From: a virus
Virus record (IMG/VR): IMGVR_UViG_3300046008_000572
Span: 1 to 52,526 of that record
Reading direction: 5' to 3' (one strand)
DNA length: 52,526 nucleotides
Below the pieces are notes generated by a model. The model made no database searches. It saw nothing but the letters and a program-made list of their open reading frames with translations, and was not told the origin of the DNA. Shown piece after piece: positions 1-52,526 of the stretch. Positions within the stretch are counted from its first letter, which is position 1. Every line of letters starts with the position of its first letter. The translations under genes were made by a program, and so were the position numbers.

Positions 1-169
1 AGATATTCTTATCAGCTACATAAATTCCAATCCAATTTTCATCTTCATCGACGGTATGAAGTAGATATTTATTTGTGATATTAACACCGTCTAAATAAAT
101 CTGAAAATAATCAGATTTGGCAACAAGAGGATGAAAACCTTCATCATCTGGGTTTGTGCTAATTCTCAT
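1..169 (-). CDS. Hypothetical phage protein, C-terminus cut by window edge
   Basis: The frame is open from an ATG at 169 to the window edge, giving 56 residues that begin MRISTNPDDEG. The start overlaps the stop of the gene upstream, the close packing seen throughout this strand. Short phage proteins opening with MRISTNP are familiar to me from other tailed phages, but I know no function for them. The fragment is acidic and has no membrane segment. The end lies outside the window. Confidence 0.6.
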   Translation of the reverse strand, partial: MRISTNPDDEGFHPLVAKSDYFQIYLDGVNITNKYLLHTVDEDENWIGIYVADKNI

Positions 170-413
170 ATTTCGTTTCTCCATTGTGTAAAGGGCATTT
201 GTTAGTAGGTTTAATAAAACCTCTACTTGTTTCTTCATATATCTCAGCATTGTGTAAATAACCACAAACAGGTTGTTGTCCAAATTTAGTAAATGCTAAG
301 AATTTACAGTAATGCGAACCTGTGTATCGCATACATATTGGTTCACCTGTTTCTTCATCGAAGAATCTTGTTATTTTCAATGAAATTTCATCGGTTTTAA
401 AGTTGTCGCTCAT
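159..413 (-). CDS. Small hypothetical protein with four cysteines
   Basis: This 84-residue protein has cysteines near residues 27, 36, 50 and 73, which could form a small metal site; that is inference only. An AGGAG motif precedes the ATG. The gene lies downstream of an intrinsic terminator-like hairpin and the HNH gene, at the end of the nrdA-nrdB transcription unit. I do not recognise the family. Confidence 0.6.
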   Translation of the reverse strand: MSDNFKTDEISLKITRFFDEETGEPICMRYTGSHYCKFLAFTKFGQQPVCGYLHNAEIYEETSRGFIKPTNKCPLHNGETKYEN

Positions 414-424
414 TTACCTCTCCT

Positions 425-459
425 AAATAAAACAATACCGCCTTTAATGTGACGGTATT
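425..459 (-). terminator. Intrinsic terminator-like hairpin after the HNH gene
   Basis: On the minus strand AATACCG and CGGTATT form a 7-bp stem around a 12-nt loop, followed by GTTTTATTT. The next gene's AGGAG lies right after the T tract, so some readthrough is probably needed for its expression. Confidence 0.6.
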
Positions 460-482
460 ATCGGTTAGCTAGTGGGTTGGTG

Positions 483-1193
483 TCAAGAACTACTGACAGA
501 TTGTGAATACTCAGCATATTCTCGCATCGCTTCTTGCATTGAAATTATCATTTCATTTGTACCATTATCAAACATCTTTCCAGACTTTAAACGGTTTTCA
601 GCAATACTGGCAGCTCGCATATTTGTAAAATGCCATACTATTTTCGCGTCATCTTCGCATTTAATAGAACAGATAGGAATTATATGGTCTATTTCCCATA
701 TTTTACCATAATTATCCCAACTCCAATCATCTTCAAACCATACTGAAATATAGTTCTTGAATCTATCAATTGAACAACCTAAATACGATTCAGTTAATTG
801 ACTCTTAGTACAATTTCCAGCTTTTAATGATTTATGCAAATATGTTCTTATACTTGACGATAACCTAAACATAGGGTCAGTCTTTCTTTTATTTTTAGCA
901 TATTCGTTATGTCGTATATTTGCACATTTCTTACACATTGGGCGTAATCCATCTGTACAATTACGGCTAACATAATAATCACCCCTATCTTTATACTCCC
1001 TACAATCTAAACATATTTTTCCTTCTACATATTTAAAATTTTGAGATTCTCTTAACTCAGCTCTGTTTTTTCTCCTACCTATATTTCTACATTTTTTACA
1101 AGAGTTTTCATAACCTGTTTTATTACGACTTGATTTTGTAAAATTGCTTATATCTAAATCAAGATTACATTTGATGCAAACTTTAGTTTCCAC
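483..1193 (-). CDS. HNH homing endonuclease with two zinc-finger-like motifs
   Basis: A free-standing HNH nuclease of about 236 residues. The N-terminal half has two CxxC...CxxC knuckles (CIKC...CKKC and CLDC...CKKC). The HNH core follows, with EIDHIIP near residue 170 and a later FTNMRAASIAENRLKSG segment carrying the conserved Asn. I chose the GTG at 1193 because GGAG lies 8 nt upstream; an in-frame GTG at 1202 overlaps that motif. The gene overlaps the end of nrdB, a common insertion target for phage homing endonucleases. It has no promoter of its own that I can see and probably rides on nrd transcription. Confidence 0.85.
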   Translation of the reverse strand: METKVCIKCNLDLDISNFTKSSRNKTGYENSCKKCRNIGRRKNRAELRESQNFKYVEGKICLDCREYKDRGDYYVSRNCTDGLRPMCKKCANIRHNEYAKNKRKTDPMFRLSSSIRTYLHKSLKAGNCTKSQLTESYLGCSIDRFKNYISVWFEDDWSWDNYGKIWEIDHIIPICSIKCEDDAKIVWHFTNMRAASIAENRLKSGKMFDNGTNEMIISMQEAMREYAEYSQSVSSS

Positions 1194-1195
1194 AA

Positions 1196-2200
1196 TTACC
1201 ACTCCAAAGATTCTGTTTCATACGTTAATACCTTTCCCTCGAAAAAATTAGTCTTTGTATCATTCAAATCAAGATAACTGTCAAACCATTTTGCTAAATT
1301 AGTAACAGGTTTATTATTAGAATCAACAAATAACGCTTCGCTAAATCCTAATGAGTTCCATCTTTGATTTGCCAAATCTTGAATGAATGAATCAATAATC
1401 ACATCTGTTAGACCTAAAACTCCATCTTGAATAATATATTTTCCCCACTCACATTCATATTTAACAGCCAATCTAATTATTTGTTCACATTCTCTGATTA
1501 AATCATCTGTGAATATATCGGGTTGTTCTTCTTTCAGCGTAAACCACATGGTGATAAATAACCATAAGTGGGTAATTTCATCTCTTGCGATGTGTTTAAT
1601 GCGATTAGAAGTACCTCTCACAATTCCTTGACGGTCTAAATTAAAGAAAGTTAAGAATCCGCTAAAGAAATAAATACCTTCTAACGCAATGTTAGCCACA
1701 ATAGCTTTCACAAAATTTCTAGCAGAATATTCTCTACCTAGCAAGTCACTTGCTTCGGTAATGTATCTATTTTTACTAGCTAGAATTTCATCTGTTTCAA
1801 ACAACCAATAAACTTCCTCTGGTGAAAAACCCATTGTTTCTACAATGTCTGCATAAGCTCTAACGTGGACAACTTCTTCCCAAATTTGGCGACTAATACA
1901 CATTGATACTTCAGGTGAAGTTATGTATTTACCGATATTATTGGCAAGATTATTAAACTGAATACCGTCTAAATTAGATAGAAATGCCAATGCTTTTTTG
2001 TAAGAAGTTAAATTACCTTCATTTAATTTACCACTACGGTACTGTTTGACATCTTCGCTCAAGTCATCTTGTTTGTGCGACCAAGTATTTGCTTCCATTT
2101 TATCTAAAATATCTCTAGCCCAAACGTGCTTCAGTGGGAATACTTGCATTAAGTTGTTCGTTTCACCATCAATCAACCGTCTATCGTTTATGTCTATCAT
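1196..2200 (-). CDS. nrdB: Ribonucleotide reductase class Ia, beta subunit
   Basis: Builds the diferric-tyrosyl radical used by NrdA to reduce ribonucleotides to deoxyribonucleotides. At 334 residues it is close to normal phage length. The iron ligands match the E. coli pattern: Asp78, Glu109, His112, Glu174, Glu208 and His211, with the radical tyrosine at 116 (EVVHVRAY). The motif HIARDEITH holds the last two ligands. An ACGGAG ribosome site follows directly after a terminator hairpin that separates it from nrdA. The end overlaps an HNH gene by a few bases. All catalytic residues are present, so I expect an active subunit. Confidence 0.97.
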   Translation of the reverse strand: MIDINDRRLIDGETNNLMQVFPLKHVWARDILDKMEANTWSHKQDDLSEDVKQYRSGKLNEGNLTSYKKALAFLSNLDGIQFNNLANNIGKYITSPEVSMCISRQIWEEVVHVRAYADIVETMGFSPEEVYWLFETDEILASKNRYITEASDLLGREYSARNFVKAIVANIALEGIYFFSGFLTFFNLDRQGIVRGTSNRIKHIARDEITHLWLFITMWFTLKEEQPDIFTDDLIRECEQIIRLAVKYECEWGKYIIQDGVLGLTDVIIDSFIQDLANQRWNSLGFSEALFVDSNNKPVTNLAKWFDSYLDLNDTKTNFFEGKVLTYETESLEW

Positions 2201-2212
2201 TTCAAACTCCGT

Positions 2213-2251
2213 AAATAAAAAATAGGTTACACTTATTAAGTGTAACCTATT
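2213..2251 (-). terminator. Perfect terminator hairpin between nrdA and nrdB
   Basis: AATAGGTTACACTTA at 2221-2235 is a perfect 15-base inverted match to 2237-2251. Reading on the minus strand it is followed by TTTTTTATTT. It stands between nrdA and the nrdB ribosome site, so it should reduce nrdB transcription or act as an RNA-processing site. Confidence 0.8.
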
Positions 2252-2273
2252 ATGAACTAAATTAAACTATAGG

Positions 2274-4532
2274 TCAACTGCACGCTTCACAATCAGGGTT
2301 GTCGATTGAACACATTAAAACAGGTTCTTCAGTTTTTCCGATTTCATTGTGCTTGACTTCAGTAACTTGACCTCGTAAGTAATACGTCGATTTCAAACCT
2401 AATTCCCACGCTAAGAAATACCAATCGCTTATCTGACTTCCTCGCACTCCTTGTTTTTTAAACAAGTTTAATGATTGTGCTTGGTCGATCCATTTTTGTC
2501 TAACAGCCGCAGATTTAATAATCCATTCTTGGTCAATTTCAAACGCAGTTTTTGTTAAATTAGGTTTGTTATATTTCAAACTAGAATCAATCACTCTGAA
2601 CTTACCTGACAAGTTTTCTTCCATATAGGATAACTTGTGTGGTGGCTCGATACTTTGTGTTGTACCTAAGATATTTGCGATTGTAGCAGTTGGAGCAATT
2701 GCTAACATCACACTATTACGCACACCATATTCGATAACTTCTTCCACTAAATCAATCCATCGTTGAGATAAAGATTCAACATCATAATTTTTATCAGTCA
2801 TAAACGGTAAGATACCTTTAGACCAATCCGAACCTTCAAATGAAGAATACTTGCCTTTTTCTTTCGCTAGTTCACATGATGTTTTAATCGCCCAATATGA
2901 GATTTCTTCAAAGATTTTATCGGCTTCATTTAAATGCGATTGTGATTCAAAATCAATGTCATGTTTAACCAAATAATCGAACCAACCCATAACTCCTAAA
3001 CCAATCGGCCTGTGTTTAAAGTTGGAGTTCTTAGCTTTATCGCTTGGGTAAAAGTTACCATCAATCACATTATCTAAAGCTCTGATTGTAATCGGAACAG
3101 TACGTCTAATATCGTCAAATTCTAATTGTGACATATTCAACGAACCTAAATTACAAACAGCCGTTTCATCATTGTTAGTAACTTCGCCAATCTCACTGCA
3201 CAAATTCGAGGACTTGATGCTACCCACATGACGTTGTGGATTACGAAGATTAAACGCATCTTTAAATGTAATCATTGGTGCGCCAGTTTCAACTAATGAC
3301 GAAATAGACTTTTTCCACAATTCCATCGCATCGACTTGTTTAATAAACTTACCATCAGATTCTAATTCTAAATATCTTGCTTCAAATTCATCACCATACA
3401 ATTCGTGTAATTCAGGATACAAATGCGAATCAAATAATGACCACACACCTTTTTCTTTAACTCGTACCATAAATAAATCAGGAATCCAAGAATAAGGAAA
3501 AATATCTCTAGCACGCAATCTTTCATCACCTGTTGGTTTTTTCAAATCAATATACGATTCAATATCACCGTGCCACATTTCTAAATAGGGTGCGAATGAG
3601 CCTTTGCGCTTTCCACCTTGATTGAAGAATAAGGCGGTGTCATTATAAATCTTTAATGCTGGAATAACACCTGAACTAACGCCATTAGTTCCAGCAATAG
3701 AACTTCCAGCAGGTCTAATATAAGTGAAATCTGTACCAATACCACCAGCAAATTTAGATAACATTGCTGATTCTGCCATTGTGGACATAATACCATTACC
3801 GAAGATGCTTGTATTTGATTCTTCAAATGTACCGTCGTGCATCACATTCAAATAACATGATGACATCTGTGGATGTAATGTACCCGCATTAAATAATGTC
3901 GGTGTCGAATGAATATACTCAAAATTTGAAAATAAGTTATAAAGCTCAATCGCTTTTTCAGTTGCAATTTCTTTAGGTTCATTTAAACAAATCCCACAAG
4001 CGACACGCATGAAGAAGTGTTGTGGCGATTCAATAACTTTACCTTCATTATTACGAATTAAATAACGGTCATAAAGTGTTTGTAATCCTAAATACTTAAA
4101 CTTCAAATTGTTTTCATTTTTAATAGAACCTTCTAAAGCAATCCAGTTTGTGTCTAAATCATTGTCTGGTTCTAAATTATAATGTGAAATCATATTTTCA
4201 GATAGCTTTCCTAATTTTACGGCTTGATTAACATAAGTAGGATACCCGTTTCCATCTGAACTATCACAATCTTTCATAATTTGTTGAAGCAGTAACCTAG
4301 CCGCCACATACTCATAATCAGGTGACTCTAAGCTAATCAATTCAGCCGCAGATTGAATCATTCTTGAATGAATTTGTGTTGTCGTAATACCATCGAAAAA
4401 CTGAACACGAGCATTCGTTTCTACATCTGAAATCGATACATTTTCTAAACCTTCACACGCCCACGCTACGCATTTGTGAACTTTATCAACATTTAATTTT
4501 TCTTCACTACCATCACGCTTAATTACAATCAT
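2274..4532 (-). CDS. nrdA: Ribonucleotide reductase class Ia, alpha subunit
   Basis: Catalytic subunit that reduces NDPs, partner of NrdB. It has 752 residues. An N-terminal ATP-cone (about 1-90) should give allosteric activity control. The active-site cysteine pair is at about 226 (SSCYL) and 460 (AVCNL), and the thiyl site N443-L-C445-S-E447 is intact. STYYLRG near the C-terminus holds the radical-transfer tyrosines, and the tail ends CEAC, the redox pair reduced by thioredoxin or glutaredoxin. The ATG overlaps the stop of a 36-residue membrane peptide (ATGA), suggesting translational coupling. Confidence 0.97.
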   Translation of the reverse strand: MIVIKRDGSEEKLNVDKVHKCVAWACEGLENVSISDVETNARVQFFDGITTTQIHSRMIQSAAELISLESPDYEYVAARLLLQQIMKDCDSSDGNGYPTYVNQAVKLGKLSENMISHYNLEPDNDLDTNWIALEGSIKNENNLKFKYLGLQTLYDRYLIRNNEGKVIESPQHFFMRVACGICLNEPKEIATEKAIELYNLFSNFEYIHSTPTLFNAGTLHPQMSSCYLNVMHDGTFEESNTSIFGNGIMSTMAESAMLSKFAGGIGTDFTYIRPAGSSIAGTNGVSSGVIPALKIYNDTALFFNQGGKRKGSFAPYLEMWHGDIESYIDLKKPTGDERLRARDIFPYSWIPDLFMVRVKEKGVWSLFDSHLYPELHELYGDEFEARYLELESDGKFIKQVDAMELWKKSISSLVETGAPMITFKDAFNLRNPQRHVGSIKSSNLCSEIGEVTNNDETAVCNLGSLNMSQLEFDDIRRTVPITIRALDNVIDGNFYPSDKAKNSNFKHRPIGLGVMGWFDYLVKHDIDFESQSHLNEADKIFEEISYWAIKTSCELAKEKGKYSSFEGSDWSKGILPFMTDKNYDVESLSQRWIDLVEEVIEYGVRNSVMLAIAPTATIANILGTTQSIEPPHKLSYMEENLSGKFRVIDSSLKYNKPNLTKTAFEIDQEWIIKSAAVRQKWIDQAQSLNLFKKQGVRGSQISDWYFLAWELGLKSTYYLRGQVTEVKHNEIGKTEEPVLMCSIDNPDCEACS

Positions 4533-4639
4533 CCTAAACCTCTCACAAAATCAACAACAACCATTCCAACACCCACTAAACTACCTAAGTAGATAGCCAC
4601 AATATAACTCGCTAACATTCCAGCAATAACCTTATCCAT
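4529..4639 (-). CDS. 36-residue single-span membrane peptide
   Basis: Starts MDKVIAGMLASYI and is almost wholly hydrophobic, so it is one predicted membrane span. AGGAG lies 8 nt before the ATG. Its TGA overlaps the nrdA ATG, and its start overlaps the upstream gene by 8 bases. Function unknown. The good ribosome site and the double overlap argue that it is real. Confidence 0.65.
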   Translation of the reverse strand: MDKVIAGMLASYIVAIYLGSLVGVGMVVVDFVRGLG

Positions 4640-4856
4640 TATTAAACTCCTGAATGTGAACAATCAAAGCATTCAAATCAGCCTGTAAATCACCTAAATC
4701 ATTAACCACATTGTTAAGATAAGGTAATAAACCTGACGAAATCTCTTTCTTAATCTCATTATTACAGGTGATACGAGCAAACGCATCAATACTTGCTGAC
4801 TCCCAACCTAATGCGATTAAAGCATTACGACCTTCTTGTACTTGTTCTTCATTCAT
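4632..4856 (-). CDS. Small hypothetical protein
   Basis: 74 residues, starting MNEEQVQEGRNAL. I use the ATG at 4856 because GGAG lies 10 nt upstream; an in-frame ATG at 4877 has no such site. The predicted content is helical, with a hydrophobic C-terminal third. It overlaps both neighbours in the chain of small genes upstream of nrdA. No family recognised. Confidence 0.6.
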   Translation of the reverse strand: MNEEQVQEGRNALIALGWESASIDAFARITCNNEIKKEISSGLLPYLNNVVNDLGDLQADLNALIVHIQEFNNG

Positions 4857-5001
4857 CTTTCTTTTTCTCCAATTCAATTATTTTACTTTCTAACATTTTG
4901 TACTTCTGTTTTAGCGTACTAACTTGTTTTTCTTTCCGATTGATTTCGGAAGCGACATACGCTTTTTCATTCTTGTAACCTCGTATAGCAGCATCAATCA
5001 T
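4849..5001 (-). CDS. 50-residue charged coiled-coil peptide
   Basis: The Lys/Glu-rich C-terminal half (LKQKYKMLESKIIELEKKK) has heptad-like spacing of Leu, Met and Ile and should form a coiled coil. The start and stop overlap the neighbouring genes by 8 bases each (ATGATTGATG and ATGAATGA junctions). Function unknown. Confidence 0.6.
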   Translation of the reverse strand: MIDAAIRGYKNEKAYVASEINRKEKQVSTLKQKYKMLESKIIELEKKKDE

Positions 5002-5146
5002 ACAACTCACCGCTTACCAAATTACCTTCATCATCAAAGTCATCATCATTGAATTTAGCATTCATCCAACGTGAAAACTCATATACTTCTACTGCTGATA
5101 ATGACATTTCTTCACAGATGTCATTTAGCATAATGTTAAAATTCAT
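4994..5146 (-). CDS. 50-residue acidic hypothetical protein
   Basis: Begins MNFNIMLNDICEEM and has a run of Asp (DDDFDDEG) near residue 36. The gene is packed between two others with an 8-base overlap downstream. GGAG lies about 8 nt upstream of the ATG. No family recognised. Confidence 0.55.
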   Translation of the reverse strand: MNFNIMLNDICEEMSLSAVEVYEFSRWMNAKFNDDDFDDEGNLVSGELYD

Positions 5147-5149
5147 TCC

Positions 5150-5338
5150 TTACTCCCAAGTTAGATTTCGTTGTTTTTCTAGTTCTACAGCCTTATTATC
5201 CACTAAAGCCTGTAAATCATGTAATTGTGGTGAGTCACCTAAGAACTCACGCAAGTAATGTACACTAAAATCAGCAATGTCCACAAGTCCATAATAACGA
5301 AATTCTAATCGCATTTTATCGTAGATGACTCTATTCAT
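5150..5338 (-). CDS. Small hypothetical protein
   Basis: 62 residues from the ATG at 5338, preceded by a GGTGGTGA purine-rich site. A longer frame reaches back to 5458 but overlaps the upstream gene and lacks a ribosome site. Mainly helical, ending with ALVDNKAVELEKQRN. Function unknown. Confidence 0.6.
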   Translation of the reverse strand: MNRVIYDKMRLEFRYYGLVDIADFSVHYLREFLGDSPQLHDLQALVDNKAVELEKQRNLTWE

Positions 5339-5378
5339 ATTTTCACCACCACTCTCTAAAGAATGTACGGATATATTT

Positions 5379-5627
5379 TTAGTGCGCATCGCTATCTCTC
5401 GCAAACATATCGTTAATAAAATTCTCAACCACATCACGGTCATCTTTGTATTTTTCAAGAAACGATTTGGTTATCTTAATCTCATTGATGTTATCGTGAA
5501 TCTCTCTAATCAAGTCAAATGCTTCTTCACAAGTATATGACGTTGAAACAAGATGTAATCTAGGGATGAACTTAACCTTACCGTCTACTTGTGAAATATA
5601 AGGTTTTTGAAAACTAACATTTTTCAT
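5379..5627 (-). CDS. Small hypothetical protein
   Basis: 82 residues, start MKNVSFQKPYIS, chosen because GGAG lies 7 nt before the ATG at 5627. The middle contains a helix-rich segment (EEAFDLIREIHDNINEI). A 40-bp spacer with no feature separates it from the next gene. No family recognised. Confidence 0.6.
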   Translation of the reverse strand: MKNVSFQKPYISQVDGKVKFIPRLHLVSTSYTCEEAFDLIREIHDNINEIKITKSFLEKYKDDRDVVENFINDMFARDSDAH

Positions 5628-5629
5628 TA

Positions 5630-5839
5630 CTAATCTCCACCACAAGAACCACTATCACATGAACTAGAACAATCGGAAGATGAGGAGCTAGAACAATCTG
5701 AACTGAAATTAGAATACACTGTCATACTGCTATTATCATAATCATAGCTTGAATTTCTACGAGAGTTCAGCTCTCGCTTTTGTTTATCTTTAGCTTTTTT
5801 GTCGGCTGAATAATTACTGTTAAATAATCCGAATATCAT
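5630..5839 (-). CDS. Small protein with Ser/Cys/Asp-rich tail
   Basis: 69 residues. The N-terminus MIFGLFNSNYSADKK and a basic segment are followed from about residue 34 by a low-complexity tail of Ser, Asp, four Cys and Gly (CSSSCDSGSCGGD). Such tails occur on small phage and bacterial proteins of unknown role; metal binding is possible but unproven. It is tightly linked to thyX, ending 2 nt before the start of the next gene. Confidence 0.65.
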   Translation of the reverse strand: MIFGLFNSNYSADKKAKDKQKRELNSRRNSSYDYDNSSMTVYSNFSSDCSSSSSSDCSSSCDSGSCGGD

Positions 5840-6571
5840 TTACTTTCTCCAAAATAATAATTTGCTTAACCATGATTTAGACACTTCTTGTGTAACAATT
5901 GGATTCAAAGCATTCCAAACCATCGGGAAATGTTCTTTTACGATAGATTCATACACTTTAGCGTATAACTGAATTTCTTTCTGTGCGTGTGAATCTGTGC
6001 GTAAATGTATCACACGGAGCATTGCCTGTAAAGAAATTGTTTCAACAAATTCAACGTAGCATGATTGTGGTAACACACTTCTCGATAATTCAGGGGCTAC
6101 ATCGTTAGCTAACATGAATTCATAGGTATCTAATGCGACTTTAATGCTGTTTTCATACGCACGCTGTACCATCGCAGAGTTCACAACAGGTTCATCAATA
6201 GAGCCTTGTTTAACGCGCTCTGCTCGTGAACGCCATGTGTCTGGCGTAAATACCTGTGGTAAATAATCAACATATCGACGAGATTCTTCATTACGCACAA
6301 TACCGATATTGTGTTTGAACCATTGTCTAGCCACAAGAATAGGCATTAAAATACGCAATCTAATTTGCGGATGACAAACAGGGGTAAAATGATTGTTGTT
6401 CAATAGATAGTTAATCAGACGTTGATTCTGGTCATCTGTATATTGGTCTGATTCCTTGTGCATTGACACTCTTGCCGCATCAACAACTACTTTGTCATCG
6501 CCAAACACATCTAGCAATTGAATATAACCAATACCATCATTAAATACAGTTTGTTTTTCATTTAGTTTCAT
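5840..6571 (-). CDS. thyX: FAD-dependent thymidylate synthase ThyX
   Basis: Makes dTMP from dUMP with methylene-THF and reduced flavin, supplying dTTP next to the ribonucleotide reductase genes. 243 residues. The family motif is at about 83-100: QWFKHNIGIVRNEESRRY, where most relatives have QWFRHR. Thus RHR reads KHN here, while NExSxRY is intact. A C-terminal HLRTDSHAQKEIQ segment also fits ThyX. The KHN change touches residues that bind nucleotide and flavin in known enzymes, so activity should be tested rather than assumed. Confidence 0.93.
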   Translation of the reverse strand: MKLNEKQTVFNDGIGYIQLLDVFGDDKVVVDAARVSMHKESDQYTDDQNQRLINYLLNNNHFTPVCHPQIRLRILMPILVARQWFKHNIGIVRNEESRRYVDYLPQVFTPDTWRSRAERVKQGSIDEPVVNSAMVQRAYENSIKVALDTYEFMLANDVAPELSRSVLPQSCYVEFVETISLQAMLRVIHLRTDSHAQKEIQLYAKVYESIVKEHFPMVWNALNPIVTQEVSKSWLSKLLFWRK

Positions 6572-6572
6572 A

Positions 6573-6791
6573 TTAGTTAATCTCTTTATAAATAGCTTCT
6601 AAATACTTGTCAGATATTGCACGCAAGGAATTTAATTCATCTGTCATCTTACCTGCTAAATTATCTAATTCTATTGTTCTATACTTTAGATAATACTTTC
6701 TAGCAAAGGTAAGGATGTCCTTTTCAGAAAATCCGTTTTCTTCTAAGCAATCATAACAATCATTCCAATCTTTTTCAATTACATCCATCAT
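6573..6791 (-). CDS. Small helical hypothetical protein
   Basis: 72 residues, MMDVIEKDWNDCYDCLEENG, mostly helical and acidic. The ATG overlaps the stop of the upstream gene (ATGA), and the gene ends 1 nt before thyX. This packing suggests co-translation with thyX. No function recognised. Confidence 0.6.
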   Translation of the reverse strand: MMDVIEKDWNDCYDCLEENGFSEKDILTFARKYYLKYRTIELDNLAGKMTDELNSLRAISDKYLEAIYKEIN

Positions 6792-7075
6792 TCTTCCTCG
6801 CGTTTCTTATCACGGTTAATTTTATACTTCTCACGTCTTTTGGAATTTTTAACTTCACTCGTATTCGGATACAATTCCCGTCTACGAGCGTTTCTTTTTT
6901 CACGATACATTTTCTCATTTGATTCCCATTTAACGTCCCTTGAGCCTTCTAGGTAAGTTATTTTAACTGCATCAACACATTCTTCATCTGCATCGAAACT
7001 ATAACCTGATTCACACTTAGTCTTACCTGATATTGAACCAATACGATTACAGTAATCGACGAGTAATTTACTCAT
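6788..7075 (-). CDS. Small basic hypothetical protein
   Basis: 95 residues. The C-terminal half is strongly basic (REKRNARRREL, KRREKYKINRDKKREEE), consistent with nucleic-acid binding. Its own AGGA sits only 1-3 nt from the ATG, so efficient initiation may depend on re-initiation from the tiny frame just upstream. No family recognised. Confidence 0.6.
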   Translation of the reverse strand: MSKLLVDYCNRIGSISGKTKCESGYSFDADEECVDAVKITYLEGSRDVKWESNEKMYREKRNARRRELYPNTSEVKNSKRREKYKINRDKKREEE

Positions 7076-7097
7076 TTCCTACACCTAATTTACTCAT
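7068..7097 (-). CDS. Nine-codon leader frame with duplicated start region
   Basis: ATG at 7097 with GGAG at good distance encodes MSKLGVGNE and stops 8 bases inside the next gene. The 12 bases ATGAGTAAATTA occur at both starts, so this looks like a small tandem duplication that now couples translation. Low confidence that the peptide itself matters. Confidence 0.3.
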   Translation of the reverse strand: MSKLGVGNE

Positions 7098-7106
7098 AAA
7101 TTTCTC

Positions 7107-8951
7107 CTAAAAAGGAATCGAATCACTATCCAAATCAGCAATACTTACTGATTCAACTTCAACCAATCTACTCATCACAAAATCATCAGCAAATTCTACT
7201 TTCTTTACGTTTAAATACTTGCCTTTTTGTGACACAAGTATTCTAGCAGGTTTTGGTAATTGGTCAACATATTTTAATACTTCATCGATGCTTCGTGGAC
7301 ATTTACCGCTAATACGTTTGTTCCACCAGCTAAATGAAGCTGACCGTTGCCATGAACCATCTGGATGTTCAAATCCAATCCATTCAACAGCATCTAGTGT
7401 GGAAGGATTATAGCTAACCTTTAACATATCACCAGATTTAGTTTTTTGACGTTTGTATTCGATGTGTTGGACTGGATACCATTCTGATTCAGGGTCTGGG
7501 AGTTTTGGTTTAGGGGTTTTTAAATCCGTTTTAGTAACTTTTTCTTTGGCAATAATATCTTTGTTGCTCGCTGTGTGGGTGATTTTGACTTCAAATACAA
7601 ACTCAGCTCCACAACAGTCACAAAACCTAGCTGACGGATGATGAATAGTATTACAGATTACCGAAGTCGAGTGAACATCGCATTTGGATTTGTTTAACGA
7701 ACTGCAACCACATTCAAAAGCAATGCAGGTTTTAACAGGTTGTTTTCCATCACCGCCTTTACCTTTTGGTTTTGGAGGTTCGACCATATTCAGACTTCCA
7801 TGAAAATCAACATTTCGTGCGAAATCAAGCACGAGAGCGTTCATTTTACCACCTTCTATTTGAGCCGCCTTTCTACCTTCCAATGTAGAAATATCGTGAT
7901 TTCCTTTAAATAACATTCGACTCGAACGTCCCAATTTTTGCACAAATCTAACAGGGCTAGTTGTGGGTGCAATATCCGCTAATAAATCAATCGCAGGATG
8001 ATTGAATCCTACGGTCAGCACTAAATTATTTACAGCGCATCTATACTTACCTGCTTTATAATCCGCAATGTATTGTTTTCTAGTGGTATCATCAAGTTTA
8101 CTGTGGATACTCACAGTGGGGATTCCGAATTCTGTATTTAGCATCTCCGCAATATGGTCTGAGTGTTCAACACCGCTTGCAAAAATCAACCAGCATTTTC
8201 TATCAGCTCCGTACATTACAATTTCTTCTAATGCCGACCTTGTCACGGATTCTTTATCTAGTGCTTCTTGTAGTTGATGTTGGTCGTAATCGCCGTTACT
8301 CGCTTTTTTCACATTGCCATAATCTAACAATGTGACAGTTCTTTTTGATATTAAAGGACACAGATAGTAATTATCGAAGAAGTATTTATATCCGTCAAAA
8401 TCACACATAGTCAAAGCTAATTTATTAAATACAGGGTGATTTTCGTATAATAAACCGTGTCCTAATCGAAAAGGTGTCCCAGACAAGCCTATTACTCGCA
8501 ATTTAGGATTTACAGCTTTCAATGAATTTATTAAATGAGTGTACATCGTAGTGGCTACAACGCTCACATTCTGGCACTCGTCAATCATAACAATATCAAC
8601 TTTACCTAATAATTCATATTTCTTAGCAATAGAACCTATTGAAGCAAACGTAACTTGTGCAATTTCTTTTCTATTTAACCCGCTACAATAAACACCAGTA
8701 GGTGCAGTTGACCAAACATCAAGCAATCCTTTTTCATTTTGCTCGACCAATTCCTGTGATGCAACAACACATAGAAATCTAGTTCTAGGAGCTTTAAACA
8801 ACACTTTTTGAATAAAGAATGACTGAACAGACTCTTTACCTGTTCCTACAGGCAATGCTATAACTGGATTAACATCTTTTTCTTTACATGATTCAAAAAT
8901 AGCTTCCATAGCCCAATTTTGATACTCTCTTGGAATTCTTTTATTAGACAT
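7107..8951 (-). CDS. Superfamily 2 DNA helicase with C-terminal zinc motif
   Basis: 614 residues. Motif I PVGTGKES (35-42), motif II DECQ (124-127), motif III SGTPFR (157-162) and motif VI QKLGRSSR (338-345) define an SF2 helicase of the DEAD/DEAH-like restriction and UvsW type. From about 409 to 447 a cluster of Cys (CIAFECGC ... CDCCG) probably binds zinc. The ATG at 8951 has GGAG 6 nt upstream; a longer frame reaches 8987. The start overlaps the end of a GIY-YIG gene by 8 bases, a typical homing insertion. Likely role: DNA replication or recombination. Confidence 0.9.
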   Translation of the reverse strand: MSNKRIPREYQNWAMEAIFESCKEKDVNPVIALPVGTGKESVQSFFIQKVLFKAPRTRFLCVVASQELVEQNEKGLLDVWSTAPTGVYCSGLNRKEIAQVTFASIGSIAKKYELLGKVDIVMIDECQNVSVVATTMYTHLINSLKAVNPKLRVIGLSGTPFRLGHGLLYENHPVFNKLALTMCDFDGYKYFFDNYYLCPLISKRTVTLLDYGNVKKASNGDYDQHQLQEALDKESVTRSALEEIVMYGADRKCWLIFASGVEHSDHIAEMLNTEFGIPTVSIHSKLDDTTRKQYIADYKAGKYRCAVNNLVLTVGFNHPAIDLLADIAPTTSPVRFVQKLGRSSRMLFKGNHDISTLEGRKAAQIEGGKMNALVLDFARNVDFHGSLNMVEPPKPKGKGGDGKQPVKTCIAFECGCSSLNKSKCDVHSTSVICNTIHHPSARFCDCCGAEFVFEVKITHTASNKDIIAKEKVTKTDLKTPKPKLPDPESEWYPVQHIEYKRQKTKSGDMLKVSYNPSTLDAVEWIGFEHPDGSWQRSASFSWWNKRISGKCPRSIDEVLKYVDQLPKPARILVSQKGKYLNVKKVEFADDFVMSRLVEVESVSIADLDSDSIPF

Positions 8952-9813
8952 TTTTATCTCCGAATAATTTTGTGTGCATTGACTCATAATAATTTACAAT
9001 TATAGGTTTAGTAAAATTATAAAACTTTCTATTATGATTATCTCTAGCAGTTTGTAAACCGTCGAATAGTCCATCTGCTATTTTCTTAAGAACTGTTTTA
9101 CTATTGACACCTAACCAATCAGCAAATTTTCTTGCTGAAAAACTTATATTATTATCGAGTGTGTCTATTTTACTTTTATAAAGTTCATATTCTTTAATGA
9201 AATTGACCTTAAAATAAGACGTTTTAAATTTATCAATCGTATCTTGTGTTGGAGTATATCCTCCGTTTTTAATACTAGTTTCCTTAGCTTTTGCAATAGA
9301 TTCAGGTTTTATGATTCTTCCAGTATGAAGTTTGGACATTGCGTCTTTAAACTCCTGAGTTCGTTTTTTTCCTGTATTAGTAGCAACTATCTTCGCAATA
9401 ATTTCAGGTGGGATTTTCTTACCAGTATTTATTTCAGACATTCGTTTACAATGTTCTTCAGAACGCTTTTTTCCTTTATTAGCAATGCTTATTTTATTTT
9501 TTGTTACTTCCGTGTGTAAAGAATTTGCTCCACCTGTAAGCATATTATATCCGTTAGGAATTAAAGAATTATTATTTACTATTTCAAATTCTTCTAATTC
9601 ATTTGCTTCATCTAATGTAAGATTTTCATGTAATACTTCAACGGTCATGTTATCCCAACCGTATTTTTGAATTGCATTTGAAATAGCAATGCAAGACGAC
9701 CTTTTATTTTTATGATTATTAAGTCGTTGTTTTAAATTCACTGTTTGTCCAATATAAACTTTACTGGAAGGAGATTTTATTTTATAAATTAAATGATTTC
9801 TTTCATCTGACAT
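8944..9813 (-). CDS. GIY-YIG homing endonuclease with NUMOD3-like repeats
   Basis: 289 residues. The GIY-YIG core appears as LIYKI (8-12) and VYIGQT (19-24), followed by NAIQKYGWDN and an ELEEFEI glutamate segment. After it come helix repeats of the type (R/K)(S/T)xExxxxMS...TGKK, as in NUMOD3 DNA-binding modules, and a C-terminal helix-turn-helix (SARKFADWLGVNSKTVLKKI). The ATG at 9813 has AGGA 7 nt upstream. The gene sits directly before the helicase and overlaps it by 8 bases. It has its own promoter and a structured leader, described separately. Confidence 0.92.
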   Translation of the reverse strand: MSDERNHLIYKIKSPSSKVYIGQTVNLKQRLNNHKNKRSSCIAISNAIQKYGWDNMTVEVLHENLTLDEANELEEFEIVNNNSLIPNGYNMLTGGANSLHTEVTKNKISIANKGKKRSEEHCKRMSEINTGKKIPPEIIAKIVATNTGKKRTQEFKDAMSKLHTGRIIKPESIAKAKETSIKNGGYTPTQDTIDKFKTSYFKVNFIKEYELYKSKIDTLDNNISFSARKFADWLGVNSKTVLKKIADGLFDGLQTARDNHNRKFYNFTKPIIVNYYESMHTKLFGDKNV

Positions 9814-9820
9814 CTTTGAT

Positions 9821-9910
9821 TCCTCTATAGCATTAAGGTTATTGTGATTAGCATTTACAAATACGGTCAAGGTTGCTAAAGCCGTTTCGTCCCGTCGAAC
9901 TAGACCGTAT
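9821..9910 (-). promoter_or_regulatory. Structured leader of the GIY-YIG gene, loop can pair near the ribosome site
   Basis: ATACGGTC (9910-9903) and GACCGTAT (9868-9861) form an 8-bp stem. Inside is a hairpin GTTCG/CGAA(A)C and a free loop TTTAGCA. The loop can pair with TGCTAA at 9853-9848 or with TGCTA at 9832-9828, which directly abuts TAGAGGA, the ribosome site. Either pairing makes a pseudoknot. Two other homing genes in the window have the same plan. Confidence 0.55.
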
Positions 9911-9914
9911 ACAA

Positions 9915-9943
9915 ATTCTACATCATGCTTGTAATTGAAGCAA
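9915..9943 (-). promoter_or_regulatory. Promoter for the GIY-YIG gene
   Basis: TTGCTT, 17 bp, TAGAAT on the minus strand. The leader stem starts about 5 nt after the -10, close to the expected transcription start. The -35 is weak. Confidence 0.45.
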
Positions 9944-9976
9944 CTCTTTATTGTTTTCAATCACAAAACGACTACC

Positions 9977-10020
9977 GTTAGTACACCGTACTAACGCCAA
10001 CCAAACTTGGTAAGGCGTTA
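9977..10020. repeat. Two overlapping, mutually exclusive hairpins
   Basis: GTTAGTAC (9977-9984) pairs with GTACTAAC (9988-9995) around ACC. TAACGCC (9992-9998) pairs with GGCGTTA (10014-10020), with an inner ACCAA/TTGGT stem. They share bases 9992-9995, so only one can form fully. No strong T tract follows on either strand. The rest of 9944-10054 shows no gene. Confidence 0.6.
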
Positions 10021-10054
10021 AAAACTTTACACCCGCCTTATTGTCAAATTTAAA

Positions 10055-10990
10055 TTATGTCAAATCTCGCATTTCCCATTTTGAACAACCGTCTAATGCT
10101 TTTTCTTTCGGAATGATACATTGATATTTACCACAAATCCAAGAAGATTTTTCATTTTCATGTTGTGATGGATATGACCAACGGCAAGTGCGACACGACT
10201 TATCGACCTCAGATGTGTCGCCTAAGTGACATAACATCGCGTAATCACAGTATTTACATACAGTAGAATCTGCTTTAAACTCTCTTTTAGGAGCTGAATC
10301 ACTCCAAATAATCGTTTCAGCTCGTTCTAAAAAATGATTTGCTAAATAAGTATTATGTTCGATAATTTCAAAATGAAGCTCATCTGTATTTTTATTAACC
10401 GCCATATACATAGCATATTTTAATCCCATTAACTCAAGGTACATTTGGACTTGAATATGGTGTTCTGGCTTCGCTTCAACTACACCAACTTTCTTTAGCT
10501 TTTTAAAGCTATTTTCTCCATGTGATTTCATTTCCAATAAGCATTTTTCACCTTTAGGAATATCAGGCACACCTATCGCCACACCATCGCCTGAACCCAT
10601 GAAGTGACCATTTACTGAAGATACACCCCATTGTCGTCCAGTTGAAGGGTCATTTTGCAATACTTCAATACCGATTGAATCTAATAATGCACAAAATCTT
10701 GCTTCATATAGACTCCCTGTGTTAAAAAGTAAATTCATACGTCCGCTAAATTTAGTATCTAACACCCATCTGCTACCATACCAAATAGAGCGTATGCATT
10801 CTTTACCTATCACAGAGCAACCTAGATGATTTCTATGTGACTTTGGTGAGCTAGGACGATAAGCGTCATCGATTATATTGTACCATTTCTTTAATAATCC
10901 TCGATACTCTGTACCTTGACTTGCGTACAATGTTGCTTCAATCATTTCTAATGTGATTGTTGCTGGTGTATATTGTGCTATTTTACCCAT
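10055..10990 (-). CDS. PD-(D/E)XK exonuclease, Cas4/RecB-like
   Basis: 311 residues. The nuclease core shows LLEMKSHG (the ExK motif) and HHIQVQMYLELM (the Q-x-x-x-Y helix). Near the C-terminus, CKYCDYAMLCH and CRTCRW supply a cysteine cluster like the iron-sulfur or zinc site of Cas4-family proteins. Phage members probably trim DNA ends in recombination; that role is inferred. The ATG at 10990 has GGAG about 10 nt upstream; the frame continues to 11020 without a better site. It sits next to the ssDNA-binding protein and helicase. Confidence 0.85.
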   Translation of the reverse strand: MGKIAQYTPATITLEMIEATLYASQGTEYRGLLKKWYNIIDDAYRPSSPKSHRNHLGCSVIGKECIRSIWYGSRWVLDTKFSGRMNLLFNTGSLYEARFCALLDSIGIEVLQNDPSTGRQWGVSSVNGHFMGSGDGVAIGVPDIPKGEKCLLEMKSHGENSFKKLKKVGVVEAKPEHHIQVQMYLELMGLKYAMYMAVNKNTDELHFEIIEHNTYLANHFLERAETIIWSDSAPKREFKADSTVCKYCDYAMLCHLGDTSEVDKSCRTCRWSYPSQHENEKSSWICGKYQCIIPKEKALDGCSKWEMRDLT

Positions 10991-10991
10991 C

Positions 10992-11168
10992 TTAATTCTC
11001 TCCAACCACATAACTATCATTCATCGCTTCAACAAACAAATCTCTTAATTTGTCATAATCATCATCGTCTAAGCCTAAATACAAACAAATATCCCACAAT
11101 TTATCTTTATAATCTTCTTTTACTCTAAAAAAAGATTTGTGTCTACACATTTCTTTTTCTGGATTCAT
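10992..11168 (-). CDS. Small acidic hypothetical protein
   Basis: 58 residues, MNPEKEMCRHKSFF, with an acidic DDDDYDK middle. AGGAG lies 9 nt before the ATG and the stop is 1 nt from the nuclease start, so the two are likely co-translated. No family recognised. Confidence 0.6.
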   Translation of the reverse strand: MNPEKEMCRHKSFFRVKEDYKDKLWDICLYLGLDDDDYDKLRDLFVEAMNDSYVVGEN

Positions 11169-11184
11169 TTTAATCCACTCCTAA

Positions 11185-11224
11185 GAAAATAAAACCCTGC
11201 AATCGCTACGCTAAACTACAGGGT
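11185..11224 (-). terminator. Terminator-like hairpin after the ssDNA-binding protein gene
   Basis: ACCCTG (11224-11219) pairs with CAGGGT (11199-11194), followed by TTTATTTTC on the minus strand. The next AGGAG is immediately downstream, the same layout as between nrdA and nrdB. The stem is only 6 bp, so termination may be partial. Confidence 0.55.
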
Positions 11225-11254
11225 CAAAATTAGTTGTATTACAGCGTTAATTGC

Positions 11255-11944
11255 TTATGATAGCCAATCTGGCTGATTAGCGTCTACATCAGCTTCTGTA
11301 GTTGTAACACCAACTGGTGCAACAGGAGCTTTAGGTGCAACAGGTGCTTTAGGAGCTTGCGGAGCTGTTGCTACTGGAGGAGTAGAAGGAGGTCTTGCAC
11401 CTTGTGGTGCTACAGCCGCTACAGGAACAGCTACACTACCACCTAACTTAACTAACGATTCTTTAGTAGATACTTGCGGTAAATCTTCACCGACAACCTC
11501 GGTCGTGATTGCATAATATCCTTTCACGACAGCGTTAATTGCTTGTCGGGCTGCGCCAGAACGGTTATCGACGAAATTACGAAGTTCATGTTCAATTTTA
11601 ACTTTAAAGGGCTTCTTGTGAAGCTCGGCTAATGACATCTTTGGAAATGAACCCACCGCGAGACACAATGATTTAATGTTACTTTTCGCAATGTTTACCG
11701 CAGTTTCATTAGGATTACGCAAAGAATAATACACTTTGGTTTCAGCACCTTTGAACGCACCTTCAATACATTGCAATGTGATGTGTTGAACAAGTGATTC
11801 TTCTTCGGTTTTACCGTTACCTGGTTTTACTTCACTTTCCGTAATGATTACTTTTACAACACCTTCAGGAAGTCCTTGTTTTGATTCGCCAGCTTCGTTT
11901 ACTTCATCCCAGTTTGTGTCAGCGAAAAAATTAAATGTACTCAT
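11255..11944 (-). CDS. Single-stranded DNA-binding protein-like, DUF669 type
   Basis: 229 residues. Residues 1-160 (FNFFADTNWDEVNEAG..., VKVIITESEVKPGNGKTEEESL) resemble DUF669-type phage proteins, which are often found with recombination or replication genes and are thought to bind ssDNA. A Pro/Ala/Lys linker follows (APKAPVAPKAPVAPV, two near-perfect repeats), then an acidic tip ending DWLS, like the protein-binding tail of SSB. Ribosome site TTGGAGATAG. Its promoter and a pseudoknot lie just upstream, so it begins a transcription unit. Confidence 0.8.
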   Translation of the reverse strand: MSTFNFFADTNWDEVNEAGESKQGLPEGVVKVIITESEVKPGNGKTEEESLVQHITLQCIEGAFKGAETKVYYSLRNPNETAVNIAKSNIKSLCLAVGSFPKMSLAELHKKPFKVKIEHELRNFVDNRSGAARQAINAVVKGYYAITTEVVGEDLPQVSTKESLVKLGGSVAVPVAAVAPQGARPPSTPPVATAPQAPKAPVAPKAPVAPVGVTTTEADVDANQPDWLS

Positions 11945-11972
11945 TTTACTATCTCCAATAGATTGATAATTT

Positions 11973-12000
11973 GTTAGTTTTAGAGAAGACTAACAACTTC
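11973..12000 (-). promoter_or_regulatory. H-type pseudoknot in the ssDNA-binding protein leader
   Basis: Minus-strand order: GAAG, TT, GTTAGT, CTTC, TCTAAA, ACTAAC. GAAG/CTTC is stem 1 and GTTAGT/ACTAAC is stem 2, interleaved. The second stem can lengthen to 8 bp (TTGTTAGT/ACTAACAA) at the cost of the loop. Same layout as elements at 17801, 21108, 21456 and 21951. Confidence 0.6.
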
Positions 12001-12013
12001 ATAAGTTAAACAC

Positions 12014-12042
12014 AGTTTAATTTTTATTTTCGATGTAGTCAA
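12014..12042 (-). promoter_or_regulatory. Sigma70-type promoter for the ssDNA-binding protein unit
   Basis: TTGACT, 17 bp, TAAACT on the minus strand. The pseudoknot begins about 14 nt after the -10. Confidence 0.7.
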
Positions 12043-12048
12043 GCATTT

Positions 12049-12279
12049 TTATCGAGAATGTTTTGGAAATTCCATTCCACTACTTGTGACAATGTTACGA
12101 CTCACATCTTTACGCTTTTTATTTAGCGATTGTTCCCACAAATCTAAGTACATTTGAATGCTCTGTTGATACCACCCACCCTCATCGTTTGGTTTTGGGA
12201 TTCTCCCAGAATAAATAGCAATAGCTACCTGTTGTTCTGTCACATTTAAGCTAATCATAATATCTTGTACATTAATCAT
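12049..12279 (-). CDS. Small protein with helix-turn-helix-like N-terminus
   Basis: 76 residues. DIMISLNVTEQQVAIAIYSG followed by RIPKPNDEGGWY resembles the winged helix-turn-helix of phage excisionase or MerR-like small regulators, where a helix pair is followed by a P-x-x-x-x-x-W wing. A basic C-terminus follows. The start overlaps the upstream stop (ATGA). DNA binding is inferred, not shown. Confidence 0.55.
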   Translation of the reverse strand: MINVQDIMISLNVTEQQVAIAIYSGRIPKPNDEGGWYQQSIQMYLDLWEQSLNKKRKDVSRNIVTSSGMEFPKHSR

Positions 12280-12530
12280 TTTGTTTCCCCTCTTATTTTA
12301 GAAATTACTTCTCGTGCTTGTTTAATCACAAGTGTGTCTGTGTATTGTTGAGAATCATGTGTGTTTACTATGCAAATCAAAGCGTCCAATAAGTCAGGTG
12401 CGGCAGCAATCAAAGCCAAATTTGCATCCAATTCATTTGCCGTCATTTCCTGACCAAACTCGATAGCAACTTGCAGCCTGTTTTCACCACGCATAATCCA
12501 TCTTGTAGTCCAGGGTGCAGGTGTGTTCAT
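12276..12530 (-). CDS. Conserved small phage protein
   Basis: 84 residues with the segment LIAAAPDLLDAL, a signature I associate with many small early proteins of proteobacterial phages; no function is known. Overlaps both neighbours by ATGA junctions, so it is part of the chain from 13855 down to 12049. Confidence 0.6.
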   Translation of the reverse strand: MNTPAPWTTRWIMRGENRLQVAIEFGQEMTANELDANLALIAAAPDLLDALICIVNTHDSQQYTDTLVIKQAREVISKIRGETK

Positions 12531-12604
12531 TCAAACCACCCTCTCACCATGAAGCCACAAATAAAACAAAAGCTGCATATTATGTAAATTTCAATAAAGG
12601 TCAT
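12527..12604 (-). CDS. 25-residue membrane peptide
   Basis: MTFIEIYIICSFCFICG is one hydrophobic span with three Cys, followed by MVRGWFE. GGAGG lies 6 nt before the ATG, among the best ribosome sites here, and both ends overlap neighbours by ATGA. Function unknown. Confidence 0.55.
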   Translation of the reverse strand: MTFIEIYIICSFCFICGFMVRGWFE

Positions 12605-12795
12605 TCTGAACCTCCCTCGCGCTCTAACCCGTCTGTCTTTTTCTCCCAAAATTCTTCTTCAATTTCGGAATAAGTCTGTGAAGTTGGTATTTCCAATGCC
12701 ACACAAACGTCCAATACGCAGTTAGCGTACTCAATTCCGCTGTCTAAAATTGGGAACAATGCGTCTTTTACCTTTTCATATCTTTCGTATTTCAT
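12601..12795 (-). CDS. Small acidic hypothetical protein
   Basis: 64 residues from the ATG at 12795 (MKYERYEKVKDALFP), with GGGAG 6 nt upstream; a longer frame begins at 12834. Ends with EEEFWEKKTDGLEREG. No family recognised. Confidence 0.6.
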   Translation of the reverse strand: MKYERYEKVKDALFPILDSGIEYANCVLDVCVALEIPTSQTYSEIEEEFWEKKTDGLEREGGSE

Positions 12796-12796
12796 T

Positions 12797-12919
12797 TTAT
12801 TCTCCCACGCGCTCGAGCTTAGCAAGTTCATCATCCATCAGTGATTCAGCAAATAATCCAACCGCGTTTCCTACGACAATTCCAAAAAATACCCCGATAA
12901 CTACTGCCCATATACTCAT
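12797..12919 (-). CDS. 40-residue membrane peptide
   Basis: MSIWAVVIGVFFGIVVGNAVG is a single membrane span, followed by an acidic tail. GAGGG precedes the ATG, and the start overlaps the upstream stop (ATGA). Function unknown. Confidence 0.6.
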   Translation of the reverse strand: MSIWAVVIGVFFGIVVGNAVGLFAESLMDDELAKLERVGE

Positions 12920-13086
12920 AAAACCCTCTCAAATTTAGCAATCGCATCCTTCGCTTTTTCATGCGCTAGGCTGTAGTCGTCAATACATTCAACAGCTAAC
13001 AAATCTTTCAAGGCTTGAAGTAGCTCATCCTTGTCACACATCAACTGGCTAATTAGTTCCCCTCTTAGCTTTGTTTCTATGCTCAT
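12916..13086 (-). CDS. Small helical hypothetical protein
   Basis: 56 residues from the ATG at 13086 (MSIETKLRGELISQL), with GAGGG 7 nt upstream. Contains LLQALKDLLAVE and EKAKDAIAKFERV, the Leu/Ala helix style common in small early phage proteins. Start overlaps the upstream stop. Confidence 0.6.
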   Translation of the reverse strand: MSIETKLRGELISQLMCDKDELLQALKDLLAVECIDDYSLAHEKAKDAIAKFERVL

Positions 13087-13283
13087 GGTTGCACCCTCTC
13101 TAAGTAGAACCAAGTTTTATTAAAGAGAACTTGCCTATCGCGCAACATAAACTCAAAACCATAGTCATCAGGCGGTTTAACGTACTTTCTAAGTTCCTTC
13201 ACACTCGGTAGATAATTCCATCGTGCGAATTCAAGAGGTGCTGGTATGTCAAACCCTTTGCGATAACCCATTAACTTAATCAT
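13083..13283 (-). CDS. Small hypothetical protein
   Basis: 66 residues, basic and rich in aromatic residues (FARWNYLPS, NKTWFYLERV). The ATG overlaps the stop of the gene upstream. No family recognised. Confidence 0.55.
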   Translation of the reverse strand: MIKLMGYRKGFDIPAPLEFARWNYLPSVKELRKYVKPPDDYGFEFMLRDRQVLFNKTWFYLERVQP

Positions 13284-13828
13284 GGCTGCAGCCGTCTAAA
13301 TTTTTCAATGAAATCGTCAATGTCATCATCAATACTTAAATTACCTGTTTCAATTGATTTCATTACAATCTGAAATTCAGTAACCATAACTATTTCTACC
13401 GAACTGCCGTGAAAATCCCAAACCTGCCCAACCTCAACGCGAGTTGCGGGCGGGGTGGGGCGTTCAAATTTACCTAGTGTGTCACGACATCTAATTGATA
13501 CATTATCTTTATTATAAAACTGGACGAAAACAACTGCATTTACAGCGTCATCAGGTGCATTGTCCCAATCAATACAACGCATCTGTTGTGAAAAGGTTTG
13601 AGTTTTAAGCCAACTTTCAACTAAAGTTTCTGCTTCAAATAGTGTTAGATTCATTGATTTTTGATGGATTACTTTTCCCAATGCTTTAACCTGTGAATCA
13701 TTAAGTCCTACAACCTTAGTTTCTGTTGAAACTAAGGTGTTCTGAGCAAACCATTCTCTAATACGAAACGAAGCTGTTGATGATAGGTTTGCATCATCAA
13801 TTAGTTTTTCAATTTGGTCTTTGTTCAT
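13280..13828 (-). CDS. Conserved early phage protein
   Basis: 182 residues from the ATG at 13828 (MNKDQIEKLIDDAN), with GGAG 8 nt upstream. The middle has CIDWDNAPDDAVNAVV, a motif shared by many small phage proteins of unknown role, and the C-terminus (RVEVGQVWDFHGSSVEIVMV) looks like a small beta domain. It shares the ribosome leader TTGGAGATAGTAAAATGA with the ssDNA-binding protein gene. Confidence 0.6.
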   Translation of the reverse strand: MNKDQIEKLIDDANLSSTASFRIREWFAQNTLVSTETKVVGLNDSQVKALGKVIHQKSMNLTLFEAETLVESWLKTQTFSQQMRCIDWDNAPDDAVNAVVFVQFYNKDNVSIRCRDTLGKFERPTPPATRVEVGQVWDFHGSSVEIVMVTEFQIVMKSIETGNLSIDDDIDDFIEKFRRLQP

Positions 13829-13851
13829 TTTACTATCTCCAAAATTAAATA

Positions 13852-13880
13852 ACACGTCCTTGTGTGCGCGAAGCGAAAGG
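13852..13880 (-). promoter_or_regulatory. Possible short pseudoknot
   Basis: Minus-strand CCTT, then ACAC, AAGG, AC and GTGT allow interleaved CCTT/AAGG and ACAC/GTGT stems. Both stems are only 4 bp and the third loop is 2 nt, so this is weaker than the other members. Confidence 0.3.
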
Positions 13881-13882
13881 TT

Positions 13883-14686
13883 TTAAGTTGTACGGTAGTC
13901 TTTGCCTGAACATTCTAAAATAACGTCTGCTACAGCGTTCCAAGCGTTGTCGCGAGGGATTGTGATAACATCGTCAACATCAAATCTGTTTTTAGCACGG
14001 TATCTATCGTTAAGCTGAACACCTAAAACACGCTTAGGTTTATCGTTATTGTTATCAGGCTTACTAAAATGTAAATATCCTAACAAATCTACGAATTGTG
14101 TGAGAAGTTCGCGAGTTCCTATATTTTTACTGGACTTGGGTGAATATAAATTTACGTCAATGAAATTGAACTCCATCTGATATTCACTATCCTTCTGCAC
14201 GTCCGTAAAACAATGTGCCGTAAAAATAAAGTTAATTCCTTGCGATACGAAGAAATCCCCCCATGCTAATACGTCCGTAAAATACCGATTAGCTACGTTA
14301 AACGCAGACCCATAACCTGTCAGAGCTGAGAGCATTGTGATATTTGGATTATTAACAGACTTAGGGTCGGTACTAATAATATATCTGTGTAACATTCGTT
14401 CTACTGCTGATACAGAATCAATAACGATATTTTCAAATTTATTTTCACCTGATGAAATCAAACTGTTGACTTCTGAAAACAAGTTCAACAAATCTGTAAA
14501 TTCATTGATTTCAACAACGGTATTGCGTTCTAAATCTAAGTTAGTGTACCCTTTTTCAGCAGCAATATATAACGTATTATTCAAGCTCCCAGCAAGGCTA
14601 GACTTGCCTACTCCTTCCAGACCATACAAACAAGCACGAATTCCTTGCTTTTGTGTTGCTTTAATTGCCGTACTTAATAAACTCAT
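13883..14686 (-). CDS. AAA ATPase, phage nucleotide-binding (AAA_24/Sak4-like)
   Basis: 267 residues. Walker A GLEGVGKS at 22-29, then ENIVIDSVSAVE as Walker B near 85. The length and the early P-loop match the AAA_24 phage ATPases, some of which (Sak4) act as small RecA-like recombinases. Neighbouring nuclease, ssDNA-binding protein and ligase genes support a recombination or repair role. The ATG at 14686 has GGAG 7 nt upstream; one at 14692 is too close to it. Confidence 0.82.
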   Translation of the reverse strand: MSLLSTAIKATQKQGIRACLYGLEGVGKSSLAGSLNNTLYIAAEKGYTNLDLERNTVVEINEFTDLLNLFSEVNSLISSGENKFENIVIDSVSAVERMLHRYIISTDPKSVNNPNITMLSALTGYGSAFNVANRYFTDVLAWGDFFVSQGINFIFTAHCFTDVQKDSEYQMEFNFIDVNLYSPKSSKNIGTRELLTQFVDLLGYLHFSKPDNNNDKPKRVLGVQLNDRYRAKNRFDVDDVITIPRDNAWNAVADVILECSGKDYRTT

Positions 14687-14688
14687 TT

Positions 14689-14850
14689 TCATTCTCCTAT
14701 CACAATAAAACCAACTTCATCTTCATATTCTACTGTATAACTAACTTCTGAATACTCCAATGGAACATAACCAGCAACCTTACTAAAGGTCTTAACTTCT
14801 AATTCTTCATTCATTACAGATAGTAATTCAATCAATTCTTTCACTTTCAT
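14689..14850 (-). CDS. Small acidic hypothetical protein
   Basis: 53 residues, MKVKELIELLSVMNEELEVK, then a beta-like acidic stretch. GAGAG precedes the ATG; the stop overlaps the ATPase start region. No family recognised. Confidence 0.55.
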   Translation of the reverse strand: MKVKELIELLSVMNEELEVKTFSKVAGYVPLEYSEVSYTVEYEDEVGFIVIGE

Positions 14851-15020
14851 TTTAACTCTCCATATTTCAAATAACAGTCAATTTTAGACCGTCCTATAAC
14901 AGTTGAATTATGCAAATCTGATTTAGCTGTCATACAATTTTCTTTACCTTTAAACTCAACTGAAGAAATCACAGGTGAGTTACCACCAAGTAAAATAATT
15001 ATTAGTACCCATGTTTCCAT
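14847..15020 (-). CDS. Small exported or membrane protein, DUF1482-like
   Basis: 57 residues. METWVLIIILLGG is a short hydrophobic N-terminus, followed by VISSVEFKGKENC and a second Cys near residue 49. Spacing and style recall DUF1482 proteins of enterobacterial phages (M-T-x-x-L-x-L...G-G...C-x-A...C). That assignment is from memory. AGGAG lies 7 nt upstream, and a promoter and hairpin precede it. Confidence 0.55.
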   Translation of the reverse strand: METWVLIIILLGGNSPVISSVEFKGKENCMTAKSDLHNSTVIGRSKIDCYLKYGELK

Positions 15021-15035
15021 TTTTATTCTCCTAGA

Positions 15036-15065
15036 TTCCGAAGCAAGAAAACCTCGACTTCGGAA
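15036..15065 (-). promoter_or_regulatory. Leader hairpin whose loop can pair with the ribosome site
   Basis: TTCCGAAG/CTTCGGAA form an 8-bp stem. The loop TTTTCTT can pair with AGGAGAA (two G-U pairs), the ribosome site just downstream, giving a pseudoknot. The loop pairing is weak. Confidence 0.5.
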
Positions 15066-15068
15066 CTT

Positions 15069-15096
15069 ATTTTAAAGTAATTTGCGTTGTTGTCAA
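15069..15096 (-). promoter_or_regulatory. Sigma70-type promoter
   Basis: TTGACA, 16 bp, TAAAAT on the minus strand. It lies just after the stop codon of the gene upstream. The sequence TTGACAACAACGCAAATTAC is nearly repeated at the 21530 promoter. Confidence 0.75.
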
Positions 15097-15249
15097 TCAA
15101 ATCTTACGATTTTCTACAATCTCTAAAACTTCGTTCTCAGCCATTAGCCAATTTTCAACATCGGAATTGTCAGGAAACTGTGTTGAATAATAATGTGCAA
15201 GCCGTTCAATCATCGTTCTCACATCTTTTAAGCCATATTTGTTAGTCAT
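15097..15249 (-). CDS. Small hypothetical protein
   Basis: 50 residues, MTNKYGLKDVRTMIERLAHY, helical and acidic at the C-terminus. Start overlaps the upstream stop (TGATG), and its own stop is next to the following promoter's -35. No family recognised. Confidence 0.6.
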   Translation of the reverse strand: MTNKYGLKDVRTMIERLAHYYSTQFPDNSDVENWLMAENEVLEIVENRKI

Positions 15250-15818
15250 CACAAATCTCCTTTTAAAACATTGTTAAAGTATAACACTGTACCATTCGTA
15301 GTCCATGATGATTCTCCGTTAGCAAATACCAGAGCATTACCATTATCATCAATACCTGCAAAATGATAGTGTGTATAAGAATCAGTATTAGCGTGATATA
15401 CCGATACCTTATCATCCACTTTAAAATCAGCGTAAGGTGCGACTTCAACCAAATCTAAATACACATCAGCATCTTCTTTCCATTTACGACCATCTATAGT
15501 CCATTGTGTTATTTCACTATGCCCATCAACGATACCGATTACAGGTTTACCTAACTTATCACAAATAGCGATTAGTTCAACTGAACGCCCATCGTTTGTT
15601 TTATACTTCTTACCTAATTCTACTTTTTTCATTTTATACCCTCCAGTTAAATCTTTCATCGGACTCCATAATTCAATTTCATCTTCTCGATAAGCGCGTC
15701 CATCCGCACTAATATAGAACCCACACTCCTTATCAACTGATTTTATCGAGAACACTTCGTTTCTCGTACCTATCGTATTTTTGATAATAACTAAGTCATC
15801 ACGTTTAAATTTAAACAT
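15249..15818 (-). CDS. Two-part hypothetical protein with an internal start
   Basis: 189 residues from the ATG at 15818 (GGAG 7-8 nt upstream). Residues 1-62 (FKRDDLVIIKNTIGTRNEVF) look like a small KOW or SH3-like beta domain. An in-frame ATG at 15632 has GGAGG 7 nt upstream and would give a 127-residue second product starting MKKVELGKKYKTNDG, itself containing KVDDKVSVYHAN, another SH3-like strand set. Two proteins from one frame are plausible. The family is unknown to me. Confidence 0.65.
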   Translation of the reverse strand: MFKFKRDDLVIIKNTIGTRNEVFSIKSVDKECGFYISADGRAYREDEIELWSPMKDLTGGYKMKKVELGKKYKTNDGRSVELIAICDKLGKPVIGIVDGHSEITQWTIDGRKWKEDADVYLDLVEVAPYADFKVDDKVSVYHANTDSYTHYHFAGIDDNGNALVFANGESSWTTNGTVLYFNNVLKGDL

Positions 15819-16065
15819 CTTCTTTCTCCAACACAAACCATTCAATTTTATACTCGCGATTTTCATCCACCTCAAACGCATAAATGTTATTCGATAGCGT
15901 AATTCCACCAACATAATCAACGAATATAAATTCTCGTTCATCTTCATCAATATACAGATAACGTACCTCATAACCATTTATTTTAAGTACAAATCCTTCG
16001 GATATATAACCTTCATCGTCAGTACGCTCAATACATTTGAGCTTAAATTCTTCGTATTTATTCAT
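15811..16065 (-). CDS. Small acidic hypothetical protein
   Basis: 84 residues from the ATG at 16065, GAGG 6 nt upstream. Alternating charged and aromatic residues (EVRYLYIDEDEREFIFVDYV) suggest a small beta fold. Overlaps both neighbours by 8 bases. Function unknown. Confidence 0.6.
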   Translation of the reverse strand: MNKYEEFKLKCIERTDDEGYISEGFVLKINGYEVRYLYIDEDEREFIFVDYVGGITLSNNIYAFEVDENREYKIEWFVLEKEDV

Positions 16066-16303
16066 CTTCAACCTCGTTAAAAGTATTTTCTAAATCTAAG
16101 ATTCTTAGCACTGTGCGAGTATCTACACCTAACTCATCAATCATTCTACCCATACATTCTGTCAAGAATCTTATTTTCCAAGACTTCGTTTCACAGTATT
16201 TCATTCCTTCATCTAACAATTCTAGTGTTGTTAAAGTCTGCTTATATTCATCTGAACGACTCCAACTAGGAATGATTCTATGTAACTTTTTCATTTTATT
16301 CAT
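16058..16303 (-). CDS. Small helical hypothetical protein
   Basis: 81 residues from the ATG at 16303, which overlaps the ligase stop (TGATG). Mostly helical, with VDTRTVLRILDLEN near the end. No family recognised. Confidence 0.6.
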   Translation of the reverse strand: MNKMKKLHRIIPSWSRSDEYKQTLTTLELLDEGMKYCETKSWKIRFLTECMGRMIDELGVDTRTVLRILDLENTFNEVEDE

Positions 16304-17184
16304 CACATATCATCCTCGTGGCGGAATCCGATAAAAGTGGGCAATCTTGGCTTGCTAACAACACCGATAGGAAAATGTTTATAGGTAATTATTTTACCAA
16401 CATAATCATCTTGATTATTCCAAATTTCTTGACGTAATTCATCATTAAAACCAGAACCAATACTAAATTCAACACCTGTTACGATATCCATCACATTAAC
16501 AGCTCCTAATGTACCTGTCGGAACTAACCCTGCTTTGCTCGAACTTCTTGCTGTCGCACCAACTTCGTTTGTAAAGGATAGATTTTGATTTGTCATTTTT
16601 TCTTCAAATCCGACAACAATACACTCATCTTGCGCGAATCGTTTTAGCTTCATCAAATAACCTTCTTTAATGGTACTGCGACCTTGTTTGTAACCGTCTT
16701 TGCAACGTATCATAATCCCTTCATAACCGCACGATAAGGCACGTTCTTCTAAACTTAATACATCTGCTAGGGAGTCACAGGTTTCATTGTACACGGGTTT
16801 AATTTCAGGGTGAATAAAAGCTAACGAATCTATGTTATTTAACTTTAATTTTCTAGTACCTTCAGTAATCATATCGAACACATGGAAGGTGACACCTGCT
16901 GTTGAACCCTTAATTGTCATCACTTGACTTGTAGTCAGGTTAAACACATCTTCAGCGTTAGGTTGTCCCACAATCAATTCTCCATCTAATCCGTTGAATT
17001 CAGGTCTACCGAATTTTGCTTGAATTGCTAGGTTTGGAATAGGTTTCATACTTCGACTCATACAAACTGAATCAATCACAATCATCCGCACTCCATCGAG
17101 CTTTAAGCTCACTTCACATGGGAACTTTACATCTTTCCCTACATCTTTGATAGTTGCAGCTAACATTGGTTTAAATGGTTTCAT
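16303..17184 (-). CDS. ATP-dependent DNA ligase
   Basis: Seals nicks during phage replication. 293 residues, short but within the range of small phage and bacterial ATP ligases. The adenylated lysine is Lys28 in KLDGVR (motif I). Motif III is LDGELI, motif IV GYEGIMIR and motif V LMKLKRF. The C-terminal part (GAVNVMDIVTGVEFSIGSGF, then IITYKHFPIG) fits the OB domain. It overlaps small genes at both ends and is in the middle of the minus-strand DNA-metabolism set. Confidence 0.95.
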   Translation of the reverse strand: MKPFKPMLAATIKDVGKDVKFPCEVSLKLDGVRMIVIDSVCMSRSMKPIPNLAIQAKFGRPEFNGLDGELIVGQPNAEDVFNLTTSQVMTIKGSTAGVTFHVFDMITEGTRKLKLNNIDSLAFIHPEIKPVYNETCDSLADVLSLEERALSCGYEGIMIRCKDGYKQGRSTIKEGYLMKLKRFAQDECIVVGFEEKMTNQNLSFTNEVGATARSSSKAGLVPTGTLGAVNVMDIVTGVEFSIGSGFNDELRQEIWNNQDDYVGKIITYKHFPIGVVSKPRLPTFIGFRHEDDM

Positions 17185-17474
17185 ATCACACCTCTAATTA
17201 GTCTAGGTTTCTGTGTTTTCAAAAATTCAATTTTATCAGTTATCAATTCAATATCACGTTCATAATGCGCGATTAACGATTCGTTTAATTCCGATAAGAA
17301 CTTTTCAGCATCGTTATAGTTATCGAACATTCGCATCTGCAATAGGTTCTGTAATTCAAAATCAACGAATTTACGGTTGATATTATCCGCTTGTTCTTCT
17401 GTTACTACAATTTCTTTTATTTCGTTCAACCTATGGTGTACAAAGTAAATACAATCTCCCGTTTTAACACTCAT
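17181..17474 (-). CDS. Hypothetical protein upstream of ligase
   Basis: 97 residues. A beta-like N-terminus (VKTGDCIYFVHHRLNEIKEIVV) is followed by a long helical stretch (LSELNESLIAHYERDIELI). Overlaps the ligase start by 4 bases (ATGA-type), so the two are likely co-translated. Function unknown. Confidence 0.6.
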   Translation of the reverse strand: MSVKTGDCIYFVHHRLNEIKEIVVTEEQADNINRKFVDFELQNLLQMRMFDNYNDAEKFLSELNESLIAHYERDIELITDKIEFLKTQKPRLIRGVI

Positions 17475-17776
17475 AACCCACCTCTAATTACTTGTAACGC
17501 CAATGTGTTGGAAAATGGATGTTCTAATGTATCCACATCTTTACGTTTACAGTATCTCACCTGTTTCTTGTGATTAGAATAATCATCATCTAAAATGTGT
17601 TGTACCTGTGCTTGAATGTACAGATTCGTTTTGTGACATCCGACCTTCAATAGTCCGATTGGAATCACTTTTGCTTTACGAAGTCTACCTCTGAGTGTTT
17701 CCGTTAACGCACCTGTGATACTGACGATTTCTTTCATGGATACTGTGCCTTCGGGCTTTTCAATATAAATTATCAT
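17471..17776 (-). CDS. Putative helix-turn-helix protein
   Basis: 101 residues. TVSMKEIVSITGALTETLRG then RLRKAKVIPIGLLKVGC resembles a DNA-binding helix-turn-helix. AAGGAG lies 8-9 nt upstream, just after a pseudoknot. DNA binding is inferred. It overlaps the next gene. Confidence 0.55.
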   Translation of the reverse strand: MIIYIEKPEGTVSMKEIVSITGALTETLRGRLRKAKVIPIGLLKVGCHKTNLYIQAQVQHILDDDYSNHKKQVRYCKRKDVDTLEHPFSNTLALQVIRGGL

Positions 17777-17800
17777 TTCAAATTCTCCTTACGATAGTTT

Positions 17801-17831
17801 GGGAGTTTTGGTCGGACTCCCGTGAACCGAT
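17801..17831 (-). promoter_or_regulatory. H-type pseudoknot upstream of the ligase unit
   Basis: Minus-strand order: TCGG, TTCAC, GGGAGT, CCGA, CCAAA, ACTCCC. Stems TCGG/CCGA and GGGAGT/ACTCCC interleave. The element at 21108 has the same first stem, but its second stem is GAAAGT/ACTTTC, so base changes keep the pairing. Confidence 0.7.
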
Positions 17832-17840
17832 ATTTAAGAA

Positions 17841-18548
17841 TTATTCTACTGTTACGATAGTCATTTCATCTAGTTTTCGTTTCTTCCAATATGATTTAGC
17901 AGCGGCGGATAATTTAGCTTTATGTTCATCTGGTATAACACGACCTTTTTTAGATGCTGACATTTTAGCTTTGGATTCTTCAGAATAGACTTTTCCAGTT
18001 TGAGCTGCGGCTAACTTTGCTCGATGTTCTTCAGACTTAACCCTTCCAATAGCAGCAGCTTTAATTTTAGCTTTTGTTTCATCGGATATAGCATTGCCTT
18101 TATGTGATGTAGATAGCTTTTCCCTTGTTTCTTCAGAAATAACTCTACCTGTGGCAGCTACCGAGATTTTAGCTCTGGTTTCATCAGACCGAATCTTACC
18201 CGTGTTTGCAACAGACAGTTTAATTCTAGTTTCTTCGGATGTAATATATCCTGATGCTCCTTCTCCTCCATCTGTCATATTGGTAAGTTTCACACCGCCA
18301 TTTCTTAAAGCAGCTATCATTTTAACCTCTAAATCTAAAGCGTGTTGTTCAGACCTACATAACATTGAACGAACAATGATATTTTCTTTTCCGTATTTAT
18401 TTACTATATTTGTGTGATATTTGTTTTTTCGTGAAATCAACTTAACTCTTTTTAAAAGTCCCTTACCGACATAAAATGGAGGCTCTCCTTCGAGAGAATG
18501 TGTATAAACATAAAAATCTTTTTCTTTTAATTTTACTTCTTTTGTCAT
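17841..18548 (-). CDS. GIY-YIG homing endonuclease with NUMOD3 repeats
   Basis: 235 residues. The GIY-YIG core is FYVYTH (12-17) and FYVGKG (25-30), with Arg in KRVKLISRK and the EVKMIAALRNGG glutamate region. From about residue 100, six tandem NUMOD3-like repeats of about 17 residues (SEETRIKLSVANTGKIRSDE and variants) should track along DNA. It sits in front of the ligase unit's pseudoknot and has its own promoter and a structured leader. Confidence 0.92.
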   Translation of the reverse strand: MTKEVKLKEKDFYVYTHSLEGEPPFYVGKGLLKRVKLISRKNKYHTNIVNKYGKENIIVRSMLCRSEQHALDLEVKMIAALRNGGVKLTNMTDGGEGASGYITSEETRIKLSVANTGKIRSDETRAKISVAATGRVISEETREKLSTSHKGNAISDETKAKIKAAAIGRVKSEEHRAKLAAAQTGKVYSEESKAKMSASKKGRVIPDEHKAKLSAAAKSYWKKRKLDEMTIVTVE

Positions 18549-18564
18549 AATTTGTGAATCCTTA

Positions 18565-18647
18565 TAGTAATTGGATAATGTGAATAGTGGATACTAAATG
18601 CAGAAACCTTACTAAAGGGCTTATCGGTAGCGAACCTATCTGCATTT
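18565..18647 (-). promoter_or_regulatory. Structured leader of the second GIY-YIG gene with ribosome-site pairing
   Basis: AAATGCAGA (18647-18639) and TCTGCATTT (18604-18596) form a 9-bp stem holding a small hairpin (GTTCG...CGA). The free loop CCTTTAGTAA can pair with TTACTA-T-AAGG (18570 downward), which contains the ribosome site, with one bulged T. The HNH leader at 34453-34539 has the same pairing and the same bulge with a compensating base change. Confidence 0.65.
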
Positions 18648-18651
18648 AACT

Positions 18652-18680
18652 ATCGTATCACATAATTACCATAAAGTAAA
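18652..18680 (-). promoter_or_regulatory. Promoter for the second GIY-YIG gene
   Basis: TTTACT, 17 bp, TACGAT on the minus strand, ending 5 nt before the leader stem. Confidence 0.45.
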
Positions 18681-18688
18681 CTTAATAA

Positions 18689-19006
18689 TCAAATCTCTCG
18701 GTATTTATTTTTAACATCCATGTGTTCGGAGAGTAATTCTTGGTCACACTCCCATATTGCTTCAAACTTATCAAGTAATTTCTCAATGGAGAATGGTTTA
18801 ACAGATTTACCTTCTACCACAAGATAATAGCCTTCTCGTAGAATAGTTGAGAAGTTACCGCTTCGCTTAGTCAATCTAATCTGATACTCAGGTAGATAAC
18901 ACACAGAGAATTCATCACCGACTAATTTCAATACTTCATCCACATTAGTTCCTGTAAATTTTACTGCGTTATAAACAGGTTCTTTTTTCTTTCTCAATTG
19001 CATCAT
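18689..19006 (-). CDS. Phage PGDYG-like protein
   Basis: 105 residues. KKKEPVYNAVKFTGTNVDEV and LREGYYLVVEGKSVKPFSIE match the pattern of a widespread small phage protein whose N-terminus reads ...VxAVxFTG... and which carries a GDYLV-like centre. Its function is not known. Preceded by a hairpin-pseudoknot and CTGGAG. Confidence 0.65.
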   Translation of the reverse strand: MMQLRKKKEPVYNAVKFTGTNVDEVLKLVGDEFSVCYLPEYQIRLTKRSGNFSTILREGYYLVVEGKSVKPFSIEKLLDKFEAIWECDQELLSEHMDVKNKYREI

Positions 19007-19013
19007 TTTTGTT

Positions 19014-19065
19014 CTCCAGTAGGTCTATTTTGAACGATAGTCGAGTAACCTAACCAAACTATCGT
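19014..19065 (-). promoter_or_regulatory. Pseudoknot touching the ribosome site
   Basis: ACGATAGT (19065-19058) and ACTATCGT (19041-19034) form an 8-bp stem. Loop bases TAGGT (19052-19048) match ACCTA (19024-19020), which abuts the ribosome site CTGGAG. I see no promoter directly upstream, so it may act within a longer transcript. Confidence 0.5.
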
Positions 19066-19075
19066 CTAATTTTAT

Positions 19076-19390
19076 TTAAGCGTGTGAGAGTGCGTTTACA
19101 CGCAAATTTAGAAGGTTAGTTAGAGAAGTTTTAACTTCTTCATACTCAGTTTCCGATAACCCTTCTGAATCCGATAAAGTTTCTAAACTAACGAGTGTTT
19201 GAATCGTTCTAACGGATAAGACCTCTAACTCAGAAGATTGTTCTGTTAATGAGCAGGTTGCGATACGGTATAACTGATACCAGTAAGAAGAACCTGATAG
19301 CTGAACTACTTCTTGTAAACGTGAGAACTGTGTGTCGACTTCAAACAAGTTTGAAAGACACATTGATAGGATTTGTTGTGATGTTTTCAT
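19076..19390 (-). CDS. Helical hypothetical protein
   Basis: 104 residues rich in Ser, Leu and Glu (TIQTLVSLETLSDSEGLSET). AAGGAG precedes the ATG by 11 nt and a promoter lies 40 nt upstream. No family recognised. Confidence 0.6.
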   Translation of the reverse strand: MKTSQQILSMCLSNLFEVDTQFSRLQEVVQLSGSSYWYQLYRIATCSLTEQSSELEVLSVRTIQTLVSLETLSDSEGLSETEYEEVKTSLTNLLNLRVNALSHA

Positions 19391-19430
19391 TTGCGGAAAC
19401 TCCTTTTGTAATTAAATTTAAAGCGTAATT

Positions 19431-19459
19431 AGTATAAATCTACTTTGTGATGATGTCAA
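19431..19459 (-). promoter_or_regulatory. Sigma70-type promoter
   Basis: TTGACA, 17 bp, TATACT on the minus strand. The -35 overlaps the stop of the 40-residue gene upstream. No hairpin is seen in this leader. Confidence 0.75.
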
Positions 19460-19578
19460 TCATAATCAATACCGTATTTTTCTTCTAACTGACGTTTGTA
19501 CGCGATTTCTTGCGGCTCTAAGAACTCATCATCAGTATTGAGGATTGAATCTTCAAATAAGGCTTCTTCGTCGTTCAT
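19456..19578 (-). CDS. 40-residue acidic peptide
   Basis: MNDEEALFEDSILNTDDEFL, strongly acidic. The start overlaps the upstream stop (TAATG), and GGAG lies 8 nt upstream. Its end forms part of the next promoter. Function unknown. Confidence 0.55.
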   Translation of the reverse strand: MNDEEALFEDSILNTDDEFLEPQEIAYKRQLEEKYGIDYD

Positions 19579-19940
19579 TACATTTCTCCATCTAAATACG
19601 ATTCTAATTCGATAAGTTTTAACTGCAACTTAGCTATTTTATTGTTCAAAGCAATCTTCAATCGTTTCATATCCTCATCACTAGAATACTCAGTCCATTC
19701 AACACAAACAGTATCGCCGTATTGTTTAAGTGTTGCTGTAGGATATTCACAATTGATTTTATTCAATCTTTCTAGCAAATCAGCTAAAGGTAAATCGTCA
19801 TCTAAAAGAAATAAATTCAGATAAGACTTACTGCTTTCTCGATAACCATCCTCGTATCTCTCTAATGTATTCAAAGCAATTGTCAAATCTGACTTTACTG
19901 CTTTTATTGCATACACTACTACTTCTTTCACTTCTGACAT
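19578..19940 (-). CDS. Helical hypothetical protein
   Basis: 120 residues, helical, with a central LLDDDLPLADLLERLNK and C-terminal LNNKIAKLQLKLIELESYL, probably a coiled coil. The ATG overlaps the upstream stop (TAATG). No family recognised. Confidence 0.6.
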   Translation of the reverse strand: MSEVKEVVVYAIKAVKSDLTIALNTLERYEDGYRESSKSYLNLFLLDDDLPLADLLERLNKINCEYPTATLKQYGDTVCVEWTEYSSDEDMKRLKIALNNKIAKLQLKLIELESYLDGEM

Positions 19941-20431
19941 TAGCGTTCTCCAATTACGGTTTCATAGTCTAAATCGTTACCGAAGTCTTCGACTTCGCAA
20001 CTATCAATCACAAATTCGATTACATCTTGAATAATCTCATCTGTAACATTACTTGAATCAATCACAGTGATGTCAGGCGAGTAAGTAATTGGTTCATCCC
20101 AATCACCACCACCGTATTCTTCCATATCAATACCGAGTTTAATGTGACCCACGATGTCAGATTCATTATCGAAGATAACCGCTACGCGTTTAACGAAATC
20201 AAATCGTTCAAAATGTAACTTAAAGTAATTTCTTATTTCACTTTCTACTGTGTGCCATGCCTGATTATCTAGTGAAATATCTGTCACAATGACGACCTGT
20301 AAATCGGAATCAGTTTGATAGTATTCTTGTAATGTGTCAGTAGCTAGATAATGTACAAATCTAACGTAGCTTTCGTTTAAAGCTGATTCGATAATGTCGT
20401 TTAGACCTTGTCTTGCGTAAATAGTTTTCAT
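19940..20431 (-). CDS. Acidic hypothetical protein
   Basis: 163 residues, very acidic in the C-terminal half (DMEEYGGGDWDEP, VIDSCEVEDFGNDLDYE). Part of a four-gene overlapping unit transcribed from the 21177 promoter. The acidic nature might suggest a DNA mimic, but that is speculation. Confidence 0.6.
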   Translation of the reverse strand: MKTIYARQGLNDIIESALNESYVRFVHYLATDTLQEYYQTDSDLQVVIVTDISLDNQAWHTVESEIRNYFKLHFERFDFVKRVAVIFDNESDIVGHIKLGIDMEEYGGGDWDEPITYSPDITVIDSSNVTDEIIQDVIEFVIDSCEVEDFGNDLDYETVIGER

Positions 20432-20436
20432 TTCAT

Positions 20437-20796
20437 TTATCCTTTGCGTCTTATTAAAATTAAATCGTTAATGTTTCTGTTAAATCCATCAGCAGCAGTT
20501 GTTTTGTACTGACCTTCAATACCCCATGGAGCTACTGTAATTATTTCAAGTTCGATGGAAGGATTGTTTATATCCGCTACAATATCCCCTTCATTCAATT
20601 CTGTACATCTTTTAAACTCAGCTCTGGCTTGTCTGCGTTTCGCTTCATCATCGAGTTGTTTTACGAGTCTAGCGACAGCCTTTAATTGTGTTAAATCTGT
20701 ACCATGATGAGATATTATCATTTTAGCTAATTTTAGCGATTCATCACAGTAATCACGGAATAATTCTACATCAGATAGTTTTTTAATTGATTTCAT
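20437..20796 (-). CDS. Hypothetical protein with SH3-like C-terminus
   Basis: 119 residues. The N-terminal half is helical (LSDVELFRDYCDESLKLAKM, LVKQLDDEAKRRQARAEFKR). The C-terminal half (ELNEGDIVADINNPSIELEI) looks like a small beta barrel. Start overlaps the upstream stop. Function unknown. Confidence 0.6.
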   Translation of the reverse strand: MKSIKKLSDVELFRDYCDESLKLAKMIISHHGTDLTQLKAVARLVKQLDDEAKRRQARAEFKRCTELNEGDIVADINNPSIELEIITVAPWGIEGQYKTTAADGFNRNINDLILIRRKG

Positions 20797-21083
20797 TATA
20801 GTTCCCCTAAAATATACAACAAAATGTCTTTATCCACAAATTCATGTCTATCGAAAGACCGTTCTTTCAACTCGCAATCCTGTAAATCGTCGAATAAGAA
20901 ACATCCATCTGTCATACGAATACGGATGTTATCTTCTGTGTATCTGTCTTTAAGAAATAGTAACACAGATTCTTTATCTTCGATACGAAGTGCGTCAAAC
21001 TTAGCTTTTGAATCTAAGATGTTTGAAGGTCTTTCTTGTGATACGATAACGTCGTCGTTATCGCGGAATTGAATTGTTTTCAT
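20796..21083 (-). CDS. Hypothetical protein
   Basis: 95 residues from the ATG at 21083, GAG 7-10 nt upstream; a longer frame reaches 21095. It begins MKTIQFRDNDDVIVSQERPS and has mixed alpha/beta character. First gene after the promoter at 21149-21177 and its pseudoknot. No family recognised. Confidence 0.6.
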   Translation of the reverse strand: MKTIQFRDNDDVIVSQERPSNILDSKAKFDALRIEDKESVLLFLKDRYTEDNIRIRMTDGCFLFDDLQDCELKERSFDRHEFVDKDILLYILGEL

Positions 21084-21107
21084 GGTATTTCTCACTTTAA
21101 AATTGAG

Positions 21108-21137
21108 GAAAGTTTTATTCGGACTTTCTGAAACCGA
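21108..21137 (-). promoter_or_regulatory. H-type pseudoknot in leader
   Basis: Minus-strand order: TCGG, TTTCA, GAAAGT, CCGA, ATAAA, ACTTTC. Stems TCGG/CCGA and GAAAGT/ACTTTC interleave. It begins about 12 nt after the -10, so near the 5' end of the transcript. Confidence 0.7.
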
Positions 21138-21148
21138 TGTGTCATTCT

Positions 21149-21177
21149 ACTTTAATGTTTATCTAAGTCGGTGTCAA
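21149..21177 (-). promoter_or_regulatory. Sigma70-type promoter
   Basis: TTGACA, 17 bp, TAAAGT on the minus strand. Confidence 0.65.
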
Positions 21178-21181
21178 CTGA

Positions 21182-21421
21182 TTAAGACCATTTATTTTTA
21201 ACTAAATCTAAAACAGCGACATTACGTTGCATTTTGTATCTGAAGTGTAGGTGAGTAATACCGTTTTCAATCAACGATTGTGTTTGTTCGTTGTTCACAA
21301 AACCACCTAAGCGAAAGTCTTGAATTAGGAAATCTTTTTGTTCGTTCCAAGCTAAAGTTACTTCTTTTTTAGATTTGAAATCTCTACCGTAAGCTGGAAC
21401 TACTGTGATTGCGTTGTACAT
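21182..21421 (-). CDS. Conserved phage protein
   Basis: 79 residues. VVPAYGRDFKSKKEVTLAWN and FLIQDF match a small protein seen in many phages and plasmids (pattern V-P-x-Y-G-R-D-Y/F-K-S-K); its function is unknown. GAGA lies upstream of the ATG. Its own promoter and pseudoknot precede it. Confidence 0.65.
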   Translation of the reverse strand: MYNAITVVPAYGRDFKSKKEVTLAWNEQKDFLIQDFRLGGFVNNEQTQSLIENGITHLHFRYKMQRNVAVLDLVKNKWS

Positions 21422-21455
21422 GATAATTCTCTCTGTTAAAATTGATTTAATAAAA

Positions 21456-21491
21456 CCACTTCTTTTTGTGAAGGTAGAAGTGGAGAACCTT
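21456..21491 (-). promoter_or_regulatory. H-type pseudoknot in leader, best stems of the family
   Basis: Minus-strand order: AAGGT, TCT, CCACTTCT, ACCTT, CACAAAA, AGAAGTGG. A 5-bp stem AAGGT/ACCTT interleaves with an 8-bp stem CCACTTCT/AGAAGTGG, then TTTTATT. Loop 3 is A-rich, as expected for an H-type pseudoknot. Confidence 0.75.
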
Positions 21492-21502
21492 TGTTGCTGC
21501 GT

Positions 21503-21530
21503 ATTTTAGAGTAATTTACGTTGGTGTCAA
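21503..21530 (-). promoter_or_regulatory. Sigma70-type promoter
   Basis: TTGACA, 16 bp, TAAAAT on the minus strand. The spacer CCAACGTAAATTACTC is nearly the same as at 15075-15090. Confidence 0.75.
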
Positions 21531-21549
21531 TACCTAAATGCAAATAAAT

Positions 21550-21900
21550 TTATTTTAATTCTAATTCATACAATTCCTTTTGTTCACATTCAAGTATTTG
21601 TTGTAGCTGTATCAGGCGTGATTCATACTCTGCATCGGATTCACAGGTGCTGTATTTAACGTAATCTCCTTCATCCCAGTTTGATTCTATTGTACTAACG
21701 GTTACGCCATCAGGTAGGTCTCGCTTGAATCGTTTTAATGTATCTATCGCTTCTTGGATAGTTAAACCGTAAAAGGAAGGCAAATCTTCATAAAGTGTAT
21801 ATTTTAATTTACCTTCTGATACCGCTAAATCGTAATTCTGCTTTGCTTTACGAACTTTTATAACTTGACGTATTATCATTTCGTTTAATTCTGTGTTCAT
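21550..21900 (-). CDS. Hypothetical protein
   Basis: 116 residues from the ATG at 21900 with AGGAG 8 nt upstream. Helical ends surround a DLPDGVTVSTIESNWDEGDY segment. The C-terminal ESRLIQLQQILECEQKELYE is probably coiled coil. Function unknown. Confidence 0.6.
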   Translation of the reverse strand: MNTELNEMIIRQVIKVRKAKQNYDLAVSEGKLKYTLYEDLPSFYGLTIQEAIDTLKRFKRDLPDGVTVSTIESNWDEGDYVKYSTCESDAEYESRLIQLQQILECEQKELYELELK

Positions 21901-21950
21901 TTGAAATACTCCTAAATTGGAAAGTTGGATTTTGAAAAATGTTTTGGAAA

Positions 21951-21979
21951 TCACTTTTTGAGTAGAAGTGAGAAACTAC
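21951..21979 (-). promoter_or_regulatory. H-type pseudoknot between genes
   Basis: Minus-strand order: GTAG, TTTC, TCACTT, CTAC, TCAAA, AAGTGA. Stems GTAG/CTAC and TCACTT/AAGTGA interleave. There is no clear promoter just upstream, so this member sits between genes rather than at a 5' end. Confidence 0.65.
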
Positions 21980-21986
21980 CTTTAAT

Positions 21987-22298
21987 TTAAATAATGTTGT
22001 ACAACTGATTCATTGCGTTATCGTAAGGTTCACTTGACGTAATCGCTAAATAGAGCTTCCTTGCTTCAAAGTAGAGTTTAGATTCTAAAGGTTTCTCAGA
22101 ATTCATAATAGCGTCTAATGCAACATAAATGTGCTTCTTGTGAGATAGTGTATCGTTGCAATAATACAGTACCGCTAACACTTCAGTTAATCCCAATACT
22201 TCAGGGTAGACGTAAACGTCTGTTTTCGACATTAATACTCTAAGTTTGTATTTAGGTGTACGTTTTCTGCTTTCAAAATCAATTGCAATGTATTCCAT
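21987..22298 (-). CDS. Hypothetical protein
   Basis: 103 residues from the ATG at 22298 (MEYIAIDFESRKRTPK), GGAG 6 nt upstream, directly after the primase-helicase gene. Middle part YVYPEVLGLTEVLAVLYYCN is hydrophobic; the C-terminus is helical. No family recognised. Confidence 0.6.
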   Translation of the reverse strand: MEYIAIDFESRKRTPKYKLRVLMSKTDVYVYPEVLGLTEVLAVLYYCNDTLSHKKHIYVALDAIMNSEKPLESKLYFEARKLYLAITSSEPYDNAMNQLYNII

Positions 22299-22299
22299 T

Positions 22300-25065
22300 T
22301 TATTCTCCAGTTGTAGTAGTTTTTGGCTTACGACCAGGTTTGAGTCGTGCTGGTTTTTCACTTGTAGGTACTTCAAAATTATCAAAGGCAATTGCTTCAG
22401 CAGGAGTTATTTCGACATTATCGTCTGGCGCATTTTGTAACGTATTCTCTAACACCATTGAAGCCTTTTCGCTGAACGCAGAGCCGTTTTGTAGAGCGTA
22501 GCAATCACCAAAGAACGGCACATTGTCCCAGCCTAGGTTTTTGAATTCCGTAATTCGATTGTGTTTATCAATTTTACGAATCCAACCATTCTTTTCAAAA
22601 TTATACATAATTTTATCGAATGTTTCAGTCTTAGCTTGATTTTGTCTACCGAAGTTAGGATACTGATTGATTCGCACAGTTAAAGCAGAGCGTGGTACAA
22701 CACCTTTATCGAGTAACTCACCGTACTTATCTTTTTCACTTTCACTTCGAGTCGCTTTAAATAATAATCGTTTGATTTCAGACTTAACGATTTTCTCATT
22801 GTTATCGTCTGATGAACCGAATGTGCCATTGTCTAATTTACGCACAATGTTATACACATCACGCATGATAAGTGATTTAGACCATTCAAAATCGTCCATA
22901 TTGATGATAGGATTAAATTTGTTACGCATGATAGCGAGAAGGCTCGCTATCGTCATAATCTTTAAGAAACAACGATTGTAAGGTTGTCTGTAGCGTTCAT
23001 CGCGTGTCTTATTAACCATTTCTAATGTGTACATCTCAAAAGAACGAATGTGTTTACGAATAGTCGATTCAATTTGAACATCGACCGTTTTATCCTCTGC
23101 TTTTAGTTTCAATACATACGCACACAAATCACGGAGTTCTGATGCTAATTCTGGTGTCATGGTTACTTTGTGACATTCTGTATCAGATAGTTTTTTAATT
23201 GGATTGTAACACTCGATATTGACAAATCTAGACATAAAACCATCACGTTGCATTTGTTCAGTAATCTGTTCATAGTAATCGTCGGGCGTAGTATCACACA
23301 TTAAAGTTAAAGCTGGTGAACTCACACCTTTAGTTGAATCTTCACTATTAGCGCGTAGGTTTCCACCATTAACATCTCCTCTTGCAGAGCGTGGGAACAC
23401 TTCCAACCAAAAAGAATAAATTTGTTGCATCGTATTGTTTTGTTTTTGTTGCATTGCACTCACGATTTTAGAGAATTCTGGTACAAAAACTAAGTTGGAT
23501 AAGGTTTCGCTTTCAGAAAAAAATGATAAGTAGCCTTGCTTAGATGCCATTGTATCGAAACAAATAAATTTATCACCACCTACAGAAGATGTCGCGGATG
23601 CGAATCGTCCAACACCTCGGCGAGCCGTTTCCTTACCTGTTGCTGAAGGTGCAACGACAACGTAATAATTATTAAGACCTGCACCATTGTGTTGGTATTG
23701 TCTTCCTAAAACAGCCGATAACCATGCTAATGTTCCAGCAAGACACGCTTCGGGTAATTTGTGTGGCGCAATATCCATTAAGAATTGACACATTTCACCA
23801 GGTGTACCGTGTGGGAATGGAATCATGTTTTCAAATTCGTTTGTCGGATTATAGGTTTCAAGCTCTAGCTTATCGACGGATTCAAATTGATTTTTTAAGG
23901 CTTGCTTTTCATACACAATTCTATCGTTAATGTTGTTCAAGAATACCGCCATTGCTTTATCTGTTTCTTCTGCTTCCGCTTTACTGTTAGCTATTTCGGT
24001 GCGAATCTTGATTAACGCTTTATTGATGTGATATTCACCTTTCTGATGCTTATCCCGCTGTGCTATCGGTAATTGTTTAAAAATTCGATGTACTTGTGCA
24101 TTAGACGGTGTTTGTTTAGCGATTTGTCCGATAATGAATAAATCAACTTCGCTACAGGATGGATAACCTAAATTCGTAAAATCGAAGGTCGGTGGTAATT
24201 CACAGAGTTCGATGAATTTAGAACTGTTGTGGTCATTATATATTTTATTTAGCACGACTTCATCGCTATCTTCGCTAGGAACTTCAATAAGTTCTAAGAA
24301 TTGTGTCGTATTACCGCCAATTTGTTCGATAATAGATGTTAGCTGTGCTTCACGATAAGACGGTATTTTACGGTACACATCATCGTATTCGTGTTCTGAT
24401 AATTCAACTACGTTAAGTTTAGTTTCTTCTAACCCTGTTGCTTCATTAACGGTCACAACTTCTTCAAATCTAACTTCTCGACCTGTGGTCAACATAAAGC
24501 GATTGTAAGAATAGATTTCTAACGGAATAGGCGATACTGACGGATAGTTAGGATGAATTCCAACAAGTTGTTCTGTGCGAATAATACAATGTAGCCCTTT
24601 ACCTGAGTTAGATAGCTCGGTATAAGAATCCATATCTTTGAATAATTTGTAAATTGTTTGCTTCACATTTTCAGGCGTATCGTCTTTAATATCAGCATCT
24701 AAGGTACAAATGTTTAACGTGGCTGTGTGTACGAAACCTAAGTTAAGTGAGTTTTCATCGGCATACGATACCGCTTCATCGTAAGTCATGAACTGAGAAG
24801 TAACATTGATTGAAGCAGGTTTAGGTACACCACTATAGGAAAGTAGATGCGGACGTTTACCTGCTTCATACGGATTATCTATCGCACATCCTAGAAGCCA
24901 GATTTTTTCATTCATAATGGACTCTGGAATCATGTGCCATTTATTATTTGGGATGATAGGTGGGTTTTGCTTGAAAGCGGTAGGTTTCGTTTTCTGAGAT
25001 ACTTCACCTGTTTTGCTATCGACAACTACGTCGTCTAAGAAAGTTGTGTAGTCGAAATCAATCAT
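22300..25065 (-). CDS. Prim-pol/DUF3987-type replicative primase-helicase
   Basis: 921 residues. The N-terminal region looks like an archaeo-eukaryotic-type primase-polymerase: catalytic D123-x-D125 in CTLDADI, then S-G-K-G-L-H at 154-159 and PLEIYSYNRFMLTTG near 181-195. A linker follows, then from about 440 a DUF3987-like ATPase with a P-loop variant APSATGKE at 472-479. The fused plan is typical of phage replication proteins that prime and open DNA. It is the nearest large replication gene to the iteron region, so it is a good candidate to act at that origin. Confidence 0.85.
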   Translation of the reverse strand: MIDFDYTTFLDDVVVDSKTGEVSQKTKPTAFKQNPPIIPNNKWHMIPESIMNEKIWLLGCAIDNPYEAGKRPHLLSYSGVPKPASINVTSQFMTYDEAVSYADENSLNLGFVHTATLNICTLDADIKDDTPENVKQTIYKLFKDMDSYTELSNSGKGLHCIIRTEQLVGIHPNYPSVSPIPLEIYSYNRFMLTTGREVRFEEVVTVNEATGLEETKLNVVELSEHEYDDVYRKIPSYREAQLTSIIEQIGGNTTQFLELIEVPSEDSDEVVLNKIYNDHNSSKFIELCELPPTFDFTNLGYPSCSEVDLFIIGQIAKQTPSNAQVHRIFKQLPIAQRDKHQKGEYHINKALIKIRTEIANSKAEAEETDKAMAVFLNNINDRIVYEKQALKNQFESVDKLELETYNPTNEFENMIPFPHGTPGEMCQFLMDIAPHKLPEACLAGTLAWLSAVLGRQYQHNGAGLNNYYVVVAPSATGKETARRGVGRFASATSSVGGDKFICFDTMASKQGYLSFFSESETLSNLVFVPEFSKIVSAMQQKQNNTMQQIYSFWLEVFPRSARGDVNGGNLRANSEDSTKGVSSPALTLMCDTTPDDYYEQITEQMQRDGFMSRFVNIECYNPIKKLSDTECHKVTMTPELASELRDLCAYVLKLKAEDKTVDVQIESTIRKHIRSFEMYTLEMVNKTRDERYRQPYNRCFLKIMTIASLLAIMRNKFNPIINMDDFEWSKSLIMRDVYNIVRKLDNGTFGSSDDNNEKIVKSEIKRLLFKATRSESEKDKYGELLDKGVVPRSALTVRINQYPNFGRQNQAKTETFDKIMYNFEKNGWIRKIDKHNRITEFKNLGWDNVPFFGDCYALQNGSAFSEKASMVLENTLQNAPDDNVEITPAEAIAFDNFEVPTSEKPARLKPGRKPKTTTTGE

Positions 25066-25152
25066 TGTATTTGTTCCTTTTTGGAAATGTTAAATTTAAA
25101 AAATGTTTTGAAAATGGAAATTAGAAATTGAATTTCAATTTAAGATAAGTGA

Positions 25153-25180
25153 TTTATACTGAATCTTAAATCGTTTCAAA
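25153..25180 (-). promoter_or_regulatory. Possible promoter for the primase-helicase gene
   Basis: TTTGAA, 16 bp, TATAAA on the minus strand, overlapping the stop of the gene upstream. The 100-bp gap 25066-25165 is otherwise AT-rich and holds a near-palindrome AAATTGAATTTCAATTT. Confidence 0.35.
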
Positions 25181-26152
25181 TGATACCAGTTTATCTTGCC
25201 AACAGGAATCAAAAATTTGACTAAATGCGTTTTTGAATCGTTGTTGATTAGATAACATAGGGTATTGCTCCTCCTGTGCAATTTTATCTATTGTGAATGT
25301 GTGAGGTATAAGATTATCGAATAATTGTTGTATGTCACATAGTGACAGGTCGTAGAGCTTCGTTTTAGTTAACATAGTGTAGGTTTGCATATCTGATAGT
25401 CGTTGGTATCGAAGTCTTAAATAGTCGCACAGTGAAGGGTTCATAATCGATAGTGCATTCACGAAAGAATTGTTTTTAAAATATGACACAGTAAGTTCCT
25501 TGAATACCACATCGTAAGTTGAAATAAATTGTGTCATTTCAAATACGAAATGAGGATTATCTCGCACACAGTTTATAATTTGATTACGAAGGTCGTAAGG
25601 GAGATGTTCGTAGTTAGGGTTCTCGATAACGGTTAAATAGTCCACAACAGAGAGATTAAATTTATCTTTGAATAAGGTGGATAGTGAGGTTGTTTGAAAA
25701 CACACTTCATTTTCGTCGTGACTTATTGAAGAATTATTTTCGATTTTAGATGATTTTGTTTTTTGAATGATTTTTGATGTTTGGGATAATTTCGCATCCA
25801 TATCATTTAGCCTTGTTATTAAAATGTTCACTGTGTTTTTTAACGACACAAATTCATCAGAAGAATTTATATTAACAGGTGTATTCGGGTTATTAGTATT
25901 GTGAAATACAGGGTTAAAGTTAGGTGTGTAAATAGGGTGCTGTTCGTAAACATTGCTCTCAGATACTAGCGTAGATTTTTGAGATAATGCTGGTATCGAT
26001 GTTGATGTGCGAATAAGACTATTGGATAAATACATATTGATTGCTTTAATCAACTCATCATCGAAGTTTTTACCTTCGGATAACACAATTGATTTAAATA
26101 ACTTCACGGTATCGTGACTGTGGTGAAGTCTGTATTGGTGGGATGTTGCCAT
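25166..26152 (-). CDS. Unknown protein beside the iterons, possible initiator or regulator
   Basis: 328 residues. The N-terminus (MATSHQYRLHHSHDTVKLFK) and a helical segment to about 50 are followed by an Asn/Thr/Ser/Pro-rich linker, a coiled coil near 105-140 (LKNTVNILITRLNDMDAKLS) and a mostly helical C-terminal domain. I do not recognise it. Position next to the iteron array, tandem promoters and a complex leader suggest a replication initiator or master regulator. This is inference from context only. Confidence 0.65.
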   Translation of the reverse strand: MATSHQYRLHHSHDTVKLFKSIVLSEGKNFDDELIKAINMYLSNSLIRTSTSIPALSQKSTLVSESNVYEQHPIYTPNFNPVFHNTNNPNTPVNINSSDEFVSLKNTVNILITRLNDMDAKLSQTSKIIQKTKSSKIENNSSISHDENEVCFQTTSLSTLFKDKFNLSVVDYLTVIENPNYEHLPYDLRNQIINCVRDNPHFVFEMTQFISTYDVVFKELTVSYFKNNSFVNALSIMNPSLCDYLRLRYQRLSDMQTYTMLTKTKLYDLSLCDIQQLFDNLIPHTFTIDKIAQEEQYPMLSNQQRFKNAFSQIFDSCWQDKLVSFETI

Positions 26153-26175
26153 TTTATTACCTTCTAAAATGAAAT

Positions 26176-26256
26176 AAGCCCTGAAATAATGTAGTACCAG
26201 TACATTGAATCAAGGCTTTATGAGTTATAAACTCTTTAATTAGATAACTCTGGTAC
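26176..26256 (-). promoter_or_regulatory. Pseudoknotted leader of the 328-residue protein gene
   Basis: GTACCAG/CTGGTAC (26256-26250 and 26200-26194) enclose a GAGTTAT/ATAACTC hairpin and AAGCCTTGA. AAGCCTTGA (26218-26210) can pair with TCAGGGCTT (26184-26176) beyond the first stem, with one G-U pair. The GAAGG ribosome site follows 9 nt later. Only transcripts from the distal promoter would contain the whole structure. Confidence 0.55.
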
Positions 26257-26316
26257 AGTTTAATTAAAGAACTCACTTATGTCAACTATTATTTCACAGA
26301 TTTGACGATTTGTCAA
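26257..26316 (-). promoter_or_regulatory. Tandem promoters next to the iterons
   Basis: Distal: TTGACA, 17 bp, AATAAT with TGA before the -10 (26316-26288). Proximal: TTGACA, 17 bp, TAAACT (26285-26257). Both read on the minus strand. Confidence 0.7.
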
Positions 26317-26362
26317 TAGATGAATTAAGTATCTAAATTGTCATTTTCATATAAGCAATTTT

Positions 26363-26606
26363 TGAATACAGGGTGTATACAGTGAATACAGTTTTGAATA
26401 CAGTGAATACAGAGTGTATACAGTCTGAATACATTGATTTTACTGGGATAGAGAGATTTTGTATTCAAAAATTAGTGTATACAGTGTATTCAGTGTATTC
26501 AGAAAAATATAGGTAGTAAAATGGCTGTAAGCCTTGATATTCGTGGCTTGTAGAGGTTTTTGATAGGTGTATTATTTGAATACACTTTTGAATACACTGT
26601 ATACAC
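26363..26606. repeat. Iteron array, probable replication origin
   Basis: Seven direct copies of TG(A/T)ATACA(G/T) at 26363, 26374, 26383, 26395, 26404, 26415 and 26426, spaced 9-12 bp (about one helical turn). Further copies, some inverted (TGTATTCAG), at 26459, 26476, 26485, 26494, 26576, 26588 and near 26597. Repeats flank the minus-strand tandem promoters and precede an AT-rich stretch, the arrangement of iteron origins. Confidence 0.75.
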
Positions 26607-26690
26607 TTTTTAAAATATAATAAAAATCAATATATAAATTATTATTATATAATTAAATACATATTATATTAAAAACAACTACTTACAAGT
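26607..26690. other. Very AT-rich stretch, candidate DNA-unwinding element
   Basis: About 80 bp almost free of G and C, directly after the iterons. This is where an origin would be expected to open first. Confidence 0.55.
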
Positions 26691-26713
26691 TTCCTCTTTC
26701 TCTCTCCAAATGC

Positions 26714-26734
26714 AAATAAGAATCATTCTTATTT
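26714..26734. promoter_or_regulatory. Perfect palindrome resembling a Fur box
   Basis: AAATAAGAAT-C-ATTCTTATTT, 10-bp arms about one central base. The core GAATCATTC with flanking TAA/TTA is like iron-regulator sites. It could also be a phage operator. Confidence 0.5.
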
Positions 26735-26812
26735 AGAAATTTCCCAGAAATCGACTTTCAAATTGGTACAGATTTTCGATTCACATTTTTCAGAAAATCT
26801 AACGACCTTCAC

Positions 26813-26956
26813 TCAACTAAACAATCCATTCAATAAATCTACGAGTTCAACGAATTCTAAAACTTCTGATGCTTTTGTGGCTAATTTGTAAATTTCGACC
26901 ATCACGTTGAGTGATGGTTTTGTGTCGCTTACTTTACTTAGTGTAATTGTGTTCAT
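26813..26956 (-). CDS. 47-residue hypothetical protein in the origin region
   Basis: MNTITLSKVSDTKPSLNVMV followed by a Leu/Glu-rich helix (SEVLEFVELVDLLNGLFS). AGAGGT lies 7 nt upstream of the ATG. A perfect 8-bp hairpin, ACCATCAC/GTGATGGT, lies inside the coding region. I found no clear promoter. Function unknown. Confidence 0.45.
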   Translation of the reverse strand: MNTITLSKVSDTKPSLNVMVEIYKLATKASEVLEFVELVDLLNGLFS

Positions 26957-27052
26957 AATATATACCTCTTGTGTGAAATTGATTTTCCTAGAAACAGGAA
27001 ATGATTTTTGTACAGATTTTGAATTTGAATTATGCTAGAAACCTAGCCGTAC

Positions 27053-27081
27053 TTGACTTTTTGTTAAATTTGTGAAATAAT
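27053..27081 (+). promoter_or_regulatory. Plus-strand promoter with extended -10
   Basis: TTGACT, 17 bp, AATAAT, with TGTGA just before the -10. The segment AAATTTGTGAAATAATA nearly matches the divergent promoter at 26288-26316. Confidence 0.75.
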
Positions 27082-27092
27082 ACTTGCTAACG

Positions 27093-27200
27093 GTGTGGAA
27101 GCCTGATATTGTAGTAAGAATGTCCTCAAAAGGACTGTATTTTAATAGATTAGATTACAATATCTTTCCACACTTCTATTATTTACAGTCTTTTTGAGGA
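27093..27200 (+). promoter_or_regulatory. Leader RNA that can hide the ribosome site
   Basis: GTGTGGA (27093) pairs with TCCACAC (27167), and GATATTGTA (27105) with TACAATATC (27156). The loop bases TCCTCAAAAGGACTGTA (27123-27139) match TACAGTCTTTTTGAGGA (27184-27200) over 17 bp with one G-U pair. The second segment contains GAGGA, the ribosome site. An alternative is the local hairpin GTCCT/AGGAC in the loop. Confidence 0.75.
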
Positions 27201-27211
27201 TTTTTTTATTT

Positions 27212-27577
27212 ATGGCTACCATCAAATTCACCGATTCAACAACACCTTCTAAATTCACATTGGCTAAGAAACAATACGAGGTTACCTGTGGTCACCAAGT
27301 AACCAACTCAGATTTCCTAAATTTACTTTTAGATGGTTACCTAGTAACCTCAGGTATACCTTCAGAGGTAACCACAGGGTTACCTAGTAACCATACCGAG
27401 GTAACCACGAGTATACCTTCAGGTATACCTTCAGAATTTGTCACTAAATCAGAATACGATTTCGATATGAAACAAATTAGCGATTTTAATAAAACCGCTT
27501 TTGACCACATTAAGAAGATTTACGCCAAACTTTCAAAATTAGAAGCTCCAGTAGATGATATATTCCCAGAATACTAA
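27212..27577 (+). CDS. Small regulator-like protein with repeat-encoded linker
   Basis: 121 residues from the ATG at 27212, GAGGA about 11 nt upstream. Residues 1-45 (MATIKFTDSTTPSKFTLAKK, then TNSDFLNLLLDG) are basic and could be a DNA-binding domain. A Ser/Thr/Pro/Gly linker follows (GIPSEVTTGLPSNHTEVTTS), then a helical, probably coiled-coil tail. The linker DNA is a run of GGTNACC and GGTATACC palindromes. The first gene on the plus strand from the origin, under a strong promoter and a structured leader, it fits an autoregulated repressor or segregation-type protein. No family recognised. Confidence 0.7.
   Translation: MATIKFTDSTTPSKFTLAKKQYEVTCGHQVTNSDFLNLLLDGYLVTSGIPSEVTTGLPSNHTEVTTSIPSGIPSEFVTKSEYDFDMKQISDFNKTAFDHIKKIYAKLSKLEAPVDDIFPEY
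27280..27434. repeat. GGTNACC and GGTATACCTTCAG repeats inside a coding region
   Basis: GGT(N)ACC at 27280, 27290, 27335, 27367, 27378 and 27400, AGTAACC at 27298, 27343 and 27386, and three copies of GTATACCTTCAG near 27353, 27411 and 27423. Many pairs form near-palindromes such as GGTTACCTAGTAACC. Confidence 0.7.
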
Positions 27578-28418
27578 ATTCCTAGGTTTCCTATTTCATT
27601 TTTGCCTGAGTTTTGCATCCAAATTTATTTCGGGGGCTAACGAAGGTTATAAATTTGACCTTCACGCTTCATTCTCCATGTGACCTATACGATTGGGTTA
27701 CTGAGTTTAAACATCGCTTAAATCGAATGCTAGACACCTTAAATCGAGTGTTTTCTAACTTGTTGATTTTATTATCATATTTCAGTTATTGCGGATTGAA
27801 TCGAGTAGGTTATCGCTTGCATACCGCGCCATTGCTGAATTGTGGCTAATTTGTGTGTGACGTGGGTCACGACTTTATCAGTTACTTTCAAAAATGATAG
27901 CTTTGCTTTCAAACTCGATAATGTCGATTCGCTATTATCTAAAACTTTCGCATACAATCATTGTTGCTTTTACAAATGATAGTTTTTCTATCATTACAGA
28001 TAGCAGAATACCAGATGTTAGATGATTTGCGGGTTAGAGTATAACATCATTGAGAAGGCATCAAATTGACCTGTGGTGACGTTTTTAGTCTTACTGGTAT
28101 GTTTGTGTACCTTGACATTCAAACACGTCTTAAATCGAAAATTTTAGCATCTGACGATAATTTTTTTTCGTTATATATAGAGTAAATTTTAATGTTGAGA
28201 ATCACGCCTTGAACTGGTAGAAAAATTAGATTGTTTAAGAGCCTTTGTTGCATTTAATTGTGCTTAGAATGTGAAAATGGCACGATTTGCGGTTTGAAAT
28301 AGTCTAATTTATCCATTAAATTAAACAACGTGGTATTTTGTCGCATGATAAGGTATTGATTTTATTAGGTTTTGGCTTAAATAGTTTTTTTGTTAGTTAA
28401 AACGTGTTTAAAAATAAT
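27578..28418. other. Long non-coding stretch before the small-gene cassette
   Basis: No frame with a ribosome site stands out. Features seen: CTTAAATCGA three times (near 27718, 27741, 28130), AATGATAG three times including a perfect hairpin AATGATAG/CTATCATT at 27975-27995, and several homopolymer runs. It may hold binding sites or an unrecognised RNA. Confidence 0.5.
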
Positions 28419-28446
28419 TTTACAATTGCCTAAAATTCGCTAAAAT
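28419..28446 (+). promoter_or_regulatory. Promoter of the small-gene cassette
   Basis: TTTACA, 16 bp, TAAAAT. The segment ATTGCCTAAAAT inside the spacer occurs again at 36307 next to another TTTACA promoter. Confidence 0.55.
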
Positions 28447-28452
28447 GAATCA

Positions 28453-28619
28453 TGCTCTTTAAAAACTTAAATTTTCCAACAAGCCTTTTGAGTTTGTTAC
28501 CTGTGATACTAGGCACGCGAGTTGTTTTGAATAGGTAGCACACGAAAGGCGTTAAACTATAAAGGCTTATTATATAGGCTTTTATACTTTAACAATTCAA
28601 CTATAAAAGGCGGTAAAAA
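28453..28619 (+). promoter_or_regulatory. Long structured leader with competing pairings
   Basis: AAGCCTTTT at 28481 can pair with AAAGGC at 28545, AAAGGCTT at 28561 or AAAAGGC at 28605; the last overlaps the ribosome site. GTTAAA-C-TATAAA near 28551 also forms a 12-bp imperfect stem with TTTATA-C-TTTAAC. The pairings exclude one another, as in a switch. Confidence 0.45.
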
Positions 28620-28760
28620 ATGAAAACGAAATCACAGTTCCAACGTCACGTTAGACGGTTACAAGTTTTGTATTTTAAACAACAACAGAATTTTAGCCCT
28701 GTAGCGTGTTTTACACGATTAAGGCTGATGCAATTATTTATGTTAAATTCACAGAATTAA
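28620..28760 (+). CDS. 46-residue basic peptide
   Basis: MKTKSQFQRHVRRLQVLYFK, strongly basic N-terminus, then a hydrophobic C-terminus. AAGGCGG precedes the ATG by about 8 nt. First gene of the 28.6-30.7 kb cassette. Function unknown. Confidence 0.5.
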   Translation: MKTKSQFQRHVRRLQVLYFKQQQNFSPVACFTRLRLMQLFMLNSQN

Positions 28761-28780
28761 TTTTAAAAGGGGTAAGAAAA

Positions 28781-28879
28781 ATGTTAGATAAAATTATGGT
28801 AAAAGTTTTTGAAGTAATTGGATTCGGCTTGATTGCCATTATTAGTGTGGTTGTTGTCGATGTTATGGTGATATTATGA
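28781..28879 (+). CDS. 32-residue membrane peptide
   Basis: MLDKIMVKVFEVIGFG then a Val/Ile-rich span. AGGGGTAAG lies upstream, and the stop overlaps the next start (ATGA). Probably single-pass membrane. Function unknown. Confidence 0.55.
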   Translation: MLDKIMVKVFEVIGFGLIAIISVVVVDVMVIL

Positions 28880-29001
28880 TTGCTGGATTATTAGCAGTTT
28901 GCTGTGTTATTGGTATTGTTAGCGGATTCTACAGAATCGCAGCTAACATTGTAAAAACAAACAACGCACTCGATTATAGTGCGTTCAACGATTCAATTTA
29001 A
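28876..29001 (+). CDS. 41-residue membrane peptide
   Basis: MIAGLLAVCCVIGIVSGFYR is a membrane span; the rest is polar. Coupled to the gene upstream by ATGA overlap. Two small membrane peptides in a row could form a lysis-control or superinfection function, which is speculation. Confidence 0.55.
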   Translation: MIAGLLAVCCVIGIVSGFYRIAANIVKTNNALDYSAFNDSI

Positions 29002-29016
29002 AAAGAGGATAAGAAA

Positions 29017-29484
29017 ATGTCAGCTTATATTATGACTAAACATGAAATTCTAGCAATTGCGTCATTTGTGACTAAAAAACAAGGTAAAATTCATTACTTT
29101 GAACATTTCAACATTGCACGCGAATTGTTAAAGATTAACACTCAAAGTGTTAACGCACGTTACAATGAAAAAATAAGATATAACAATGTTAAGTTTTACG
29201 ACTGGATGATAAACCCGTTTGATTTTGATGCAATCGCACCTGCTCAACGTACAAAACTTATAGACTGTTATCTTTACCAGTGCAGCGAATTAAAAAACTA
29301 CGACAAACAGGCAATAATTCAAGAATTGCAGCAATTGCGCGATAGTTTAAGTTTTACCGAGTCGGATTATGATTTGGCGACGTGGGGGCTTGACGAAAGC
29401 AACACACCAAAGAAACCGCGCGAACCATATCAAGCGATATACAATAGAATTCACGGATTTAGTGATTCACACGTTACACGTTAA
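29017..29484 (+). CDS. Hypothetical protein
   Basis: 155 residues, AGAGGAT upstream. Helical N-terminal half (MTKHEILAIASFVTKKQGKI) with bas­ic residues, and a C-terminal WGLDESNTPKKPREPYQAIY. The codon style (many CGC, GCG) differs from the minus-strand genes, hinting at separate origin. No family recognised. Confidence 0.6.
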   Translation: MSAYIMTKHEILAIASFVTKKQGKIHYFEHFNIARELLKINTQSVNARYNEKIRYNNVKFYDWMINPFDFDAIAPAQRTKLIDCYLYQCSELKNYDKQAIIQELQQLRDSLSFTESDYDLATWGLDESNTPKKPREPYQAIYNRIHGFSDSHVTR

Positions 29485-29508
29485 TCGGTTTTAATATCTG
29501 CTAATTAT

Positions 29509-29546
29509 GCGCGTAGCAGAATAAACAAAAACGCGCTTTTAATTTT
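29509..29546 (+). terminator. Hairpin with T-rich tail inside the cassette
   Basis: GCGCGT (29509) pairs with ACGCGC (29531), followed by TTTTAATTTT. The 6-bp GC-rich stem may cause partial termination or act as a processing site. Confidence 0.5.
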
Positions 29547-29565
29547 AAAAATAAGGTAAATTATC

Positions 29566-30201
29566 ATGACAACAAATAACAGTTTATTTTCAACAGTTCA
29601 CGTCACAAAAGCCGCTAAAGATGGTAAATTAAAAGAAATTAACAGCGTTAATGTATCAACGATTCATAACGAATTTTGTAAAAGTATGAAACAACAAAAC
29701 GATTTGAGTTGTTCAAGTTGTTATGCGTGGCGTTATGAATCAATGCGCCCAACATTATCAGCAAAATTACAATTTAACGCCGATTTACTTTCGCAATCTT
29801 TGTTAGATTTTCAATTGCCTAGATTTAATGCGCGTTTTGTTAGGTTTAATAGTTTTGGCGAATTGGTTAATGTTCAACATTTTATTAACTTAATTAGAAT
29901 ATGCGAATTGAACCCGCACACAAACTTCACATTGTGGACAAAACGATTGGATATTATCAATAAAGCGTTTGATTGTAATATCGTTACACGCCCAAACAAT
30001 TTAAAGCTGATTTACTCAAGCGTCAATCTTAATAAAAAAGTTGATTTGCCGCGCCATTTTGACAAAGTCTTTACTGTTTATAGTCGCGACTATGCGAAAG
30101 AAAACGCCACAAATATAAACTGTGGCGCGTTAAAGTGTATTGATTGTTTGACGTGCTATACCGAAAACAGCGTACAATACATGAACGAATTGAAAAAATA
30201 A
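29566..30201 (+). CDS. Cysteine-cluster protein resembling phage gp88 family
   Basis: 211 residues. FCKSMKQQNDLSCSSCYAWR, then an FNARFVRFNSFGELVNVQHF central motif, and a C-terminal C-x4-C-x2-C-x2-C (NCGALKCIDCLTC). This matches my memory of the Gene product 88 family of phages, whose role is unknown. The two Cys clusters may hold a metal or iron-sulfur centre. AAGG lies upstream. Assignment moderate. Confidence 0.6.
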   Translation: MTTNNSLFSTVHVTKAAKDGKLKEINSVNVSTIHNEFCKSMKQQNDLSCSSCYAWRYESMRPTLSAKLQFNADLLSQSLLDFQLPRFNARFVRFNSFGELVNVQHFINLIRICELNPHTNFTLWTKRLDIINKAFDCNIVTRPNNLKLIYSSVNLNKKVDLPRHFDKVFTVYSRDYAKENATNINCGALKCIDCLTCYTENSVQYMNELKK

Positions 30202-30212
30202 AGGAGGTTATT

Positions 30213-30488
30213 ATGTATAAAATAAGAATGGCAGGGCGCGACAAAGTAGCGTTGGAATACGGTTGTGTTTTTAAATACAACTACAATCAAACATTGATTG
30301 AAGGCAAAAATAGGATAGTGAACTATAAAGTAACCCTAGAATTTTATAAAGCCAGCGAGCTTTATTGCTTAAAAGTGTTACATTTTGACAAGTTGCAAAA
30401 AGGATTCCTTTCGCCTGTTTTATATACTTACAGCGATTACAACAAGGCAAGAAAACATTTAACGATTTTAAACAAATTTTACAGTTAA
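30213..30488 (+). CDS. Small hypothetical protein
   Basis: 91 residues from the ATG at 30213, with an excellent AAGGAGG 5 nt upstream; an in-frame ATG at 30144 lies inside the previous gene. Basic, mainly beta-like (NRIVNYKVTLEFYKASELYC). No family recognised. Confidence 0.65.
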   Translation: MYKIRMAGRDKVALEYGCVFKYNYNQTLIEGKNRIVNYKVTLEFYKASELYCLKVLHFDKLQKGFLSPVLYTYSDYNKARKHLTILNKFYS

Positions 30489-30500
30489 GACGGTGATATT

Positions 30501-30674
30501 ATGCGATTGAATAGAAAACAAATTGAAGGCGGCGCGGTTCATTATTTCACAAAAGGCGTAACATTCTACAAATCGATTGATGATAGTTACATCGTCACAC
30601 AAAGGGGGAGGATTATTATTTCGAGTTTAAATTACACAATAGCGCGAAACGTGTTAACCGAGTTGGTAAAATAA
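30501..30674 (+). CDS. 57-residue hypothetical protein
   Basis: MRLNRKQIEGGAVHYFTKGV, basic. Last gene of the cassette, 24 nt before the terminator hairpin. Only a weak ribosome site (GACGGTG). Function unknown. Confidence 0.5.
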   Translation: MRLNRKQIEGGAVHYFTKGVTFYKSIDDSYIVTQRGRIIISSLNYTIARNVLTELVK

Positions 30675-30697
30675 CGGGTTAAACTGGTAGACTCGAG

Positions 30698-30728
30698 AAG
30701 GCTTGCATGATGCAAGCCTTTTTTTTTG
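30698..30728 (+). terminator. Strong intrinsic terminator
   Basis: AAGGCTTGCAT and ATGCAAGCCTT form an 11-bp stem with a 1-base centre, followed by nine T. It ends the 28.4-30.7 kb cassette. Confidence 0.9.
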
Positions 30729-30913
30729 GGTAAAATTTTAGCGGGGTGATTGACTCTACCCCACCAATGGGTAGAAATTTAGGCGTGACGCGCCACCATC
30801 ATTCCCCCAACCCTAGAATCACCAAATTAACCAATCCAATCCCTACCTCAACCCCACATAAACCAAATATTCCCTATACAAATCAACAACTTACGATTAT
30901 ATTTTATATAATC
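30729..30913. other. C-rich, G-poor non-coding stretch before the terminase region
   Basis: Contains a GGGGT/ACCCC hairpin (about 30741-30762), a GGCG/CGCC hairpin near 30782, then about 100 bases with many C and few G on the plus strand. Placement just before the terminase genes makes it a candidate packaging or cohesive-end region. I see no credible gene. Confidence 0.4.
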
Positions 30914-30943
30914 TTGACAAACCTCTACCCCATCCATTAAACT
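30914..30943 (+). promoter_or_regulatory. Promoter for the pre-terminase genes
   Basis: TTGACA, 18 bp, TAAACT. Confidence 0.65.
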
Positions 30944-30979
30944 TCCCACTCAGTTCAATTCAACTCGGAGAATAATCAA

Positions 30980-31333
30980 ATGAATACCGTAACAGCCGTT
31001 CTAAGCACCTTCAACCTTCCCGTTATATCACCACATAAGTTCCACGAAGTCTGCGAACCATTGTGTACCCTAACTCATGATGAAGAAACCTACATTAAAT
31101 ACTCAAACGTACCATTCCTCTGCTTTATGACTGACCACCGTTTTCCAGATGAAATGATTCTACACATTATGAAACCTTATATTTGCGACCTATCAGACGA
31201 CGAAGAATCTGATTATCCTATCGGCTACGGATGGCTCTACTGTGGTAGCGATGACTGGTGTGATAATCTATACCACCCCGTACATGGCGATACCTACGAT
31301 GACCGTAAAGTAATAGGATTTATTAAATTATGA
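30980..31333 (+). CDS. Hypothetical protein
   Basis: 117 residues, CGGAG upstream. Rich in Asp, Tyr, Trp and Cys (GYGWLYCGSDDWCDNLYHPV). It overlaps the next gene by ATGA. No family recognised. Confidence 0.65.
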   Translation: MNTVTAVLSTFNLPVISPHKFHEVCEPLCTLTHDEETYIKYSNVPFLCFMTDHRFPDEMILHIMKPYICDLSDDEESDYPIGYGWLYCGSDDWCDNLYHPVHGDTYDDRKVIGFIKL

Positions 31334-31536
31334 AATATAACCAATTCATCGAACTAACTCAAGACGACGACCCTTACGAGGTTTCTTTATTGTGTCTGAA
31401 GTATTTAAAAGAAGTTAATTATCAGAATAAAACGATGCAAGCACTGTGTCGTATCGCTAAGAAAGAACTTAATTCCGAGTATCTTCTACCTGACATCATC
31501 AAACTCCTATCTCATTGTGAACGAGAAGGGTACTGA
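31330..31536 (+). CDS. Small helical hypothetical protein
   Basis: 68 residues (MKYNQFIELTQDDDPYEVSL), helical. The start overlaps the upstream stop, implying coupling. Function unknown. Confidence 0.6.
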   Translation: MKYNQFIELTQDDDPYEVSLLCLKYLKEVNYQNKTMQALCRIAKKELNSEYLLPDIIKLLSHCEREGY

Positions 31537-31549
31537 AATACGAAATAAC

Positions 31550-31604
31550 TTGACAAACAACCGTATAATGTGATAGCTTTATGTAACTATTACATTATAC
31601 GGTT
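31550..31604 (+). promoter_or_regulatory. Promoter region with an 18-bp palindrome before TerS
   Basis: TTGACA at 31550 with a poor -10 (GATAGC) at 17 bp. A near-perfect 18-base inverted repeat, AACCGTATAATGTGATAG and CTATTACATTATACGGTT, spans 31559-31604 and ends 6 nt before the start codon. It could be an operator over the promoter or an RNA hairpin over the ribosome site; I see no normal ribosome site. Confidence 0.55.
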
Positions 31605-31609
31605 TTATT

Positions 31610-32104
31610 ATGACTAACGAAAAAGAATCTAAACAAAGGGAATTATCACAGGTGGAAAAGGATGCGATAGACAAGTTTCTAAAAGAATACGTCTACGACT
31701 TGAATCCAGAACTTGCTGCATTGCGTTGCAACATTTCTAAAATGTACGCAAAGAGTGTGGCTAATACATGGATGGAAACCGAATACTTTCAAACGGAATT
31801 AAAGAAATACAACGCACATTCTGATTCATTACTATCAGATGAAGCAGCCCTAAAATCCGAAATGTTGCGTAATCTCATTCAGATTATGAAAGCAGATGGT
31901 GAAAACACCAATCCTACTGCACGAATTACTGCTATGGATAGAATCTCTAAGCTGATGGGATTTGATGCTAAACAACAAGTGGACACCTCACAAGTCCAAC
32001 ACTCCGTTATGATAGTCCCCGCACCCCTATCTGTTGACGACTGGAGTCAACAGGCAATGTCACAACAAGCAGAACTTTATAAACAACTGGAAGCATCACT
32101 ATGA
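31610..32104 (+). CDS. terS: Terminase small subunit
   Basis: 164 residues. The N-terminal DNA-binding region (LNPELAALRCNISKMYAKSV) has helix-turn-helix character, followed by a helical oligomerisation region (ALKSEMLRNLIQIMKADGEN, TARITAMDRISKLMGFDAKQ), typical of phage TerS. The large subunit follows after four... three small genes. It should recognise the packaging site, possibly nearby. No separate ribosome site is visible because the palindrome runs up to the start. Confidence 0.85.
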   Translation: MTNEKESKQRELSQVEKDAIDKFLKEYVYDLNPELAALRCNISKMYAKSVANTWMETEYFQTELKKYNAHSDSLLSDEAALKSEMLRNLIQIMKADGENTNPTARITAMDRISKLMGFDAKQQVDTSQVQHSVMIVPAPLSVDDWSQQAMSQQAELYKQLEASL

Positions 32105-32352
32105 CTAAATTAACAACAGGTTATTATCAGTACAAACCCAATACAGGTATTACATTCTTAGATACACATTTGTATGTGGGGGAAATATCGAGTGATACGA
32201 TGCTAGTCACACCTTCGATGTTTCATAAGATTGCTAATTCTGATGTGTGTGATAAAGCTAATTCTAATACAATCTGCTTCTTCAAACACAATGATGATTT
32301 CTTAATTGATTTACACTTCACACACAATATCGGAGGATTACATGATTACTGA
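32101..32352 (+). CDS. Small hypothetical protein
   Basis: 83 residues between TerS and TerL; start overlaps the TerS stop (ATGA). Beta-like, with several Asp, Asn and His. No family recognised. Confidence 0.6.
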   Translation: MTKLTTGYYQYKPNTGITFLDTHLYVGEISSDTMLVTPSMFHKIANSDVCDKANSNTICFFKHNDDFLIDLHFTHNIGGLHDY

Positions 32353-32638
32353 TGAAGCGACATTTAAGAAACATATTGTGGTCGCACTAGCAAATCAGCT
32401 TACGTTACATATTGATAGATTGATTACACACAGTAAATTATCGTTTACACAGAAACAAGCGATTGAAAATATGCGTGAATCAGGTGTGATGAATGCGATT
32501 ATTCTGGGAGATTTTACCAAATTATCGGTAGATAAACTTATCGACTTATTTATGATTTTTGACCTCGGTATTTCGATTCACTTATTATCGAAAGAAAGCT
32601 ACGCAATAGAATGTGTTGATACGTTAAGGAAACATTAA
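32342..32638 (+). CDS. Small hypothetical protein
   Basis: 98 residues from the ATG at 32342, GGAGG 5 nt upstream. Helical (FKKHIVVALANQLTLHIDRL). It overlaps the gene before it by 11 bases. Function unknown. Confidence 0.6.
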   Translation: MITDEATFKKHIVVALANQLTLHIDRLITHSKLSFTQKQAIENMRESGVMNAIILGDFTKLSVDKLIDLFMIFDLGISIHLLSKESYAIECVDTLRKH

Positions 32639-32641
32639 ACA

Positions 32642-32806
32642 ATGGATGAAGATTACGATGATGACTACCTAATTGATATTAGAGGTAGTGTAGATATTGA
32701 AGATATTTTAGCTAATGTGCATATTCACGATGAAGGATTGTTTAGATTACGTCATGAATTAGAGTTTAATGACGGAACGATGATTGGGTGTTGGGATGAT
32801 GAGTAG
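32642..32806 (+). CDS. 54-residue acidic protein
   Basis: MDEDYDDDYLIDIRGSVDIE, extremely acidic. It overlaps the TerL start by 11 bases. No strong ribosome site (AAGGAAAC at some distance). Function unknown. Confidence 0.55.
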   Translation: MDEDYDDDYLIDIRGSVDIEDILANVHIHDEGLFRLRHELEFNDGTMIGCWDDE

Positions 32807-34415
32807 TGGTAGTAAAGCTCTCAGGTTATCTGATACTGGTGGTGAAATTCCGAAAGGTTATAAATTACACGAAGATGAGCTATTGATTCCAAATAATGCA
32901 AACGTGATATGGCAACCATCAAAAGGTTCACAAACTCTAGCCCTTAGTTCACCTGCTCAAACCATCCTTTATAGCGGCTCTAGGGGAAACGGGAAGTCTG
33001 ATTGCCAAATCATGCGGTTTAGGAAATCGGTAGGTTTAGGTTATGGTAAATACCTTAGAGGTATCATCGTAGACCGTACTTATGGCGCGTTAGATGATTT
33101 GGTAAGCAAGTCTAAGAGATATTTTCCAGAATTTAATGATGGTGCGAAGTTCTACTCGTCGAAAGGTGAATATAGATGGGTGTGGAAGGACGGAGAGGAA
33201 TTACTTTTCCGAAGTATTGCAGATGAGAATGATTATCAAAAACTTCACGGGCAAGAATTTGTTTACATTGGGGTTAATGAAGTAAGTCAGTACCCTGACC
33301 TTTCGGTATTAGACCTTCTTTCATCGTTAAATCGTTCATCATTTGTACCTAGCGAACACCCACTTCCCGATGGGTCATTATTACCTGAGATTCCGCTATG
33401 TATATTTTTAACCTCAAATCCGACGGGCAGAAGTAGCTTAGAAGTGAAGCGAAGATTCGTAGATGCAGGTAAAAACGGAGAGATTGTAAAAAGAGAAGTT
33501 AAAATTTTTAACCCTAGAACTCAAGAAAATGAAATTTTAGTAAAAACACAATGTCATATTTTTGGTTCATATAAAGAAAACACAAAGTTATCACCTGAAT
33601 ATGTAGCTGATTTAGAGTCTATTAGGGATGAAAAGCTCAGAAAAAAATGGTTGATGGGCATTTGGGATGGAGTTGGTGAAGATGATGGGATGTATGCGGA
33701 TGTGTGGGATAAAAACATTCATATTGTAGAACCTTTCGATATTCCGAAAGACTGGAAAATAGACAGATGTATGGATTTCGGGGAAAGCTCACCTAGCAGT
33801 ATTGGTTATTATGCTGAAAGTAACGGTGAAGATATAGTCCTTAGAAACGGCAAAACAAAGTCAACAATCAAAGGTGATTTATTTTATTTTACTGAAATAT
33901 ACACTTGTTTAGATGGTTATTTGAATAAAGGGACACGGGTATTACCTCACGATTTAGCTAAAATGATAGTCGAACACGAATTATCGCTCGGCATTTATGA
34001 TAGAGTTGTTCCAGGTGTAGCCGATACCGCTATATTTTCAAATAACATGGGAAATAGCGTAGCTGGAATGATGGATAAACCAATAACAATAGGAAGTAAA
34101 GTTTATCCAGGTGTTAAATGGCGCAGATATGACGCTTTAAAGAAACCAGGTAGTAGAATTGATGGTGTTAAGAAGATTAGAGAGCGTTTTGCTAATGCGA
34201 AAACTTCTCCTGAAAAACCATACCGTGATAAACCCGCGCTATTTGTGTTTAATACCTGTAAATACTTTATTGATATTATTCCCTACACAATTAGGGATTC
34301 TAAGAACCCTGATGATGTTGATGGTTCTAATGATCATGTGAATGATCAATTAAGATACAAATTACTATCAATGAACACTGGTGGTAAAACTGGTAAAACT
34401 TCTGGACTTACTTAA
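32796..34415 (+). CDS. terL: Terminase large subunit
   Basis: Packaging motor and nuclease, about 540 residues. The ATPase Walker A is GSRGNGKS at about 61-68, with a Walker B-like VYIGVNEVSQ and the coupling motif LTSNPTG. The nuclease domain begins at CMDFGESSP (first acidic residue), with GVADTAIF as the second acidic motif and DGSNDHVNDQLRY near the C-terminus as the third. I start at 32796 or 32799 (ATGATG); the frame extends to a TTG at 32784. A homing HNH gene follows. Confidence 0.95.
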   Translation: MMSSGSKALRLSDTGGEIPKGYKLHEDELLIPNNANVIWQPSKGSQTLALSSPAQTILYSGSRGNGKSDCQIMRFRKSVGLGYGKYLRGIIVDRTYGALDDLVSKSKRYFPEFNDGAKFYSSKGEYRWVWKDGEELLFRSIADENDYQKLHGQEFVYIGVNEVSQYPDLSVLDLLSSLNRSSFVPSEHPLPDGSLLPEIPLCIFLTSNPTGRSSLEVKRRFVDAGKNGEIVKREVKIFNPRTQENEILVKTQCHIFGSYKENTKLSPEYVADLESIRDEKLRKKWLMGIWDGVGEDDGMYADVWDKNIHIVEPFDIPKDWKIDRCMDFGESSPSSIGYYAESNGEDIVLRNGKTKSTIKGDLFYFTEIYTCLDGYLNKGTRVLPHDLAKMIVEHELSLGIYDRVVPGVADTAIFSNNMGNSVAGMMDKPITIGSKVYPGVKWRRYDALKKPGSRIDGVKKIRERFANAKTSPEKPYRDKPALFVFNTCKYFIDIIPYTIRDSKNPDDVDGSNDHVNDQLRYKLLSMNTGGKTGKTSGLT

Positions 34416-34418
34416 TTC

Positions 34419-34447
34419 TTGACATTTATCAATAAATATGAAATAAT
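34419..34447 (+). promoter_or_regulatory. Promoter of the HNH-AP2 gene
   Basis: TTGACA, 17 bp, AATAAT with TGA before the -10. It begins 4 nt after the TerL stop. Confidence 0.75.
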
Positions 34448-34452
34448 GCTAT

Positions 34453-34539
34453 TTGTGGATAGAGCATCGAACTCGAAAAGCCTTCAGTAAGCCTTCCACA
34501 ATCATTAGACACTGTTCACAATATCCAATAACTGTAAGG
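34453..34539 (+). promoter_or_regulatory. Leader of the HNH-AP2 gene with ribosome-site pairing
   Basis: TTGTGGA (34453) pairs with TCCACAA (34495). The loop holds a small GAG/CTC hairpin and CCTTCAGT (34481), which can pair with ACTG-T-AAGG (34531-34539), the ribosome site, leaving one bulged T. This is the same plan and the same bulge as at 18565-18647. Confidence 0.7.
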
Positions 34540-34549
34540 AATCAAAATT

Positions 34550-35233
34550 ATGTCAAAGACAAGAAAGCTCCCTAGTCAAGAATATCTACATGAATGTTTT
34601 AATTATGATGAAAAAACTGGGGATTTGTTTTGGAAAGAAAGACCGAGAGAACATTTTAATTCAGACAGAGGGTTTAATTCATTTAATGCTAGACTTGCAG
34701 GGAAATTAGCATCGACTTGTACAAGTAAAATGAGCTATAAAACCACCTCCGTTGGAGGTTATTCTGCTATTGCTTCTCATAGAGTAATATGGAAATATCA
34801 TACTGGTAAAGACCCCGTTGGTGTAATAGACCATATAAATCAAGACAAGTTAGATAGTCGAATTGAAAATCTCAGAGATGTGACGCAGGATATAAATTGT
34901 CATAACACCAGTGAATCTAAGAATAATACATCTGGAACAAAAGGCGTTTCATTTGATAAGAAGGGTAGTATGTGGAGAGCTTTAATAACTATTAAAGGGA
35001 ATATAATCCATTTAGGATTTTTCAAAGATAAAGAATCTGCAATAAAAGCTCGCAAAGAAGCTGAAGAAAAAGATTGGTCACATTTAGACGATGCAACTGT
35101 TAAGCATAATAAGACTAATTGTAGAAATATAGATTTATCATATTTAAAGGAATGCTTAGTGTATGATAACGGCGAGTTAATATGGAATATAAATAGACCT
35201 GAAACCCATTTTAAAAATAAAAAAATCATATAA
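34550..35233 (+). CDS. HNH homing endonuclease with AP2 domain, first half of a split tandem enzyme
   Basis: 227 residues. YLHECFNYDEKTGDLFWKER, then an HNH core (GVIDHINQDKLDSRIENLRD) and an AP2 DNA-binding domain (NNTSGTKGVSFDKKGSMWRA). After about residue 185 a second family N-terminus begins (YLKECLVYDNGELIWNINRP), but the frame ends at KNKKII. Removing one A from the A7 run at 35219-35225 joins it to the next frame (SYNAWITMFSGKIAGS). So it looks like a double HNH-AP2 protein broken by one base. Its promoter and regulated leader are intact, and the first half alone is a complete enzyme. Confidence 0.85.
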   Translation: MSKTRKLPSQEYLHECFNYDEKTGDLFWKERPREHFNSDRGFNSFNARLAGKLASTCTSKMSYKTTSVGGYSAIASHRVIWKYHTGKDPVGVIDHINQDKLDSRIENLRDVTQDINCHNTSESKNNTSGTKGVSFDKKGSMWRALITIKGNIIHLGFFKDKESAIKARKEAEEKDWSHLDDATVKHNKTNCRNIDLSYLKECLVYDNGELIWNINRPETHFKNKKII

Positions 35234-35246
35234 TGCTTGGATCACT

Positions 35247-35651
35247 ATGTTTTCTGGAAAAATAGCGGGTAGTATTCGTGAAACGTATAGAGTTATAAAC
35301 CTACATGGTTTTAGTTATCGGGTACACAGACTAATATATTGGATATGTACAGGAGTAGAACCTACTGATGATAAGGTAATTGACCACATCAACGGAGATA
35401 GGTTAGATAATCGTATTGAGACCTTACGCCTATGTTCGCGTATGGAAAATTGTAGAAATACAGTTTTAGCAATCAATAACACTACTGGCTTCAAAGGAGT
35501 TAGACTTAGAAAAAGCGGTAGATGGGAAGCTAGAATTAGACATGAAGGAAAACTTATAAATTTAGGACATCACGACACCGCTGAACTAGCACACGCCGCC
35601 TACTGCAAAGCATCTACCGAACTACACGGTGAATTTGCGAATCACGGTTAA
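35247..35651 (+). CDS. HNH-AP2 endonuclease, second half
   Basis: 134 residues from an ATG at 35247, though coding-like sequence in this frame begins at the A7 run (35219). HNH core VIDHINGDRLDNRIETLRLC and AP2-like NNTTGFKGVRLRKSGRWEAR, LINLGHHDTAELAHAAYCKA. No ribosome site before the ATG, so it is either the lost half of the upstream gene or made by slippage. The HNH and AP2 residues look intact. Confidence 0.7.
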   Translation: MFSGKIAGSIRETYRVINLHGFSYRVHRLIYWICTGVEPTDDKVIDHINGDRLDNRIETLRLCSRMENCRNTVLAINNTTGFKGVRLRKSGRWEARIRHEGKLINLGHHDTAELAHAAYCKASTELHGEFANHG

Positions 35652-35664
35652 ACTTTAAATAAAC

Positions 35665-35797
35665 TTTAACTCCGTGTAATACATGGAGTTAAAAACAGAC
35701 AGAGCGCGGAACTAATGAAACCGTTACCTATATTCAGGTAACGGAACAATATCAACCACTTGAACCTATCTCATCCATTGTGATAAGATAGGTTTTT
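35665..35797 (+). terminator. Three successive 9-bp hairpins, the last a terminator
   Basis: TTTAACTCC/GGAGTTAAA (35665-35693), CCGTTACCT/AGGTAACGG (35721-35744) and AACCTATCT/AGATAGGTT (35763-35794) followed by TTTTC. The gap 35652-35821 holds no gene. The middle hairpin resembles the GGTNACC motifs at 27.3 kb. Confidence 0.65.
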
Positions 35798-35821
35798 CAA
35801 TTAACTAAGGTAATAAAAAAA

Positions 35822-36022
35822 ATGAAACTAGAAAGAAATCACTCTAAATGGGACGGCGGTAAAGGAAGTATTTCAAGACCTACAAACCAATCCAAATACG
35901 CAGAAGGTTACGATAGAATCTTCGGTAAGAAAGAAAAACCAAACCCAGAAGACTATAAACAAACTTCATGGTGTTGTGATGAAGAATTACTTGACAAGAA
36001 CATATCAAATCATGTAGACTAA
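35822..36022 (+). CDS. Small basic hypothetical protein
   Basis: 66 residues, MKLERNHSKWDGGKGSISRP, with WCCDEELL near the end. AAGGTAAT lies upstream. No family recognised. Confidence 0.55.
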   Translation: MKLERNHSKWDGGKGSISRPTNQSKYAEGYDRIFGKKEKPNPEDYKQTSWCCDEELLDKNISNHVD

Positions 36023-36047
36023 CTGCTTTATTAACGAGGAGATTAAA

Positions 36048-36251
36048 ATGAAAGTAGAATTTGTACCAGAAGTAGGTGATGTCGTATTTTTAACGTCTGA
36101 TTTAGACCAATCAATGCCTATGACGATTGAAGAATTATCTGAGTGTGATTGTGGTGTGTTAAACGCAGATGTTGTGTGGGCTGATTTCGGTGATATTAAA
36201 CGTGATTCGTTTGATTTAAAATGTTTGGTGTGTTTGGAAATGTTGGATTAA
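36048..36251 (+). CDS. Small acidic hypothetical protein
   Basis: 67 residues, MKVEFVPEVGDVVFLTSDLD, probably a small beta barrel with four Cys. GAGGAG lies 7 nt upstream. A strong terminator follows, so it ends a unit. Confidence 0.6.
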   Translation: MKVEFVPEVGDVVFLTSDLDQSMPMTIEELSECDCGVLNADVVWADFGDIKRDSFDLKCLVCLEMLD

Positions 36252-36269
36252 CAATTGTTTGTTCCTTTT

Positions 36270-36309
36270 AACCCTTAATTGATTTATTTCAATTAAGGGT
36301 TTTTTATTG
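36270..36309 (+). terminator. Strong intrinsic terminator
   Basis: AACCCTTAATTG and CAATTAAGGGTT form a 12-bp stem with an 8-nt loop, then TTTTTATT. Confidence 0.9.
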
Positions 36310-36328
36310 CCTAAAATAAACTAAATCA

Positions 36329-36357
36329 TTTACAATTTTGTAAAATTATGCTATACT
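36329..36357 (+). promoter_or_regulatory. Promoter with extended -10
   Basis: TTTACA, 17 bp, TATACT, with TGC before the -10. Confidence 0.7.
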
Positions 36358-36387
36358 CGCAATTTACTATAACTAGGAGTTTTGAAA

Positions 36388-37066
36388 ATGGGCGCAGATA
36401 TAAAATACATTGGGACACAAGGTCGGAATATACAAATCCTATCTATACTTATGTAACTACTTGGGCTAACAGACCTAATATTAAATCGTTAAGTCCTTTT
36501 GTGGATAGAATTATTATCACAGACGTAGGTATAGGTGGTTCTGAGTGGTACTCAGATGGAACTCGATATAGGGCTGTTGGTGGAAGTGTTGATTTAGCAC
36601 GAGTAATGACGGGCGGAATATCTACATCTACATCAACAACGGCTCTTGAATCCGTGAAGCTGCATGGCGGATTAGCTAAGATTGGGATGTCATTACATTA
36701 GATTCGTTACTAGGAAAAGCCGTGGCAGCAGGTGATGCTGGAGTAATGGGTTTCCTTGGCGGCGTAAGTGGGACATCATCTGACCCAACTATAAGTCAAT
36801 CGCCGACAGGAACTCCCGCTGGAAGCGGTCTAGTTCATTACAAAACGGCGTTTAAATTGATTTCCACAACTCAGATACAATTTATAACAATTCCTGTTGG
36901 ATATGTAGGATCACAATCAAACTCCTCACTTTCACCTAGCGGGATTATAGCGAGCTTAGACACAACAATAGATGAGTATCTGACTCTTTGGCACAGATTT
37001 TCAGCAGCAGCTACAACCACAGTGACAGCGGTAAATTTACAAGTAACCCTAAAAACCTGCGGCTAA
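36388..37066 (+). pseudogene. Structural-protein-like gene broken by two frameshifts
   Basis: The ATG at 36388 with AGGAG 9 nt upstream gives MGADIKYIGTQGRNIQ and stops at 36456. From about 36425 the sequence continues in another frame (NPIYTYVTTWANRPNIKSL... VGIGGSEWYSDGTRYRAVGG) to 36701, then from about 36690 in a third (DVITLDSLLGKAVAAGDAGV...) to 37066. That reads as one gene of about 225 codons, like tail-fibre or other virion surface proteins. The middle frame has no usable start, because its only ATG lies in the promoter. Causes: decay, sequence error, or programmed frameshifting. Confidence 0.6.
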
Positions 37067-37091
37067 TACACTTATTTATTAAACAAAACAC

Positions 37092-37120
37092 TTGACATCG
37101 CTTAAACACTATGATACTAT
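37092..37120 (+). promoter_or_regulatory. Promoter of the HU-like gene
   Basis: TTGACA, 17 bp, TACTAT with TGA before the -10. Confidence 0.8.
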
Positions 37121-37175
37121 CGCATCAGATTTACAAATAACATATTTTTTAACTAAACACAAGGATTTATTACCA

Positions 37176-37448
37176 ATGACGTTTCAAGATTTTTTAAAAG
37201 AAGTAAAAGTACAATTAGCTAACACAGGTGTAGAACTCACGAATGATAAAGTTCGTGCAGTTGTTGATTGTGTGTTCACTACTGTGTCTGCTAACGATGA
37301 AGTTCGTATTCCTAACTTCGGTTCGTTTAAGACGAAAGTTCGCGCAGCTCGTCCAGCACGAGCAGGACGTAATCCAGCTACAGGTGAAGCAATGGACTTA
37401 CCTGCTACGGAAGCTAAAAATTACCTCGCGTTTAAACAAGCTAAGTAA
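37176..37448 (+). CDS. HU/IHF-family DNA-binding protein
   Basis: 90 residues from the ATG at 37176 with AAGGA upstream. Helical N-terminal dimer part (FQDFLKEVKVQLANTGVELT), then RIPNFGSFKTKV and RPARAGRNPATGEAMDLPAT, the beta-arm with the conserved RNPATGE signature of HU proteins. It should bend or coat phage DNA, perhaps in packaging or gene control. It has its own strong promoter. Confidence 0.93.
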   Translation: MTFQDFLKEVKVQLANTGVELTNDKVRAVVDCVFTTVSANDEVRIPNFGSFKTKVRAARPARAGRNPATGEAMDLPATEAKNYLAFKQAK

Positions 37449-37512
37449 TTTAAATTGTTCTTAACTGTAAGAACCTATATTTATAGTATGGGTTCTTATA
37501 AAGAAGGTGGAT

Positions 37513-37779
37513 ATGACAGAAGAAGAGATTATTAAATTAGTTACAGAAACACTACAGAAATCCAACAGTAGTTCAGATGTAAAATCTAATTTTATTTCAA
37601 GATGGATAAGAAAAAGGCTACAAGAACCTAGCACTTATCAAGGTTTAATAATTATAATCCCAATCATTCTGACCTATTCTTTAGAGATTGATTCCGAAAC
37701 AGCAACCAAGATTGTGATAGGTTCGCTAGCATTAGTAGCTGGACATAATGTAGTTAGAAGTGAAACAGATGAAAATTAA
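37513..37779 (+). CDS. Putative holin or small membrane protein
   Basis: 88 residues from the ATG at 37513, GAAGG about 5 nt upstream. A charged N-terminus is followed by two hydrophobic segments, GLIIIIPIILTYSLEI and TKIVIGSLALVAGHNVV, the size and shape of a holin. No endolysin is adjacent, so this is a guess from topology. The end overlaps the following HNH gene. Confidence 0.5.
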   Translation: MTEEEIIKLVTETLQKSNSSSDVKSNFISRWIRKRLQEPSTYQGLIIIIPIILTYSLEIDSETATKIVIGSLALVAGHNVVRSETDEN

Positions 37780-38329
37780 ATTATTACCAGAACAGAGTTA
37801 TCTACATGAATGTTTCAATTACGATTCTGAAACAGGAGAGTTGTATTGGAAAGAAAGACCGTTAAGTCATTTCAAAAATATGCAATATACTAACGCTTGG
37901 AATGTTAAAAACGCTAATAAAAAGGCAGGTGTTGCTGGAACTAGAGGTTATATTGCAATAAAAATAAACGGTATAAAATATAGAGCGCACAGAATAGTGT
38001 ACAAAATGATATACGGTACAGACCCAAATCATATAGACCATATTAACTTCAATACATCAGATAACAGAATTGAAAATATCAGAAATTGCACACATACTGA
38101 AAATCATCAGCATTCAAAAAGACAAATAAATAACACTACTGGGTTCAAAGGAGTTACTGCAACTAAAAGTAACAAGTTTAGAGCGAGAATAACTGTAAAT
38201 TCAGTACGTTTAAACTTAGGCTTGTTTGATACAGCAGAAGAAGCGTATAGTAAGTATTGTGAAGCAGCGCATCTGTATTTTGGCGAATTTTTATATTTAG
38301 AAGATAGCATAGATAATTTTAATAATTAA
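37769..38329 (+). CDS. HNH homing endonuclease with AP2 domain
   Basis: 186 residues from the ATG at 37769 (an in-frame GTG at 37760 is possible). YLHECFNYDSETGELYWKER, HNH core PNHIDHINFNTSDNRIENIR and AP2-like NNTTGFKGVTATKSNKFRAR with LNLGLFDTAEEAYSKY. Close relative of the 34550 and 35247 frames. It overlaps the previous gene by 11 bases and has no leader of its own, so expression depends on readthrough. Confidence 0.9.
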   Translation: MKIKLLPEQSYLHECFNYDSETGELYWKERPLSHFKNMQYTNAWNVKNANKKAGVAGTRGYIAIKINGIKYRAHRIVYKMIYGTDPNHIDHINFNTSDNRIENIRNCTHTENHQHSKRQINNTTGFKGVTATKSNKFRARITVNSVRLNLGLFDTAEEAYSKYCEAAHLYFGEFLYLEDSIDNFNN

Positions 38330-38338
38330 GGGGTGAAT

Positions 38339-38518
38339 ATGAGTAAAATCAGTAAAGCGTTAAAAAAAGCAGAACACGGAATCGAACACGCAGCTAAAGA
38401 TGTAGGCTCTGCCGTAGAAGGCATTGCTACACAAAAGATTGCTGAAACGATTGTTGATGTATTGACTAATCCTGAAGTAGACGACGTAGTAGTAGAAGCC
38501 GTTGAGGTAGCTATTTAA
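38339..38518 (+). CDS. 59-residue helical protein before portal
   Basis: MSKISKALKKAEHGIEHAAK, amphipathic and Ala/Val rich, with an acidic C-terminus. AAGGGG lies upstream. Its stop overlaps the portal start. Function unknown. Confidence 0.6.
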   Translation: MSKISKALKKAEHGIEHAAKDVGSAVEGIATQKIAETIVDVLTNPEVDDVVVEAVEVAI

Positions 38519-40023
38519 TGACAAGCACAGTTTCAACACATCCGCTATATGATGAATCAATCGAAGATTGGTTGATTATGCGTGATTGTTACAAAGGTGA
38601 GAAACAAGTTAAATCTAAAGGACAGACGTATTTACCTGCTACAGGCGGTCAAGTTTTAGATGGAATGAGTGTTAGTGAAGATGGTTATAAGTCCTATGAA
38701 TCTTATAAGAAACGCGCTGTCTATCACAACTTTGTGCATGATGCAGTCGAAAGTTATATCGGATTGTTACACTATAGACCGACACAAATCAAATTACCGC
38801 CAGAAATGGAATTCTTGCGTACTAAAGCGACGATTAACGGTGATAATTTAGACCATTTATTGCGTAGAATTCATTCACAACAGTTCATTACAGGTCGTGT
38901 AGGTTTATTGCTAGATATTGACTCAAGTGGTAGTGGTAATCCGTATATTGCAATGTACAATGCAGAAAACATCGTCAATTGGGATGAAGGTTCTGACAAC
39001 GTAGGATTTAATGCCCTTAACTTAGTTGTGTTGGACGAAACCACATGGATGCGACAAGGGGTGTCATGGTCAGAACAACCTCGCTATCGGTTCTTAGCGT
39101 TAGGTGATTTTAATGTGAATGAAGAAGATTATCAGAATGCAACATATTCACAATCTGTGATGAACTATTCAAACGAAAATCCTACGTTAGAATCCTTCGT
39201 GACACCTATTTATCGTGGTCAATCCTTAAATGAAATCCCCTTTGTGTTCGCTAACTCGAAAGATATTTTAGCGACACCTGATGTACCACCGTTATTAGGT
39301 TTAGCGAATCTATCACTTGCCATCTATCGGGCTGAAGCGGATTATCGTCACACTTTGTATATGCAAGGACAAGATACCTTAGTTGTGGTAGGTGGTATTA
39401 GTCATGGACAAGACGAAGCAACTCGTGTTGGCGCAGGTGCAAGAATTGATGTTGATATGGGTGGTGATGCGAAGTTTATCGGTGTGAGTTCATCTGGTTT
39501 GGCTGAAATGCGTCAAGCAATTGAGAACGATAAACAAGCGGCTGTGACAAAAGCTGGTCAGTTGATGAATGGAAATTCTAAACAAGAATCAGGTGACGCA
39601 CTTAAAATTCGTATGGCTGCACAAACGGCTAACTTAAATCAAGTTGCTGTCACATCTGCTTATGCACTCGAAGAATTGTTGAAGAAGTGTGCTAGATGGA
39701 TGGGATTAGATGATTCAAAAGTTGAAGTTATTCCTAACTTACAGTTCTCTGACAAAGATATGAAAGGTCAAGACTTTGCACAGTTGATTGCTGCTAAAAA
39801 TACAGGCTTATTACCGTTAGCTGATAAAACAGTTCATACAATTCTTAAAGACCAAGGTTATACGAAACTTAGTTATGAAGAAGAACGTAAGTTAATGAAA
39901 GAGGATGACTTATCTCCTCCGATAGAAGTTCCTGATAATTCAAGTAACGGAGTACAACAACCGACAGCATCGATGAATGTTGACCGTGTTACTGTGAATA
40001 ATGACCCGATTAACGGAGATTGA
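38518..40023 (+). CDS. Portal-type protein, DUF4055 family
   Basis: 501 residues. The N-terminus (DWLIMRDCYKGEKQVKSKGQ, TYLPATGG) and the central HSQQFITGRVGLLLDID and RAEADYRHTLYMQGQDTLVV match the DUF4055 phage family, which sits between terminase and scaffold and is taken to be the portal through which DNA enters the head. Length and position fit. The start overlaps the upstream stop (TAATG). Confidence 0.85.
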   Translation: MTSTVSTHPLYDESIEDWLIMRDCYKGEKQVKSKGQTYLPATGGQVLDGMSVSEDGYKSYESYKKRAVYHNFVHDAVESYIGLLHYRPTQIKLPPEMEFLRTKATINGDNLDHLLRRIHSQQFITGRVGLLLDIDSSGSGNPYIAMYNAENIVNWDEGSDNVGFNALNLVVLDETTWMRQGVSWSEQPRYRFLALGDFNVNEEDYQNATYSQSVMNYSNENPTLESFVTPIYRGQSLNEIPFVFANSKDILATPDVPPLLGLANLSLAIYRAEADYRHTLYMQGQDTLVVVGGISHGQDEATRVGAGARIDVDMGGDAKFIGVSSSGLAEMRQAIENDKQAAVTKAGQLMNGNSKQESGDALKIRMAAQTANLNQVAVTSAYALEELLKKCARWMGLDDSKVEVIPNLQFSDKDMKGQDFAQLIAAKNTGLLPLADKTVHTILKDQGYTKLSYEEERKLMKEDDLSPPIEVPDNSSNGVQQPTASMNVDRVTVNNDPINGD

Positions 40024-40028
40024 ACTGA

Positions 40029-40115
40029 AGCACGACAGTATAACAAGTTGCATCGAACTGTGCTGAGTAGACACAGGATAATAAAAGACTCAACTTACCG
40101 AACCAATGGTGGTTC
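40029..40115 (+). promoter_or_regulatory. Structured spacer between portal and scaffold
   Basis: ACAGT (40035) and ACTGT (40057) form a stem whose loop AAGTTG (40045) matches CAACTT (40091), a pseudoknot. A hairpin GAACCA/TGGTTC follows at 40100-40115. I see no promoter here. The 134-bp gap has no gene. Confidence 0.45.
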
Positions 40116-40157
40116 ACAAAATGGGCAATGGTGTCCGACAAAACGAGAGATATTAAA

Positions 40158-40937
40158 ATGGCATTAGAATACGAAATTACAAGTTTAGATTCATTAGATG
40201 AAACACTACATTCATTCTACACACCAACGGCTGATGGTAGCAAATATGTGTTGGATGTAGCAGGTGTGAAACCGTTAAGTGAATTCACGAAAGTGCAAGG
40301 CGCATTAGAAAAAGAACGCAATGACCACAAACAAGTCAAAGCGAAGTTATCACATTTTGGCGAATTAGACCCTGAATCTGTACAAGCACAATTAGCGAGA
40401 ATCGCTGAATTAGAAGAATTAGCGAAAGGTTCTACGGTAGATGTAGCTAAGTTAGAAGAAATGGCAAATGCACGCGCAAAAAGTCAAACACAACCTTTGA
40501 TGGCTGAACGTGATGCAATTTCTAAGAAAGCGGCTGAATTAGAACAGCGTGTTGCGTACTTTGAACAAGTAGACCGTCAACGTCGAATGAATGATGAATT
40601 TGTGGCTAAAATCAAAGCTGCTAAAATTGACCCTCGTTTTGAAGAAACCGTGCTAATGAAAGCAGAACGCTTATTCACAGAAACTGATGATGGTAAATTC
40701 TTAACGAAAGACGGTATCAACGGTGTGACAGGTTATATGCCATTTGAAGTGTGGTTAAGTGAACAACAAGCAAGTAACCCTTATTACTGGGGTGATAACG
40801 TAGGTGGTGGTGCAAAAGGTGGTAATGGAGCGTATAAAGGCAACAATCCTTTTGCGACAGGTAATTTAACTGAACAAGCACAGATGTGGACAGAGAACCC
40901 GACCTTAGCGGAAAGATTATCTAAACAAGCTAAATAA
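40158..40937 (+). CDS. Phage scaffold protein
   Basis: 259 residues from the ATG at 40158. Highly helical and charged in the middle (LEKERNDHKQVKAKLSHFGE, ELEQRVAYFEQVDRQRRMND), a Gly-rich region near 225, and a C-terminal helix. This composition and the position between portal and capsid are typical of scaffolding proteins that guide capsid assembly. Confidence 0.85.
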   Translation: MALEYEITSLDSLDETLHSFYTPTADGSKYVLDVAGVKPLSEFTKVQGALEKERNDHKQVKAKLSHFGELDPESVQAQLARIAELEELAKGSTVDVAKLEEMANARAKSQTQPLMAERDAISKKAAELEQRVAYFEQVDRQRRMNDEFVAKIKAAKIDPRFEETVLMKAERLFTETDDGKFLTKDGINGVTGYMPFEVWLSEQQASNPYYWGDNVGGGAKGGNGAYKGNNPFATGNLTEQAQMWTENPTLAERLSKQAK

Positions 40938-40941
40938 ATGC

Positions 40942-40970
40942 TTGACACTGTGATTATAGTGTGAAATAAT
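40942..40970 (+). promoter_or_regulatory. Promoter with extended -10
   Basis: TTGACA, 17 bp, AATAAT with TGA before the -10. It reads into a structured region that ends at a terminator before any plus-strand gene. Confidence 0.75.
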
Positions 40971-40976
40971 TACCTC

Positions 40977-41134
40977 CAGTTAAGATTATCTTTTTCTAGC
41001 AATAGATAAGATAATCTTATTAAGAATTCTAAACAGAGTTTTTAATAAGATTTCATAGTCTTGGTTTGTTCTCATTTTTAGTCCTCCTACACTCGACCCT
41101 TTAATAATTAAAACTGTTAAAGGGTTTCTTTTTA
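40977..41134 (+). ncRNA. Candidate small RNA antisense to a short peptide gene
   Basis: From the promoter at 40942 transcription should start near 40977. Hairpins AAGATTATCTT/AAGATAATCTT (40982-41018) and CTTATTAA/TTAATAAG (41016-41049; they share three bases) follow, then a terminator ACCCTTTAA/TTAAAGGGT (41096-41125) with TTTCTTTTTATT. The RNA of about 155 nt contains no plus-strand gene. Confidence 0.5.
40986..41075 (-). CDS. 29-residue basic amphipathic peptide
   Basis: MRTNQDYEILLKTLFRILNK followed by IILSIARKR; basic, with hydrophobic residues on one face. GGAGG lies 7 nt upstream of the ATG, stronger than most genes here. It lies entirely opposite the candidate small RNA, as in type I toxin-antitoxin pairs. 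I found no clear minus-strand promoter. Confidence 0.4.
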   Translation of the reverse strand: MRTNQDYEILLKTLFRILNKIILSIARKR

Positions 41135-41173
41135 TTCATCGAAAATAAATTTGACATCTACACTAAATAATGC

Positions 41174-41202
41174 TTGACTTTTAAATACTTTTCGTGTAGC
41201 AT
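41174..41202 (+). promoter_or_regulatory. Promoter of the major capsid gene
   Basis: TTGACT, 17 bp, TAGCAT. The leader has ATCTAC/GTAGAT and TTGC/GCAA hairpins, both with ATGG in the loop. Confidence 0.65.
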
Positions 41203-41317
41203 ACAGCGATAAATCTACATGGGTAGATACAATACACAATTAACTTTCAATTACTTGCATGGGCAAAGGATGAAATATGAATAAATCAATTAACTAATTT
41301 AATAAAGGAATTTCCAA

Positions 41318-42376
41318 ATGGCAGTCGCAACTTTAAGTACAGCGTTATTAGTACCACAAGTATTTAATCCGTATGTGTTCTTACGCACACAAGAAAAATC
41401 AAAACTCATTCAATCAGGTGCTGTTGCACGTTCAGGCTTCTTAGACAATTTCTTGTCTGGTGGCGGTAACATTGTAACAATGCCTTTCTACAAAGATTTA
41501 GTTCGTAACGTATCTAACGTATCGAGTTCAGATGATACCGCTACTTCTACTCCGAATGCAATTACAGGCGCGTCAATCGTTCAACAACGCTTGAGCAGAA
41601 ACCAATCATGGACTGCTGCTGATTTAGCAGCAGATTTAACAGGTGCAGACCCGTTAAAAGGTATTGGTGACCGTGTAGCATCTTATTGGGCTTGGGATTT
41701 ACAAAAAACATTCCTTGCTACCTTAGCAGGTGTATTTGCTGATAACGATGCTGCGGCATCAGGTTCAGATACGCATACACAATATGATTTAACTTATGAT
41801 GCTTCAACAAACACAGGTTTGCCTTCAGGTACACCACAATCAGCAAGTGATACAACTCGTTTCTCTGCTGAATTGTTGATTGATACCTTAGCAACAATGG
41901 GTGATAGTGCGGATGGTTTGCGTACATTGTTAGTACACCCTGTTGTATATGCGCGTATGTTAAAACGTAACATGATTACTTTTGTACCTGATTCACAAGA
42001 AAAACGTAACATTCCAACATTTATGGATATGGAAGTTGTGTCTGATAATATGATGCCAGCAGGTGTTTCTGGTACAGGATTGGCTGGTAAATACTACACT
42101 TACATCTTAGGTAGTGGTGCATTACAATTAGGTATGGGTTCTCCTCGTATTCCTAGTGAAGTGTTCCGCGCTCCTAACGGCGGTAATGGTGGTGGTATTG
42201 AAACCTTATACAGTCGTCAAGAATTTGTGGTTGCACCTGAAGGTACTTCGTACATCGGTACTGCTACAGAAGGCGGTGCAAGTAATACTGCATTAGCGAC
42301 TGCTGCTAACTGGTCGCGTCGTTACCCTGAACGCAAACAAGTCAACATTGCTCGTTTAATTACACAAGAATCTTAA
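41318..42376 (+). CDS. Major capsid protein
   Basis: 352 residues, after the scaffold gene and behind its own promoter and AAAGGA site. Features of an HK97-fold phage coat: an N-terminal arm, GNIVTMPFYKDLVRNVSNVS, TAADLAADLTGADPLKGIGD, and a C-terminal part with WSRRYPERKQVNIARLITQE. I base the call on position, length and this pattern. It forms the icosahedral shell. Confidence 0.88.
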   Translation: MAVATLSTALLVPQVFNPYVFLRTQEKSKLIQSGAVARSGFLDNFLSGGGNIVTMPFYKDLVRNVSNVSSSDDTATSTPNAITGASIVQQRLSRNQSWTAADLAADLTGADPLKGIGDRVASYWAWDLQKTFLATLAGVFADNDAAASGSDTHTQYDLTYDASTNTGLPSGTPQSASDTTRFSAELLIDTLATMGDSADGLRTLLVHPVVYARMLKRNMITFVPDSQEKRNIPTFMDMEVVSDNMMPAGVSGTGLAGKYYTYILGSGALQLGMGSPRIPSEVFRAPNGGNGGGIETLYSRQEFVVAPEGTSYIGTATEGGASNTALATAANWSRRYPERKQVNIARLITQES

Positions 42377-42382
42377 TAATTT

Positions 42383-42418
42383 AACCCTTCCTTTGCTTTG
42401 TGTGAAGGAAGGGTATTT
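42383..42418 (+). terminator. Hairpin after the capsid gene
   Basis: AACCCTTCCTT and AAGGAAGGGT form a 10-bp stem, followed by ATTTAC. The T tract is poor, so it may slow or process rather than end transcription. Confidence 0.55.
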
Positions 42419-42431
42419 ACAGGAATATAAA

Positions 42432-42980
42432 ATGGCAGAATTATTAGACGTTTTAAAAGCATTAGACCCGAATGACGCAACCTTGTGGACAGATGACGGT
42501 TTACCTATGTTAGATGCTGTTAAAGCATTAACAGGTGATAGTAAATTAACTCGTTCAGCACTCAATAAAGTCGCATTAGGGTTAACTCGTGATACTGTGG
42601 CAACGTACACAACTGCTCCAGTTGATGCTAGCGTAGCTACTGTAGAAGAAGTTATTGTGGTTGAAGAACCTGTACAATCTTTGTCACAAGATGAAGTGAA
42701 AGCCGCAATCGCGGTAGCCAGTGCTGAATTCGAGGAGCTTCGTAATAAAGCAGATTCTACAGAAACTGAATTAGCTAAATTACAAAAACAAGTAGATGAA
42801 TTATCATCACAGCTCGTAAAACCAACACCTAATGAAGAATTCGCAGAAGCAATCTCACATTATGTAGCTGCGACAGCAAAAGAACGTATGGAACGCTCTG
42901 AAAAACTTAAAAAGTTTGAAGAATTAGGTTTGTCGTTTGATGATTTAAAAGAATTATTCCCACAATTAGCCAGAGTATAA
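42432..42980 (+). CDS. Hypothetical structural or assembly protein
   Basis: 182 residues from the ATG at 42432, AGGA 7 nt upstream. A helical N-terminus (LLDVLKALDPNDATLWTDDG), an acidic linker (VEEVIVVEEPVQSL) and a coiled coil (AEFEELRNKADSTETELAKL). Sits between capsid and tail genes. Similar N-termini occur in small phage proteins found after the capsid; no function known. Confidence 0.65.
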   Translation: MAELLDVLKALDPNDATLWTDDGLPMLDAVKALTGDSKLTRSALNKVALGLTRDTVATYTTAPVDASVATVEEVIVVEEPVQSLSQDEVKAAIAVASAEFEELRNKADSTETELAKLQKQVDELSSQLVKPTPNEEFAEAISHYVAATAKERMERSEKLKKFEELGLSFDDLKELFPQLARV

Positions 42981-42983
42981 GAT

Positions 42984-43307
42984 ATGAGTGACGATACATA
43001 CAGTTTCTTTGAAGTTGAACAGACGATTAGCGGTGTTGTACGCAAGTTACCTAAACACAGTACAACGGCTGTTGTTAGAAGTAACTGTTTGTTCGCACCC
43101 GCTTTATCTACGCTTGTTGTACACATTTCAGCTACAGCTACTGTGGTTGTTAAAAGTAATGCTTTTGGTGAAACTGCTAAAGATGCTACCTTAACTACAC
43201 TTTCTGCAACAGGTAGACATGTTATCGCATCTGCGGACAAAATTGTGTTAGATGTCACTGCTAATACTGGAACAGTAACTGCAATTCTTATTTGTAATGA
43301 GGATTAA
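42984..43307 (+). CDS. Putative virion protein
   Basis: 107 residues, Ala/Thr/Val rich, beta-like (STLVVHISATATVVVKSNAF). Position after the capsid and the beta pattern suggest a head decoration or fibre-base protein, which is inference. Confidence 0.6.
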   Translation: MSDDTYSFFEVEQTISGVVRKLPKHSTTAVVRSNCLFAPALSTLVVHISATATVVVKSNAFGETAKDATLTTLSATGRHVIASADKIVLDVTANTGTVTAILICNED

Positions 43308-43312
43308 CTCTC

Positions 43313-43453
43313 ATGCCACTTAAAAAAGGTTACAGTAAGAAAACGATTTCATCGAATATCAGAACCGAAATGAAATCAGGAAAATCACAAAAGCAAAGTA
43401 TTGCAATCGCTCTATCTGTGGCTAAGAAAGCGAAAGCTAAACGTAAGAAATAA
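43313..43453 (+). CDS. 46-residue basic protein, DUF6496-like
   Basis: MPLKKGYSKKTISSNIRTEM, then QSIAIALSVAKKAKAKRKK. This M-P-L-K-K-G-x-S...(A/S)IA-LS-A-(R/K)-K pattern is a widespread small phage protein of unknown role. Highly basic, so it may bind DNA or RNA. Confidence 0.7.
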   Translation: MPLKKGYSKKTISSNIRTEMKSGKSQKQSIAIALSVAKKAKAKRKK

Positions 43454-43463
43454 GGAGTAATTT

Positions 43464-43841
43464 ATGGCTAAGTGGATTCCTGACTTTAGAGTAGGCGATG
43501 ATTATAACATTAAGCTAACTGTGAATGATGTAGCAGGGATTGCTGTTGATATTACAGGTTATAAGTTTTGGTTGACATTAAAAGCGAGTTATGATAATTC
43601 AGATGCTCAAGCCGCTATGCAGTTTGTGACTACTGTAGGTGATAATGTAAATGATGAAGCACTTAACGGTATTTGTTATTTAACTGTCCCTGCTAGTGTG
43701 ACCAAACAAGTTCCTGTAGGTCGATATTATTATGATATTCAACAAAAAGTAGGCTCAAGTATCACAACAGTATTACCGCCTATTGCAGATTATAAAGATA
43801 AAGTTGTTGTTGTGCCTGAAGTGACGGAAGCGATTGTATGA
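43464..43841 (+). CDS. Conserved virion protein, possibly tail-fibre associated
   Basis: 125 residues, AAGGAG upstream. WIPDFRVGDDYNIKLTV and ITGYKFWLTLKASYDNSD, then VGRYYYDIQQKVGSS, match a small phage protein often placed beside tail-fibre genes. Beta-rich; role unknown. Confidence 0.6.
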   Translation: MAKWIPDFRVGDDYNIKLTVNDVAGIAVDITGYKFWLTLKASYDNSDAQAAMQFVTTVGDNVNDEALNGICYLTVPASVTKQVPVGRYYYDIQQKVGSSITTVLPPIADYKDKVVVVPEVTEAIV

Positions 43842-44152
43842 CAGATATTATTGTAAATCAAAATCAACAAACTATTCAAGTATCCCCTGTTGTTCAAACG
43901 GTAGTACAAGCATTTCCCGCAGGTCTAAAGGGAGATAAAGGTGAAAAAGGAGATTCTGGCGTTCCTCAAATAATCGCTTCTGATGGACTGGCTGTACATC
44001 CTAATTCAACAACGAATCACTCTTTCGGTTACGATTCTTCTGGTAATTTAATTTCTGATACCTATACAGATAGCAACAGCAATACTTATACGCAAACTTT
44101 CACTTGGACAAACGGTAATTTAACTGCAACTAGCAATTGGGTGAAACAATGA
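43838..44152 (+). CDS. Tail-fibre-like protein with collagen-like segment
   Basis: 104 residues. GLKGDKGEKGDSG (about 30-42) is a short collagen-like G-x-y run. The C-terminal half, FGYDSSGNLISDTYTDSNSN and TYTQTFTWTNGNLTATSNWV, is a beta module repeated in the gene at 46300. Coupled to the tail spike (ATGA). Likely part of the host-contact apparatus. Confidence 0.7.
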   Translation: MTDIIVNQNQQTIQVSPVVQTVVQAFPAGLKGDKGEKGDSGVPQIIASDGLAVHPNSTTNHSFGYDSSGNLISDTYTDSNSNTYTQTFTWTNGNLTATSNWVKQ

Positions 44153-46182
44153 GTTTTATAGTTGAAGCGGCGAAAGCTGGCGTTGAGTTTAAGAAGGATA
44201 GAGGGACTGCGGGTGGGTATGCTCATACACCTGTTGCTGAGTACCCAATCAAAGAGGTTGGAGTTATAAACCCTAACTACCCTGTCGGGGACGTTAGACG
44301 TTATGGTATTTACCCAGATGGGTCGGACGTATTAAACATTACGTTTAATGCGACAACTACTTTAGCTGCGTCTGCTGGGGCATTTAACAACAATATGATA
44401 GGCATGGTAGTTTGTTCGCCTTTGTCAACAGGTAGTTACGGTGGCACACCTCCAAAAATAATCTCAATACTACCTGATGGGTCGGGTGCAACTTTAAATA
44501 TAGCCGCAACTGGCTCAGGCACGGGGAACGCAAGAATAGGGACATACTGGGAAAGAGATTATGCAACACGCCTGGCAAATGTATTAACTAATTCCACTGT
44601 TCCTGGCATTACTATTGATTGGGTTGCTGGACTGTACTGCACATCCTTTAATTTAAACTCCAGCCATTCTAAGGCTAAAATGCACTTCCAACAGGGGGCT
44701 GAATTCTCAGGTTTGATTCATATTATCCCCAGTGCAGGGTTTCCTTCTACCGCGTCAGCTCTCTCTGACTTAATACTATCTGGACACATAACCACTTACG
44801 ATAGATTTGGAGCTATAGGGGTGCAAGACTCCGACCTATCCCTTCTAAACGTAATTTGCAAATCAGACGCAACTAAACATTTGACAGGAATTTATGGTAG
44901 AGGAGTACATATGTATTCATCTATTACAAACACAAAATTTGGTAACTTTATAGTAGAGGATTGCCCATGTATTGGCACAGTGTACAACACAGACGGGGCG
45001 TTTGTTGTAGATTCATCAGACTGCCACGATAATACCTACGGGGATATTTGGGTTAAAGATAGTGCTGGTCATGGGGTATATCTTATTGGCGCAAATCAAA
45101 CAGTTAACTCTATTCGCGTAGACGGCTGGGGGTACGGTACACATGATAGGACGTTACAAGAAGCTCAGACTTTATCACAATCTAAGGAGCTAACAGGTGT
45201 ATGGCTAAAAAGATGCTCTGGATTAAAAGTTGATAACATCACTGTTAATCAAATTGCTGGAACACGGAGCAATGCGTTGTATGACTTTAGAATTGAAGAT
45301 ACACAAAATGCAATTTACACACCACCATCGTGGACGGTACCAAAAATTCACTCGTTAGAATGCTTGTCTATTACACATAGAGGTATATCTATCGGGGATA
45401 TTAACAACCCAGGAAATATCGCATTGGCTCAAATAGATTATATAGACGTAGCTAATGCTTCTGGATGTACTGTGGACACTGGGTATAGTTATATAACAAT
45501 CGCAGCAGGTAGTCCGCCATCTGGCTCATTTAGAAGCTGTTTATACAATACAAGAATAAAAGCATTAAGTAAATCAACGCAAGGCAACCCTATTATTAAC
45601 ACTGTTATCACGGTCAAAGCCTACACAACTCTTGTATCGGAGTTGATAGATACATCATACGGACACCCAGGTACTGTGTTAGTAATGTTAGGTGAGTGTT
45701 TTATCGGTGCAATGAGGCATAATCAAACAGGCAACTCAACATCCCCTACGACTATTATTATTGGTCCAAATAACGATGGTGTAGTCAATATAGGGTGCAT
45801 TAGGGCGGATGCTCAGTATTTGCCATCCATAACCCTTCTTGATTTACCTTCGGCATCAAAGTTCGATATAGGTAAGGTTTATTCCACTGGCTATCGAGGT
45901 GTTGGAGTTGTTAGAATGAACACATCATCAAACGGAATTGTAAGAATTGGGCGGTTATCCGATACCACTGCCGCTGGAACAGGTATTCGGTGGCAAGGAT
46001 GTACTGATGTGGCGGTTGAGGGTGGAACAGTCACGGGGTTCTTAAAAGGTATTTATGCAACTACATCTACCAACGTGCGTTGCCGTGCAACGAGCTTGAG
46101 TGTAACTGGAAATACTACAAATACTGATTTAGCAAGTGGGCAAGTGTCTGTTGATGCAACAAGCCAGAATGTTACTTTATAG
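44149..46182 (+). CDS. Tail spike, parallel beta-helix type
   Basis: 677 residues from the ATG at 44149. After a short N-terminal attachment part (MSFIVEAAKAGVEFKKDRGT), the long middle shows the regular Val/Ile/Gly/Asn rungs of a right-handed beta-helix (ITNTKFGNFIVEDC, GHGVYLIGANQTVNSIRVDG). Such spikes bind and often cut host surface polysaccharide. No catalytic residues can be named with confidence. It is flanked by two paralogous small tail modules. Confidence 0.8.
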   Translation: MSFIVEAAKAGVEFKKDRGTAGGYAHTPVAEYPIKEVGVINPNYPVGDVRRYGIYPDGSDVLNITFNATTTLAASAGAFNNNMIGMVVCSPLSTGSYGGTPPKIISILPDGSGATLNIAATGSGTGNARIGTYWERDYATRLANVLTNSTVPGITIDWVAGLYCTSFNLNSSHSKAKMHFQQGAEFSGLIHIIPSAGFPSTASALSDLILSGHITTYDRFGAIGVQDSDLSLLNVICKSDATKHLTGIYGRGVHMYSSITNTKFGNFIVEDCPCIGTVYNTDGAFVVDSSDCHDNTYGDIWVKDSAGHGVYLIGANQTVNSIRVDGWGYGTHDRTLQEAQTLSQSKELTGVWLKRCSGLKVDNITVNQIAGTRSNALYDFRIEDTQNAIYTPPSWTVPKIHSLECLSITHRGISIGDINNPGNIALAQIDYIDVANASGCTVDTGYSYITIAAGSPPSGSFRSCLYNTRIKALSKSTQGNPIINTVITVKAYTTLVSELIDTSYGHPGTVLVMLGECFIGAMRHNQTGNSTSPTTIIIGPNNDGVVNIGCIRADAQYLPSITLLDLPSASKFDIGKVYSTGYRGVGVVRMNTSSNGIVRIGRLSDTTAAGTGIRWQGCTDVAVEGGTVTGFLKGIYATTSTNVRCRATSLSVTGNTTNTDLASGQVSVDATSQNVTL

Positions 46183-46299
46183 CCTCGTCCTGACAAACAA
46201 ATTAAGATGACTCAATCAGGCAGACAAGACTTATGAAAAGAATAGCTTGGCAAAACCCAATAACAAAAGGCTTAACGTCTGCAATAACAAGGAGTGATT

Positions 46300-46503
46300 A
46301 TGAGTGATTTAGATTACGGTGTTATTGCTTCTGATAATAACATTATTTTCCCAGAATATGTAGCAGCGCATAATTTTACTTACGATAGTTCAGGTAATTT
46401 AATTACAGACACGTTTGTTGATTTTAACGGTTTTACTTATAAACAAACATTTACATGGTTAAATGGAAATCTGACTAATACAGGTCTGTGGACTAAACAA
46501 TAA
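46300..46503 (+). CDS. Small tail module, paralog of 43838 C-terminus
   Basis: 67 residues from the ATG at 46300, AAGGAG 5 nt upstream. NFTYDSSGNLITDTFVDFNG and TYKQTFTWLNGNLTNTGLWT repeat the C-terminal module of the gene at 43838. It overlaps the lipase start (TAATG), so the pair may be produced together. Confidence 0.65.
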   Translation: MSDLDYGVIASDNNIIFPEYVAAHNFTYDSSGNLITDTFVDFNGFTYKQTFTWLNGNLTNTGLWTKQ

Positions 46504-47075
46504 TGAACGAGCTTCTGTTCTATGCACATTTAGCAGATAAATCCTATTGTGATGAATTGAGTTTAAACGAATTTACGACACGATTCATCGACGCTGAAGG
46601 ATGTCAAGCATATATTTTGACAGATAGAAAAAATCAATATGTTGTGTTCAGAGGAACAGACGAATTAAAGGATTGGTTCATCGATTTATCGTTTAAACCC
46701 ACTTGTGATGGAATTCAAAGTGGGTTTAATGAATATGCAAACGCTATTGTATCTAAACTGATTGATGAAGTTGATATGTCAAAAGAAGTCATCTTTATCG
46801 GTCACAGTTTAGGCGGAGCAGTCGCGTTGATTCTAGCGCCGTTATTTAACGCTAGAGTCATAAGTTTTGGTAGTCCTAGAGTTGGTACAGAGAAGTTCAT
46901 AAACGTCTTGTCAGAAGCAAAAATAAACCATTTACGAGTTGTTAATAGATTTGATTACGCACCGTATATTCCAATGTATCCTTACAGACATTACGGTAAA
47001 AAAATAACACTAAAAGGTAATCAGATTCTATTCGCGCATAATATGGCTTCTTACATTAAAAACATCAATAAGTAG
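46503..47075 (+). CDS. Lipase_3-like alpha/beta hydrolase in the tail cluster
   Basis: 190 residues. The nucleophile elbow is GHSLGG near 99-104, the Asp is in NRFDYAP near 158, and the His in LFAHNM near 181, so the Ser-Asp-His triad of class 3 lipases is intact. FRGTDELKDWFIDLSF is the typical oxyanion-side motif. There is no signal peptide. It may act on host envelope lipid or lipopolysaccharide during entry or exit; that is inference. Unusual for a siphovirus. Confidence 0.85.
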   Translation: MNELLFYAHLADKSYCDELSLNEFTTRFIDAEGCQAYILTDRKNQYVVFRGTDELKDWFIDLSFKPTCDGIQSGFNEYANAIVSKLIDEVDMSKEVIFIGHSLGGAVALILAPLFNARVISFGSPRVGTEKFINVLSEAKINHLRVVNRFDYAPYIPMYPYRHYGKKITLKGNQILFAHNMASYIKNINK

Positions 47076-47104
47076 TTGACAAAGATTAAAAATAATGGTA
47101 AAAT
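47076..47104 (+). promoter_or_regulatory. Promoter of the neck/tail genes
   Basis: TTGACA, 17 bp, TAAAAT with TGG before the -10. It starts one base after the lipase stop. Confidence 0.75.
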
Positions 47105-47143
47105 CGAAGAATCACAATATGATTAAAATAAATTGGAGTTAAT

Positions 47144-47689
47144 ATGGCATTTGTAGTAGAAGATGGAACTGGATTATCGAATGCTAACTCGTATTGTGAT
47201 TTAACATTCGCAGCGTCTTATTTTGAAGATAGGAACGCAGTGACTTGGGATGTATTAGATGATGATATTAAAAAAGCATCTTTAATTCTTGCGACAGATT
47301 ATATTGAAATGCGATTCGGAAGTCAACTACGAGGTACTAAATTTAATTTATCACAATCGTTATTCTTTCCAGCTACACTTACATCAGGTTTGCCAATTGA
47401 TACGTTCATTTACGATGAACTCGACCCGACATTAGTTTTAGGTGTAGATATTCCTACCGCAATCAAAAAAGCCACTTGTGAATATGCGATTAGAGCGAGT
47501 AAAAATACGCTCATTAAAGACGTTGCGTCAGATGCGATGATGAGTAGTCGTGTTAAAGTCGGTTCAATTGAAAAAGAAACTAACTTCGGTTATAACTCAA
47601 GACGCGCTGATTTATTTGCATCGTATCCTACAGCAGATTTACTCATCAAACCGTATCTTAAATCAAATCCAACACAGGTGATTCGATGA
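47144..47689 (+). CDS. Head-tail connector, DnaT-like family
   Basis: 181 residues, TGGAG upstream. MAFVVEDGTGLSNANSYCDL and YFEDRNAVTWDVLDDDIKKA match the phage family annotated DnaT-like, which sits at the head-tail joining position and probably acts as the first connector under the portal. Confidence 0.75.
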   Translation: MAFVVEDGTGLSNANSYCDLTFAASYFEDRNAVTWDVLDDDIKKASLILATDYIEMRFGSQLRGTKFNLSQSLFFPATLTSGLPIDTFIYDELDPTLVLGVDIPTAIKKATCEYAIRASKNTLIKDVASDAMMSSRVKVGSIEKETNFGYNSRRADLFASYPTADLLIKPYLKSNPTQVIR

Positions 47690-48045
47690 ACTGGTCTGAA
47701 TTAGCTTTAACGGTAGATGATATTGTGTCTGAATTTGGTCAGAGAATCACAGTAACTCGAAATATGTACGGTGAATATGATGTTGATACAGGTTTAGTTA
47801 CTAACACACAATCAACTTATGTGTTAAATGGTGTGTTATTTGATTATGGTGAAAAAGATATTAACGGTACAACGATTTTAAAAGGCGATAAGAAGCTCCT
47901 CGTTCAACCAACAGGAATTTCTACAATTGAAAATAGCGACATTATTACTGTGAACGGTAAAGATTACACTGTGGTGAATGTTACGGAAACGAATCCAGCA
48001 GGAATAAACTTATTATTTGAAGTAGCGTTACGAGGAATCGCGTAA
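47686..48045 (+). CDS. Head closure (stopper) protein
   Basis: 119 residues; start overlaps the connector stop (ATGA). It is a beta-rich small protein (GQRITVTRNMYGEYDVDTGL, VNGKDYTVVNVTETNPAG) in the normal gene position of the stopper in siphovirus neck clusters. Assigned mainly by order. Confidence 0.65.
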   Translation: MNWSELALTVDDIVSEFGQRITVTRNMYGEYDVDTGLVTNTQSTYVLNGVLFDYGEKDINGTTILKGDKKLLVQPTGISTIENSDIITVNGKDYTVVNVTETNPAGINLLFEVALRGIA

Positions 48046-48515
48046 TGAATCTGAATCAGTTGGAAGGATATTTCACAAAGAAGGTTCATGATAGAGCGAA
48101 GGTTGTTGTGGACAACACACTTAATCTAATGGTTGATGAATTGATGTATCGTTCACCTGTAGGACAGCCTGATATGTGGTCATTTCAACCAGAAGATTAT
48201 ACACCAGGTAAATATAAATCAAACTGGTTACATTCCATTGGTTCACCTGTGTACGTTGAATTAGAAGATACTCGTGATAATTCATTTCAACAAAAAGATT
48301 GTGAAACAGGTAGAAGATTAAAGCAACAAATTGCGTCAAATAAACTATTGTTCACGAAACATTATTTTACCAATGATGTGTCTTATGCTAAAGCAATTGA
48401 ATACGGTAGTGCTATTCATAATCCTCAGTCACAATCAAAACCTCATGCTGTAGCAGGATTAGTTACACAACAAACGTCATCATTTTTAGCTAAAGCGAAG
48501 CAGGTATCGAAATGA
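48045..48515 (+). CDS. Tail completion / neck protein
   Basis: 156 residues, overlapping both neighbours. It has the HK97-gp10-like layout: a long N-terminal helix (KVHDRAKVVVDNTLNLMVDE), a YRSPVG motif, and the end YAKAIEYGSAIHNPQSQSKP, seen in proteins of this family that join tail to head. Confidence 0.75.
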   Translation: MNLNQLEGYFTKKVHDRAKVVVDNTLNLMVDELMYRSPVGQPDMWSFQPEDYTPGKYKSNWLHSIGSPVYVELEDTRDNSFQQKDCETGRRLKQQIASNKLLFTKHYFTNDVSYAKAIEYGSAIHNPQSQSKPHAVAGLVTQQTSSFLAKAKQVSK

Positions 48516-48922
48516 GTCAAATATCAATTCGTTCTGCATTAGAAACACAACTCGCTACTCTCACACCAAAAGTTTCAACACAATTTGAAAATGTAGCGTT
48601 CACACCTGTTACAGGTATTCCGTATCAATCAGCGTATTTAATGATGAATACACCTGATGACCCTGTGATATTTTCACCAGGTATGTATCGAGAAAGAGGA
48701 ATTTTTCAAGTTACACTTCGTTATCCATTAGGTAACGGAACAATAGCTGTTATGACACAAGCAGAGAAAATCCGCGCAGTATTTAAACGTGGAACTGTTT
48801 TAATGAAAGATAATCGCCGTATTGTGTGCGATAAAACACCAGACATTCGCGTTTTACCTAATGAGGTGGACCGATTTGTAGTGGTTGTAAGGGTATTCTT
48901 TACAGCCGATATTTTTGCTTAA
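48512..48922 (+). CDS. Tail terminator, DUF4128 type
   Basis: 136 residues. MSQISIRSALETQLATLTPK and PYQSAYLMMNTPDDPVIFSP, then GIFQVTLRYPLGNG, resemble DUF4128 proteins, which cap the tail tube. Coupled to the previous gene (ATGA). Confidence 0.75.
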   Translation: MSQISIRSALETQLATLTPKVSTQFENVAFTPVTGIPYQSAYLMMNTPDDPVIFSPGMYRERGIFQVTLRYPLGNGTIAVMTQAEKIRAVFKRGTVLMKDNRRIVCDKTPDIRVLPNEVDRFVVVVRVFFTADIFA

Positions 48923-48947
48923 TCGATTAAGATAAAAGGAGTTCAAC

Positions 48948-50696
48948 ATGGCTATTGCCAGTAATATTTTTAAACAATTAATTTATGTACCAGAAACCAC
49001 ACTAGGTGTGGTTGAATTAGAACCGACTACAACGCAAACAACAGCGACTATTACAGGTGTAACAGCTCCTGCTGCTGGCGGTACTTATAACATTGGTGAT
49101 GATGAAATTAAAATTACGTTAAGCTCAGGTACAGCTTCAACGTATTTAAACATCGGTACTAAAATTGTATTTAGTAACAGTACACAAGTTTATTACACTA
49201 CTACATTGGTTGATACAACAACCACATCTGTAACCATCAAACTTGATAGAGGTATTGTTATTGCGCCAGTTATCGGAACAACTACAGCAACTCAAGCATG
49301 GACATCTGCTGGTAAAAAATTAAAACCTAAGAAGTTGCGCCGTGTATCTTCAAACTTGGATTTGAAAAAAGAATCCTATTCAAGTAACGAAGTAAACAGT
49401 TCACAACAAATTGTTGACTATCGTATTGGCGCACAGACAATTGATGGTACATTATCCGCAGAATTGTCGTCTTATACTTATAGTGAATTCATCTCAGCTT
49501 TATTGCGTAAAGACTTCTATTCGCCTGAAGAATTTGCTTTAACTGTAGCAGGAACACTAGCTGTTGCACCAGCTAACACTGTTAAAGGACAAGGCGTTGC
49601 AACAGCTAACGTAGCTATTATTACTCCTAACTCGGCTGACCAAGGTACAGTAGGTACTGAAGATGCTGGAACTTTAGCGAGTAATAAATTCGCAGGTATT
49701 AAAGTTGGCGAAATCTTCTCTATTTCTAATGTAGGAGCTTCTACAGCGACTGCTAATGGTGCATCAGTAGCGAACATACCTTTGTTAGTTATTGCTAAAG
49801 ATATTACAACACAAGCACTAACAGTAGTAGCTGCTAACACAATGGAATCTGTTACGTTTGTAGGTGGTTCACTCGCAATCGGTACTAAATTCCAAGTTTT
49901 AGGACAAAAATCATTTGTACCGTTGTCAGGGCATAAGAAAAAATCGTTCCAATTAGAACATTATTATTATGATATTAGTCATGAACAACCAAATCAAACA
50001 GATGCTCCTTATTCTGAATTATTCAAAGGTGTTCGTATTACGCAAGGGGCTGTGAAGTTACCAACAAGTGGTTTGGCTACTGTAGATTTCACGGTTATGG
50101 GGACTTCGATGACTACCCCATCAACAGAAACTGTGAAATGGGATAGAAGTACATCTACTTCTGGTGCATGGGATAAAGATAAATCGATGATGGAAACATT
50201 GTCAGGTGATGTTCCTTTAGACCCTGCAATTGATGCTGTATATTCTTCTGCTGTAGGTAACTTGTACATTAAAGATAAAAAAGGTGCAAGTGGTCAAATT
50301 TACAAAGTTGGTTTGATTACCTCTTTGGATTTCACAATTAACGGTAATGGAGAAACTCTAAAAGTTATTGGTTCTACTACATCTCCTGACGTAACATTAG
50401 GTAAAGTAAACGTAAGTGGTAATGCGAGTATTTATTTCCAAGATACTGTATTCCGTGATATTTTCTTGAACTCAGAAGATGCTACATTGATTGCTGTGTT
50501 TACAGAATCTTCTTCAAACACAGTTAATTCTGCATTCATGTCGTTTGTGTTTCCTCGTATTAAAACAGGCGGTGCATCAAAAGACGATGCACAATCTATT
50601 GTGATGACAGTTCCTTTTACGGCATTGTTGGCGGATTCTTCACAAGGGTATGAAGCGACAACTTTGAGCATTCAAGAATACTCACAAACTGCGTAG
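48948..50696 (+). CDS. Major tail tube protein
   Basis: 582 residues, AAAGGAG upstream. It starts MAIASNIFKQLIYVPETTLG and has KKLKPKKLRRVSSNLDLKKE and EVNSSQQIVDYRIGAQTIDG, typical of phage tail-tube proteins. It is longer than usual because of Thr/Ala/Val-rich beta inserts (about 30-110 and 190-290), possibly Ig-like domains. Follows the tail terminator and precedes a terminator. Confidence 0.82.
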   Translation: MAIASNIFKQLIYVPETTLGVVELEPTTTQTTATITGVTAPAAGGTYNIGDDEIKITLSSGTASTYLNIGTKIVFSNSTQVYYTTTLVDTTTTSVTIKLDRGIVIAPVIGTTTATQAWTSAGKKLKPKKLRRVSSNLDLKKESYSSNEVNSSQQIVDYRIGAQTIDGTLSAELSSYTYSEFISALLRKDFYSPEEFALTVAGTLAVAPANTVKGQGVATANVAIITPNSADQGTVGTEDAGTLASNKFAGIKVGEIFSISNVGASTATANGASVANIPLLVIAKDITTQALTVVAANTMESVTFVGGSLAIGTKFQVLGQKSFVPLSGHKKKSFQLEHYYYDISHEQPNQTDAPYSELFKGVRITQGAVKLPTSGLATVDFTVMGTSMTTPSTETVKWDRSTSTSGAWDKDKSMMETLSGDVPLDPAIDAVYSSAVGNLYIKDKKGASGQIYKVGLITSLDFTINGNGETLKVIGSTTSPDVTLGKVNVSGNASIYFQDTVFRDIFLNSEDATLIAVFTESSSNTVNSAFMSFVFPRIKTGGASKDDAQSIVMTVPFTALLADSSQGYEATTLSIQEYSQTA

Positions 50697-50717
50697 TTTA
50701 AAAACGTATTGTTCACA

Positions 50718-50756
50718 AATAACCTCTCTAGTTCAATACCGAGAGGTTATTTTTTG
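50718..50756. terminator. Bidirectional terminator between tail tube and GIY-YIG genes
   Basis: AATAACCTCTC and GAGAGGTTATT form an 11-bp stem with T runs on the plus strand (TTTTTTG) and a short one on the minus strand (TTTG). The minus-strand gene ends inside it. Confidence 0.8.
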
Positions 50757-51570
50757 TATAAAAATCATGAACGTCTTTAATCGGTATTAAATACTTTTTA
50801 CCTCCTTTAACGAATGTATGGTAACTGTTAGGAAAATTACCTCTGATAACTCTTTTAGTTAAAGTACCTTTTGTTAGATTTAACAAATCTGCTAATTCTT
50901 TAGTGCTAAATTCAGTATCGTCGGGTAAATTAGAAATGTTAGCTAAATAGTGTGGGAACTCTTTATTGAATAATTTTTCATCTCTTATTTTAGATAATTT
51001 CTCTACTATTTCTTTAGCTAATGGTTTTCCTAAATGAACTAAAGACATATTCTTCTTAGCTTCTTCACTCGCTTTCATTCCAATATGAGATTGTCTAGTT
51101 TTCTCTTTATGTTCTTCTGATTTAGGTACACCTTTTAAAGCAATTGATATTTTTAATCTAGCTTCATCACTGCTTTTCCTACCTAATAATTTCTGCCTAT
51201 TCGCTTCTATTTGTTCAGGCGTTTTAATTCTCCCTCTATTCTTATCTCCAATCTTTCTCTTAATTTCATCCGACAAAGTATGATTTAAACCACCTTCTCT
51301 TAGATTATATCCATTTGGAGATAAAGTACCGTGTTCTTTAATATAAAATTCTTCATACTTATTAGCTTCATCAATCGTTAAGTTCTTCAATAAGATTTCA
51401 ACTTTCATATTTTCAAAACCATATTTTAAAATAGCATCTCGGATAGCTAAACAACCGCTAGTCGTTTTATTATGTTCCCGCATTCTTTTTTCAAAGTTCA
51501 TCGTTTGTCCAACATAACTTTTACCATTCGGACTCGTAATCATATAGATACAATGTAATCTTTCTTCCAT
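50728..51570 (-). CDS. GIY-YIG homing endonuclease on the opposite strand
   Basis: 280 residues from the ATG at 51570, AGGAG 6 nt upstream. GIY-YIG core CIYMIT (7-12) and SYVGQT (18-23), then AILKYGFENM and EFYIKEHG. NUMOD3-like repeats follow (LSDEIKRKIGDKNRGRIKTP, SEEHKEKTRQSHIGMKASEE), then a C-terminal helix-turn-helix (STKELADLLNLTKGTLTKRV). It is the only sizeable minus-strand gene in the late region, and a relative of the 8944 gene. No structured leader. Confidence 0.92.
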   Translation of the reverse strand: MEERLHCIYMITSPNGKSYVGQTMNFEKRMREHNKTTSGCLAIRDAILKYGFENMKVEILLKNLTIDEANKYEEFYIKEHGTLSPNGYNLREGGLNHTLSDEIKRKIGDKNRGRIKTPEQIEANRQKLLGRKSSDEARLKISIALKGVPKSEEHKEKTRQSHIGMKASEEAKKNMSLVHLGKPLAKEIVEKLSKIRDEKLFNKEFPHYLANISNLPDDTEFSTKELADLLNLTKGTLTKRVIRGNFPNSYHTFVKGGKKYLIPIKDVHDFYTKNNLSVLN

Positions 51571-51613
51571 TTTCAACTCCTATCACCAAACAAAATAAAA
51601 TACAACAAAAAAC

Positions 51614-51642
51614 TTGACATCTTCCAATCACTATGCTATTAT
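51614..51642 (+). promoter_or_regulatory. Promoter of the tail chaperone gene
   Basis: TTGACA, 17 bp, TATTAT with TGC before the -10. Near-consensus. Confidence 0.85.
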
Positions 51643-51698
51643 CGCGTGTATTGCAATTAGGCAATAAAATTTTAACATAACTATTGGAGATATACAAT

Positions 51699-52094
51699 AT
51701 GGCAATTTCATTAAGTTCATTAAACGTAGAAAAAAAATGCGACACACCTTACAAATTGGACATCATTGACGAACAGTCTGGTGCGGTTACTGGTATTACA
51801 ATTGATATTATCGGCGAACACAGTAAAGTGATTTCTGATTTAGTAGCGAAAGCAGTAAACGGTAAACGTGAAGCACAACGTATTGCAACTAAAAAGGGTA
51901 AAGACGCTCCTGTTGAGAAAGTCGAAGACGACATTATGTTCGGCATTGAATTAGCAGCAAAACGTATTGTTGGTTGGTCAGGTATTGAAGAAGCCTTCTC
52001 ACCTGAATTAGCGATTGAATTAGTTAAAACTAATCCGTCAATCCGTGAACAGGTTATGACTGCGAGTTCTAACATGAGTAACTTCACAAAGTAA
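51699..52094 (+). CDS. Tail assembly chaperone-like protein
   Basis: 131 residues from the ATG at 51699, GGAG 9 nt upstream. MAISLSSLNVEKKCDTPYKL and GIELAAKRIVGWSGIEEAFS, then FSPELAIELVKTNPSIREQV, fit tail assembly chaperones that precede the tape measure. I see no slippery frameshift site near the end, and the gene ends at a terminator. Confidence 0.8.
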   Translation: MAISLSSLNVEKKCDTPYKLDIIDEQSGAVTGITIDIIGEHSKVISDLVAKAVNGKREAQRIATKKGKDAPVEKVEDDIMFGIELAAKRIVGWSGIEEAFSPELAIELVKTNPSIREQVMTASSNMSNFTK

Positions 52095-52118
52095 TTCTAT
52101 CTCCATAGAAAAAAGACG

Positions 52119-52155
52119 AACCCTGTTAATTTAATTATTGACAGGGTTTTTCTTT
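52119..52155 (+). terminator. Intrinsic terminator after the chaperone gene
   Basis: AACCCTGT and ACAGGGTT form an 8-bp stem, followed by TTTCTTT. Confidence 0.75.
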
Positions 52156-52177
52156 GCGTGTAGAATGTGTAAAGTGC

Positions 52178-52206
52178 TTGACAGACTAATTAAATTATGG
52201 TAGCAT
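52178..52206 (+). promoter_or_regulatory. Promoter of the KilA-N gene
   Basis: TTGACA, 17 bp, TAGCAT with TGG before the -10. Confidence 0.75.
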
Positions 52207-52216
52207 ATCCGTAATG

Positions 52217-52311
52217 TCTGAAAGCATTATAAAACACATCAAAATATCTTTTATGAATATGGGCGGTTAGGGTTCGATGTTACCCTCTTTCAGAACTGCC
52301 CTCCATAAAGG
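52217..52311 (+). promoter_or_regulatory. Large pseudoknot in the KilA-N leader
   Basis: TCTGAAAG (52217) pairs with CTTTCAGA (52287), and GGGCGGTT (52261) with AACTGCCC (52294) with one G-U pair. The stems interleave. Between them lies a hairpin AGGGT/ACCCT (52269-52286). AAAGGA follows at about 52307. Confidence 0.65.
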
Positions 52312-52321
52312 AAACCTCAAA

Positions 52322-52526
52322 ATGACTAATTTAGTTATCTCAAACGTAGTAATCAAACAAGACGAAAATTTAAGATTCCGTCTAAACGACCTTCATAAAG
52401 CATCTGGTGGGAAATCACACAAACGTCCTCAATTTTGGTTAGATAATCCTAGCACTAAGGAGCTTGTTGCTGAAATTAGCGCGGCTACCATGGTAGCTTC
52501 GGATATAAATCAACAAGTTATAGATC
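52322..52526 (+). CDS. KilA-N domain protein, partial
   Basis: 68 residues before the window ends. LRFRLNDLHKASGGKSHKRP and FWLDNPSTKELVAEI match the KilA-N DNA-binding domain of phage antirepressor-like proteins. It has its own promoter and leader, so it looks like an independently expressed inserted gene. The C-terminal domain is outside the window. Confidence 0.85.
   Translation, partial: MTNLVISNVVIKQDENLRFRLNDLHKASGGKSHKRPQFWLDNPSTKELVAEISAATMVASDINQQVID

Follow-up and report, generated by a model that had tools for sequence, protein, structure and literature searches.

A predicted long-range helix over the ribosome site in the leader of a phage gene adjoining the replication region

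The leader of the first rightward gene beside a phage replication region raises the question of whether pairing within the RNA controls this gene, and whether such pairing would work as a switch. The window analysed is the whole stretch of 52,526 nt in phage record IMGVR_UViG_3300046008_000572 (52.5 kb, 35.7% G+C), in which the leftward genes serve replication and nucleotide metabolism and the rightward genes serve packaging and structure. An iteron array at 26363-26610 is flanked by two divergent promoters, and the leader of interest is that of the first rightward ORF (Table 1). The place beside an origin claimed in the original prediction is supported as a position next to this array and the divergent promoters.

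Table 1. Features of the leader and of the ORF that it precedes, in window coordinates
Feature	Position	Strand	Evidence and remarks
Predicted sigma-70-type promoter	27053-27081	+	TTGACT-17-AATAAT, TG before the -10 element; 10/12 matches
S1 5' arm, with CCU bulge 27102-27104	27092-27115	+	Sequence; crossing-helix scan; first in growing-transcript folds
Possible 25-aa leader ORF, ATG...TGA	27120-27197	+	Stop overlaps ribosome site; no Shine-Dalgarno of its own
Alternative small hairpin P2, GTCCT-CAAA-AGGAC	27122-27135	+	5 bp, -5.8 kcal/mol
S2 5' arm (anti-Shine-Dalgarno segment)	27123-27139	+	TCCTCAAAAGGACTGTA; sequence and folding
S1 3' arm	27154-27174	+	Sequence; growing-transcript folds; crossing-helix scan
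S2 3' arm, ribosome site within	27184-27200	+	TACAGTCTTTTTGAGGA; sequence and folding
Shine-Dalgarno-like GAGGA	27196-27200	+	11 nt ahead of ATG; unpaired probability ~0.0003 at 37 C
Seven-T run directly 3' of S2	27201-27207	+	Terminator geometry; one of only 5 such + strand runs
Controlled ORF, 121 aa	27212-27577	+	Without known family; linker encoded by GGTNACC/GGTATACC repeat array

From its promoter, the transcript is expected to start near 27088, so that S1 would open the RNA at about +4. This predicted start lies upstream of 27123, beyond which a start had been named as evidence against the pairing. The promoter core TGTGAAATAAT is repeated at equal spacing, divergently at 26316-26288 and again at 40942-40970. 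More broadly, the phage has four near-identical promoters of the form TTGAC-N-TGTGAAATAAT, at 26288-26316 (-), 27053-27081 (+), 34419-34447 (+) and 40942-40970 (+). The copy at 34419 carries TATGAAATAAT, and the promoter at 40942 also precedes a stretch with strong folding (z -5.5, hairpin at 41013-41052). A promoter scan found no promoter for an antisense RNA in the leader.

Two long helices, S1 and S2, can be drawn in the leader. A base-by-base check confirmed the long-range pairing that had been proposed, whose coordinates were right to within 1-2 bases: S2 consists of 17 bp, 16 of them Watson-Crick and one an internal G-U (27132 x 27191). It is lengthened by G27122-U27201; some eight further pairs in the minimum-energy fold join the 27113-27120 side to the 27202-27209 side with one mismatch, bringing the helix to ~26 predicted bp. 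S1 is a two-part stem, 27092-27101 pairing with 27165-27174 and, beyond the CCU bulge, 27105-27115 with 27154-27164; the S2 5' arm is located in its loop, again in agreement with the earlier description. The S2 3' arm has GAGGA as its last five bases; this is the one plausible ribosome site of the ORF and forms a duplex of -6.0 kcal/mol with the 16S tail; the start codon is the ATG at 27212-27214. The arms of S1 and S2 do not overlap and are separated by spacers of 7, 14 and 9 nt, and judged from the sequence it is conceivable that the two helices form together as an H-type pseudoknot. A second complement to the S2 5' arm (to 27125-27138) occurs 1.3 kb downstream at 28479-28492 (ACAAGCCTTTTGAG), possibly by chance.

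This structure is far stronger than expected for RNA of such composition. The minimum free energy of the leader was -43.5, compared with -22.6 +/- 3.1 in 200 dinucleotide shuffles (z -6.7), none of which reached the observed value. The crossing score of S1 with S2 was -61.2 against -20.1 +/- 3.9 in shuffled sequences, the best of 400 shuffles scoring -32.8, and the pair ranked first among crossing pairs on both strands genome-wide, where the best of three shuffled genomes reached -46.9. Compared with 42 other gene starts, whose folding z-scores ranged from +2.1 to -4.1, the leader was an extreme outlier at -7.5. In the crossing-helix scan, the score of this place was only -40 on the minus strand, versus -61 on the plus strand, because in sense RNA the non-Watson-Crick pairs (the internal one of S2 and the wobbles of S1) are G-U. 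This asymmetry modestly favours function in the sense RNA. With GAGGA inside the highly non-random S2, sequestration of the ribosome site, which had been the main regulatory claim, is borne out as a very likely property of the leader.

Whether the leader can also alternate between states was addressed by folding transcripts of increasing length. S1 together with P2 (-27.5 kcal/mol) was the best fold until the transcript reached about 27196, and the masking fold was dominant by 27202. The energy of the best fold was -36.3 kcal/mol at 27202, -41.7 at 27214 and -47.0 at 27230, placing the masked fold ahead of S1 plus P2 by about 9-20 kcal/mol (8.8-19.5). Because the masked fold is better by this amount once the site has been transcribed, the default state is OFF. 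Refolding through nested intermediates would have to cross a barrier of ~24-25 kcal/mol, which a crossing (pseudoknot) route would bypass. The cost of opening the ribosome site falls from 17.8 kcal/mol at 25 C to 15.4 at 37 C and 13.8 at 45 C; an RNA thermometer was ruled out, as the site stays closed over the physiological range and requires 11.7 kcal/mol even at 55 C.

These energies alter the proposal of a translational on/off switch operated by the GTCCT/AGGAC hairpin. The hairpin exists and forms earlier, together with S1, but it cannot alone free the site, which in the S1 plus P2 state still needs 3.8 kcal/mol to open. Sequestration and an earlier alternative fold thus stand, but the two states are not balanced, S1 plus P2 being the weaker by the margin given above. 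The leader is a default-off structure that needs kinetics, cleavage or a factor for expression, and a reversible on/off switch is unproven.

The preferred reading, to which about an even chance is given, is that a cis-acting leader, through masking by S2 and perhaps with attenuation, leaves the 121-aa gene OFF in the default state. According to this reading, the first ~124 nt of the rightward transcript would act as a cis-acting 5' leader in which, by computed folding, S1 and P2 form first during RNA synthesis. Once 27184-27200 has been transcribed, the loop segment is predicted to pair as S2, burying the Shine-Dalgarno sequence at equilibrium. Expression would then be confined to a short interval before S2 closes, or would come from RNAs that fail to form S2 or lose it, through cleavage or a bound phage or host factor. 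With seven U residues after S2, the same helix may also halt some transcription, masking and attenuation working jointly. The leader has the hallmark of a masking leader, a helix over the Shine-Dalgarno sequence in the stable fold that leaves it almost never unpaired (Table 1). Against this explanation, the Shine-Dalgarno spacing is long, at 11 nt, and it would be unusual for a leader simply to be off, a release step being essential and absent from the account. If the reading is right, RNA control would extend to a gene of a phage replication region, beyond the few textbook cases, and a single helix would be positioned against both transcription and ribosome binding.

The seven-T run, which the original prediction did not mention any more than the suitability of S2 for RNase III, makes attenuation a serious rival to masking, or a partner mechanism. 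As a rival, the leader would be mainly a transcription attenuator, S2 and the U7 tract forming an intrinsic terminator, S1 plus P2 (or a factor holding that fold) giving read-through, and masking being secondary; this is possible but doubtful. The T run starts at the base of S2, a base that is G+C-rich (UCCUC/GAGGA) as in an intrinsic terminator with its U run directly after, and only 5 runs of at least seven T occur on the plus strand of the 52.5 kb. P2 shares the 5' arm of S2 and forms first. However, the S2 loop of 44 nt is far from the short apical loop of a terminator, while the clear terminator of this phage, at 30719, has a perfect hairpin with a short loop, followed by T9. Furthermore, the arms of S1 do not overlap those of S2, so that exclusion of one helix by the other would be merely topological. 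A terminator scanner did not list S2, although it allows only loops of 3-8 nt.

A cleavage model, in which S2 and its extension are cut by RNase III to release the ribosome site, is unlikely, although such unmasking is documented for adhE and lambda cIII (PMC5371410). The near-perfect long helix of the minimum-energy fold exceeds the ~20 bp or more expected of a substrate. S1 forms earlier, though, and may block the long helix, and a cut in S2 would leave very little RNA 5' of the ribosome site. Also quite unlikely is a wider reading in which the divergent transcripts constitute a replication-control module whose protein dose is set by RNA folding with no repressor, S2 serving as terminator and mask and a phage factor providing release. 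Its basis is the promoter core common to both transcripts and the long-range loop pairings in both leaders.

It is improbable that the inverted repeats act in DNA, binding a protein or extruding at the replication region, with the RNA pairing incidental. True DNA repeat arrays are nearby, namely the iterons and the in-gene GGTNACC sites, and these also score in the crossing-helix scan, but the arms of S1 and S2 differ from the iterons, and their mismatched positions are G-U pairs when read in the transcribed sense. Moreover, the structure begins only a few bases from the predicted start of the transcript, and its end coincides exactly with the ribosome site and T run. Leader-peptide control is very improbable; here an ORF ending at TGA 27195-27197 would be translated, and the terminating ribosome would melt S2 and couple translation to the gene, for which plasmid repY-repZ and tap-repA are the models. 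The frame is open across the whole leader and its stop overlaps the ribosome site, but the ATG at 27120 has no Shine-Dalgarno sequence, and 18% of shuffles contained an open frame of this length and 3.7% such an ATG ORF; the 25-aa ORF is probably due to chance. Equally remote is a 5'-end stabiliser or put-like antitermination RNA on both divergent early transcripts, with RNA polymerase or decay as its target: the same promoter core starts both, structured RNA lies at both 5' ends, and the minus leader carries two perfectly complementary 7-nt loops, but the two leaders are unlike in sequence, whereas putL and putR of HK022 have a common sequence with two stem-loops of ~70 nt (PMC9378689), and the cover of the ribosome site by S2 would be left unexplained.

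In its predicted working the leader resembles described ribosome-site-masking leaders and metastable mRNAs. No Rfam family matched at the gathering threshold, and a permissive threshold gave only spurious eukaryotic microRNA and snoRNA models; the leader is best read as a default-off leader of a generally known kind that falls outside the named RNA families. In type I toxin mRNAs such as hok and H. pylori aapA3, sequential co-transcriptional folds end in a very stable one that buries the Shine-Dalgarno sequence (PMC6733600). The present leader resembles them in its metastable early fold and default-off state. It differs in that the strand that masks belongs to the leader, upstream of the site, and not to the 3' end; in addition, no toxin matched the 121-aa product, and the scan showed no antisense promoter in the leader. 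Crossing helices and a gene beside DNA-replication functions recall the autogenously repressed leaders of T4 gene 32 and E. coli rpsO. The gene 32 pseudoknot, however, is placed 67 nt ahead of the start codon, where it nucleates the binding of gp32 without itself masking the ribosome site (PMC3014915), whereas the second helix here contains that site.

As in lambda cIII and adhE, the ribosome site lies within a long helix, cleavage here being a matter of predicted suitability only. In the SAM-II and preQ1 pseudoknot riboswitches, the region of the ribosome site is bound by an upstream segment that lies in a 5' stem's loop, an arrangement found here too; the present helices are far longer (17-21 bp), do not match Rfam, and precede a gene that suggests no ligand. 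The leaders of plasmid repZ and repA likewise adjoin a replication region, are structured, and may include a short ORF ending at the ribosome site, but they involve an antisense RNA and an initiator, for which no counterpart or homology was seen here. Furthermore, the repZ pseudoknot activates, in contrast to the repressing pairing of this leader. The pairing is very probably a built-in control, of a broadly known kind, on a gene beside the replication region.

Relatives were sought by protein, by DNA pattern, and among annotated phages and plasmids and bacterial genomes. The sole near-identical copy, IMG/VR 3300046005_001038 (L001), has zero differences over 25433-28614 and therefore gives no independent evidence for the pairing. 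Relatives found by TerL include one sibling (L010, 87%), whose contig starts just beyond the position equivalent to the leader. Two distant loci checked in detail (L017 and L018; TerL 64%, primase 34%) lack the 121-aa gene and have different origin repeats. No diverged relative carrying the leader was found by any of these searches, and the pairing is represented by a single lineage. Four other exact matches to the S2 3' arm (L005-L007, L009) were discarded as unrelated loci. A modest wider lesson is that strong regulatory folds may exist in phage leaders without Rfam matches, and conservation-based searches miss them because few relatives have been sequenced.

The description of the gene as regulator-like was not supported. 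Its 121-aa product had no significant Pfam or PHROG match, and collections of phage, plasmid and bacterial genomes yielded no relative apart from the identical copy. Structure models of both flanking proteins were uninformative (mean pLDDT ~40); a ribbon-helix-helix N-terminus in either protein is an impression. Within the gene, a palindromic array of GGTTACC, GGTAACC, GGTCACC and GGTATACC at 27280-27430 holds 8 of the genome's 9 such sites, and may serve in DNA as an origin or centromere-like site while also encoding a protein linker. The array recalls lambda, in which the origin lies inside gene O.

Upstream of the divergent gene on the minus strand (25166-26152, encoding a 328-aa protein), the leader contains two hairpins with fully complementary 7-nt loops, GUACCAG and CUGGUAC (26250-26256 and 26194-26200, - strand). 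A loop-loop pair is possible, although three distinct pairs of this kind per strand occur genome-wide and it is therefore unexceptional; the loops could instead be DNA half-sites, as L017 has TTGGTACCAA iterons. When origin-iteron regions of relatives were compared (L017 5750-6160; L018 6060-6160), gene order was the same and the iterons were wholly different: TGWATWCA in the array described here, TTGGTACCAA in L017 and GTGTGTCACA in L018. Further rightward, a perfect 18-bp hairpin with one G-U pair (31559-31604) ends 5 nt upstream of the small terminase start codon, with TTATT after it; at this site the hairpin of the sibling L010 is only short. Finally, a long gene-poor stretch separates the replication region from the first rightward genes (27578-29016; L010 136-1226; L018 5950-7400). 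It shows little sequence similarity across relatives, yet the short motifs GGCTAACGA and ACTGGTAG are common to them, and the stretch at 27578-29016 could harbour an undescribed RNA or replication element.
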